A DNA stretch of 44,097 nt from Candidatus Aenigmarchaeota archaeon LH_S7. GTDB lineage: Archaea; Aenigmatarchaeota; Aenigmatarchaeia; QMZS01. The notes under the pieces were generated by a model that searched no databases, had not been told where the DNA came from, and saw only the letters and a list, made by a program, of their open reading frames with translations. This document shows positions 1-44,097 of this stretch, piece after piece (position 1 is the first letter of the stretch; every line of letters begins with the position of its first letter). A program made the position numbers and the translations under genes. The stretch spans positions 1 through 44,097 of the forward strand of contig JAGXOL010000006.1 of assembly GCA_023659895.1 (NCBI GenBank), written 5' to 3'.

Positions 1-3000
1 GATACTAACCTGGATACCCTAACCCTCTCCCTCTACAACTCAACAGGTCTATACCAGGAAAACCAAACCTCAGACAATATCTACATTAACTACACAGATT
101 TACCAGATGACACCTATTACCTAAACGCAACAGCAAATGACACAGCAGGAAATGAAAACCAAACCAAAACAAGAGATATAACAATAGACACAACAAACCC
201 AGAAATCCAATTTGTAACCCCAACAACAGAAGAAGGAAATTATTCTCAAGACTGGATTTATGTTAATGTTAGTGTTGCAGAAACTAATTTTAAGAATATA
301 ACTTTTTATTTGTATAATTTAACAGAGTTAGTTAATGAAACTGCATATTTAACAGAAACCTACAATATCAACTTTACCTCTTTGCCTGACATTAATTATT
401 CGATAAATACTACTATTTGTGATATAGCTGGGAATTGCAATTCTACTGACACAAGAAGCAATATTACTTTGGATACAACTTATCCCTCTTTTTCAAGCTA
501 TTCAAGAAATCCAAACCCTCCAAATGAAGACCAGGATATCCAGGTAAAGGTTACTATAACTGAAACTAATTTAGACACAGTAATTTTAGAGTGGGGTGGA
601 GCAACAAATTATACTGTAACAAGACATGTAGGAAATGAATATTATTATACAATTGACAAAGCAAAATATACTGCCCATGATGAGATAACTTATTATTGGT
701 ATGCTGAAGATTCTGCTGGTAATTTAAATCAATCTGCACAACAATCTTTTACTGTAGCAAGTCAACTACCTCCTGTATCAGCACCTGGGGGAGGAATAAG
801 TTATAAATGCACTAATGATTCAAACTGCAAAACAAACCAATACTGCTATGAGCATAAATGCTATGATTATGAATGCACTAATGATTCAAACTGCAAAACA
901 AACCAATATTGCTATGAGCATAAATGCTATGATTATGAATGCTATTCAGATGCTGACTGCAATATTAAAGATGACGAAGTATGCTTAAATCATAAATGTG
1001 TAAAATTATTTGATGTTAAAATAATAAGAGCAGATTCTCCAATAGAGCCAGAACAGTTATTTGATTTCACTTATTTAATAAAAGGAAGGGCTGATATTAA
1101 AGGAGATGTTATAGTAAAATTCTGGCTGGAAAAAGACGGCAAAACAGCAACATCAGGCTCGGACACAATTTATTTAGGTTCTTTTGAAGAAAAAACAGAA
1201 ACAACAAGCATATTCCTGCCAACTGACACTCCAACAGGGAATTATGACTTTTATGTGCAGGTAGATTTTGAAGGACATAAAATAAAAGCTCACAGAGTTA
1301 TTCAGGTTGGTCATAGTGTTCCCTTGATTTTGGATATGGAACTAGAAAAACTGCCGCAGGTGATATCCCAGGATGAGTTTGAATTTTCAACTGTTTTATC
1401 ATTTAATAAAGACTTGCCAGCTGTCTTGCATTTAGAAGAAAAAATATACAAAGGAAGAAATGTTATATGGCACAAAGAAAAAGATTTGGAAATTACAAAA
1501 ACAGCAACAATAACTGAAAATGCTGGAAAATTAAAGCCAGGAAACTACAAGATTGAGTTAATAGGTAATTATGGAGAAAATAAAACATTAAGATTAAGCA
1601 AGAGCTTTAGTATCGAGGCAACTGCAAAAGACTTTGAATTATATGCTATTACTGCTTTAATTGGGTTTGCTATTTTCATACTCTGTTTTATATTCTGGTG
1701 GGAAAGGAAAAAGATAAAAGCAGGAATTATCAAAGAAGAGAAATGGTTTAAAAGGCATAAAGTCACAATTAGTATAGCTGGATTATTCGTTGTTCTCGGA
1801 ATTTTAGCTTATTATTTAAACAGCATAGGAATTATCTCACTGCCCGTTAAACAATTTTTTGTTAATATTTTTTCATGGCTCAAAAATAATATTGGGCCTT
1901 ATTTTTCACCGTCTAATCCTTTGTTTTATTATGTTGTTGGTTCAATTGTTCTGATAATTGTAATTATTTTGTGCAGAAAAAAACATTTTACTAGAAATTG
2001 GCAAAAAAAGAAAAAAGAAGGAATTGATTTTGCTGTAAAAAAGATAAAAGCTCAGAAACATGAAATTAAGGTAAGAAGGACAAAGCAAATTGCTAAGAAG
2101 TTTAAGAGCTTTAAAAAGATTGTAGATAAGCACAAAACTCTATTTATTATTTTAGAAATTTTGATTGCTTGCTGTGTTGCTATTGGTGTTTTGTTTTATC
2201 TTAACATTGTCTCATTGCCAGAACTAACCTCCATAATGCAAAATATTAGTAATTCTATTGCAGAATTTGGGAGAAATGCAGGAAGTTCAATTGCATCAAG
2301 TTGGAACTCAGTTGTTGATTCTGCAACTAATTTAGGAAAATCTGTTGCAGGTTTTGTCGCTGATTATTTATGGCAGATTACTGCAGGTTTTATCGGAATA
2401 ATTAGTTTATTAATTGGTTATTACAACAGAACAAAATTAGGGGTATTATTTGGAAAAATAAAAAAACAAGCTCAGAAACATGAAATTAAGGTAAGAAGGA
2501 CAAAGCAAATTGCTAAGAAGTTTAAGAGCTTTAAAAAGATTGTAGATAAGCACAAAACTCTATTTATTATTTTAGAAATTTTGATTGCTTGCTGTGTTGC
2601 TATTGGTGTTTTGTTTTATCTTAACATTGTCTCATTGCCAGAACTAACCTCCATAATGCAAAATATTAGTAATTCTATTGCAGAATTTGGGAGAAATGCA
2701 GGAAGTTCAATTGCATCAAGTTGGAACTCAGTTGTTGATTCTGCAACTAATTTAGGAAAATCTGTTGCAGGTTTTGTCACTGATTATTTATGGCAGATTA
2801 CTGCAGGTTTTATCGGGATAATTGCGGCTGCAACCATAACTTACATAATAAGATGGTACAGAAAGAGAATGCTGGAGAGATTAAGATATTTAACACCTGT
2901 GGATTATGGGAGCTTGCCTAAGGAGGGTGTTGAACTTGGGAAAATCGCTGAAAGTCAAAGGAAAGTTTACCTTAATAAGAATGAGTTAATGACTCATGTG

Positions 3001-3948
3001 ATTTCAGCAGGAGCCACAGATTCTGGAAAAACTGTTTCAGCAATGATAATAGCAGAGGAAGTCTTGAAACAGAAGAAGCCTGTTGTAGTGTTTGACCCAA
3101 CAGGGCAGTGGACAGGATTTGTTAGATCTAGCAGAGACAATTCAATGCTTTCTAGTTACAGGGATTTTGGTCTTAAAGACACAGATGTGAGGAGTTTCCC
3201 AGGAATGATACATGAGATAAAAGATCCTAATCAAGAGATAGATATAAAGAAATATTTAAACCCAGGTGAAATTACAGTTTTCACTTTAAACAAATTAGAG
3301 CCTGCAGAATATGACCAGGCAGTGCAGAACTTGATTAACAAAATCTTCCAGCAGGATTGGGAAGAATCTGGAGAACTGAAAATGTTGATAGTATTTGATG
3401 AAGTACACCGTTTACTGGAAAGATATGGAGGAAAAGGAGGCTATGTTTATTTGGAAAAAGCAGCAAGAGAATTCAGAAAGTGGGGTCTTGGTATAATAAT
3501 GATATCCAAAGTACTTTCAGACTTTAAGGAAGCCTTAAAAGGTAACGTTTTAACAGAAATACAGATGAATACCAAGGCAACAAGGGATATTAATAGGATA
3601 AGGGAAAAATATGGAGAGGAATATGCTATGAGAATCACAAGAGAGCAAGTGGGTGCAGGAATGATACAAAACCCTAAATACAACAATGGAAGACCTTACT
3701 GGGTTAATTTCAGACCATTAGTTCATAGCCCATACAAGATACCAGAGAAAGAATTACAGCAGTACAAGAGATACTCTGATGAGTTGGAGAAATTGGAGGA
3801 CAAGATACAGGAGAAGAAGAAAGCTGGAGAGGATACCTTTGACTTGGATTTGGAATTGAAATTTGCAAAGAAGGAATCGAAAGTAGGAAAGTTCAGGATG
3901 GCAGAGATATATATAAACTCATTAAAGAGTAAATTAGGTGTTAAGTGA
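1..3948 (+). CDS. Membrane protein with Ig-like ectodomain repeats, Cys-rich repeats, several TM segments and a C-terminal HerA/FtsK-like (DUF87-type) ATPase domain; 5' end outside window
   Basis: Frame 1 is open from base 1 into the 310..3948 ORF. Ig-like repeats (..DTTNPEIQF.. / ..DTTYPSF..), CTNDSNCKTNQYCYEHKC repeats, TM segments, Walker A GATDSGKT, Walker B MLIVFDEVHR. Confidence 0.85.
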   Translation, partial: DTNLDTLTLSLYNSTGLYQENQTSDNIYINYTDLPDDTYYLNATANDTAGNENQTKTRDITIDTTNPEIQFVTPTTEEGNYSQDWIYVNVSVAETNFKNITFYLYNLTELVNETAYLTETYNINFTSLPDINYSINTTICDIAGNCNSTDTRSNITLDTTYPSFSSYSRNPNPPNEDQDIQVKVTITETNLDTVILEWGGATNYTVTRHVGNEYYYTIDKAKYTAHDEITYYWYAEDSAGNLNQSAQQSFTVASQLPPVSAPGGGISYKCTNDSNCKTNQYCYEHKCYDYECTNDSNCKTNQYCYEHKCYDYECYSDADCNIKDDEVCLNHKCVKLFDVKIIRADSPIEPEQLFDFTYLIKGRADIKGDVIVKFWLEKDGKTATSGSDTIYLGSFEEKTETTSIFLPTDTPTGNYDFYVQVDFEGHKIKAHRVIQVGHSVPLILDMELEKLPQVISQDEFEFSTVLSFNKDLPAVLHLEEKIYKGRNVIWHKEKDLEITKTATITENAGKLKPGNYKIELIGNYGENKTLRLSKSFSIEATAKDFELYAITALIGFAIFILCFIFWWERKKIKAGIIKEEKWFKRHKVTISIAGLFVVLGILAYYLNSIGIISLPVKQFFVNIFSWLKNNIGPYFSPSNPLFYYVVGSIVLIIVIILCRKKHFTRNWQKKKKEGIDFAVKKIKAQKHEIKVRRTKQIAKKFKSFKKIVDKHKTLFIILEILIACCVAIGVLFYLNIVSLPELTSIMQNISNSIAEFGRNAGSSIASSWNSVVDSATNLGKSVAGFVADYLWQITAGFIGIISLLIGYYNRTKLGVLFGKIKKQAQKHEIKVRRTKQIAKKFKSFKKIVDKHKTLFIILEILIACCVAIGVLFYLNIVSLPELTSIMQNISNSIAEFGRNAGSSIASSWNSVVDSATNLGKSVAGFVTDYLWQITAGFIGIIAAATITYIIRWYRKRMLERLRYLTPVDYGSLPKEGVELGKIAESQRKVYLNKNELMTHVISAGATDSGKTVSAMIIAEEVLKQKKPVVVFDPTGQWTGFVRSSRDNSMLSSYRDFGLKDTDVRSFPGMIHEIKDPNQEIDIKKYLNPGEITVFTLNKLEPAEYDQAVQNLINKIFQQDWEESGELKMLIVFDEVHRLLERYGGKGGYVYLEKAAREFRKWGLGIIMISKVLSDFKEALKGNVLTEIQMNTKATRDINRIREKYGEEYAMRITREQVGAGMIQNPKYNNGRPYWVNFRPLVHSPYKIPEKELQQYKRYSDELEKLEDKIQEKKKAGEDTFDLDLELKFAKKESKVGKFRMAEIYINSLKSKLGVK
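808..939 (+). repeat. Two tandem 66-bp repeats encoding CTNDSNCKTNQYCYEHKCYDYE
   Basis: Units 808-873 and 874-939 differ at one base (tactgc/tattgc); a diverged third unit (CYSDADCNIKDDEVCLNHKC) follows. Confidence 0.95.
2048..2823 (+). repeat. In-frame direct duplication, about 356 bp per copy, period 420 bp (140 codons)
   Basis: 2048-2403 matches 2468-2823 with two mismatches seen (gtcgc/gtcac; tcggaata/tcgggata). Encodes AQKHEIKVRRTKQIAKKFKSFKKIVDKHKTLFIILEILIACCVAIGVLFYLN... Confidence 0.95.
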
Positions 3949-3975
3949 AACATATAAGGGATTTTAATTTTTGGA

Positions 3976-4779
3976 TTATTTTGTTTCCAAAGCTTGAATT
4001 TTATACTTACCTAAATTCCTTAGAGCATCCTCAACAGCGTAAATGAGATTCATTCTTGTTCCAGTTTGACCTCTTGTTTTAACTCTAATATCCTGGATAC
4101 CTACAAGTTCAAAAAGTTTCTTGATTTCATCAGAAGCACAGAGACCCAAACCTTTTGGTGCTGGCATCAATTTAACAGTAATAGAACCTGTTTTACCAAA
4201 AGTTTCCAAAGGGATTGAATGTGTTTCACCACATTTACATTCCCAGCTCCCACAACCTCTTTTAATGAAGAAAATGTTCTTCCTTGCGTCCAAAGCAGCT
4301 TTTTTCAAGGCTTCTTTGTTTGATTTTGCTTTCCCCAGACCAATACCTAAATAACCTTTTTTATTACCCACAGATACCATTGCAGATAAATTCATTCTTT
4401 TACCTGATTTATGTATCCTCACAGTTCTCCTTATAGCTCTTCTCTGGATTCCACCACCTTTCCCAGTAGTGCCACCAACATAAAGAACTTTTTCCTCCAA
4501 GTCAGGAAGCAAAAAATCAGTTATTTCTGGTTCTCTAATAACATAACCTTTTGAAAAAATATCTTCCAAAGTAATTTTACCTTCTTTAACAAGTTTTCCT
4601 AATTTGGTGTAAGGCATCCATCCTTCACTTATTTTTTCTTTTGGAGTTTCTTCAGGGATTTCCTCAACCTTACCTTCCTCATATGTTACTAATTCTTTTA
4701 CATCCTCAGTTTTTATAATTTCACCTTTTATTTCTTTTAATTCCTCAATACTCTTTTCTTTATTTTCCTTTTTTACCAT
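3976..4779 (-). CDS. rps5: 30S ribosomal protein uS5
   Basis: Archaeal S5 motifs RTVRIHKSGKRMNLSAMVSVGNKKGYLGIGLGKAKS, RGCGSWECKCGETHSIP, VKLMPAPKGLGL. Start MVKKENKEK at 4779 preferred over the ORF-track start at 4830. Confidence 0.95.
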   Translation of the reverse strand: MVKKENKEKSIEELKEIKGEIIKTEDVKELVTYEEGKVEEIPEETPKEKISEGWMPYTKLGKLVKEGKITLEDIFSKGYVIREPEITDFLLPDLEEKVLYVGGTTGKGGGIQRRAIRRTVRIHKSGKRMNLSAMVSVGNKKGYLGIGLGKAKSNKEALKKAALDARKNIFFIKRGCGSWECKCGETHSIPLETFGKTGSITVKLMPAPKGLGLCASDEIKKLFELVGIQDIRVKTRGQTGTRMNLIYAVEDALRNLGKYKIQALETK

Positions 4780-5272
4780 AATAATCCCAAATCTTTTTCT
4801 TTGTTTCCTCAAACTTTTTTTCCATATCATCAGAGATGTGTTTACCCTTTATTCTGTCTTCAGATGGTAAGTGCTTATCTGAATGGTTTATTTTCATCCC
4901 TGCATCCACACAACCTTTCAAAGCAGAGAAAATTTTATTACCCTTTGTAACTACTTGAGTACCTAAATCTAAGACAGTTTCATTTTTTTTCTTGCAATTA
5001 AGACCAAAAGCTAATCCAGCTAAATAACAAGCAGGAAGGTTATTTTTTGAGTGATTCCAACTGAAACCACCCAATTTCTTAGAATTGTAAGCATATTTAG
5101 TATTCTCATTGAATTTTTTCATATCAAACTCCATTAATTGAAGATTTATATAATTATTTGATTTCCTAATCACCACTCTAGGTTTTTTTGATTTTAATAG
5201 TTTAAGTCTTCTCTTATAGTTTGTTTTTTCTTTAACTCTTCTTTTCAAAGGTAAAACTTTTGCGCTTCTCAT
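4760..5272 (-). CDS. rpl18: 50S ribosomal protein uL18
   Basis: LPLKRRVKEKTNYKRRLKLLKSKKPRVVIRKSNNYINLQ; adjacent to uS5 as in archaeal ribosomal operons. Confidence 0.93.
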   Translation of the reverse strand: MRSAKVLPLKRRVKEKTNYKRRLKLLKSKKPRVVIRKSNNYINLQLMEFDMKKFNENTKYAYNSKKLGGFSWNHSKNNLPACYLAGLAFGLNCKKKNETVLDLGTQVVTKGNKIFSALKGCVDAGMKINHSDKHLPSEDRIKGKHISDDMEKKFEETKKKIWDYYGKKGK

Positions 5273-5315
5273 TCTTTTAACTTGTTTAAAATTTAAAATA
5301 TCCTTTGTTTAATTT

Positions 5316-5861
5316 ATGAAGGGAGATTTTTACATAGATTTTGCTGTAGCAGCAGTCTTGTTTGTACTAGCTTTCTCCTCAATATTTTTCTATTATAACT
5401 CAGAATTTGACTTGAAAATCCAAGATGAAACTAAAGAGACAGCAAGTTTAAAAATTCAGAATATAATAGACTCCTTGGAAAGAGAGACTGTGGAAAAAAG
5501 AATTATAATCATTAATGGGAGTTCAAATAATGAATTCGTGAATCTTTCAGGTTATGATATTGATTTGATTTTGTATGAAAATGAGAACAGAAAGTGTTTT
5601 GACCCTCATTTAGAAGGATTTATCACAAATGTGACAACAGAGAAAAAGTTCTATTTGTACTCCACAGAGAAATTTATCAACAAGCATACTTGCCAAATTA
5701 CCAATTTCACGAATTCTTTGAGTGAGCAGATATCCACACCAATTTATGAGGAATATGTTGAGAGAGCGGGTACCTATGAAGGATCTTACTGCGAGCAAAA
5801 AACCTTTCCTAAATTCACAGAATATGGACCTGAAGAATTAAAAACAGAAATTTGCTCCTAG
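5316..5861 (+). CDS. Pilin-like protein with short MKG leader and N-terminal TM helix
   Basis: MKGDFYIDFAVAAVLFVLAFSSIFFYYNSEF..., convergent with tadC genes. Confidence 0.6.
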   Translation: MKGDFYIDFAVAAVLFVLAFSSIFFYYNSEFDLKIQDETKETASLKIQNIIDSLERETVEKRIIIINGSSNNEFVNLSGYDIDLILYENENRKCFDPHLEGFITNVTTEKKFYLYSTEKFINKHTCQITNFTNSLSEQISTPIYEEYVERAGTYEGSYCEQKTFPKFTEYGPEELKTEICS

Positions 5862-6790
5862 AAAACTGTGAATGATGCTAACAACTGGAACTTTACTACA
5901 TAGAAAATTCCTAATTCAAGAAAAGTTAAAATAGGTATGTATTTAACCCCTGCGAATTCTTTACCTTCTTGGATCAAACCAATCAAAATTCCTCCAAAAG
6001 CAGCTGCAACTATCATCAAAACTACTGAATACCAGAAAACAAATCCTGCTGTGAGGTTTACCCCTGCTAATGAAAAGGACAGCATCCCTGATTGCATTGT
6101 TTCAGCAGGTAAGACCTCACTCAAACCAATCAAAGTCTCAGTCAGGAAAGTGGAAGAAGCGTAAAGAATAGGGGATCCTATACCAATAGCAAGGAAAATG
6201 AACATTGTGTAACTTGTTACATGAGCTTTTATGTCCTTCCTTAACATTAATGAACTCTTTATATCCTCAGCCAAGTGTTCTAATAAAGGGGCTAAATTAC
6301 CACCCTTTTTCACACCCTCAACAACCAAATTCATGGTTTTGCTCAAAACAGGGGAATTAATTTTTTTTGGAATTACCTTAAATGCCTTGTCTATACTTTC
6401 ACCAACTACTAAGGATTTTCCAGCTTCTTTAATTTGCTCACTCAAAGGACCAAATTCTGTTCTTGCACTCATCATGAAAGCTCTTTCAGGTATTATACCT
6501 GCTTTCAGGTTTGATGAAATCAATCTTAAAACATCTGGAAGCATCTCCTCAGCAATTGCAGCCCTCTTGTTTGCAACAGATATTAAAACCACGTGAAGGA
6601 ACAATTCAGCTAAAAACAATACAACTATTATTGAAATGCAAGCAATTATTCCTGAAATAAAGTACATCACTATGCTGAATGAAAACATTATTATGGCAAG
6701 TATTAAAACAAATCTTATAAATCTCTCTGGAGGCATCTTAAAATTACAAAATTTTATTTGATTCTCCACCCATTTTACATATCCTTTCAT
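5858..6790 (-). CDS. TadC-like type II/IV secretion (GspF-family) platform protein
   Basis: Multi-TM protein with LRLISSNLKAGIIPERAFMMSARTEFGPLSEQIKEAGKSLVVGESIDKAF...; immediately downstream of tadA and a second tadC. Confidence 0.85.
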   Translation of the reverse strand: MKGYVKWVENQIKFCNFKMPPERFIRFVLILAIIMFSFSIVMYFISGIIACISIIVVLFLAELFLHVVLISVANKRAAIAEEMLPDVLRLISSNLKAGIIPERAFMMSARTEFGPLSEQIKEAGKSLVVGESIDKAFKVIPKKINSPVLSKTMNLVVEGVKKGGNLAPLLEHLAEDIKSSLMLRKDIKAHVTSYTMFIFLAIGIGSPILYASSTFLTETLIGLSEVLPAETMQSGMLSFSLAGVNLTAGFVFWYSVVLMIVAAAFGGILIGLIQEGKEFAGVKYIPILTFLELGIFYVVKFQLLASFTVF

Positions 6791-7617
6791 TCTACTTTAG
6801 GCCTCTTGGACTTCACGAGTCCTATAAATAAGAATTGGAATACTACTACTAAAATAAATACCAATATCAATAAACCTTGGGAAATCCCAAACCCTGAGAA
6901 GAAGGACAGGATTACAAGAAAGGTTACACCTATTGAAGGTAATATAATCGCGAACATCATGTAGACCAAAGCTAAAGAATTTAATTTAGCACCATACATC
7001 TTAATACTAGTTCTTTGCTCTACTGAGAATTCCTTAACCAATTCTTCTATTATATTACCTAAGTCAGAACCAGATTTAATAGCATTGGAAATCTGCCAAA
7101 CAATTCTCCTGAAATTTTTGTTAGGGTTCCTTATCATTAGTTCTTCAAGAGCATCTGTTTCAGGAACACCAACAGAAACTTTATTTATTACTTTCCCAAA
7201 TTCTTCAGAAACAGCACCATATTCTGCTTTGCTTAAAGATAAAAAAGTATCATAAACCGGTACACCTGATTTAACTTCAACTAAGAGATGACGTAAGGAA
7301 AATAAAAGGTTTTCTTCAATATCATTAACCCTTTTTGAAACAACCAAACTGGGATAGGAAATATTATAGAAGAAAGCTAATCCACCTAAAGCAAAAGGTA
7401 TTATATAGATAAATATTCCAAGACCTTCAGGAAGATTTATTATTAAATTTAATGGGAGCAATATTACAAATATTAAAACGAGCATGAAGATTGAAATCAT
7501 GCTTGACCTACCTAAATATTCTTCAGGAGATTTTTTAATCTCTGCCTGTTTTAATCTCATCCCCAAACCTGGAAAAAGTGGAGAAAGCAACTTACCTAAT
7601 CTTCTACTTTTCTTCAT
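6787..7617 (-). CDS. TadC-like type II/IV secretion (GspF-family) platform protein
   Basis: LLFSLRHLLVEVKSGVPVYDTFLSLSKAEYGAVSEEFGKVINKVSVGVPETDALEELMIRNPNKNFRRIVWQISNAIKSGSDLGNIIEEL; overlaps both neighbours by 4 nt. Confidence 0.85.
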   Translation of the reverse strand: MKKSRRLGKLLSPLFPGLGMRLKQAEIKKSPEEYLGRSSMISIFMLVLIFVILLPLNLIINLPEGLGIFIYIIPFALGGLAFFYNISYPSLVVSKRVNDIEENLLFSLRHLLVEVKSGVPVYDTFLSLSKAEYGAVSEEFGKVINKVSVGVPETDALEELMIRNPNKNFRRIVWQISNAIKSGSDLGNIIEELVKEFSVEQRTSIKMYGAKLNSLALVYMMFAIILPSIGVTFLVILSFFSGFGISQGLLILVFILVVVFQFLFIGLVKSKRPKVE

Positions 7618-9071
7618 TTTATTTTCTTAAGTACACTTTTAGGATCTTTAACATATGAAGAGATGAATTTACCTACTGAGTTAACATCATTTATATTTTC
7701 CTTCACCATATAGTTTAGAACTTTCTTTCTATTTTTCAGCTCTTTTTGAACCTCATCATCACTCAATCCTGTAACCATTTTCAATTTTCTAATAGCTTTC
7801 TTACTTTCTCTATTTTGGAATATTTTATCAGAGGAAGGCTCCCATTTGTAAAGAATATTTATTTTCTCAATGCTTTTTTGAGTGGAATAAGGAATTTCTC
7901 CTACTTCAGATACCCTCCTTATACCTTTTCTTCTATCTCTGAACATGACTACAAACAAGTCAATTCCTTCAATTAAAGTTTCAGGAACAGAAATAGGTGG
8001 TGTTACCAACCTTTTATAAGTCTGCATAGCAGTATCAGCGTGAATAGTACTATAAACACTATGTCCGGTGTGCATTGCCTCAAACAAAACTTCAGCTTCT
8101 TTACTTCTTCTAATCTCACCTAAGATTATCCTGTCAGGTCTTTGCCTTAATGAGTTAACTAACAAATCAAGCATAGTTATTTCACCTTTACCTTCCTGGT
8201 TTGGCTCCCTGGTAACCATAGGTACCCAGTGAAGAAAATCTGGTAACTTAATTTCTCTTGTATCTTCTATGGAAATGATTCTTTGGTTGGGAGGGATAAA
8301 AGGCATCAAGGCTGTTAAGAAGGAAGTCTTACCAGTACCTGTACCCCCTGAAATCAAGATAGTTTGTTCATATTGGATAGCAAACCATAAAAGAGCAGCA
8401 ACTTCCACACTTACTGTATTATTAGCAATGAATTCCGTGATAGTCCATGGAACCTTCTTAAATTTTCTGATTGTTATTGTGTTCCCTTCATTTGAAATTG
8501 GGTATAAAGTGGCATTAACACGGTCACCTGTTGGTAAGTGAGCATCTAAAAGAGGATTCAAGTTAGTAATCTGTTTTCTTATACTCCTGCCTATTATGGA
8601 AGCATAATTAGCTATTTCTTCCTCACCCTCTAAATTAAGATTGGTTTCAATCCAACCATATTTCTTGTGGTAAACTTGTATAGGTTCCTGGCTTGAGTTA
8701 ATAACAACTTCCTCTAAATTTGCATCAGCTAAAACAATCTCCAATTTACCCAAGCCAAGCATTTCCTGAATAAGCCTACCTATAAGATACTTTCTTGTCT
8801 GGTCATCAGTACTAGGAAGTAGTTTTTCAATTTCCTTTTCCGCTTTTTCTTTGAATTCTTTCTTTAGTTCTTCCCTTCTCTCTGAAATCTCATATGAAAC
8901 AACTTGTATTTGTGATATAAGACGGTCCCTGATTTCTTGGTATATTGCCTCAGTGCCCTCATCTAATTTTGGGAACTTGACCTTGTAAATAGGTACAAAT
9001 TTCTTTTTATCTTCTTTTATCTCTACTTTTACACTAAATATCTCCAAATCTATATAATAGTTATCCAACAT
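7614..9071 (-). CDS. TadA/VirB11-like type IV pilus assembly ATPase
   Basis: Walker A SGGTGTGKTS, LGEIRRSKEAEVLFEAMHTGHSVYSTIHADTAMQTYKRL; DAHLPTGDRVNATLYP. Confidence 0.95.
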   Translation of the reverse strand: MLDNYYIDLEIFSVKVEIKEDKKKFVPIYKVKFPKLDEGTEAIYQEIRDRLISQIQVVSYEISERREELKKEFKEKAEKEIEKLLPSTDDQTRKYLIGRLIQEMLGLGKLEIVLADANLEEVVINSSQEPIQVYHKKYGWIETNLNLEGEEEIANYASIIGRSIRKQITNLNPLLDAHLPTGDRVNATLYPISNEGNTITIRKFKKVPWTITEFIANNTVSVEVAALLWFAIQYEQTILISGGTGTGKTSFLTALMPFIPPNQRIISIEDTREIKLPDFLHWVPMVTREPNQEGKGEITMLDLLVNSLRQRPDRIILGEIRRSKEAEVLFEAMHTGHSVYSTIHADTAMQTYKRLVTPPISVPETLIEGIDLFVVMFRDRRKGIRRVSEVGEIPYSTQKSIEKINILYKWEPSSDKIFQNRESKKAIRKLKMVTGLSDDEVQKELKNRKKVLNYMVKENINDVNSVGKFISSYVKDPKSVLKKIK

Positions 9072-9771
9072 TCTTAACTTTCACCTTCAACTTACCAAAC
9101 CTGGATTTCTCAATATTTATTACTTTTTGCTTTTCCAATATCCTTAACCACTCCTCAATGATTTCTTCATCCATATTTAATTTACTTTTCAAGTCCTCCA
9201 TGCTAACTTCTTTTTCTTTTCCCAGAAGATCAATTAATTCATCCACTTTTGTTTCAATTGGCTTTTCAGAAACCTTACCAGTTTCTTTGGTAAATATTAG
9301 TTTAGATATTTTCTTGAGAATACTAGATTTTGTTACCATTCCAAGCATATTGTCATTATCAAATACAACCAAACCAGGGAGATTATGTATGTTCATAACT
9401 AATATAGCTTTTGATAAAGTATCTTTTTTGTTTATTCTCATAATCTCTTCCATAATACTTTCTGCCTCAAGGTTTGCAATATCTTTCCTTTGCCTGAATG
9501 ACCCTAATAATTTAGATAGAGTAATAACACCCACAATTTCATCTTTTGTGGAAACCAAGATTTCACTTGAATTATTGTCTGACATAATATTTATAACTTC
9601 TTCCACTGATGTGTGGATATCCACTACCTCTGGCTTTTCAACAATGTCCTCAACCTTTATAGACTCCAATATATTTTCTTTAAAATCCTTTTTCTTTTCA
9701 TTCTTGTCTTTCTTTGTTAATTTTTCATCTAAGTTTTTAAATCGTTCAGTTATTGAATCCAAATCCTTCAT
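9061..9771 (-). CDS. CBS-pair protein with C-terminal winged-helix-like region
   Basis: Two CBS-like units (SVEEVINIMSDNNSSEILVSTKDEIVGVITLSKLLGSF; LSKAILVMNIHNLPGLVVFDNDNMLGMVTKSSILKKIS) then MEDLKSKLNMDEEIIEEWLRILEKQKVINI; overlaps tadA start. Confidence 0.75.
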   Translation of the reverse strand: MKDLDSITERFKNLDEKLTKKDKNEKKKDFKENILESIKVEDIVEKPEVVDIHTSVEEVINIMSDNNSSEILVSTKDEIVGVITLSKLLGSFRQRKDIANLEAESIMEEIMRINKKDTLSKAILVMNIHNLPGLVVFDNDNMLGMVTKSSILKKISKLIFTKETGKVSEKPIETKVDELIDLLGKEKEVSMEDLKSKLNMDEEIIEEWLRILEKQKVINIEKSRFGKLKVKVKNVG

Positions 9772-9794
9772 AATTTAAATGAAAATTCTTTATT

Positions 9795-10196
9795 ATGAAA
9801 GCTCAAGTTTCTGTTGAACTACTTGTTATTGTGGGAATAGGTGTTGCACTTGTATCTATATATGTCCTCCATAGTTATAATCTGTTCTATAATTATAAAA
9901 CTAACATGGATAATACAATTGCAAAAGATGCTTTGGAAAAAATAGCTAAGAAAGCGGAGTTTGTTTCTTATCAAGGAAAACCTGCACGCCAAAACATCAA
10001 CATTTGTTTTCCTTCTGGTATAGAAAACTGCTCAATTCTTAGTAACAACAGAACTCTTCATTGCAACATGCATGAAGGTAAAGAAGTTTTTTATGATTCT
10101 GAGGTTGATTTAAATGGAACTGTTCCACAAATCTCTGGTTGCTGGGACTTAGTGATTTCCGCAAAAGATAATTTTGTTGAAATAGAAGTAGAATGA
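9795..10196 (+). CDS. Class III signal peptide prepilin-like protein
   Basis: MKAQVSVELLVIVGIGVALVSIYVL: canonical QxSxE after a small residue, then hydrophobic helix. Confidence 0.8.
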   Translation: MKAQVSVELLVIVGIGVALVSIYVLHSYNLFYNYKTNMDNTIAKDALEKIAKKAEFVSYQGKPARQNINICFPSGIENCSILSNNRTLHCNMHEGKEVFYDSEVDLNGTVPQISGCWDLVISAKDNFVEIEVE

Positions 10197-10561
10197 TTGG
10201 CCAAGCATCCGCTGAGTTTATAGTTCTATTAGGATTTTTGAGTTTGGTTTTTGTTATAATCTTTGCAAGCTCCCAAGGGTATCAATTTTATTCTGACAAA
10301 TTAGAAGCGCAGCAGGAATATAAGGAAATATGTAATGACATAAAGTTTGAGATTGAAACCGCTTTGGAAATGGAACCTGTGTACAACAGAACTTTTTATT
10401 TACCAGAAGGAACTTACAATGCCTCAATCTCAAATTATGAAATCTCTGTTGAGTACAGTTATGGTGAGGTGAGTTGTTATATACCAGCTAATGTAAGTGG
10501 AGAGCCTATACAAGGAAAAAATACTATATTATATAATGAAACAGGGTTGTACCTCAACTAA
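10193..10561 (+). CDS. Class III signal peptide prepilin-like protein
   Basis: MIGQASAEFIVLLGFLSLVFVIIF: G|QASAEF motif; overlaps previous stop. Confidence 0.8.
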   Translation: MIGQASAEFIVLLGFLSLVFVIIFASSQGYQFYSDKLEAQQEYKEICNDIKFEIETALEMEPVYNRTFYLPEGTYNASISNYEISVEYSYGEVSCYIPANVSGEPIQGKNTILYNETGLYLN

Positions 10562-10565
10562 TCAT

Positions 10566-11027
10566 TTGAAAGGTCAGGTACTATCTTTTGATTTGCTTGT
10601 AGCTATTGTAATTTTTTCTTTGGTACTCGCAATGTTGATTAGCCAAATCAGTTACAGTTCAAAAGAAATTGATGAAACCAGAAAGCAGAATGAGATGATG
10701 GAAGCTTCTTACAAGGTTAGCGAGGTTTTTTTCCGTGAAGGTTATCCAAATGATTGGAATGAAAGTAATGTGGAAATCTTGGGTTTGGAGGATGATGGTA
10801 GAATGAGTTGGGACAAATTACAAGAGCTTGAGAATATGGGTTACCAGAAAAGCTTGTCTCTCCTTGGACTTAATTACAATTACAATATCACAATTGAGAG
10901 CAGTACTTTGGACTGGACTTTTGGAAAAAACCCTGAAAACTCCACAAACTTAATAAAAATAAATAGGTTAAGTATCTTGAATTCTTCCTTTGTTTCTATA
11001 CAAGTCATGGTTTTTGATTATGAATGA
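10566..11027 (+). CDS. Prepilin-like protein, probable TTG start
   Basis: TTG at 10566 gives (M)KGQVLSFDLLVAIVIFSLVLAML. The ORF-track ATG at 10497 overlaps the previous gene and places the KG motif 25 residues in. Confidence 0.7.
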   Translation: MKGQVLSFDLLVAIVIFSLVLAMLISQISYSSKEIDETRKQNEMMEASYKVSEVFFREGYPNDWNESNVEILGLEDDGRMSWDKLQELENMGYQKSLSLLGLNYNYNITIESSTLDWTFGKNPENSTNLIKINRLSILNSSFVSIQVMVFDYE

Positions 11028-13698
11028 AGAAAATAAAGGACTGGTTTTTTTAACAGATATCATCATAGGAGTCTCAATCTTGTTCATTATTATATTTTCA
11101 AGTTTTTACCTTTTTTCAACCCCAGAAACACAAAAAGAAAAACTCTATGATAGAACTAACTTAATCTCAAGTGATTTGATAAATTCCTTCTCTGAACTGA
11201 AAGTTAATGAAGTTCAGGACTTGAGCCCAACAATAAACTCCCTCATCCAGAACGAGAGCCTTACTGAAGATGAGCAGGAAACCTCTACTTTTAATTTAAT
11301 TTTAACCTTGTGGGCCCAGGGAGAGGATGAGGGAAATGAAACAAAAAAGGAGCTTGCAAGGAACATTACTAATGAATTAATAGACTCAGTAGGAAACTAC
11401 TCCACAAATATAAATATATCCTTTTTGGTTAGTAATTCCACAATATATGGGAACTATTCATCTGTTCCTGAAGGGAAGGGTTTAGCGGTTTCCACAATAG
11501 TTGAAAGTGCTTACAGTTCAGGAGAACCTAGATATGGATATATGGCAAGAGCTTACTTGAGCGAGGTAAACAAGGAAGGAAAATCATACCTTCACTTTGG
11601 TGGTTTTGTAGGTCAAGGAAATATTTCCTCAAACTTGAAGATGCCTTCAGATGCTTCAATCACTGGAGCTTATTTGGAGGTTTATAGTGGAGCAAATTTC
11701 AGTTTGTATATTGATGGAAACTTTTCTGGATCCTTTACTCCAACAACTTTCGGAAACTTCACTGCGAATGTAAAAAGTTCTGATATTAATACTTCAAACT
11801 TGAAAACAGGAAACAATTCCATAGAAATAGATTTTACCTCTGGGGAAAATATGGACCATTTCATAGGAGGAGGCTTCCTGCGTGTTACTTACACAACCTC
11901 AAATTTCTATGAAACAAAGGAAGTAGGAAAGAAAAGATATTATTTTCCTGGAATAGAAGGGATTATAAATCTTTATGACGGGTTTTATGTTCCTGGAGAT
12001 TTGAATAATTTGAGTGCTTATTTGCATTATAAAAATAATGTAACAAATGGGGTTGTTTATCTGAATATTGCAAATTCAACAATTTTTGAAAGCAATGAAA
12101 CAGGGGAAGTAAATGTTAGTTTAAACAATTCAAATATAAGTTCCTCAATATTGGGTTCTGGTTTGAGTTACAATAATTTAAGCAAAACAACAACTCCATT
12201 AAGGCTTGGAATGAAATCAACAACTTTTACAGAGCAGGAAATTGGAAATGCAGATGTTGTTCTAATTACCGATGTTAGTGGAAGTATGTCTCAGTGCGTG
12301 GAAAACAATAGTGATTGTCCTTCTGGACAGCAGAGAATTGATTTAGCAAAACAGTTGGATAAGGAGTTTGTTGATGTAATTTTAAACATTACAGGAAACC
12401 GGGTATCTTTGGTTTCTTTTAATTCAGATATTTCAAATTATACCTCCCTTACTGATAATGAAACTTACTTAAACTCTACTATTGATAAATACACCGCAAA
12501 TGGAGGGACTTGTATTTGCTGTCCAGAAAACAAAGCTTATGAGATTTTAAATTCAGAGAGTAATAGCTCAAGGCAGAAATTTGTAATTATGATGACAGAT
12601 GGGATCCCTTCACACAAATGTACTTCTTCAGCAGGTTGCGAAGGAACATCTAGTTCTGGCTCCTTTGAAGAAGATTGTTATGGTTGCACTTATTGTTGTC
12701 CTGCTAACCCTGATACAGGAGCTAATTGTGATTGTCCGACCTCTCAGAATTGTGGTTATTGTTATTGGTGGGAGTGGTATGGATGTGATAGTTGTTGCCA
12801 GGATAGCTGCTCCTGCTCTTGTGAAATGCAGAATGCAAATTTCTCAAGTTGCAGATTACACAATGATTTAAATACAACAGTTCATTCAGTAGGTTTTGGC
12901 CCAATAGCAAACTGCCAGATGGGGAATAAAACTTTAAATGCAATAGCAAATTGTGGAGGAGGGGATTATTATAGTAGCCAGAATGCTTCTGAATTACAGG
13001 AGATTTACAGAAATATTGCCCAGTCCATTGTTTCAATAAGTTATACAACCCAGAAAGTTAGAGTTGAGGGGGATGTTAGCATAGGAGGGAATATTTTGTA
13101 TAATGATTCTTACCTAGAATTTAATTATAATGAAACAGAAATTGATTTTGGTTTTGGGGAATTTTCCTTAACTCTTGAAGAAAATTTTACTTCACCAGGA
13201 AATGTTACTTTAGATAAACCAAACAATACTGAACTCATTGAAGCAAAATTAACCTCTTATTCAGGAGATTATTGGAGCAGCTTGGTTACAATAAACAACT
13301 CTCAAGGAAATCATACAGCTTACAATCTTTCTGAATTTGGAGAATATAGCAAACTTGGAGATCCATTTACTATTCATTTACCTAAACAACAAATTGCAAA
13401 TGGAACTAACAACATAACCCTTAAAGTTGGATTAGAAGAGGGAAATCAAACTTTAGGATCAAATGATAGCAAACTGGTTTACAAATTAAAAATACCTGGT
13501 TATGTAGGTTATGGAGACACTTTCAACACATCAGAAAGAGCAAAAGATGATGCTGTTCAAAGGTTAATAGATAGGATTTATGATTTGACTGGAATTAACA
13601 CATCTAGTTGGAACATCACCAAGCCAACAGAACCTATAAGAGGTATTCAGGGAATTTATAGTCCAAGTCTGATTAAAGTTGTAGTATGGAAGGAATAA
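11020..13698 (+). CDS. vWA domain surface protein with N-terminal TM anchor and Cys-rich insert
   Basis: ATG at 11020 gives MNEENKGLVFLTDIIIGVSILFIIIFSS; MIDAS ADVVLITDVSGSM, later FVIMMTDGIPS; Cys-rich stretch about 12610-12855. Confidence 0.8.
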   Translation: MNEENKGLVFLTDIIIGVSILFIIIFSSFYLFSTPETQKEKLYDRTNLISSDLINSFSELKVNEVQDLSPTINSLIQNESLTEDEQETSTFNLILTLWAQGEDEGNETKKELARNITNELIDSVGNYSTNINISFLVSNSTIYGNYSSVPEGKGLAVSTIVESAYSSGEPRYGYMARAYLSEVNKEGKSYLHFGGFVGQGNISSNLKMPSDASITGAYLEVYSGANFSLYIDGNFSGSFTPTTFGNFTANVKSSDINTSNLKTGNNSIEIDFTSGENMDHFIGGGFLRVTYTTSNFYETKEVGKKRYYFPGIEGIINLYDGFYVPGDLNNLSAYLHYKNNVTNGVVYLNIANSTIFESNETGEVNVSLNNSNISSSILGSGLSYNNLSKTTTPLRLGMKSTTFTEQEIGNADVVLITDVSGSMSQCVENNSDCPSGQQRIDLAKQLDKEFVDVILNITGNRVSLVSFNSDISNYTSLTDNETYLNSTIDKYTANGGTCICCPENKAYEILNSESNSSRQKFVIMMTDGIPSHKCTSSAGCEGTSSSGSFEEDCYGCTYCCPANPDTGANCDCPTSQNCGYCYWWEWYGCDSCCQDSCSCSCEMQNANFSSCRLHNDLNTTVHSVGFGPIANCQMGNKTLNAIANCGGGDYYSSQNASELQEIYRNIAQSIVSISYTTQKVRVEGDVSIGGNILYNDSYLEFNYNETEIDFGFGEFSLTLEENFTSPGNVTLDKPNNTELIEAKLTSYSGDYWSSLVTINNSQGNHTAYNLSEFGEYSKLGDPFTIHLPKQQIANGTNNITLKVGLEEGNQTLGSNDSKLVYKLKIPGYVGYGDTFNTSERAKDDAVQRLIDRIYDLTGINTSSWNITKPTEPIRGIQGIYSPSLIKVVVWKE

Positions 13699-13700
13699 TT

Positions 13701-14528
13701 ATGGGAGCAGGTAAAGTTATCTTACTTATTTTTTTACTTTTTTTCTTTTTAACCCCAATCCATTCTTTAAATGTTGCAATAATTTCTTTTGAAAAAGATT
13801 TGAGTGAAAACTTAGAAGTTCTTACTGCAGACAAAACGAAGGTGCTTACAACTCTTTTTTCAGCAGAAAAAAATGAAACAAAAGAAGTGCCAATTTTTAT
13901 ATCGAATGTTGTCAATTTATCAAATGCAACTATCTTTGTTAAGTATGACAAAAATATAATTGAGCCAGAAACCATTTTAAATGGAGATTTTAATTTTAGT
14001 TATATAAGAATAGATAAATTTACAGATAAGATAAAAATAACTCTCAATTCAAATAAGAGTTTTACAGGGGATTTTTTATTGGCGAGTGTTATTTTTAGAG
14101 CAATAGGTGATGAGGGGGAAACAAGTTCTTTAACTTTTGAAGTAGAAAAGCTTTTAGCTAATTCTAAAGAAGTTCCTTACAAAACTATTGATGGTGTGTT
14201 CAATATTAAGGTTAAAGAATTTAAGGAAAAAAGGAGTAAAAAAATTGCAGATGTTTTGGAAGAATTTATAAAAGCAGAAAACAAATCTAAGTTTGCAGGA
14301 GATTATAATTTAGAAATAGAAGATGATAAAGTGAAGGTTGAAATCACTACTGATGAAGGCAAGGAACAAAAAGAAGTGAATGTAGATGAGCTGAAAAATT
14401 TGACAGAGAACCAGTCAATCATTAAAATTGAACCTTATAGGGGATTTAATTGGGGAGATTACATAATTCCAATAGTATTGCTTTTCATAATTCTTGGTCT
14501 GGCTTTAATCTATAAGGGGTTAAGATGA
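13701..14528 (+). CDS. Secreted, C-terminally anchored protein with cohesin-like domain
   Basis: MGAGKVILLIFLLFFFLTPIHS leader; VPIFISNVVNLSNATIFVKYDKNIIEPETIL...GDFLLASVIFRAIGDEGETSSLTF; C-terminal TM IIPIVLLFIILGLALIYKGLR. Confidence 0.6.
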   Translation: MGAGKVILLIFLLFFFLTPIHSLNVAIISFEKDLSENLEVLTADKTKVLTTLFSAEKNETKEVPIFISNVVNLSNATIFVKYDKNIIEPETILNGDFNFSYIRIDKFTDKIKITLNSNKSFTGDFLLASVIFRAIGDEGETSSLTFEVEKLLANSKEVPYKTIDGVFNIKVKEFKEKRSKKIADVLEEFIKAENKSKFAGDYNLEIEDDKVKVEITTDEGKEQKEVNVDELKNLTENQSIIKIEPYRGFNWGDYIIPIVLLFIILGLALIYKGLR

Positions 14529-15739
14529 AAAAGGGTGTTTTGCTTGGATGGATTCTAATTTTACTTGTAACAGTCCTTTTCTCTGTTTTAACCATCCAGA
14601 AAGAAGTGGTTTCTTCTGAGAGAGGGCAAATAGCTGAGAGACAGGAGATAAGAGATTTAAAGAGAACTTACACAAGTGTTGACAGGAGTCTCCGTGTAAT
14701 AATTGATTCCTCAATTAGGAGAGCAGTTATTTCCTCCACAAACCATATCTTTAACACTTCCAATTATTTGGATGATGCTGAAGAGGATTTAAAAGAATTA
14801 ATGATTAATGGGACATTGAATGGAAGTTCTGTGGAGACGATGGGAAACAATACTTTAACTAAGTGGGTTAGTGATTTGGAAGATTTTTATTTTGTGAGCA
14901 AAGATTACAATGTTTCCATTAAATTGAAAAATACTTCTCTTTCCCTGAATGATTCCTTCCACATACAATTCAAGACAACAATTCACGCAAACATCTCAAA
15001 AGAAGATGTTGCTTTTCTTTCAAAGGAATGGAATGTTTCAGAGAGAACTTCAATAGTGAATTTTGAGGACATTTTTTACTTGGAAAATATTTCAAAAGGT
15101 GGAAACTCAAAAATAATTGATAGACCTGATTACACGAATTTCACTGAATTACTCTTGACTGGAGTAGGTGACAATGGATGGTGTTATAGAAATTTGACAA
15201 CAAACATAGATGCTTCCAACAAATCAGATAAGATACTCTTGAAAAACAATATCTCAGGAAGAGAGGACACAACAAATAATTTTTGTGGAGTGATCTTCCG
15301 GATAGGAAATGAAATTCTAATTAACACAACTTACTTGAGAAATTCCTCAGATGTTGAACACTTGCTATCAAACTACACCGGAACTAAGATTTTGTTTTCC
15401 GGAGAAAAAGAGAAAGCTTGGAATGTATCAAACTTCATTGACTTTGTGAAGAATGGTTATTATCACAGTTCAAGCACTGGACCAAGCTTCTTTGATAGAT
15501 TGGAAGGAAATAACTACTGCTCTTATTGTGGTTCAGAAGATGTTGGAATTGAGAGCTTCGTGAACAAAAACTTGCTTTTGGGTTTGGGTATTTCAGTGGA
15601 TGAAGATGCCTCCAACATAGATTATCTCTATGCAAATCAGACCACAGGATATGAGATTGGAATAAATGAGAATACTGTGAGCTCAGAATTTTACTCCTTT
15701 AGGATAGATGACACCACTTTTGACAATTATTTTGAATAA
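14525..15739 (+). CDS. Membrane-anchored extracellular protein, pilus-locus associated
   Basis: MKKGVLLGWILILLVTVLFSVLTIQ anchor, Asn-rich ectodomain with many N-X-S/T sites; overlaps previous gene by 4 nt. Confidence 0.6.
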   Translation: MKKGVLLGWILILLVTVLFSVLTIQKEVVSSERGQIAERQEIRDLKRTYTSVDRSLRVIIDSSIRRAVISSTNHIFNTSNYLDDAEEDLKELMINGTLNGSSVETMGNNTLTKWVSDLEDFYFVSKDYNVSIKLKNTSLSLNDSFHIQFKTTIHANISKEDVAFLSKEWNVSERTSIVNFEDIFYLENISKGGNSKIIDRPDYTNFTELLLTGVGDNGWCYRNLTTNIDASNKSDKILLKNNISGREDTTNNFCGVIFRIGNEILINTTYLRNSSDVEHLLSNYTGTKILFSGEKEKAWNVSNFIDFVKNGYYHSSSTGPSFFDRLEGNNYCSYCGSEDVGIESFVNKNLLLGLGISVDEDASNIDYLYANQTTGYEIGINENTVSSEFYSFRIDDTTFDNYFE

Positions 15740-15789
15740 AAAATCATTAGAAGAATTTGAAAAACAAATACAAAAATAAAAGAAAATTA

Positions 15790-16233
15790 TTAGGAGAAGT
15801 AGCTTCCAGATATAGTTTCTGTTCTATTTATAGTTAACTCACTCCCTTCCTTTCTGAAACTTATTGTTGCCTTTACATCTGCTGTTCCATCTTCTGGTAT
15901 ATTAACAGTAACTACGTCGTTTGGAGCTACTGTTTCAGAACTAACACTACAATTAGCAGATGCTGAATCACTAGATGCTGTACAACTTAATTCCTTTATC
16001 CCACTTGGATCATTTTTAATTTCTAACTTTAAAAAAGTTCCATCATAGGTATGTTCATTATATGCAAAATCATTGAAGCAAGGTTCACAAGGTGGAGTGC
16101 TTGTTGAACTACTTGGACTAAATACTCCCATTGAATATAATGCTGCTACTGCGATTACTACAATTGATATTGCTATACCATATGTCATTAAGTATTCGAG
16201 AGATACCTGACCTTTTTGTGCCTTATATTTCAT
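15790..16233 (-). CDS. Class III signal peptide pilin (candidate major pilin)
   Basis: MKYKAQKGQVSLEYLMTYGIAISIVVIAVAALYSMGVF: canonical KGQVSLEYL prepilin motif. Confidence 0.85.
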   Translation of the reverse strand: MKYKAQKGQVSLEYLMTYGIAISIVVIAVAALYSMGVFSPSSSTSTPPCEPCFNDFAYNEHTYDGTFLKLEIKNDPSGIKELSCTASSDSASANCSVSSETVAPNDVVTVNIPEDGTADVKATISFRKEGSELTINRTETISGSYFS

Positions 16234-16319
16234 AAATATATAATTTTATTTAAATATAAAAAGGTTTTAGGGTTTTACGCTTTTTAGAGGTTTTTTTTGA
16301 GCTTTTATAATAGGATAAA

Positions 16320-16469
16320 TTATTTAACCTCAAAAAATCTTTGTAGATAGGCTTCAGCCAGACCTTTCCATTTCCCAAAAAGTTCTTTGCTTTTTTCCTC
16401 AAAGTTGCTTTCAATTCCATACTCCTCCCTAAAAATTTTTTCCACAAGGCAGTCAACATAAAAGCTAGA
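16320..16469 (-). pseudogene. 3' fragment of a protein-coding gene, possibly an OGG/AlkA-like DNA glycosylase
   Basis: Open frame without start: SSFYVDCLVEKIFREEYGIESNFEEKSKELFGKWKGLAEAYLQRFFEVK*; the FGKWKGLAEAYL stretch resembles the C-terminus of HhH-GPD glycosylases (recalled from memory, not searched). Confidence 0.35.
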
Positions 16470-16516
16470 TCACTCTTCTTGGCTCTTCCTCATAGAAAAA
16501 ATAAAACAGGCCTGAA

Positions 16517-16771
16517 TTGAAAATCTTTTCGCTATCATCTCTTATCTTATTTGTTCCTGGATTAAATGAAACTAACAATAATGAAACAATCCAAGAAGGA
16601 TGCGGAAATGGAATTTGCGAAATAAATGAAAGTTGGGAAAGTTGTCCAGCTGACTGCGGTGTTGAGGGATCCTCCACAGAGGTTTCAGCAGATTTGAGTT
16701 TAACAGAAATCAGTCAAGAAGAGAACAAAACCTTTTCACTCTTAATCACAAATAGTTTCTTGGTTAAATAA
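16517..16771 (+). CDS. Short secreted protein with CGNGICE..ESxxxCPxDC Cys motif (TTG start), possibly a truncated ectodomain
   Basis: MKIFSLSSLILFVPG..GCGNGICEINESWESCPADCG; directly upstream of the DUF87 ATPase gene. Confidence 0.45.
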   Translation: MKIFSLSSLILFVPGLNETNNNETIQEGCGNGICEINESWESCPADCGVEGSSTEVSADLSLTEISQEENKTFSLLITNSFLVK

Positions 16772-16775
16772 TAAT

Positions 16776-17933
16776 ATGGACTTTATTTTTGTGTTATTAA
16801 TAGTTGCAGCAATAACCCTGGCTTCCATATTTGCAGGTATCAAATTTTATCAGAAAAGAATGCTTAGAAAACTTAGATACTTAACACCAACAAATTACAA
16901 AAGCTTGCCTCAAGAGGATTTGTATGTAGGAAAAATACCTGTGGACAAAAAAGATGCTTATCTTAATAGAAATGATTTGATGACACACGTGCTTACTGCA
17001 GGTTCTACTGGTTCTGGAAAAACTGTTTCAGCAATGGTTATGGCTGAGAAAGCTTTAAAGAAAAAAATACCTGTTGTAGTTTTTGATCCAACAGGTCAGT
17101 GGACAGGATTTGTGAGACCTAACAGAGACGATTCAATGCTTTCTAGCTACAAGGATTTTGGTTTAAAGGACACTGATGTGAGAAGCTTTCCAGGAATGAT
17201 TTATGATTTTGAGGACCCCGAGAAAAAAGTAGATTTAAGAAAATACTTAAACCCAGGGGAAATAACAGTCTTTGCCTTGGATAAATTAAAACCTGCTGAA
17301 TATGATACTGTAGTCAGGAATTTTATTGATACAATCTTTAAACAAGGTTGGGAAGAAAGTGGGGAACTACAAGTCTTAGTAATCTTTGATGAAGTACACC
17401 GCTTACTGGAAAGATATGGAGGAAAAGGAGGCTATGTTTATTTGGAAAAAGCAGCAAGAGAATTCAGAAAGTGGGGTCTTGGTATAATAATGATATCCCA
17501 AGTATTGAGTGACTTTAAGGAAGCATTGAAAGGTAATGTTTTAACTGAGATACAGATGAATACCAAGGCAATAAGGGATATTGATAGGACAAGGGAAAAA
17601 TATGGAGAGGAATATGCTATGAGAATCACCAGAGAGGAAGTGGGTGCAGGAATGATACAAAACCCTAAATACAACAATGGAAAACCTTACTGGATTAAGT
17701 TCAGACCTCTTTTGCATAGCCCACACAAGATACCACAGAAAGAATTGGAACTTTACAAGAAATATTCAGAAGAATTGGAAAATATAGAAGACAAAATGAA
17801 AGAGAAAAAGAAAAAGGGAGAAGATGTTTTTGACATGGAAATAGAACTAAAACTTGCAAAGAACAAACTTAAGGGAGGAAAATTCAGAATGGCGGAAATC
17901 TACATAACTTCCTTAAAAAATAGATTAGAATAA
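16776..17933 (+). CDS. Membrane-anchored HerA/FtsK-like (DUF87-type) ATPase, paralog of the C-terminus of the 1..3948 protein
   Basis: N-terminal TM (MDFIFVLLIVAAITLASIFAG), Walker A GSTGSGKT, Walker B VLVIFDEVHR, sensor-like MISQVLSDF. Confidence 0.88.
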   Translation: MDFIFVLLIVAAITLASIFAGIKFYQKRMLRKLRYLTPTNYKSLPQEDLYVGKIPVDKKDAYLNRNDLMTHVLTAGSTGSGKTVSAMVMAEKALKKKIPVVVFDPTGQWTGFVRPNRDDSMLSSYKDFGLKDTDVRSFPGMIYDFEDPEKKVDLRKYLNPGEITVFALDKLKPAEYDTVVRNFIDTIFKQGWEESGELQVLVIFDEVHRLLERYGGKGGYVYLEKAAREFRKWGLGIIMISQVLSDFKEALKGNVLTEIQMNTKAIRDIDRTREKYGEEYAMRITREEVGAGMIQNPKYNNGKPYWIKFRPLLHSPHKIPQKELELYKKYSEELENIEDKMKEKKKKGEDVFDMEIELKLAKNKLKGGKFRMAEIYITSLKNRLE

Positions 17934-17937
17934 AAAA

Positions 17938-18603
17938 TTATTTTTTAACAACATCCAATTCCACTGCTTTTTTGTCAAACTTGCCTATTTTCTTTTCACC
18001 GTGTTCTATGGTATCTAAAGCGAGTTTCTTTGCTTCTTCTTCTGTTAAGTTCTCTTTGTAATTCTTTTCCAAATATTGTGTAGCTTCTTTATCACCTCTT
18101 CCAACTGCTTTTGCTTTCCACCTATTCAATGTTCCGGAAGGATTAATTACATATAGTATTGATTCCTCATTCATACCACCTAACAATATTGAAGCTCCGA
18201 AAGGTCTTGCTCCAGCATACTGAGTGTAAATCTGCATCCTGTTTGCTAGTTTCTTTGCCAATAGGAACACATCCATGTCTTGGGTGTAGGTCAACTTGTG
18301 TATTTGTGCTTGAACTCTTAAGAAGTCTATTAAAACACGTGCATCCGCGGTTAAACCGCATTCTACAGCCCCCAAATGACCATCAATCTTGGAAACCTTA
18401 CTTGACTTTGATTTCATCTGCAAGTTAGACATTGGTGAATAAGCTGCCAACACAACACCATCTTTGAAACTAATTCCTACACTTGTCTTACCTAATTTAA
18501 CAGCTTGTGCTGCATATTCAACCTGGTAAATTCTTCCTTCAGGTGAAAAAACTATAATCGCTCGGTCATAGCCCATTTGGCTAGGCATTTCCATATCTAC
18601 CAT
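17938..18603 (-). CDS. psmA: Archaeal 20S proteasome alpha subunit
   Basis: GYDRAIIVFSPEGRIYQVEYAAQAVKLGKTSVGI, CGLTADARVLIDFLR, QYAGARPFGASILLGG. Confidence 0.97.
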   Translation of the reverse strand: MVDMEMPSQMGYDRAIIVFSPEGRIYQVEYAAQAVKLGKTSVGISFKDGVVLAAYSPMSNLQMKSKSSKVSKIDGHLGAVECGLTADARVLIDFLRVQAQIHKLTYTQDMDVFLLAKKLANRMQIYTQYAGARPFGASILLGGMNEESILYVINPSGTLNRWKAKAVGRGDKEATQYLEKNYKENLTEEEAKKLALDTIEHGEKKIGKFDKKAVELDVVKK

Positions 18604-18696
18604 AATATAACATTTAACTTATTTAAATAGGAACCACTTTTTTTAGAAAAAAGAAATTTTATCTAAAGAAGCCTTTAAAAAGAAAATTCCAAAAAA

Positions 18697-18996
18697 TCAA
18701 TACTGAGGGATTATCTTTGCCTTGGGAATCTGGTTTTTTATTCTTTTGTCCCTATACAAACCGCAACCCAAAATGTCCTTTTTGCACTTCAGAATCACAT
18801 AACCTTCCTCAATCTCTTTCTCCAAATCAAATCCTCTAATATATTTTTCTTTCTCTCCTTCATCAATTTCAACAACATTCTTGCTAGCATGTTTCCCAAA
18901 AACCTGCAATAGGTTAGTAGTTGGCTTAAATTTGTCTTGCTTTTTGAAAAATCTTCCGAATAACAATCCTCTACTTTCTATATTGAAATCTCGCAA
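18697..18996 (-). CDS. PUA-like RNA-binding protein (Methyltranf_PUA-like)
   Basis: EEGYVILKCKKDILGCGLYRDKRIKNQIPKAKII resembles the PUA-like domain found with NOL1/RsmF methyltransferases. Confidence 0.55.
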   Translation of the reverse strand: MRDFNIESRGLLFGRFFKKQDKFKPTTNLLQVFGKHASKNVVEIDEGEKEKYIRGFDLEKEIEEGYVILKCKKDILGCGLYRDKRIKNQIPKAKIIPQY

Positions 18997-19011
18997 GCCT
19001 TATTGGTTCTT

Positions 19012-19551
19012 TCATACTAACTTAAAGCTATCAATTTTTTTATACTTTGGTCCTCCTTTTTGCAACATACTTTCCATCAAATAAAAATTGTTAACTTCAA
19101 AATTTTCCTCAAGTTGAATCTTTTTTAATTCCTCTAGAATTTTTCCTTTATCTTGTAGGAATTTAACTCTTGCAATAGTTAAATGTGGCTCAAACTTCTT
19201 TTTCTCTTTCTTGAAATTTATTTTGGATAGTTTTTCATCAATCTCTCCTTGCAAACCAATCAAATTTTCTCTCCCTTCTCCAATACCTAACCAGAAAACC
19301 TTGATAAAATTCATGTTCGGAAAACAACCTGTTCCTTTTAATCCAACTGAAAATCTCTCAAACTCAATCTCTCTCAACTTTTCCTTTACCTCCTCAATTT
19401 TATTCTCATTTACTTCTCTTAAGAACTTCAATGTCAAGTGTAACTTTTCAGGGGCAACTTTCTTTAAACCTTTATCCTGAAGATTTTTTGTGGCCTTTCT
19501 AATCTTTTCTTTTAAATCAATGGGCAAATTCACAGCTATAAAATATCTCAT
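19012..19551 (-). CDS. thpR: RNA 2',3'-cyclic phosphodiesterase (2'-5' RNA ligase family)
   Basis: MRYFIAVNLP..., two HxT motifs HLTLKF and HLTIARVK. Start moved from the ORF-track 19599. Confidence 0.9.
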   Translation of the reverse strand: MRYFIAVNLPIDLKEKIRKATKNLQDKGLKKVAPEKLHLTLKFLREVNENKIEEVKEKLREIEFERFSVGLKGTGCFPNMNFIKVFWLGIGEGRENLIGLQGEIDEKLSKINFKKEKKKFEPHLTIARVKFLQDKGKILEELKKIQLEENFEVNNFYLMESMLQKGGPKYKKIDSFKLV

Positions 19552-19573
19552 AATAATCCCAAGATTTTGTAAA

Positions 19574-20394
19574 CTACAGATTAATTGCCTTAGGAACATC
19601 TCTTATTAAATCACTCGCTAAGACACCCTCCTCGAACTTCTCTGCTGCTAATTCCCCAGCTTTCCCATTTACATAAGCACCAAAGCATGCAGCTTCAAGA
19701 GGTTTAACTCCTTGGGCAAGCAAGCTACCAATAATTCCTGCAAGCGTATCTCCTGTGCCTCCTTTAGTCATATAGGGTGTACCTGTTTTGTTTAAATAAC
19801 TCTGGTTTCCATCAGAAATTATATCAGTTCCACCTTTTAAAAGAATTACAACACCTAATTTCTTCGCAATTTTCTTTACCTGTTTCTTCTTCTTTTCCAT
19901 TTCTTTCTCAAGTTTCTCCCCACTTAAAACATAAAATTCCTGTGAATGAGGTGTTAAAACAAAATTATTTTTTAGAACATCTTTTTTCTTTACAATTGCA
20001 TGTATTCCATCTGCATCTACAACGCAAGGTAATTCTGTTTTCTTCAAAAACATCTGAACAGCTTTGGAAGTTTCTTTTTCCCTGCCAAGACCACCACCAA
20101 TCACGCAAGCAGTTTTGTTTCCCGCGATTTTGTTAAGTTCATTTAAATGACTGGAATTAAAATAATCTCCTGAGAGTGGATGGGTTATTAAATCTGGAGA
20201 AAAGGTTGCGATTATATCAGCACTTCTTTTTGGAGCAGTTATTTCAACAATATCCACTCCAGCCCTCAAAGCAGCCAAAGCATTGAAAGCTGGAGAACCA
20301 GAGTAAACCTTGGAACCTCCTATGATTAACAAAGACCCAAAATCATATTTGCGAGATTCCTTGTATCTTTTGTGAATACTTGAAAATATCTTTT

Positions 20395-20398
<4 letters not shown>
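19574..20398 (-). CDS. nnrD: ADP-dependent NAD(P)H-hydrate dehydratase
   Basis: GSLLIIGGSKVYSGSPAFNALAALRAGVDIV, TKGGTGDTLAGIIGSLLAQG. Confidence 0.92.
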
Positions 20399-21826
<1,428 letters not shown>

Positions 21827-21907
21827 TTTTGTATTTTTTTTAATAAAAGACTCTCTAATCTCTATTACAATTTTTGACTCAAATCTACGTTGATTAACTA
21901 ACCGTTT

Positions 21908-22228
21908 TTAGGAATATTCCCTCCATGTGTTACCACATTTCGTGCACTTGTAAAATCTTGTTGGAGGTTCATCCACACTTCTTGTCTGTTGCAACCACCA
22001 ATATGCTTCATTATTATCGCATTTTGGACAGTTAATTTCTGTAGTAGGCAAATCTTGTTTTTGTTTTTCAACAACTCTTATATTTCCTTCCCTGTTAACC
22101 TTTTCAGTAATTTTTATCTCACTACCTTTATTATATTTTTTACCGCAGATTCTGCAAACGAACTGTTGAGTTCCTTTACTGGTTTTTTTAGAAACCAATA
22201 ATCCACCGCATTTTTCACAGAATTCCAT
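21908..22228 (-). CDS. tfs: Transcription factor S (TFIIS-like RNA polymerase cleavage factor)
   Basis: MEFCEKCGGLL zinc ribbon; C-terminal CPKCDNNEAYWWLQQTRSVDEPPTRFYKCTKCGNTWREYS. Confidence 0.93.
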   Translation of the reverse strand: MEFCEKCGGLLVSKKTSKGTQQFVCRICGKKYNKGSEIKITEKVNREGNIRVVEKQKQDLPTTEINCPKCDNNEAYWWLQQTRSVDEPPTRFYKCTKCGNTWREYS

Positions 22229-22262
22229 TAAAATATTACTCACAAAAAATTTTAAATAACCT

Positions 22263-22709
22263 CTATATCCCCAGATAATTGTAGATTAAATACCTTGGGT
22301 AACCTAGATAAGGAATATGTACTTGGCTAATACACATTATTTGCTTCTCTTTTACTGGGGGATCTGAACTAGGATTATTATCCCCTTTTATATGATAACA
22401 AGTACCTTCTTTTATCTCCTTCCTGCAATAATTATCATTAATTCCCACAACCCTGTGGATTATAGGATACTTTTTTGGTCCAGAGTAGATTATTATATCA
22501 CTTTTTTCAGGATTTCCCTTAGCACAAATTACTAGATCCCCTGGTTTAAGTACAGGTTCCATTGATTCAGAAACCACAACATCAATTGGATGAGATGTGC
22601 CGAGAGCAATTCCCAAAAGTTGGTAAAATACAAACACTGCTAGGATTGTTAAAATAACATCCCAGTATTCAAATTTCTTAATTTTCTTGATGATTTCTTC
22701 TTGGTTCAT
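22263..22709 (-). CDS. Archaeal signal peptidase I
   Basis: VVVSESMEPVLKPGDLVIC (Ser motif) and PIIHRVVGI (His in place of Lys, Sec11/archaeal type); N-terminal TM. Confidence 0.9.
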   Translation of the reverse strand: MNQEEIIKKIKKFEYWDVILTILAVFVFYQLLGIALGTSHPIDVVVSESMEPVLKPGDLVICAKGNPEKSDIIIYSGPKKYPIIHRVVGINDNYCRKEIKEGTCYHIKGDNNPSSDPPVKEKQIMCISQVHIPYLGYPRYLIYNYLGI

Positions 22710-22758
22710 TTTATAATTTCCATAAATTATATAAATAAATGTTTTCACAAAAAATTTA

Positions 22759-22932
22759 TTATTTCAAAACTTCAATGACTCTTGCTTGAACTTTTGCCTT
22801 ACCACTGATTGGTTTAGCTAATATTTTGTTGCACTCATTACATCTTACTAAAGTTGAAGCTCTGTTAAAAACTATCTGGTTGTTCCCGCATTCACACTCT
22901 AACTTAAGGAACCTTGAATTATTCTCTCTCAT
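22759..22932 (-). CDS. rps27e: 30S ribosomal protein eS27 (57 aa; absent from the ORF track)
   Basis: MRENNSRFLKLECECGNNQIVFNRASTLVRCNECNKILAKPISGKAKVQARVIEVLK: CxC..CxxC zinc ribbon and GKAKVQARVIEVL. Confidence 0.93.
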   Translation of the reverse strand: MRENNSRFLKLECECGNNQIVFNRASTLVRCNECNKILAKPISGKAKVQARVIEVLK

Positions 22933-23034
22933 ATTATATTAAATTTATAAATTTATAATATTCAAAAATATCTCAAAATTCCTCTAAAAAACCAATAAAT
23001 AAAAAGTATTTATGATTTTAAAGTATAATATTAT

Positions 23035-25422
23035 ATGGCTGTAGTAGATAGTCTCGAATTCTCTTTATTATCTCCAAGTTACATAAAAAAATTGAGTGGG
23101 GTGAAGATTACAAGAGCAGAATTATATGATGCTGATGGTTATGCTGTTGAGCATGGTGTTGTTGACCCTAGGATGGGTATTGTTGACCCAGGAATAACCT
23201 GTAGGACTTGTGGTCAAAGAGTAGGGGATTGTATGGGTCATTTTGGAAGGATAGAATTAGTTAAGCCCACTATGCACCCAATTTTAGCACCGAAGCTCTA
23301 TTTGTTAATGCAAGCTACTTGTAAAAGTTGCGGTAAAATTTTGGTTCCTGAGGCCAAAAGTGCTAAAGAAGCTGCAAAGAAAAATGTTGTTAAGTGTCCT
23401 TATTGTGGAGCTAAGAAAAAGAAAATTAAGTTTGTTAAGCCAACAACTTTTGTGGAAGGAGGGGAAGAACTTACTGCTGAGGAAGTAAGGGAATGGATGG
23501 AGAAAATTCCTGATGAGGATTTAAAGAAAATGAAATTTAGAGGAGGGAGACCTGAGTGGGCAGTTCTTACTATTTTACCAGTTCCTCCAATGACTATGAG
23601 ACCCTCAATTATTCTTGAGACTGGTGAAAGGAGTGAGGATGATTTAACACACAAGATTGTTGACATTGTTCGTATAAATGAACGTTTGAAAAGAATCTTG
23701 GAGATTGGAGCTCCAGATTTTTTGATTTGTGATATTATAGAATTACTTCAGTATCATATTGCAACTTTCATTAAAAATGACTTATCTAATATACCTCCTG
23801 CAAGACACAGGTCAGGTAGACCTCTAAAAACCTTAGCTCAAAGGATTGTGGGAAAAGGAGGAAGATTCCGTTATAATCTAACGGGGAAGAGAGTTAATTT
23901 TTCAGCAAGGAGTGTTATTTCACCTGATAATTTCATTTCAATTAATGAAGTTGGTATACCAAAAATAATCGCAAAAACATTAACAATCCCTGAAAAAGTT
24001 ACAGAGGATAACCTAGAAGAAATGCAAAAAACTATATTAAATGCAGGAGAATACCCTGGAGCCAATTATGTGATTAGAGTTGATGGCTTGAGAAAAAAGA
24101 TAACTGAAGAAACAAAGGAGATGATATCACAGGAAATAATCCCTAATTATACAGTTGAAAGACACTTGAAAGATGGGGACTGGGTGATTTTTAATAGGCA
24201 ACCTTCTTTACATAGGATGAGCATGTTGGGTCATAGAGCAAGAATTTTTGATGACAGAACATTTAAGTTGCATCTTTCTGTTACAACTCCTTATAATGCG
24301 GATTTTGATGGTGATGAAATGAACCTGCATGTTCCACAAACTGAAGAAGCTAGAGCAGAAACAAAACACTTGATGAATGTTAACAACCATATCAGAACAC
24401 CTCGTTATGGTCTTCCAATAATTGGTTTGAAACAGGATCATATCATAGGTACTTATTTCCTCACGAGGTCAGATACTAAATTCACTAAAAAGGAAGTTGC
24501 AAATTTGCTCATACATACTGACTTGGATGTTGATTTGAACAAGGAAAATTATACTGGAAAGGAGATTTTCTCCATGTTAATCCCTAAGATGAACTTTAAA
24601 GGAAAAACAGCTACTGGAAAGGAAGTATTGATAGAGGATGGTGTTTTAAAGAAAGGATTTGTTGATGAGAAGCTTGTTGGTGATGAGAAAGGTGAATTAT
24701 TAAACAAAATAGAATTGCTTTATGGAGGAGATGAAGCTGCTAGGTTTGTAGAAAACACAGTTAAGCTTTGTTTAATGTTTATGTCTACTGATTCTTACAC
24801 AATTTCCTTGAGAGACTATGATATACCTGAAAAAGTTGTAAAACAGATAAACAGGATGATTACTTCAAAAATTAATGCTTATAAGAAGAATCCCACAGAA
24901 GAAAAACAGATAGAATTGGAACAAGTGATCAAGGATGTAGAGAAAGTTATAAAGGAGAATTTGTCCAAAGAGTCCAGTGCTAGAATTGCTGCAGAAACAG
25001 GTGCTAGAGGCAGCTTAATTTCTGTTTCACAGATAATTGGTTGTGTAGGACAGGAAAAATTGAAAGGTGAGAAGATTACAAGGGGATATTACAAGAGAAC
25101 CTTACCACATTTCAAAGAGAATGAGATTACCCCAGAAGCTTACGGTTTTGTGAAGAATGGTTATAGAAAAGGAATAAGCCCAACAGAGTTCTTCTTTGAT
25201 GCGATGCATGGGAGAGAAGGTCTTTCAGACACAGCCTTGAAGACAAAACAATCTGGTTATTTGGAAAGAAGATTGGCGAACAGCCTTCACGATTTAATAG
25301 TTAAGAAAGGTGGAACTTTAAGAAATGAAGGGGGACAGATAGTACAATTTACACCAATGGAAAATAATTTGGACCCTTACAAAGTGAATAGGGGTAGAAT
25401 TTCAATAGAGGATGTATTATGA
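23035..25422 (+). CDS. rpoA1: DNA-directed RNA polymerase subunit A'
   Basis: [16 protein letters not shown] catalytic motif, [45 protein letters not shown]. Confidence 0.98.
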   Translation: [795 protein letters not shown]

Positions 25423-26498
25423 CAGAGAAGATATATGAAGAATTAGAAGAATATTCAAAAAAACACAAGTTGAGCAGTGAGAAGAAAAAGGAATTGAAAA
25501 AGAAACTTAAAAATTTAGTAGATAAAAGTGGGTTTGAGACTGGAGAAGCTTTAGGAATTGTAACTACACAATCAATTTCAGAACCTGCTACCCAAATGAC
25601 CATGCGTACGTTCCATATTGCTGGGTCCGCTGGAATACAGATGACTTTAGGTTTACCCAGGTTGATTGAGTTATTTGATTTGAGAAAAAACATAGAAGGG
25701 GTTTCAACAATTTACTTGCAGGAAAATTCTAAGGAGTTTGCGGAAAAGATAGCTTTAGAGATTTCCGAATCTGATTTGGGAAATGTGATTAAGAAAATTG
25801 ATTATGATGTTTCCAATATTCAAGTAGAGGTTGAACTTTCTAAGAAAGATCTAGACAAATTGGACTTGGATTATGATAAGATACTTGAAATTGTTAAGAA
25901 ATATGTTAAGAAATATCCTAGTAGTAGGGAAGGTAACAAACTTTATTTTGATAGTGTAAAAATCTATTCTGAATTTAGAATTCTTAAGGAAAAATTGTTA
26001 AACTTGCACATAAAAGGTGTTAAGGGAGTTAGAGAAACAGTGATTTTGAATAGAGATGAGGAATGGGTTATACAGGCAAGAGGAGGAAATTTCAAGAAAA
26101 TTATTTCCATTGAGGGTATTGATACTACAAGAACAATCACTACTAGTGTTGAGGAAATAGCTTCTGTTTTAGGAATAGAAGCTGCTAGAGAGGCCTTGGA
26201 AAGCGAAATAAAGGGAACCTTGGATGAGCAGGGTGTTGATGTGGATACAAGATATTTAGGATTAGTTACTGATGCAATGGCTGTTAATGGAGAACTTGAG
26301 GCAATTAGCAGGTATGGAATGATGAGAAAGAAAAGAAGTCCTTTGGCAAGGATGAATTTTGAGGAAACAATAAAAATCCTTTTCAATTCAGCAGTTTTGA
26401 ACAGGAAAGACACTTTAAACACTTTGATGGCAAATTTAATGATAGGGAGAATAAGCCATGCTGGTACAGGAACAGTGAAATTAAGATGGAAGCTGTGA
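25419..26498 (+). CDS. rpoA2: DNA-directed RNA polymerase subunit A''
   Basis: GEALGIVTTQSISEPATQMTMRTFHIAGSAGIQMTLGLPRLIELFDLRKN; overlaps rpoA1 by 4 nt. Confidence 0.98.
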   Translation: MTEKIYEELEEYSKKHKLSSEKKKELKKKLKNLVDKSGFETGEALGIVTTQSISEPATQMTMRTFHIAGSAGIQMTLGLPRLIELFDLRKNIEGVSTIYLQENSKEFAEKIALEISESDLGNVIKKIDYDVSNIQVEVELSKKDLDKLDLDYDKILEIVKKYVKKYPSSREGNKLYFDSVKIYSEFRILKEKLLNLHIKGVKGVRETVILNRDEEWVIQARGGNFKKIISIEGIDTTRTITTSVEEIASVLGIEAAREALESEIKGTLDEQGVDVDTRYLGLVTDAMAVNGELEAISRYGMMRKKRSPLARMNFEETIKILFNSAVLNRKDTLNTLMANLMIGRISHAGTGTVKLRWKL

Positions 26499-26764
26499 AA
26501 AAGAAGAACGTTTTAAATGAGCTAAAGAAGGAATCTGGAGAGAAAAAGTTAATTCTCGGTACAAAACAGACCCTAAAACTAGCTAAGTCCAACAAATTAG
26601 AGAAGATTTATCTGTCTAACACTTTTCCTGAAAGTATAAATTCTCAGGAATTTAAGAAAACTAAAGTGGAAAGATTAAATATGAATTCATCAGAGTTAGG
26701 TAAGTACCTTGGAAAAAGTTTTCCAGTGGCAGTTGTGGGAGTGATGAAAAATGAGAACGTATGA
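26486..26764 (+). CDS. rpl30e: 50S ribosomal protein eL30
   Basis: KKLILGTKQTLKLAKSNKLEKIYLSNTFPE; position in rpoA2-rpl30e-nusA-rps12 operon. Confidence 0.9.
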   Translation: MEAVKKKNVLNELKKESGEKKLILGTKQTLKLAKSNKLEKIYLSNTFPESINSQEFKKTKVERLNMNSSELGKYLGKSFPVAVVGVMKNENV

Positions 26765-27140
26765 TAAGGTAACATTGCATTATATGTCTTTGTTTGAGCT
26801 AGTTACAGATACAGTTTCAGTGGATTGTGTAATCAATGACCAGATTTATTTTGTTGTGGACAAGAAAAATATGAAAACTCTTTTTGCTAATAAAGGTGAA
26901 AAAATCAAGCTTTTGAGAAAACATGTGGGAAAAAATGTGGTGGTTTTCCCTTATTGTGCTACAAAGGAGGAATTTATAAATGAGGTGATTTCAGATAAGG
27001 TAAAAGTTAAGGATACTGAGGATACTTTGAAGTTATTTATAAACAGGCAAGATACTAAAAAGGTGAAAAGGGATCATCATGCTATTAAAAACTTTTTGGA
27101 AAGAATATATAATGTGGACAAGGTGTTGTTCCGCTGGTAA
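26751..27140 (+). CDS. nusA: Archaeal NusA-like KH-domain transcription factor
   Basis: DQIYFVVDKKNMKTLFANKGEKIKLLRKHVGKNVVVFPY; conserved operon position. Confidence 0.88.
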   Translation: MRTYDKVTLHYMSLFELVTDTVSVDCVINDQIYFVVDKKNMKTLFANKGEKIKLLRKHVGKNVVVFPYCATKEEFINEVISDKVKVKDTEDTLKLFINRQDTKKVKRDHHAIKNFLERIYNVDKVLFRW

Positions 27141-27142
27141 AT

Positions 27143-27568
27143 ATGGGACGATTTAATGCAAGAAAATTCAAAGAGGAAAAAAGAAAATCAAGATGGAAGA
27201 AAAAAAAGTATAGAGATAGGATTAGGGAAAAAATGGGAAAGATGAGTGACCCTTTAGAAGGGGCTCCTCAGGCAAAAGGATTAGTTCTTAGCAAGAGGCA
27301 GGTTGAGCAAAAGCAGCCACACTCTGGTATGATTAAGTGTGTTCGTGTAAAATTAATTAAAAATGGGAAGGAATTAACTGCTCATGCACCTTTGGACAAA
27401 GCAATAGAGCAAATCCAAGAACATGATGAGGTTATGATAGAAGGTATTGGTGGTTCCCAAAAGAAAGCTTATGGTAGTTTGCCTGGTGTGAAATATAAGG
27501 TTTCCAAGGTTAATAGAATAAGTTTGGAAATGTTAAGAACAGGGAGAAAGCAAAGAGCAAGCAGATAG
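27143..27568 (+). CDS. rps12: 30S ribosomal protein uS12
   Basis: DPLEGAPQAKGLVLSKRQVEQKQPHSGMIKCVRVKLIKNGKELTAHAP. Confidence 0.97.
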   Translation: MGRFNARKFKEEKRKSRWKKKKYRDRIREKMGKMSDPLEGAPQAKGLVLSKRQVEQKQPHSGMIKCVRVKLIKNGKELTAHAPLDKAIEQIQEHDEVMIEGIGGSQKKAYGSLPGVKYKVSKVNRISLEMLRTGRKQRASR

Positions 27569-27608
27569 AGCCCATTTGTATCTAAACTAAAAACTACTAA
27601 AATAGTTT

Positions 27609-28670
27609 ATGGAAGATTTGATAGTTGACAACAAGAAGCTTGTTTCAACTTTTGGGGCAAAACCTATTTCAAAATTAAAGGAGATTCCTGATTTTTACAC
27701 TTTTAAGAAGAAACTGATTTATTCTCATAGGGATTTTGATAAGTTTTACAAGGCCTTGAAGAAAGAGGAAAAATGCGCGATTGTTTCAGGTTTTAATGCT
27801 TCGGGGACAATTCATTTAGGTCACAAGCCAGTTTTTGATACGAATTTATATTTCCAGAAAAAGTACAAGATTCCTGTTTTTATCCCTATATCTGATGATG
27901 AGAGTTATGTTTCAGGAAAAATTAAGGACCAGAAAGAAGCTCTAGAAAACTCAAAGCAGTTAGCAAAGGAACTTCTTGCCTATGGATTTGACCCAAGGAG
28001 AACTTACTTTATTATTGACCAGATTTACACAAACATTTACAATCTTGCAATAAAATTATCTAGGAGAATTACCTTGTCAGAGGTGAAATCAACTTATGGT
28101 TACAAGAATGAAGATAACTCAGGACTCTATTTTTATCCAGCTGTTCAATCAGCTCATATTCTTTTACCTCAGGAGAAATTTGGAATAAAGAATGTTCTTG
28201 TTCCAATTGGACCTGATGAGGATGCTCACTTTAGAATTTGCAGGGACATAGCTTTGAGAGCTAAATACAACAAACCTGCTGCTTTGCATATATCTTTTAT
28301 GCCTGGTTTGAATGGAAAGAAGATGTCTAAATCTCATAATAATGCGGTTTTCCTGGAGGAAAGCAAAAAGGAATTAACCAAAAAAGCTAAGAATGCTTAT
28401 TCAGGGGGACAACCAACAATTGAAGAACAAAGAAAGAAAGGAGGAAACCCTGAAATTGATATGTCTTGCCAATACCTTTCCAAGTTTTTCCTTGATAAAA
28501 AGGAATCAAAGAAATTGTTTGATGATTATCGCTCTGGAAAACTTTTGAGTGGTGAGGTAAAACAAATGCTTGCTGACAATTTGGTTGAGTTCACCCAGAA
28601 TTTCCAAGATAGATTGAAGAAAGTGACAAAGAAGCAAGTTGATAAATGTATTATGAGGAACAAGTTTTAA
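27609..28670 (+). CDS. trpS: Tryptophan--tRNA ligase
   Basis: ASGTIHLGH (HIGH-like), VPIGPDEDAHFRICRDIALR, KKMSKS. Confidence 0.9.
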   Translation: MEDLIVDNKKLVSTFGAKPISKLKEIPDFYTFKKKLIYSHRDFDKFYKALKKEEKCAIVSGFNASGTIHLGHKPVFDTNLYFQKKYKIPVFIPISDDESYVSGKIKDQKEALENSKQLAKELLAYGFDPRRTYFIIDQIYTNIYNLAIKLSRRITLSEVKSTYGYKNEDNSGLYFYPAVQSAHILLPQEKFGIKNVLVPIGPDEDAHFRICRDIALRAKYNKPAALHISFMPGLNGKKMSKSHNNAVFLEESKKELTKKAKNAYSGGQPTIEEQRKKGGNPEIDMSCQYLSKFFLDKKESKKLFDDYRSGKLLSGEVKQMLADNLVEFTQNFQDRLKKVTKKQVDKCIMRNKF

Positions 28671-28673
28671 ACA

Positions 28674-29018
28674 CGCCCTGGCCGGGATTCTCTTTTTGCT
28701 CAAGCCTTTTTTAAAAGCTTGTTTTGCTGGAACTTCCTCTAAAAGTCCCACTGGAACTTTTTCTAAAAGTTCCCTTCTTTTTTTGCTGGAACTTTTTCTA
28801 AAAGTTCCCTTTGAACCCGGGTCTCCGGCTTGACAGGCCGGTATCCATAACCCTGGAACCTTTTCAAAACCTCGAAAAACTTTGTTTTTCGGGATCCATA
28901 AACCTTTGGTTTATGAGGAAGGTTCCATCCAAAATAGGAGTTTAGCTTTCCTTTCTTCCTATCAAAAATTCCTTTCTTTTCTAAAGAAAGAAGGATTTGG
29001 CCACTAGACTACCAGGGC
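28674..29018 (-). tRNA. tRNA-Asp(GTC) with two introns (approximately 28847-28997 in the D arm and 28688-28809 in the T loop)
   Basis: Exons 29018-28998, 28846-28810 and 28687-28674 join to GCCCTGGTAGTCTAGTGGCCA/GGATACCGGCCTGTCAAGCCGGAGACCCGGGTTCAAA/TCCCGGCCAGGGCG: full cloverleaf, 72 nt, anticodon GTC. Exact junctions ambiguous by 1-3 nt. Confidence 0.88.
28688..28809 (-). repeat. Tandem stem-loop repeats inside the tRNA-Asp T-loop intron
   Basis: Perfect 9-bp/3-nt-loop hairpins GGAACTTTTTCTAAAAGTTCC at 28753-28773 and 28788-28808, a variant at 28729-28749, a fourth CAAGCC...GCTTG at 28701-28721; short TTTTGCT spacers recur. Confidence 0.9.
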
Positions 29019-29076
29019 ATAAAATGATAATAAATAATTAAAAATATTAGATAGTTAAATAAATCTTGTTTTTTAT

Positions 29077-29219
29077 GGGCCCGTAGCTCAGTCTGGTTAG
29101 AGCGTCTGGCTCTTATAACCTTTTTAGAAAGGGATTTTATCCAAAAAAGAAAGCTTCCAAATAAAATCTGGTTAAAAGGAGCAACCAGAAGGTCGGGGGT
29201 TCGAATCCCCTCGGGCTCA
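29077..29219 (+). tRNA. tRNA-Lys(CTT) with canonical 37/38 intron (about 29116-29182)
   Basis: GGGCCCGTAGCTCAGTCTGGTTAGAGCGTCTGGCTCTTA ... ACCAGAAGGTCGGGGGTTCGAATCCCCTCGGGCTCA; acceptor, D, anticodon and T stems pair; anticodon CTT. Confidence 0.9.
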
Positions 29220-29286
29220 TTGCAACCTTCAGAAAGGGTTCCACCCAAAAGAATAAAAATTAGATATTAATTATATATATTAAATT

Positions 29287-29427
29287 ATGAAGGGTGCAGA
29301 GTTACCTACCAGTTTAATTTTTTGGATAATAGTCTTTTTCATAGTAGTTGTGTTGTTTATAGGTCTTGCAATGTGGACAGGTGAATTTGGTGAAGGAGTA
29401 ATAGACGTTATACCAGATTTTATATAA
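29287..29427 (+). CDS. 46-aa single-TM microprotein, first gene of the MKG array
   Basis: MKGAELPTSLIFWIIVFFIVVVLFIGLAMWTGEFGEGVIDVIPDFI*; tightly packed with downstream genes; below ORF-track cutoff. Confidence 0.65.
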   Translation: MKGAELPTSLIFWIIVFFIVVVLFIGLAMWTGEFGEGVIDVIPDFI

Positions 29428-29429
29428 TT

Positions 29430-29552
29430 ATGTTAAAAGGTAGTAATTTTATGATGATAATAATAGGTGCGCTTCTTACATTAGTATTTATAGCAGTTTT
29501 TATTTTAGTAATGCAAAACCTTATTTTTGAGCCAGTAGGTCTGACTGCATGA
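29430..29552 (+). CDS. 40-aa single-TM microprotein
   Basis: MLKGSNFMMIIIGALLTLVFIAVFILVMQNLIFEPVGLTA*. Confidence 0.6.
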   Translation: MLKGSNFMMIIIGALLTLVFIAVFILVMQNLIFEPVGLTA

Positions 29553-29554
29553 TT

Positions 29555-29671
29555 ATGAGAGGGATAACAAGCATGATATTTAATATTATAATAATTGTTG
29601 TGGTTATTGCAATTATAGTCGCAATCTTTGCTACCATGATGAATACATTTCCAAGTACAGCACCAGCATGA
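29555..29671 (+). CDS. 38-aa single-TM microprotein
   Basis: MRGITSMIFNIIIIVVVIAIIVAIFATMMNTFPSTAPA*; in-frame alternative ATG at 29549; ATGA overlap with next gene. Confidence 0.6.
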   Translation: MRGITSMIFNIIIIVVVIAIIVAIFATMMNTFPSTAPA

Positions 29672-31164
29672 GAGGAATATCAACTAATCTTTTGCTGACT
29701 GTTTTATTGTTAGTAGTTTCGTTAGTAGTTGCTTTTGGAATAATTCATCAGACTATTAATCCTACCACTACTGGATATTTAGGTTTACCTGATGGGGTGT
29801 GGATAGAATTGGAATCAGCAGACACAAAAACATTCGTTTTTCCCCCTGTTCTGTGGTTTGGTGAGGAATTGGAATTGGAAGGAAATGAAGTTGATTACAA
29901 AAATATTTATAATCATAATGATGTGAAGGAATTTATTTTATCAAGAAATACTATTTATAATAAGTATTGTATAGGTTGTAATGGTCCCCGTTGTTCTGAA
30001 TGTCCGAAGCCTAATAATAGGACTTATAGAGCATTAATCAATGTATTATTTCATCCTTCTGAGTTTGGATCTCTACTTCCTCTCAATGGTGTTTTGTTTG
30101 GTTTTAAAACACCTAAATCAACCCAACCACATTTAGCTTTTTATCCTTTGGTGACCGATAATTTTGGGGTTCCTTTAGATAGCAGTCTTGTGGAAAGGGA
30201 TTCAACTAATAATTTGTATTATTTTAAAAATGATGAGAATTATGGAAAGATAAATATTACTTTGAAATTTGATTTAGAAAAACTAAAAGGTTATTACGAT
30301 TCTAAAGGTTATAGTTTAGGGGCTGATGAGAATGAGTGGAAGAAAAACATAAAGATAGGAGATGATACTTTGAAAGAGCTTGAAACTAATGGAAACTGTT
30401 CAAATATAAGGACTAAAGAATATTCTTGTTCCTTTGAAGAATTTACTGTGGATAAATGTTGTGAATCTTCTGTGATTGTAGAACCTCCTGAAATAAAGGT
30501 AAACTTAAGTGGAGCCAATTATAATACCACAACAACAATGCCTATACAACCAATTTCATTTAGAGTTGTCTATTATGCAGATAAACTGAATGATACTGAT
30601 TATATCTTTAATAATTACGAAGAAGTTTTTTCAAGATACGAAGATCCCATGAATATATATCCTTGTAGATCTATAGTACCTGCAAAAAAATTTAACTTGT
30701 TGAGAAATAAAAAAGGAATTAGTGAAAGAAAAATAAATTGGACTGAATGTAAAAACTCAGACAGTTATATAAGATTAAAATATAGACATAAGAAAGAGAA
30801 TTCAACTTGGTATTGCAAGGATAATGGTGATGAGTATTTCCTGTATAATCCTTACGGTTTTTGTAAATTGGTTCATAACTCGGAGAAAGAACAACTTGGA
30901 CTACCTTCATTCCCAAGTATAACTTATTTACAGAAAGCTTTTTCTGGAGGAAGATTAGGGGAACAACTAAGTGTTACAGTACCTTATTGGTGGGGTCATA
31001 CAGCTGATATAAAGATACCTGATACTGATCATTTTGAAGCTGCATCAGTTTTATCCCAATATGTAATTAAAAAATCACGAGAAACCTTAACGGATGGAGG
31101 AGAGATTACTTTATTTGATCCTTTTACCGCAGGAGGGGAGGATGTTTATTTTAAGTTCAGTTAA
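29668..31164 (+). CDS. Membrane-anchored extracellular protein with MRG leader
   Basis: MRGISTNLLLTVLLLVVSLVVAFGIIH then a long ectodomain with paired Cys. Confidence 0.65.
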   Translation: MRGISTNLLLTVLLLVVSLVVAFGIIHQTINPTTTGYLGLPDGVWIELESADTKTFVFPPVLWFGEELELEGNEVDYKNIYNHNDVKEFILSRNTIYNKYCIGCNGPRCSECPKPNNRTYRALINVLFHPSEFGSLLPLNGVLFGFKTPKSTQPHLAFYPLVTDNFGVPLDSSLVERDSTNNLYYFKNDENYGKINITLKFDLEKLKGYYDSKGYSLGADENEWKKNIKIGDDTLKELETNGNCSNIRTKEYSCSFEEFTVDKCCESSVIVEPPEIKVNLSGANYNTTTTMPIQPISFRVVYYADKLNDTDYIFNNYEEVFSRYEDPMNIYPCRSIVPAKKFNLLRNKKGISERKINWTECKNSDSYIRLKYRHKKENSTWYCKDNGDEYFLYNPYGFCKLVHNSEKEQLGLPSFPSITYLQKAFSGGRLGEQLSVTVPYWWGHTADIKIPDTDHFEAASVLSQYVIKKSRETLTDGGEITLFDPFTAGGEDVYFKFS

Positions 31165-31166
31165 TT

Positions 31167-31331
31167 ATGAAAGGCATTTCTGTTATGATTTTAGGAATTA
31201 TTGGCGCAATTGTTGTTGCAGTTTTACTCATATATGTTGAATCATTTAAAATTGAACCTATATTAGGCATGATTTATTCTTTGTTTTCTTCCTTAACACT
31301 AAATGCTATTTCTAGTATTGGTTTCACATGA
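31167..31331 (+). CDS. 54-aa membrane microprotein
   Basis: MKGISVMILGIIGAIVVAVLLIYVESFKIEPILGMIYSLFSSLTLNAISSIGFT*; ATGA overlap with next gene. Confidence 0.62.
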   Translation: MKGISVMILGIIGAIVVAVLLIYVESFKIEPILGMIYSLFSSLTLNAISSIGFT

Positions 31332-33619
31332 ACAGAGCGACTTGGGGCTTGTTGTTTGGAGTAATCTCGATGTCAATAACTTTGTTAGTGGGATTTTCCT
31401 TGTATTCAGATGTTTATCAGGAAGTCAAATGCATGAATTTAATCTCGGATCTCACAAGGGAGAGAATGGATATAATTGTTTCAGACAGGGTCCCTATGGG
31501 CTGCTTTATTCCTCCTGATATTTCTGAAGGAGAATTTAATACATTAAAAGATGATATAAAGAATTCAAACAAAATTCTTTGGAACCATTGTTTCAATCTG
31601 GGTGATGATAACACTGTAAATTGGAGTTTAATAGGTGATAAGTTGAAGAACGGAATCAAACTTAATGGCTATTGTTATGATTGTGAACAACCTTATTGTT
31701 TGTGTTTGAAAGAGAATTTGACAAATGGATTGAGCAGTAGGAGAAGTATCAATTTCGTACAAGGAAATCAATATCAAAATTGCACCCATAAAAGTAAGAG
31801 CCCTTTCTCAAACATTGCTGAAGTCCCCTCTGTTATTGTAGCTAAAACAGGAGCTCCAATAAGTCTATCTCTTTATGGAGGAATAAAATTAACCGGAAAG
31901 AAAAGATTGGTTGGAGCGAAGGGGGCCTTGTATAAGGGGAATACAAGGATTTCAGAATACACAGATCCAGACAGATTTTGCACCAGCTGTTTCTATGGGG
32001 ATTCTTCAGACCCTACTACGAATTTTGGTTGTTATTATGATTGTTATGATGATGAGATGTGTGAAGAACACTGTAGTTGTCATACTGACAAAAGATGTTA
32101 TAATGAATCTGCTGTAAATATGTGTAAAAATTATTGTAAACTCACTTATCATGCTACTTTAAGTGATATGGCAGATTGTAATTCAGGTTGTATTTGGGGA
32201 AATAATAGATATGAATATAGGGATTGTTACTCCAAGACTGGTCAAAAAGAAGGATGTGGTATAGGCAGGGACTGCGATGGTGATGGAGTGAAAGATGATG
32301 ATGATTGTGAGATATACTTGGAAGAACCACTTTGTTCTGATTTAGATTCAAAGGTGGAAAAAGAAGGTTGCAATAAATTTCAAGAATTCCAAAACTCAGT
32401 TTTTGAGATAGGACCTATGAATTACACAATTTTCAAGATAGGTGATTTGAATATAAATAACAGAGGATTAGCTAATGCAGTAGTAAACTTAACAGTTCAG
32501 GGAGAGTTCCATGGAGCAAGCTGCTACAATATTGATAATTATGAGTGCTATTTTGATTGTTGCGAGGAAATTTGCGCGAAACATAATTGTGAAAATAATA
32601 AATGTAATGAAATAGAGGATAGTTCTTCTACTTCTATCTGTGAAGAAAGGTGTGACTGCTCCACAATCTCAAGGGTAGAAAGAAATGATCCTTTTGTCTT
32701 GTGCAGGACCTTTTGTGCTTCTAGAGATGCTTTCCTCGATGATGTAACAAAAATGAGAAACTGTCAGAAGGGTTGTGAATGGGCTGCGAGACAGTATAAC
32801 AAGCCAGAGTTTATAACTTCCCAAAAAACTGTGGATTTGGTTTTTGTTACTGATACAAGTGGGAGTATGGATGATGAGTGGGATACTTTATGTGATATTA
32901 TAGATGATATAATTTCTGATGTTGAAGAAGAAGATTATAAACTTAATGTAACAACTTATGGTTTAGATACTGGAAGTTGTGTAAATAAAAACTATTATTG
33001 TGCAGATGATGAAATTCTTAGTAATTCAGAAAGTTGGGGTCCAGGAGCAGAATGGGCTGTAAAAAATCATCCCTGGAGAGAAGACATTTTATCAAAAATT
33101 TTGTTTGTTGTTGGCGATGAAGGACCTTATAAAGGAGATTCTATTAATGACAATGATAAAGATTCTGTTGATGCAGCGGTTCAGGTAGCAAAAGAGAATA
33201 ATGTAACAATTTTTGGTTTATGGGGTACAAAATGGAGTGGAGAAATAGACGATGACCTTAAAGATTTATTTTATAATATTTCTGAGCCAACAGGTGGAAA
33301 TGCAAGTTTATTTAGCAGTCCTTCAGATGTAACCAAAATTATTAGTGATGCAATTATAAGAGGAGAAGAATTTGATGTAGGTTATTATAAATATGAGGAT
33401 TTGAGAAAAAATGTGGTCCCAACAGAAGACCCTTATATTTTCAGGGACTTGTATCATAATGTTTATTCAAACCTGGTTTACATAGTTAATTGGGAAGGTG
33501 CAGGTTGGAGATATCCTCATTCATCAGAAGGTTGGACAAAAATAGAAACACCTTCAGGATATTTAAACAAGACAATAGGGCTCAATACAGCTTTAAGTAT
33601 CATAAAGGATAATATCTAA
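31328..33619 (+). CDS. Cys-rich surface protein with vWA domain and N-terminal TM anchor
   Basis: MNRATWGLLFGVISMSITLLVGFSLY anchor; two Cys-rich modules; DCDGDGVKDDDDCE; VDLVFVTDTSGSMDDEW MIDAS. Confidence 0.8.
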   Translation: MNRATWGLLFGVISMSITLLVGFSLYSDVYQEVKCMNLISDLTRERMDIIVSDRVPMGCFIPPDISEGEFNTLKDDIKNSNKILWNHCFNLGDDNTVNWSLIGDKLKNGIKLNGYCYDCEQPYCLCLKENLTNGLSSRRSINFVQGNQYQNCTHKSKSPFSNIAEVPSVIVAKTGAPISLSLYGGIKLTGKKRLVGAKGALYKGNTRISEYTDPDRFCTSCFYGDSSDPTTNFGCYYDCYDDEMCEEHCSCHTDKRCYNESAVNMCKNYCKLTYHATLSDMADCNSGCIWGNNRYEYRDCYSKTGQKEGCGIGRDCDGDGVKDDDDCEIYLEEPLCSDLDSKVEKEGCNKFQEFQNSVFEIGPMNYTIFKIGDLNINNRGLANAVVNLTVQGEFHGASCYNIDNYECYFDCCEEICAKHNCENNKCNEIEDSSSTSICEERCDCSTISRVERNDPFVLCRTFCASRDAFLDDVTKMRNCQKGCEWAARQYNKPEFITSQKTVDLVFVTDTSGSMDDEWDTLCDIIDDIISDVEEEDYKLNVTTYGLDTGSCVNKNYYCADDEILSNSESWGPGAEWAVKNHPWREDILSKILFVVGDEGPYKGDSINDNDKDSVDAAVQVAKENNVTIFGLWGTKWSGEIDDDLKDLFYNISEPTGGNASLFSSPSDVTKIISDAIIRGEEFDVGYYKYEDLRKNVVPTEDPYIFRDLYHNVYSNLVYIVNWEGAGWRYPHSSEGWTKIETPSGYLNKTIGLNTALSIIKDNI

Positions 33620-33620
33620 T

Positions 33621-33773
33621 ATGGGACTTGTATTAAACAAACTTACATTATTCCTTTTTATGATAATCATACTTGCTTCAGTCTTTTCTTTGCTTTATCT
33701 TTGGTTTACAGAGGGATTCAAACCTGTTTTGGCTGCACTCATTTCTGTTTTATCCCCATTTTATTTATTTTAA
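33621..33773 (+). CDS. 50-aa membrane microprotein
   Basis: MGLVLNKLTLFLFMIIILASVFSLLYLWFTEGFKPVLAALISVLSPFYLF*. Confidence 0.6.
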   Translation: MGLVLNKLTLFLFMIIILASVFSLLYLWFTEGFKPVLAALISVLSPFYLF

Positions 33774-33785
33774 TAATCATTAATT

Positions 33786-34040
33786 ATGCAATTGTCAAGA
33801 AATGCCCTGTTTTATTCTATAATCTTACTTATTGCTATAATAATTGTTGGATCTGTAGGTTCTGAATTTAGTAAAAGTAAGGAGAATATGACTGAGAAGA
33901 CAGAACTTGTAGTAAAATGCCAGATGTGGAATTGCGAAGAACCAATACCACAAAAACTTTATGAGAAATGTCAAAGTATAGTCGGTTGCATAGATTATTG
34001 TAAAAGTATAGGAGCAGAGATGTATTGTGATGTAGTATGA
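33786..34040 (+). CDS. Small membrane-anchored Cys-containing protein
   Basis: MQLSRNALFYSIILLIAIIIVGSVGSEF...KCQMWNCEEPIPQKLYEKCQSIVGCIDYCKSIGAEMYCDVV. Confidence 0.65.
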   Translation: MQLSRNALFYSIILLIAIIIVGSVGSEFSKSKENMTEKTELVVKCQMWNCEEPIPQKLYEKCQSIVGCIDYCKSIGAEMYCDVV

Positions 34041-34050
34041 TTCTTTAAAT

Positions 34051-34554
34051 ATGAAAGGAGCAGTTGTAATTTTCGACCTTTTAATCTCTTTTGTAATTGT
34101 TCTTACTTTAATCACAAGTGGATTACTAGTATGGTCTCATCTAATAAAATCGCAGGGGGTTATAGATAGATTTTCAAGTCCAGTAAACTGGGATAAATTC
34201 TTAGTGGAGGCAACAGGACAAAAGGTATTTAATAAGGTTGAAAACTTCTTAGATGAGGTTTCCTATGTTTTACCAATAGACCAACTTGAAAGAAAGTGCT
34301 CCTTGTGGTATAGAGAATGCACAGCGGATTTGGAAAAGGCTCCCCAATCACCTTGGACTAAGTTAACTGTATCAGAAGCAGACTTGAATGCTATGAACTA
34401 TTTGAAGTTTGATTGTGCACCTGAAGAGATTGAGGAATTAAGAAAGGAATGGGCAAGAAAAAATTCCTATTTTGATGAGAAAGATGAATATGAACAACAG
34501 GATTTAATCAAAAATGCTTGCGGAGCTACAATAATAGAGAAAATAAATAAGTAA
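34051..34554 (+). CDS. Pilin-like protein (MKG leader, FDLL-type helix)
   Basis: MKGAVVIFDLLISFVIVLTLITSGLLVW; compare KGQVLSFDLLVAIVIFSLVL at 10566. Confidence 0.65.
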   Translation: MKGAVVIFDLLISFVIVLTLITSGLLVWSHLIKSQGVIDRFSSPVNWDKFLVEATGQKVFNKVENFLDEVSYVLPIDQLERKCSLWYRECTADLEKAPQSPWTKLTVSEADLNAMNYLKFDCAPEEIEELRKEWARKNSYFDEKDEYEQQDLIKNACGATIIEKINK

Positions 34555-34566
34555 ATATATTTATTT

Positions 34567-35052
34567 ATGTATTCTAATAAAAGAAAAGGAGGTGTAGAAA
34601 TCCATTATTTGTTCTTGCTCTTTTCAATAATATTAGGTGTAATGCTTGTTGGAGCTTGGCAGGTCCAAGGTATGAAATTGGCTCAGTCAAGAATGAGTGA
34701 ACTTAAAATTATGTCATTAACCCAAGTAAAAAACATCTTGTTTTCAATGCAGCATGCTCCTGTGGAAAATCAGGCATGTACTTCCTTAATGAAATGTCAA
34801 AAGTTGACCTTGCACAAAGGATATATAGAGATATGGGGACCTGAAAATGATTATTATAAAGAAGGACCTTATGTATCTACTTCATTAGTAGGAAATCTAA
34901 AATTTTACAAATATAATGAAAGCTCTAATAGATGGGAACAACTTACAGAGGAGGGATATACTACTACTTGTGGTACTAGAGAAGAACCAGTTTATCTTTG
35001 TTTTGAAAAAGTTGCGAGTGATGAAATAAGAATATGTAATGGGCCTTGTTGA
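34567..35052 (+). CDS. Pilin-like membrane-anchored protein
   Basis: MYSNKRKGGVEIHYLFLLFSIILGVMLVGAWQ; C-terminal Cys pairs. Confidence 0.6.
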   Translation: MYSNKRKGGVEIHYLFLLFSIILGVMLVGAWQVQGMKLAQSRMSELKIMSLTQVKNILFSMQHAPVENQACTSLMKCQKLTLHKGYIEIWGPENDYYKEGPYVSTSLVGNLKFYKYNESSNRWEQLTEEGYTTTCGTREEPVYLCFEKVASDEIRICNGPC

Positions 35053-35188
35053 GGTTTTGATATTTTCTATGTTCTAACAATTAAGTATTATTATGATAAT
35101 TTAATAATATAATTATGAGGATAAAACCAGTAGGAGACATAAAAATTTTTAGTTTGGACTATTATCTTTTGGTTAGAGGGATCTTAAA

Positions 35189-37348
35189 ATGAAAGGATTG
35201 ATGAGTTTGCCTGCTAATATAGTAGGATATGTAATAGCTCTAGCAATCTTCATGACAGGAATGGGACTCATTACTATGTACTGGATGGAATTCCAAACAA
35301 TTCCTAAGGAAACTCAAACCCCTGAGAGAACCACTGCTTGTGATTTAGCATATATTTTATCAACTTGGGAGAAAGCAACAGTTAAACCAACAATCTTTAA
35401 CCAAACTTTCTTGGATAGTTGGAACACTTTAGAAACCTCAAAATCAATTTTTGAAAGTGAATCAAGCAAATTTTTCTTCCCAGGCTTAGATTTTTTCCTG
35501 AAAATCACAACGGATGAAAAAAATTATACAATGTATGTGCCCCCAGAAAGTAAAAGTGTTTTTGAGGGCTGTGCTAGAAATTTGATAACACCAAAAAGCT
35601 TGTACGAAGCTGAAAAGTTTGGTGTAGAAGACACCTTAGGAGAATTTGAAGAAGCCCCAGAGGAGGAAGCTTACAAGGAAAAGGCAACCACCTACAACGA
35701 GCTACATGCTGTTTGCGGCTTACCAACTTTTGTTGAAAGTGATAATGATATAACTATCGGAAGAATGACAGTGGGATTAACAAGCAACATAGCAACAAAG
35801 ATAAGAAAAGGTATTTATGAACTTTCCCTTTCAGATGATCCAAATGATAATGAGAGAATTTACAGATTGGGTGAATATCCATCTGGTTGCTTGTTTGATA
35901 AAAGGATAACAAAGAAGGAAAAAAGTTTTCAGGATTTGTCTGATGCAAAAACATATTTCTATTTCTCAAGAGATATATCTAATGCAATTAGGAAATCTCT
36001 TAATTTTGTATTTGATCACTTAGAAAATTTATGGGAGGCAACTATTGGTAACATTATTGGAGATAATGAAGATGAAGAGGAAATAAAAATACCTATGTTG
36101 GAGGATTATTGTGGATTTGTTTGGGACTGGAAGAATCAAAGTGATAGATTCCTTTTGAATGTTAATTCTGTAGAACCAGGAAAGGGTGGATGCACTTTAA
36201 AAACAAGAATTCCAAAAAGAATTGTTAATTCTATTAACTTGAGCAAGAGACTTTGCGAGCCAAAAGATGTTTTCTTGATTGTTAACTGGCCTGAAGGAGG
36301 TTGGGGAGGAAAAAAACACTTCTTCATGAAAATAGAAGAGCTTAATTATAACCCAGATAATGAAGCTCAGGCAAAAAAATTTTGCAAGACTAGGTGCAAT
36401 ACAGAGGGACCTACAATTTCTGCAGATGGTTTTTCTACTTGTGAAGATTTTTGTGAAGAGGGTTGGGGAATTTTAGGTGAGAATTGTGTTTATAAAACTT
36501 GCAATTTTGCTAAAAACCATATTTATATGTTCAAGCACATACCTGTGGATGCAATAGACATCAAATACATTGTTGTGGATGAAAAAGATTTAAAAAAAGC
36601 TGGTAGTTTTGAGAATCTTGATGAATCTGATTATTATGCTTATCAATCAGCTTGTTCAAGTTGGCCAGGAATTTATGATTGTACAACCTCAAAAGATTGC
36701 ACCGGAGAACGTATTTGCATAATGGATAAGCAAGAGGCAGAAAACCTAAGTTGTGATGTTTGTAGAGACAATCTAAGAAGTTTTTGCTCCCCAAAATACT
36801 TGGAAGAGCCTCTTGTTCTAAACGAAGAACTTGCTTATACCTGCCAAAATGTGACCAATTATACTGCTCCATTTAGAGGGGAAAATTTCTCTGCTTGCTT
36901 GCCTGAAATACAGGTAAACTATACTTTATTAAGTAGCACAGGAGAACAGATCACTGATGATGGAGGAAACCCTTTGAAAAAGATTGATTGTTCAAATCAC
37001 CCAAACACAATAATAAACTGGACAGTAGATGCAAGTGAAATCTGTTGTATGTATTTAGGCAGTGAGGAGGAGGAATGGTGTATAGGTTCAACAGGATACT
37101 GTCCAAAAATGAAAATCTGGTCAAATCTTGATACCTCGCATACCCTTTATCTCAGTGAGGATACTTTTTACTTGAATGAAGGAGGATTTAATCATAAGTT
37201 TAGGGGAAGCATTCAACAAAGAGCTTGCAGGGATGGGATCCCTTACAACAATGCTAATGAGTATTTCCTTGTTGCTGATTACCACCCAGCAAATGAGGAA
37301 TTCAGATATGTGATGAACAAATCCAGAGTGGATAGCGTGACTGAATAA
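35189..37348 (+). CDS. Large membrane-anchored Cys-rich extracellular protein (MKG leader)
   Basis: MKGLMSLPANIVGYVIALAIFMTGMGLITMYW; multiple Cys clusters in the ectodomain. Confidence 0.7.
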   Translation: MKGLMSLPANIVGYVIALAIFMTGMGLITMYWMEFQTIPKETQTPERTTACDLAYILSTWEKATVKPTIFNQTFLDSWNTLETSKSIFESESSKFFFPGLDFFLKITTDEKNYTMYVPPESKSVFEGCARNLITPKSLYEAEKFGVEDTLGEFEEAPEEEAYKEKATTYNELHAVCGLPTFVESDNDITIGRMTVGLTSNIATKIRKGIYELSLSDDPNDNERIYRLGEYPSGCLFDKRITKKEKSFQDLSDAKTYFYFSRDISNAIRKSLNFVFDHLENLWEATIGNIIGDNEDEEEIKIPMLEDYCGFVWDWKNQSDRFLLNVNSVEPGKGGCTLKTRIPKRIVNSINLSKRLCEPKDVFLIVNWPEGGWGGKKHFFMKIEELNYNPDNEAQAKKFCKTRCNTEGPTISADGFSTCEDFCEEGWGILGENCVYKTCNFAKNHIYMFKHIPVDAIDIKYIVVDEKDLKKAGSFENLDESDYYAYQSACSSWPGIYDCTTSKDCTGERICIMDKQEAENLSCDVCRDNLRSFCSPKYLEEPLVLNEELAYTCQNVTNYTAPFRGENFSACLPEIQVNYTLLSSTGEQITDDGGNPLKKIDCSNHPNTIINWTVDASEICCMYLGSEEEEWCIGSTGYCPKMKIWSNLDTSHTLYLSEDTFYLNEGGFNHKFRGSIQQRACRDGIPYNNANEYFLVADYHPANEEFRYVMNKSRVDSVTE

Positions 37349-37349
37349 T

Positions 37350-38552
37350 ATGAAAGGAGGAATTTTCGAATGGCCTTTTATAACAATGTTCCAAGTTGTG
37401 ATTATAATTATTATTATTGCAATATCTGTAGGTGTTTACTTTACCAGTTCTGTAGCTGGGGAACCCCCCATAGAAATCAGAACTTTTGCTGAATATAGGT
37501 GGGCAAACTATTTACCCTCTGCAGCACTTTTCTATTTGACTTACCCTAATGAGAGTTGGGAAGCACTCAATCAAATCGCTTTATCCTCAGATGAATGGAA
37601 TAACAGGATAAAGACAAAAGATGAGTTTTTCACTGAACTCAAAGATGATTATGATCTCTCAAAATTAGAATCTTACATAAATAATCTGAATGAAGAACTC
37701 TGGAATGAAGATAGAGATACTCACACTTTGTTTATCAAGGACAAGCAGGGACTCGTAATTTCCATTGGTCTCCCAAAAACATATACTGTTGAAAAGGGAT
37801 TTACAACTTTCCCTGATGAATATCCTTACAACTGCTACACGAAGAACACACCTGTTTACACAACAAGTGGAGATACTAATAATAGAATAAGATTTGTGTT
37901 GTGTTGCTATGATATTCAGGTTTGTAGTGATTATATAACAGGGCCAGGAAGAATGGAGTGTAAGAATGATGTGTGCGGTATTTCTTCAAAAGGGTGTCAA
38001 GAGCATTTATGCAATAGGATAGGAGAAAATGATTATGAAGAATGTAGGGGTCACGAAAATGAATGGGTCTGTATAAAAACACGACCTATATGTGGTGATG
38101 GAGTGAGAGAGGGAGAAGAGGAATGTGATGATGGAAATACAGAGAGTGGGGATGGTTGTTCTAGTGAATGCTTGTTGGAAGGATGTTCTTGCGATGGAAC
38201 AGGTTATGAAAATCGTACTCTTAATGGAGATAGATTTTATGTGGACTGCGATGCAGATAAGTGCTGGACACCAACACGAGATGATTATAATTGGTCGGAT
38301 GCAAAGAAGTATTGCAGAAATTTAGGTTACGGAAGGTTCACAGATTGGAAATTACCTTCTAATAGAACTTTAAAGAAGTTGTGTGATTTATGTGATGGAA
38401 CCTGCTTCGACGAGGAGGAGATATCTCGCTTCTATTGGTCTAGTACCAATTACAATAGAGGAAAGGCCTACTACGTGTTGTTTAATAACTGCATTTCCTC
38501 CTCCAATTTTAAGAGGGAAGACCTGCATATCCGTTGTGTCCGAGAAGATTAA
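37350..38552 (+). CDS. Membrane-anchored protein with DUF4215-like Cys repeat and C-terminal Lcl_C/DUF1566-like domain
   Basis: MKGGIFEWPFITMFQVVIIIIIIAISVGVYF; CGDGVREGEEECDDGNTESGDGCSSEC; GRFTDWKLPSNRTLKKLCD...FYWSSTNYNRGKAYYVLFNN...LHIRCVRED. Confidence 0.75.
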   Translation: MKGGIFEWPFITMFQVVIIIIIIAISVGVYFTSSVAGEPPIEIRTFAEYRWANYLPSAALFYLTYPNESWEALNQIALSSDEWNNRIKTKDEFFTELKDDYDLSKLESYINNLNEELWNEDRDTHTLFIKDKQGLVISIGLPKTYTVEKGFTTFPDEYPYNCYTKNTPVYTTSGDTNNRIRFVLCCYDIQVCSDYITGPGRMECKNDVCGISSKGCQEHLCNRIGENDYEECRGHENEWVCIKTRPICGDGVREGEEECDDGNTESGDGCSSECLLEGCSCDGTGYENRTLNGDRFYVDCDADKCWTPTRDDYNWSDAKKYCRNLGYGRFTDWKLPSNRTLKKLCDLCDGTCFDEEEISRFYWSSTNYNRGKAYYVLFNNCISSSNFKREDLHIRCVRED

Positions 38553-38579
38553 GTTTGACAATTTAAGAAATTTAATATT

Positions 38580-40259
38580 ATGAAAGGATTAGGAACTGCT
38601 GGGATGATAATGATTATTATTACAGGAATGACTGGACTCCTATTAATATTGATGAGTTCAGTAGGAGTAACCCCCCCTTATTACCATTCGTTACCTGAAA
38701 TGAAGTATATTGATATGCTTTCTTCTTACAATCATTTGACAGAAAATGCGGAAAGGTCAATAAATTCCGGTTCAGAAGAGTTTTTTAGTAGTTCAAGTAA
38801 ACATCCTCTAAAATGGGAAAACTGGCCTGATGCAGATTCATTCAAATCAGATTTTAAGACTATTTTTTCCGGAAAATTAGAGAATATGGCTTTGGATTAT
38901 CTTAATTCAGTTTCACAACCTGAACAAAGTGTTACTGTTGATTTTGCTACAATAAACAGTTCTATGTCCTATGATTCAGGGACAAAAAAATTGGATTGGA
39001 ACTACACTTATGGAATATTACTCTTTGTACCTTTACATGGAAAAGGGGAAAAACTTCATAGCATCAACACAACAGAGAAGATAACTGCTAGCTATGATTT
39101 CTTGGACTTGGATAAAGTTTATGCTTGTGCAAATGATTTTTTTGATAATCTGGAAAATTTTGAGTATGGGTTTAAGAAAAGTGAGAAAAGTAGATTGGAT
39201 ATTGAAAGAGAATTGGAAGCTGATTTACATAATAATTTGAATTCTTTTAGTAATTGTAATAATTTTGATTTGGATAAGGAAGTGGATGTGATCGTGGATG
39301 TCTCCTGCAGTACCTCAGAATGTACTTGCAGGTCAGTAGAAGAAGCGGAAATAATTTTAGTATTCAAGAACAAAAATACTAAGAGAAGTTTGGCTTTTTC
39401 AGACACTTTTAACAACTTTAGATGTGGGGAATCAGTGAGTCATTGTAAAAATGGGAAGGAGTGTTGCGTTTCTGGTTCATGCAATAGGGATTGTGTTGCA
39501 GGTGTTTGTAGTAATTGTTGGTCAGGTTCTGTTGATTACAAGTGTTCCCCAAAGGGAAATCCAAATTCAATAATAAATTACCAGTGTTATAAGACAGATT
39601 CAGGAGAGTACAAGTGCTTGGATAAATATGAGAACATTTTTTATAAGCATGGTGGCTCAAATTATTATTTGCACACCTTGGGCAGTATAAGTGTAAATTG
39701 TGGATCAGTAGGAACAGATTATTTGGAGATAGAAGGAGGTTCCGAGAATTACAAGATTGATTATAACGGGGTTGAAATAGGAATGAATACCCAAAAAATT
39801 GACTTGTGCAATGACAGCATCATACCAAGGAAGGATGGTAAGTTAGGCATTCATATAGCCTCAGATTATGGTGGTACAACCTATTATTACAAGATTGATG
39901 ATATCAATATAAATTTTGCTCTTTCTGAATACATAGAAAAATTAAATAAAGATTTAAAAGGGGATCGTTATTCTTTTGATACTGATTATCCATCAGAGAA
40001 TGAAATAGAAAATCACTATAAGGATCATATTGTATGTTATTTAAATCGTATATTTGCACATTCTTCTACTTTTGAATTTAAAGGATATTCTATAGATGTC
40101 ACTGTAGAAGAAGTTAAGCGCAATATTAAATTTAATTCTAAAGCAGTTAGAGGTTATTCAATAATCAAAGTTGAATTTAAAGAATCAGACGGAGACAAGG
40201 AGGTAGCAGTTCTTCAATATTTAATACCTATGGTAAATAAAAGTTATCTTTCTAAATAA
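38580..40259 (+). CDS. Large membrane-anchored Cys-rich extracellular protein (MKG leader)
   Basis: MKGLGTAGMIMIIITGMTGLLLILMSSVGV; central CGESVSHCKNGKECCVSGSCNRDCVAGVCSNC. Confidence 0.7.
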   Translation: MKGLGTAGMIMIIITGMTGLLLILMSSVGVTPPYYHSLPEMKYIDMLSSYNHLTENAERSINSGSEEFFSSSSKHPLKWENWPDADSFKSDFKTIFSGKLENMALDYLNSVSQPEQSVTVDFATINSSMSYDSGTKKLDWNYTYGILLFVPLHGKGEKLHSINTTEKITASYDFLDLDKVYACANDFFDNLENFEYGFKKSEKSRLDIERELEADLHNNLNSFSNCNNFDLDKEVDVIVDVSCSTSECTCRSVEEAEIILVFKNKNTKRSLAFSDTFNNFRCGESVSHCKNGKECCVSGSCNRDCVAGVCSNCWSGSVDYKCSPKGNPNSIINYQCYKTDSGEYKCLDKYENIFYKHGGSNYYLHTLGSISVNCGSVGTDYLEIEGGSENYKIDYNGVEIGMNTQKIDLCNDSIIPRKDGKLGIHIASDYGGTTYYYKIDDININFALSEYIEKLNKDLKGDRYSFDTDYPSENEIENHYKDHIVCYLNRIFAHSSTFEFKGYSIDVTVEEVKRNIKFNSKAVRGYSIIKVEFKESDGDKEVAVLQYLIPMVNKSYLSK

Positions 40260-40282
40260 TTAAATAAAAAATCTATAAAATT

Positions 40283-40435
40283 ATGGAAATCAGAGCAATT
40301 TTCGGGCTTATTTTGTTTGTGATAATCTTGGCTTTGGTCATCTATGGTTTGATGATGCAGGGAGTAAATGAGGGTTTTAACTCCGTATTTGATATTTTTG
40401 GGAATTGGGTAAGTAAATTATTCAGCTCTTCTTAA
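40283..40435 (+). CDS. 50-aa membrane microprotein, last gene of the MKG array
   Basis: MEIRAIFGLILFVIILALVIYGLMMQGVNEGFNSVFDIFGNWVSKLFSSS*. Confidence 0.6.
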   Translation: MEIRAIFGLILFVIILALVIYGLMMQGVNEGFNSVFDIFGNWVSKLFSSS

Positions 40436-40474
40436 TATCTGATTACAGATAAAGTCCCAAGTTCATAGTTTAGA

Positions 40475-42748
40475 CTATTGTCTATTATTTCTTTTTTCTA
40501 TTTTCCCAACTTTTAGTTTTGTTTCTAAGAGAATATCAGGATTCACAGAAATGGAATCAATTTTGTTTTTAATCAAGAACTTAGCATAATCTGGGTACTT
40601 GGAAGGTGCTTGTCCGCAAATTCCTACTGTTTTCTTCTTTTTGTGAGCAGTTTTTATTAACTCTCCTATGAATTTCTTTACAGCTTCATTCCTCTCATCA
40701 AACTTCAGCATTTGATTGTCCCTGCCCATTCCCAAGGTAAGTTGAGTCAAGTCATTAGAACCTACGGAAAAACCATCAAAGTACTTTGCGAATTCATCAG
40801 ATAATAAGATATTGCTTGGGATCTCAGCCATCACATAAACTTTTAAGTTCATCCTCAAACCTGCTTCTTTAATCAATTTTAAAACCTCTTTACCTTCCTC
40901 AATTGTCCTACAGAATGGTATCATCACATCCACATTTTTCAAACCCATCTCCTCCCTAACTTTCCTTATTGCTTTTAATTCCAATTTAAAAGCAGGCTTA
41001 AACTCTTTACTTATATATCTCGCAGCTCCCCTCCATCCTAGCATTGGGTTATTCTCTTTTGGCTCATATTTTTCCCCACCAATCAAATTCCTAAACTCAT
41101 TAGTTTTGAAATCTGAAAAACGTACTATGATTTGATTTGGATAAACAGAACTTGCAATGCTTGCAATTCCCTCAGTTAATTTCTCAACATAAAAGTCCTG
41201 TTTCTTTTTCTCAATAGCGTGTAGAGGATGATATTGTATTACTGAATTGATGATATGCTCAATCCTTGCTAATCCTACACCATCGGCTTGCAAATGAGAC
41301 AAGTCAAAAGCTTGTTCAGGAGTACCTAGAATTAACATAACTTTCGTTTTCGTTTTAGGCATCTTTTTGATATTTATTTTTTTAGTTTCAAATTTCAACT
41401 TCCCTTTCCAGACTTTCCCTATTGAAGAAGAACAATCCAAAGTTATTTCCTGCTTATCCTTCAAATTTTTTGTTACACCTTCAGCACCAACAATACAAGG
41501 AACACCTAACTCTCTTGAAACTATAGCAGCATGACTTGTGCTACCACCTCTTTCAGTTATAATCCCTTTCGCGGTTTTCATTATAGGTTCCCAATCAGGA
41601 TTAGTTTGCTCGGTTACAAGAATCTCACCTTTCTTGAACTCCTCAATTTTATTAACATCTTCAATCACGCGAACTTTTCCAGTTGAGATTTTTCTACCTA
41701 TTGCAACACCTTCAGCAATCTTTTCTCCCTCCTCAATCAACTTGTACTTTTCCACAACCCTCTTTCTTGAATGAACTGTTTCAGGTCTTGCCTGCACAAT
41801 ATACAATTTCTTGTCTTTACCATCCTTGGCCCATTCAATATCCATTGCTTTTCCATAGTGTTTTTCAATTAGCATAGCATATTTTGCAAGCTCTTCAGTT
41901 TCCTTTTCCCCTAAAACATATTTCTTCCTTTCAATTTTCTTAACAGTTTCTTTTTTCGTGCCTCGCTTTCCAAATACTAATTTTATTTTTTTGTCTCCTA
42001 ATTCTTTTTTAATTGTCTTCAAAGTTGGCTTGAAAACATAAAATGAATCAGGTTTCACGGTTCCCTTAACCACGAATTCCCCTAAACCATAACTCCCCTC
42101 TATTGCAATTATCTTTTCAAATCCGGAATTTGGTTCTATTGAGAACATAACACCTGCACAAGATTTGTCTGAACGAACCATTTTCTGTACACCAACAGAA
42201 AGTTTAACAGAAAACTGGTCAAAACCATTTTCCTTACGGTAGGAAATAGCCCTGTCTGTAAACAAAGAGGAATAACACTTAACAATAGCTTCCATTAATT
42301 CTTTCTCTCCTTTAACATTTAAGTATGTTTCCTGTTGTCCAGCAAAGGAAGCATTTGGGAGATCCTCAGCTGTAGCACTTGAACGAATTGCAACCTCTAA
42401 ATTACTTCCATATTTTTTTCTCAGTTTGTTATAACTTTTGTTTATTTCCTTTTTTAACTCTGAAGGAATCTTGGCCCTCAAAATCAAATTCCTAACTTTT
42501 TTCCCTCTCTCCCTTAAATTTTTCAAATTTTTCGTATCTAAGTCCTTTAATGTGTTTCTAATTTTGGAATCTAAATCATTCTTTTTAATGAATGTATCAT
42601 ATGCAGCACTTGTCAAAGCAAAACCATCTGGAACGCGAATTCCTTTTTTATTTAATTGCGAATACATTTCTCCCAAGGAAGCATTCTTACCACCAACTTT
42701 TGATACATTCTTGTAACGTATCTCAGAAAAAAATAGTATTGGCTTCAT
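40475..42748 (-). CDS. ppsA: Phosphoenolpyruvate synthase
   Basis: VGGKNASLGEM, AIRSSATAEDLPNASFAGQQETYLNV, TERGGSTSHAAIVSRELGVPCIVG, GSNDLTQLTLGMGRDN, GICGQAPSKYPDYAKFLI. Confidence 0.96.
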   Translation of the reverse strand: MKPILFFSEIRYKNVSKVGGKNASLGEMYSQLNKKGIRVPDGFALTSAAYDTFIKKNDLDSKIRNTLKDLDTKNLKNLRERGKKVRNLILRAKIPSELKKEINKSYNKLRKKYGSNLEVAIRSSATAEDLPNASFAGQQETYLNVKGEKELMEAIVKCYSSLFTDRAISYRKENGFDQFSVKLSVGVQKMVRSDKSCAGVMFSIEPNSGFEKIIAIEGSYGLGEFVVKGTVKPDSFYVFKPTLKTIKKELGDKKIKLVFGKRGTKKETVKKIERKKYVLGEKETEELAKYAMLIEKHYGKAMDIEWAKDGKDKKLYIVQARPETVHSRKRVVEKYKLIEEGEKIAEGVAIGRKISTGKVRVIEDVNKIEEFKKGEILVTEQTNPDWEPIMKTAKGIITERGGSTSHAAIVSRELGVPCIVGAEGVTKNLKDKQEITLDCSSSIGKVWKGKLKFETKKINIKKMPKTKTKVMLILGTPEQAFDLSHLQADGVGLARIEHIINSVIQYHPLHAIEKKKQDFYVEKLTEGIASIASSVYPNQIIVRFSDFKTNEFRNLIGGEKYEPKENNPMLGWRGAARYISKEFKPAFKLELKAIRKVREEMGLKNVDVMIPFCRTIEEGKEVLKLIKEAGLRMNLKVYVMAEIPSNILLSDEFAKYFDGFSVGSNDLTQLTLGMGRDNQMLKFDERNEAVKKFIGELIKTAHKKKKTVGICGQAPSKYPDYAKFLIKNKIDSISVNPDILLETKLKVGKIEKRNNRQ

Positions 42749-42860
42749 AATATATAATTAGATTTATTTAGTTACTTTGAACTAACCTTTTTGTTCTTTT
42801 TTCTCCTAAAATATAAATAAGGCAAAGTGGATAACTATATCTACTGATGAATACGAGAGT

Positions 42861-42995
42861 ATGAAATCTACAATAGAAATTCTATCTGACCATGATTTGA
42901 TGAGACAAATCAGAGAAAGTGAAAAAGCTATCAAAGAAGGCAAAGTGAGAGACTTAGATGAGCTTGAATCTAAAGAGAAAGATCATCAGTCTTAG
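42861..42995 (+). pseudogene. Phd/RelB-like antitoxin C-terminal remnant (or 44-aa short antitoxin)
   Basis: MKSTIEILSDHDLMRQIRESEKAIKEGKVRDLDELESKEKDHQS*; antitoxin-like coding continues upstream in frame (KWITISTDEYES) but has no usable start before a stop. Confidence 0.5.
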
Positions 42996-43158
42996 TAAGT
43001 TTTTCATTTCACCTTTATGTTTCGCACCATACTGCATGAGAGTATGGCAAAATTGGTTTAGCAATAAATAATTTGTTTTGATAAATACAAAACATTCTTC
43101 TGCTTTTGTGAAAAGCTATTATTTTCATCTTCTTTTCTAATTTATTCATAAAAATATA

Positions 43159-43581
43159 CTAAGCTTCTTGCTTTTGATCCCTCTTTACAAATTCAGGAAG
43201 TTTAACAGGTGGTAACAATTGCAAATCATCTGCAATTTTTATTGCTGCTATTGAACATCTCTTGAAGATATAATTCATCAAAGGCAAAGCCACTTCTTCA
43301 TCTAATTTTTCCTTTTTCTTCCATTTATTCAAAATATCCTTTTGCCTTTCGTGAGTGTAAAGAAGTTCCCCCTCAGCACTTATCTTTGCTTTTGTGGGCT
43401 CATATCCAACACTATATTCAAAATCAACAGCCAAGACCTTCTGCTTGGAGTTCCCAACATTAATTTCTCTTTCTTCAACCTTTTTCACTTTTGGCAAAGA
43501 AGAAGTTATCTTGACTTCTCCTGATGTTGGCTCTCCAATATCTCCTTGTAATTTCTTAAATCTGAAGCTCAAAACACCCAT
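43159..43581 (-). CDS. Conserved archaeal hypothetical protein, possibly SecB-like
   Basis: GEVKITSSLPKVKKVEEREINVGNSKQKVLAVDFEYSVGYEPTKAKISAEGELLY...; SecB-like (MJ0357-type) assignment is from memory of similar proteins, not a search. Confidence 0.45.
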   Translation of the reverse strand: MGVLSFRFKKLQGDIGEPTSGEVKITSSLPKVKKVEEREINVGNSKQKVLAVDFEYSVGYEPTKAKISAEGELLYTHERQKDILNKWKKKEKLDEEVALPLMNYIFKRCSIAAIKIADDLQLLPPVKLPEFVKRDQKQEA

Positions 43582-43712
43582 AATAGACTATAGAAAATTT
43601 TAAATGGATCATTTGTCTTAATTTTCTTTTATACTTAACCAAAGGCAGGAAAACTCCCGAATTTAATCGTGTAGAGGATTTGCCCTTAAAATAGTTTAAA
43701 ACATAATTAAAT

Positions 43713-44097
43713 ATGGTATGTGTTAGAAAAACGATTAAATGTAAAATAATAAAGCCAACAGAATTAAAATTAAATCAATTAAACAAAGAAAATAACAATA
43801 TTCAGGAACTGCTACAATTAGAAAAATTTGGACTGGATTTCTTACCTATTTACAATTCTCTTAAAAAGAAGGTTTATTCTGCTAACTTACAACAAGCCTT
43901 AAGATTTTACAAAAAGATTAAATTAGATAAAGAATATCCAATATCCTTTAGAAAGGATTTATTAGAGATTAGAAAAACAAATAACAAACTATCTAAATAT
44001 TGGATTAAAATACCTACTAAACAGAGGATAGGTGGATTAAAATTAGCAATTAAATCACAACCTTTTCAGTTTGAAGATTATGAGATTTGTGAATCCA
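43713..44097 (+). CDS. Partial CDS running off the window; N-terminus possibly of a TnpB/IS605 OrfB-like protein
   Basis: MVCVRKTIKCKIIKPTELKLNQLNKENNNIQELLQLEKFGLDFLPIYNSLKKKVYSANLQQALRFYKKIK...YWIKIPTKQRIGGLKLAIKSQPFQFEDYEICES; no stop before the window end. Confidence 0.45.
   Translation, partial: MVCVRKTIKCKIIKPTELKLNQLNKENNNIQELLQLEKFGLDFLPIYNSLKKKVYSANLQQALRFYKKIKLDKEYPISFRKDLLEIRKTNNKLSKYWIKIPTKQRIGGLKLAIKSQPFQFEDYEICES

Follow-up and report, generated by a model that had tools for sequence, protein, structure and literature searches.

The tRNA-Asp(GTC) gene on the minus strand of the window (the whole stretch of DNA analysed here, 44,097 nucleotides long) carries two long inserts that belong to families common to most tRNA genes of its genome. 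Very probably it is a working gene interrupted by bulge-helix-bulge (BHB) introns, one of them drawn from a T-loop-specific family that has spread between tRNA genes. The original prediction had singled out two long introns in one tRNA as striking in themselves; both are present, but they are not a lone oddity. Because 24 of 32 tRNAs share the T-loop site and one of the hairpins recurs in another phylum, what we see looks like a spreading intron family.

Anatomy of the tRNA-Asp locus

Three exons lying between window positions 29018 and 28674 (minus strand) join to a full cloverleaf, interrupted by a D-loop insert of ~147–150 nt and a T-loop insert of 122 nt at position 59/60. The features are as follows, slashes within sequences marking junctions.

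28999..29018, minus strand: tRNA-Asp exon 1, GCCCTGGTAGTCTAGTGG(CC), with the acceptor 5' strand, D stem 5' strand and start of the D loop
29001, minus strand: alternative end of exon 1, if the junction is GTGG/TTAT
28852..28998, minus strand: D-loop intron, ~147–150 nt, boundaries ±3 nt, 86% identity to a tRNA-Gln(TTG) intron
28810..28851, minus strand: tRNA-Asp exon 2, (G)TTATGGATACCGGCCTGTCAAGCCGGAGACCCGGGTTCAAA, with the remainder of the D arm, anticodon arm, variable loop, T-stem 5' strand and TTCAAA
28688..28809, minus strand: T-loop intron at 59/60, 122 nt, with a BHB-like central helix and module matches genome-wide
28674..28687, minus strand: tRNA-Asp exon 3, TCCCGGCCAGGGC plus G73, with T60, T-stem 3' strand CCCGG, acceptor CCAGGGC and G73
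29077..29219, plus strand: neighbouring divergent tRNA-Lys(CTT) with a ~70-nt intron at 37/38 (Rfam tRNA, 56.6 bits)

The identity and strand originally proposed for the gene are confirmed, the exons giving the full cloverleaf and the spliced form being called tRNA-Asp by ARAGORN. Exon joining and folding also bear out the placement of the inserts in the D arm and T loop with none in the anticodon loop: the anticodon arm of exon 2, CCGGC CTGTCAA GCCGG, has an uninterrupted CTGTCAA loop. The proposed boundaries stand for the T loop (TTCAAA/.../TCCC, 122 nt) but not for the D loop, where an insert of ~151 nt after GTGGCCA had been suggested. Spliced in silico, the gene is called tRNA-Asp(gtc) with GTGG/TTAT, GTGGCC/GTTAT or GTGGCC/TTAT; since ARAGORN accepts these three junctions and mis-frames the suggested GTGGCCA/GGGTTAT, the latter is probably 1–3 nt off.

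Without splicing, the locus is invisible to standard tools: ARAGORN reports 0 tRNAs, and Rfam finds only the neighbouring tRNA at 29077–29219, missing tRNA-Asp. The predicted fold of the unspliced RNA has its acceptor, anticodon and T stems in place, with two large insert domains set between them (minimum free energy −123.2 kcal/mol; z = −6.5 versus shuffles). The neighbouring tRNA-Lys, whose anticodon was assigned by eye and which ARAGORN mis-frames as Ala, has no T-loop intron. No Rfam match lies inside the tRNA-Asp inserts, and a group I intron was rejected.

T-loop splice sites across the genome

A purpose-written finder, relying on acceptor and T-stem pairing and making no use of intron sequence, recovered 32 tRNA genes in the window's genome (G000). 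A 59/60 intron of 36–215 nt is present in 24 of them; two others have a 54/55 intron, and in six the T arm is intron-free. Of these at least 32 genes, standard finders recover few (6 by ARAGORN with introns allowed, 8 by the Rfam model), and tRNA counts and completeness estimates for genomes of this kind may mislead as a result; removing the T introns in silico raises ARAGORN detections from 5/32 to 26/32.

In every one of the 24 59/60 introns, U54-U55-C56 pairs with the 3' end of the intron. All four pairs of U54U55C56R57 form in 16 introns and three of the four in the other eight, a mean of 3.67 central-helix pairs of 4 compared with 1.64 in slid controls. The partner of R57 tends to track its identity, facing C in 4 of 5 cases where R57 is G and T in 12 of 19 where it is A. 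The 3' bulge is AAT (AAU) in 22/24, and the inner helix is mostly non-contiguous, with an apparently complete BHB, read from sequence as UUCA-AAU-GGAACC...GGUUC-UGAA-AAU, in the intron at C16:5294-5464. For tRNA-Asp itself, the T intron has the central helix UUCA:AGAG (3/4 pairs), a 3' bulge AAU, the 3' end AGAGAA/U and a scant inner helix, and the D-loop junction, judged by eye, offers a 3-bp central helix UGG:CCA with bulges CCA and GGG, its position ambiguous by up to 3 nt. By these pairings the T-loop junctions have the form of BHB-like or relaxed BHB splice sites.

Splicing enzymes

A preference for canonical BHB motifs is reported for one-gene alpha-type EndA enzymes. The single EndA gene found in G000, a count that rests on an 85% complete assembly, so that a second subunit may lie in the unassembled part, encodes a 223-aa protein extended at the N-terminus by a lysine-rich stretch; its best matches are tRNA endonucleases of archaea, among them 1a79 of the one-gene type. 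The endonuclease class, which the original prediction had named as a check, thus looks to be the one-gene alpha type as judged by sequence. The relative G004 likewise shows one EndA only. According to reviews (PMC4033280), cleavage of relaxed motifs is the work of (alpha-beta)2 and epsilon2 enzymes. The relaxed-specificity endonuclease called for in the original prediction may or may not be needed: the central helix forms at every T-loop intron, but the inner helix is mostly non-contiguous and the one EndA found looks alpha-type. The RtcB gene is present in G000, and with BHB-like junctions and genes for both EndA and RtcB in hand, non-canonical archaeal tRNA introns, as first proposed, are the right class for these inserts.

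Intron families and hairpin modules

Comparison of the introns of G000 with one another yields 118 similar pairs, and a single cluster holds 19 of the 24 T introns. The D-loop intron of tRNA-Asp is likewise shared: it is 86% identical across 153 nt to the one in the D loop of tRNA-Gln(TTG) at C11:40045-40195, and a tRNA-Gln(CTG) fragment at C18:1 (C18:1-150) repeats its 3' part, placing the Asp-type intron in three tRNAs. Within the T intron of tRNA-Glu lies a degraded 3' tRNA exon (CTCCGCACCCCCGCA) with hairpins behind it. Together they match the 3' end and trailer found at other tRNA loci, a hybrid of the sort that two recombining tRNA loci would produce.

The inserts are repetitive and built up of four hairpin modules. 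Modules A (GGAACTTTTAGAAAAAGTTCC) and B (CAAGCTTTTAAAAAAGCTTG) are each usually followed by A(G/T)CAAAA; modules C (CATAAACCnnnGGTTTATG) and D (CGAAAAACnnnGTTTTTCG) sit within an outer stem GGAAC..GTTCC. The T-loop intron of tRNA-Asp holds two A hairpins, one degenerate A and one B hairpin (CAAGCTTTTAAAAAAGGCTTG), while its D-loop intron holds, in reverse orientation, hairpins C (CATAAACCAAAGGTTTATG) and D (CGAAAAACAAAGTTTTTCG) within the outer stem GGAACCTT/AAGGTTCC. A 71-nt probe matches 35 places in G000. With up to two substitutions allowed, we counted 88 modules in this genome. T introns account for 48 and other tRNA introns for 9; a further 19 follow a tRNA at a distance of less than 400 nt, and none lies upstream of one. 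The remaining 12 are elsewhere, several of them at contig ends within additional tRNA fragments. Altogether 76/88 therefore lie in tRNA introns or shortly downstream of tRNAs. Tailed A and B modules run in the sense of the tRNA in 37 cases and antisense in 2, and module number and order vary freely among tRNAs.

Several hairpin trailers start right after discriminator base 73 (C8:5165, C33:43845 and C54:27491/27714 of G000), behind tRNAs ending CCCCCGCA. At C12:1, C17:1 and C18:1, contig ends fall within intron or trailer repeats, which therefore seem to break the assembly. A duplicated region at C22:52800-53140 and C52:5640-6140 contains a tRNA-Lys fragment, the start of its T intron and a hairpin trailer; the C22 copy is missing the 5' half, and a 3' exon was not seen.

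Distribution in relatives and other phyla

Modules A–D are absent from the ten other genomes of the archaeal family, save for a single weak match of 30 nt in G006. In the relative G004, ~21 of 29 credible tRNAs carry a 59/60 intron and seven a 54/55 intron (from 30 candidates, with stretches read through and one evident false positive dropped). Most of its 59/60 introns form one uniform family without A–D modules, with the 5' half or core GCAACCCTTTTC..GAAAAAGGTCTGCACCCCAAAA, and several T introns of G000 retain a GGTCT..CACCCCAAA core. A covariance model of the T-intron core finds multiple copies in 10 of the family's 11 genomes and a few scattered matches elsewhere in the class, many of these last in tRNA T loops. 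In most relatives tRNA-Asp carries a short intron at 54/55 and none in the D loop; the exceptions are a short 59/60 intron in G009 and a short, unrelated D-loop intron in G003. On sequence comparison, both tRNA-Asp introns therefore look like lineage-specific changes in the window's genome.

An exact search for module A, with one genome per species, returned 11 records. Among them is the 37/38 intron of a tRNA-Ala(TGC) in a Micrarchaeota genome, assigned by phylum search to a phylum other than that of the window's genome, and it carries the same ATCAAAA linker. The one match read of the ten bacterial ones (L102) is a terminator hairpin and was rejected. Relatives within the class have hairpin variants with other matched arms around the same CTTTTAGAAA(A/G)AG core and ATCAAAA tail, located in tRNA introns (G011, G019) and behind protein genes (G097); since the core is short and A/T-rich, some of these occurrences may have arisen independently.

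Core modules were not found in the IMG/VR viral contigs, and a viral origin of the modules was rejected. A looser pattern gave three viral matches, two of them short variant hairpins between genes and one apparently within a reading frame.

Proposed origin and spread of the introns

How archaeal tRNA introns spread is a mechanism still described as unknown (PMC4090602). In the reading that we favour, the tRNA-Asp precursor would lose two BHB-type introns, EndA cutting and RtcB joining. The T-loop intron family that fills 59/60 in most tRNA genes of the archaeal family would have been copied from gene to gene and later, in the window's lineage, enlarged by modules A–D, which would also have amassed directly behind tRNA genes; the D-loop intron would likewise have passed among tRNA-Asp and the two tRNA-Gln genes. 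Such spread could rest on recombination at the DNA level or on gene conversion, from one tRNA locus to another and perhaps with RNA copies as intermediates, with the universal TTCRAAT of the T loop offering both homology and a ready BHB half-site. Some points sit less easily with this account: the 3/4 central pairs and scant inner helix of the Asp T intron, the ambiguous D-loop junction with its 3-bp helix and the alpha-type EndA. More tentatively, and at rather less than even confidence, we suggest that the hairpin module and the A(T/G)CAAAA tail behind it may be a mobile element, of RNA or DNA, that finds safe harbours in tRNA introns and at tRNA 3' ends, multiplying there in modular arrays and moving between archaeal phyla.

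That the tRNA-Asp locus might instead be a dying pseudogene filled with repeats is hardly credible. Its two inserts do exceed the tRNA in length and its D-loop junction is imperfect, but every stem is intact and the same architecture recurs in most tRNA genes of both G000 and G004. The pseudogene reading, for which an intact tRNA-Asp elsewhere was to be the sign, fails and was rejected because no other was found, no second anticodon arm of the tRNA-Asp type occurring in the 740-kb, 85% complete assembly. A different view would make the modules a palindromic mobile DNA element of MITE or REP type that inserts at tRNA loci, with the introns as landing sites where it is tolerated as part of spliced or trimmed RNA, within or behind tRNAs. 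Module A plus linker in the Micrarchaeota tRNA-Ala(TGC), the core-and-tail variants that three class relatives have, two in tRNA introns and one behind protein genes, and the trailers starting right after base 73 in C8, C33 and C54:27491 all speak for it, yet we think it somewhat unlikely: the Y1/REP transposase (PF01797) is absent from G000, a non-systematic look recognised no target-site duplication, hardly any copies lie outside tRNA units and 0 upstream of them, and viral contigs lack the core modules bar two short variant hairpins. Palindromes mobilised by a Y1 transposase were rejected in G000, where no PF01797 gene was found.

Delivery of the T-loop introns by integrative elements, an intron-bearing attP replacing attB in tRNA 3' halves as published for Caldiarchaeum (PMC3293823), would draw on the stretch from T loop to 3' end as a common attachment core and would suit the relic 3' exon kept in the tRNA-Glu intron. 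We judge it improbable, since more than 20 tRNA genes in each genome would have to take up an element independently, and the trailers are filled by hairpins rather than element remnants. The hairpin arrays could also be functional parts of the introns, stabilising them or yielding circular or small RNAs, and be under selection rather than parasitic; the 37:2 sense bias and the matched-pair differences in the arms across genomes agree with this, but module number and order differ freely between tRNAs and relatives fill 59/60 with introns lacking A–D modules, which leaves selected function an equally doubtful account.

Comparison with known systems

A close parallel to gene-to-gene spread is the intron transposition described for Thermoproteales (2010; cited in PMC4090602 and PMC4033280), which involves several introns per tRNA and, as in G000 with 19/24 T introns clustered, similar introns in different tRNA genes. 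It operates within Thermoproteales, with an (alpha-beta)2 endonuclease, whereas G000 belongs to another lineage with one alpha-type EndA; and it differs from G000 in that here one site (59/60) dominates most tRNAs and introns are enlarged by a few hairpin modules, found also behind tRNA genes and, for one, across phyla. Asgard Atabeyarchaeia and Freyarchaeia have introns, often non-canonical and multiple, in 92–95% of tRNA genes, and the accessible parts of that report mention neither hairpin modules common to introns nor T-loop dominance (PMC11291895). The Caldiarchaeum tRNA-Thr intron (PMC3293823) was gained by a mobile element and tied to recombination at tRNA genes, as here, but concerns one locus where G000 has most of its tRNA genes, and a non-systematic look at G000 showed no integrase. 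For T-loop introns in DPANN, the open-access literature searched contains no precedent.

Bacterial REP/BIME and MITE palindromes form short, combinatorial arrays, mainly intergenic and tied to a transposase. The arrays of G000 are alike but lie in tRNA introns and trailers, and the Y1 transposase was not found. Intron gain here appears recent and massive; it is aimed at one site, and recognisable modules mark it. Donor and acceptor genes, empty sites and hybrids such as tRNA-Glu can therefore be compared directly.

Occurrences outside tRNA genes

In G097, tandem hairpins of the form CAAACTTTTAGAAAAAGTTTG-ATCAAAA or GAAACTTTTAGAAAAAGTTTC-ATCAAA stand immediately after protein genes (L140, L143), and the viral contigs L151 and L153 contain a short intergenic hairpin AAACTTTTAGAAAAAGTTT with a ATCAAAAA tail. 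The reverse complement of the T-intron core occurs in G000 at C22:1133-1182, 1812-1861 and 2716-2763 (minus strand) and C25:1218-1267 (plus strand), as well as at L220 and L224. These copies lie just upstream of small paired genes that by appearance resemble toxin–antitoxin operons, or of other genes in relatives; the T-intron core therefore exists outside tRNAs too.
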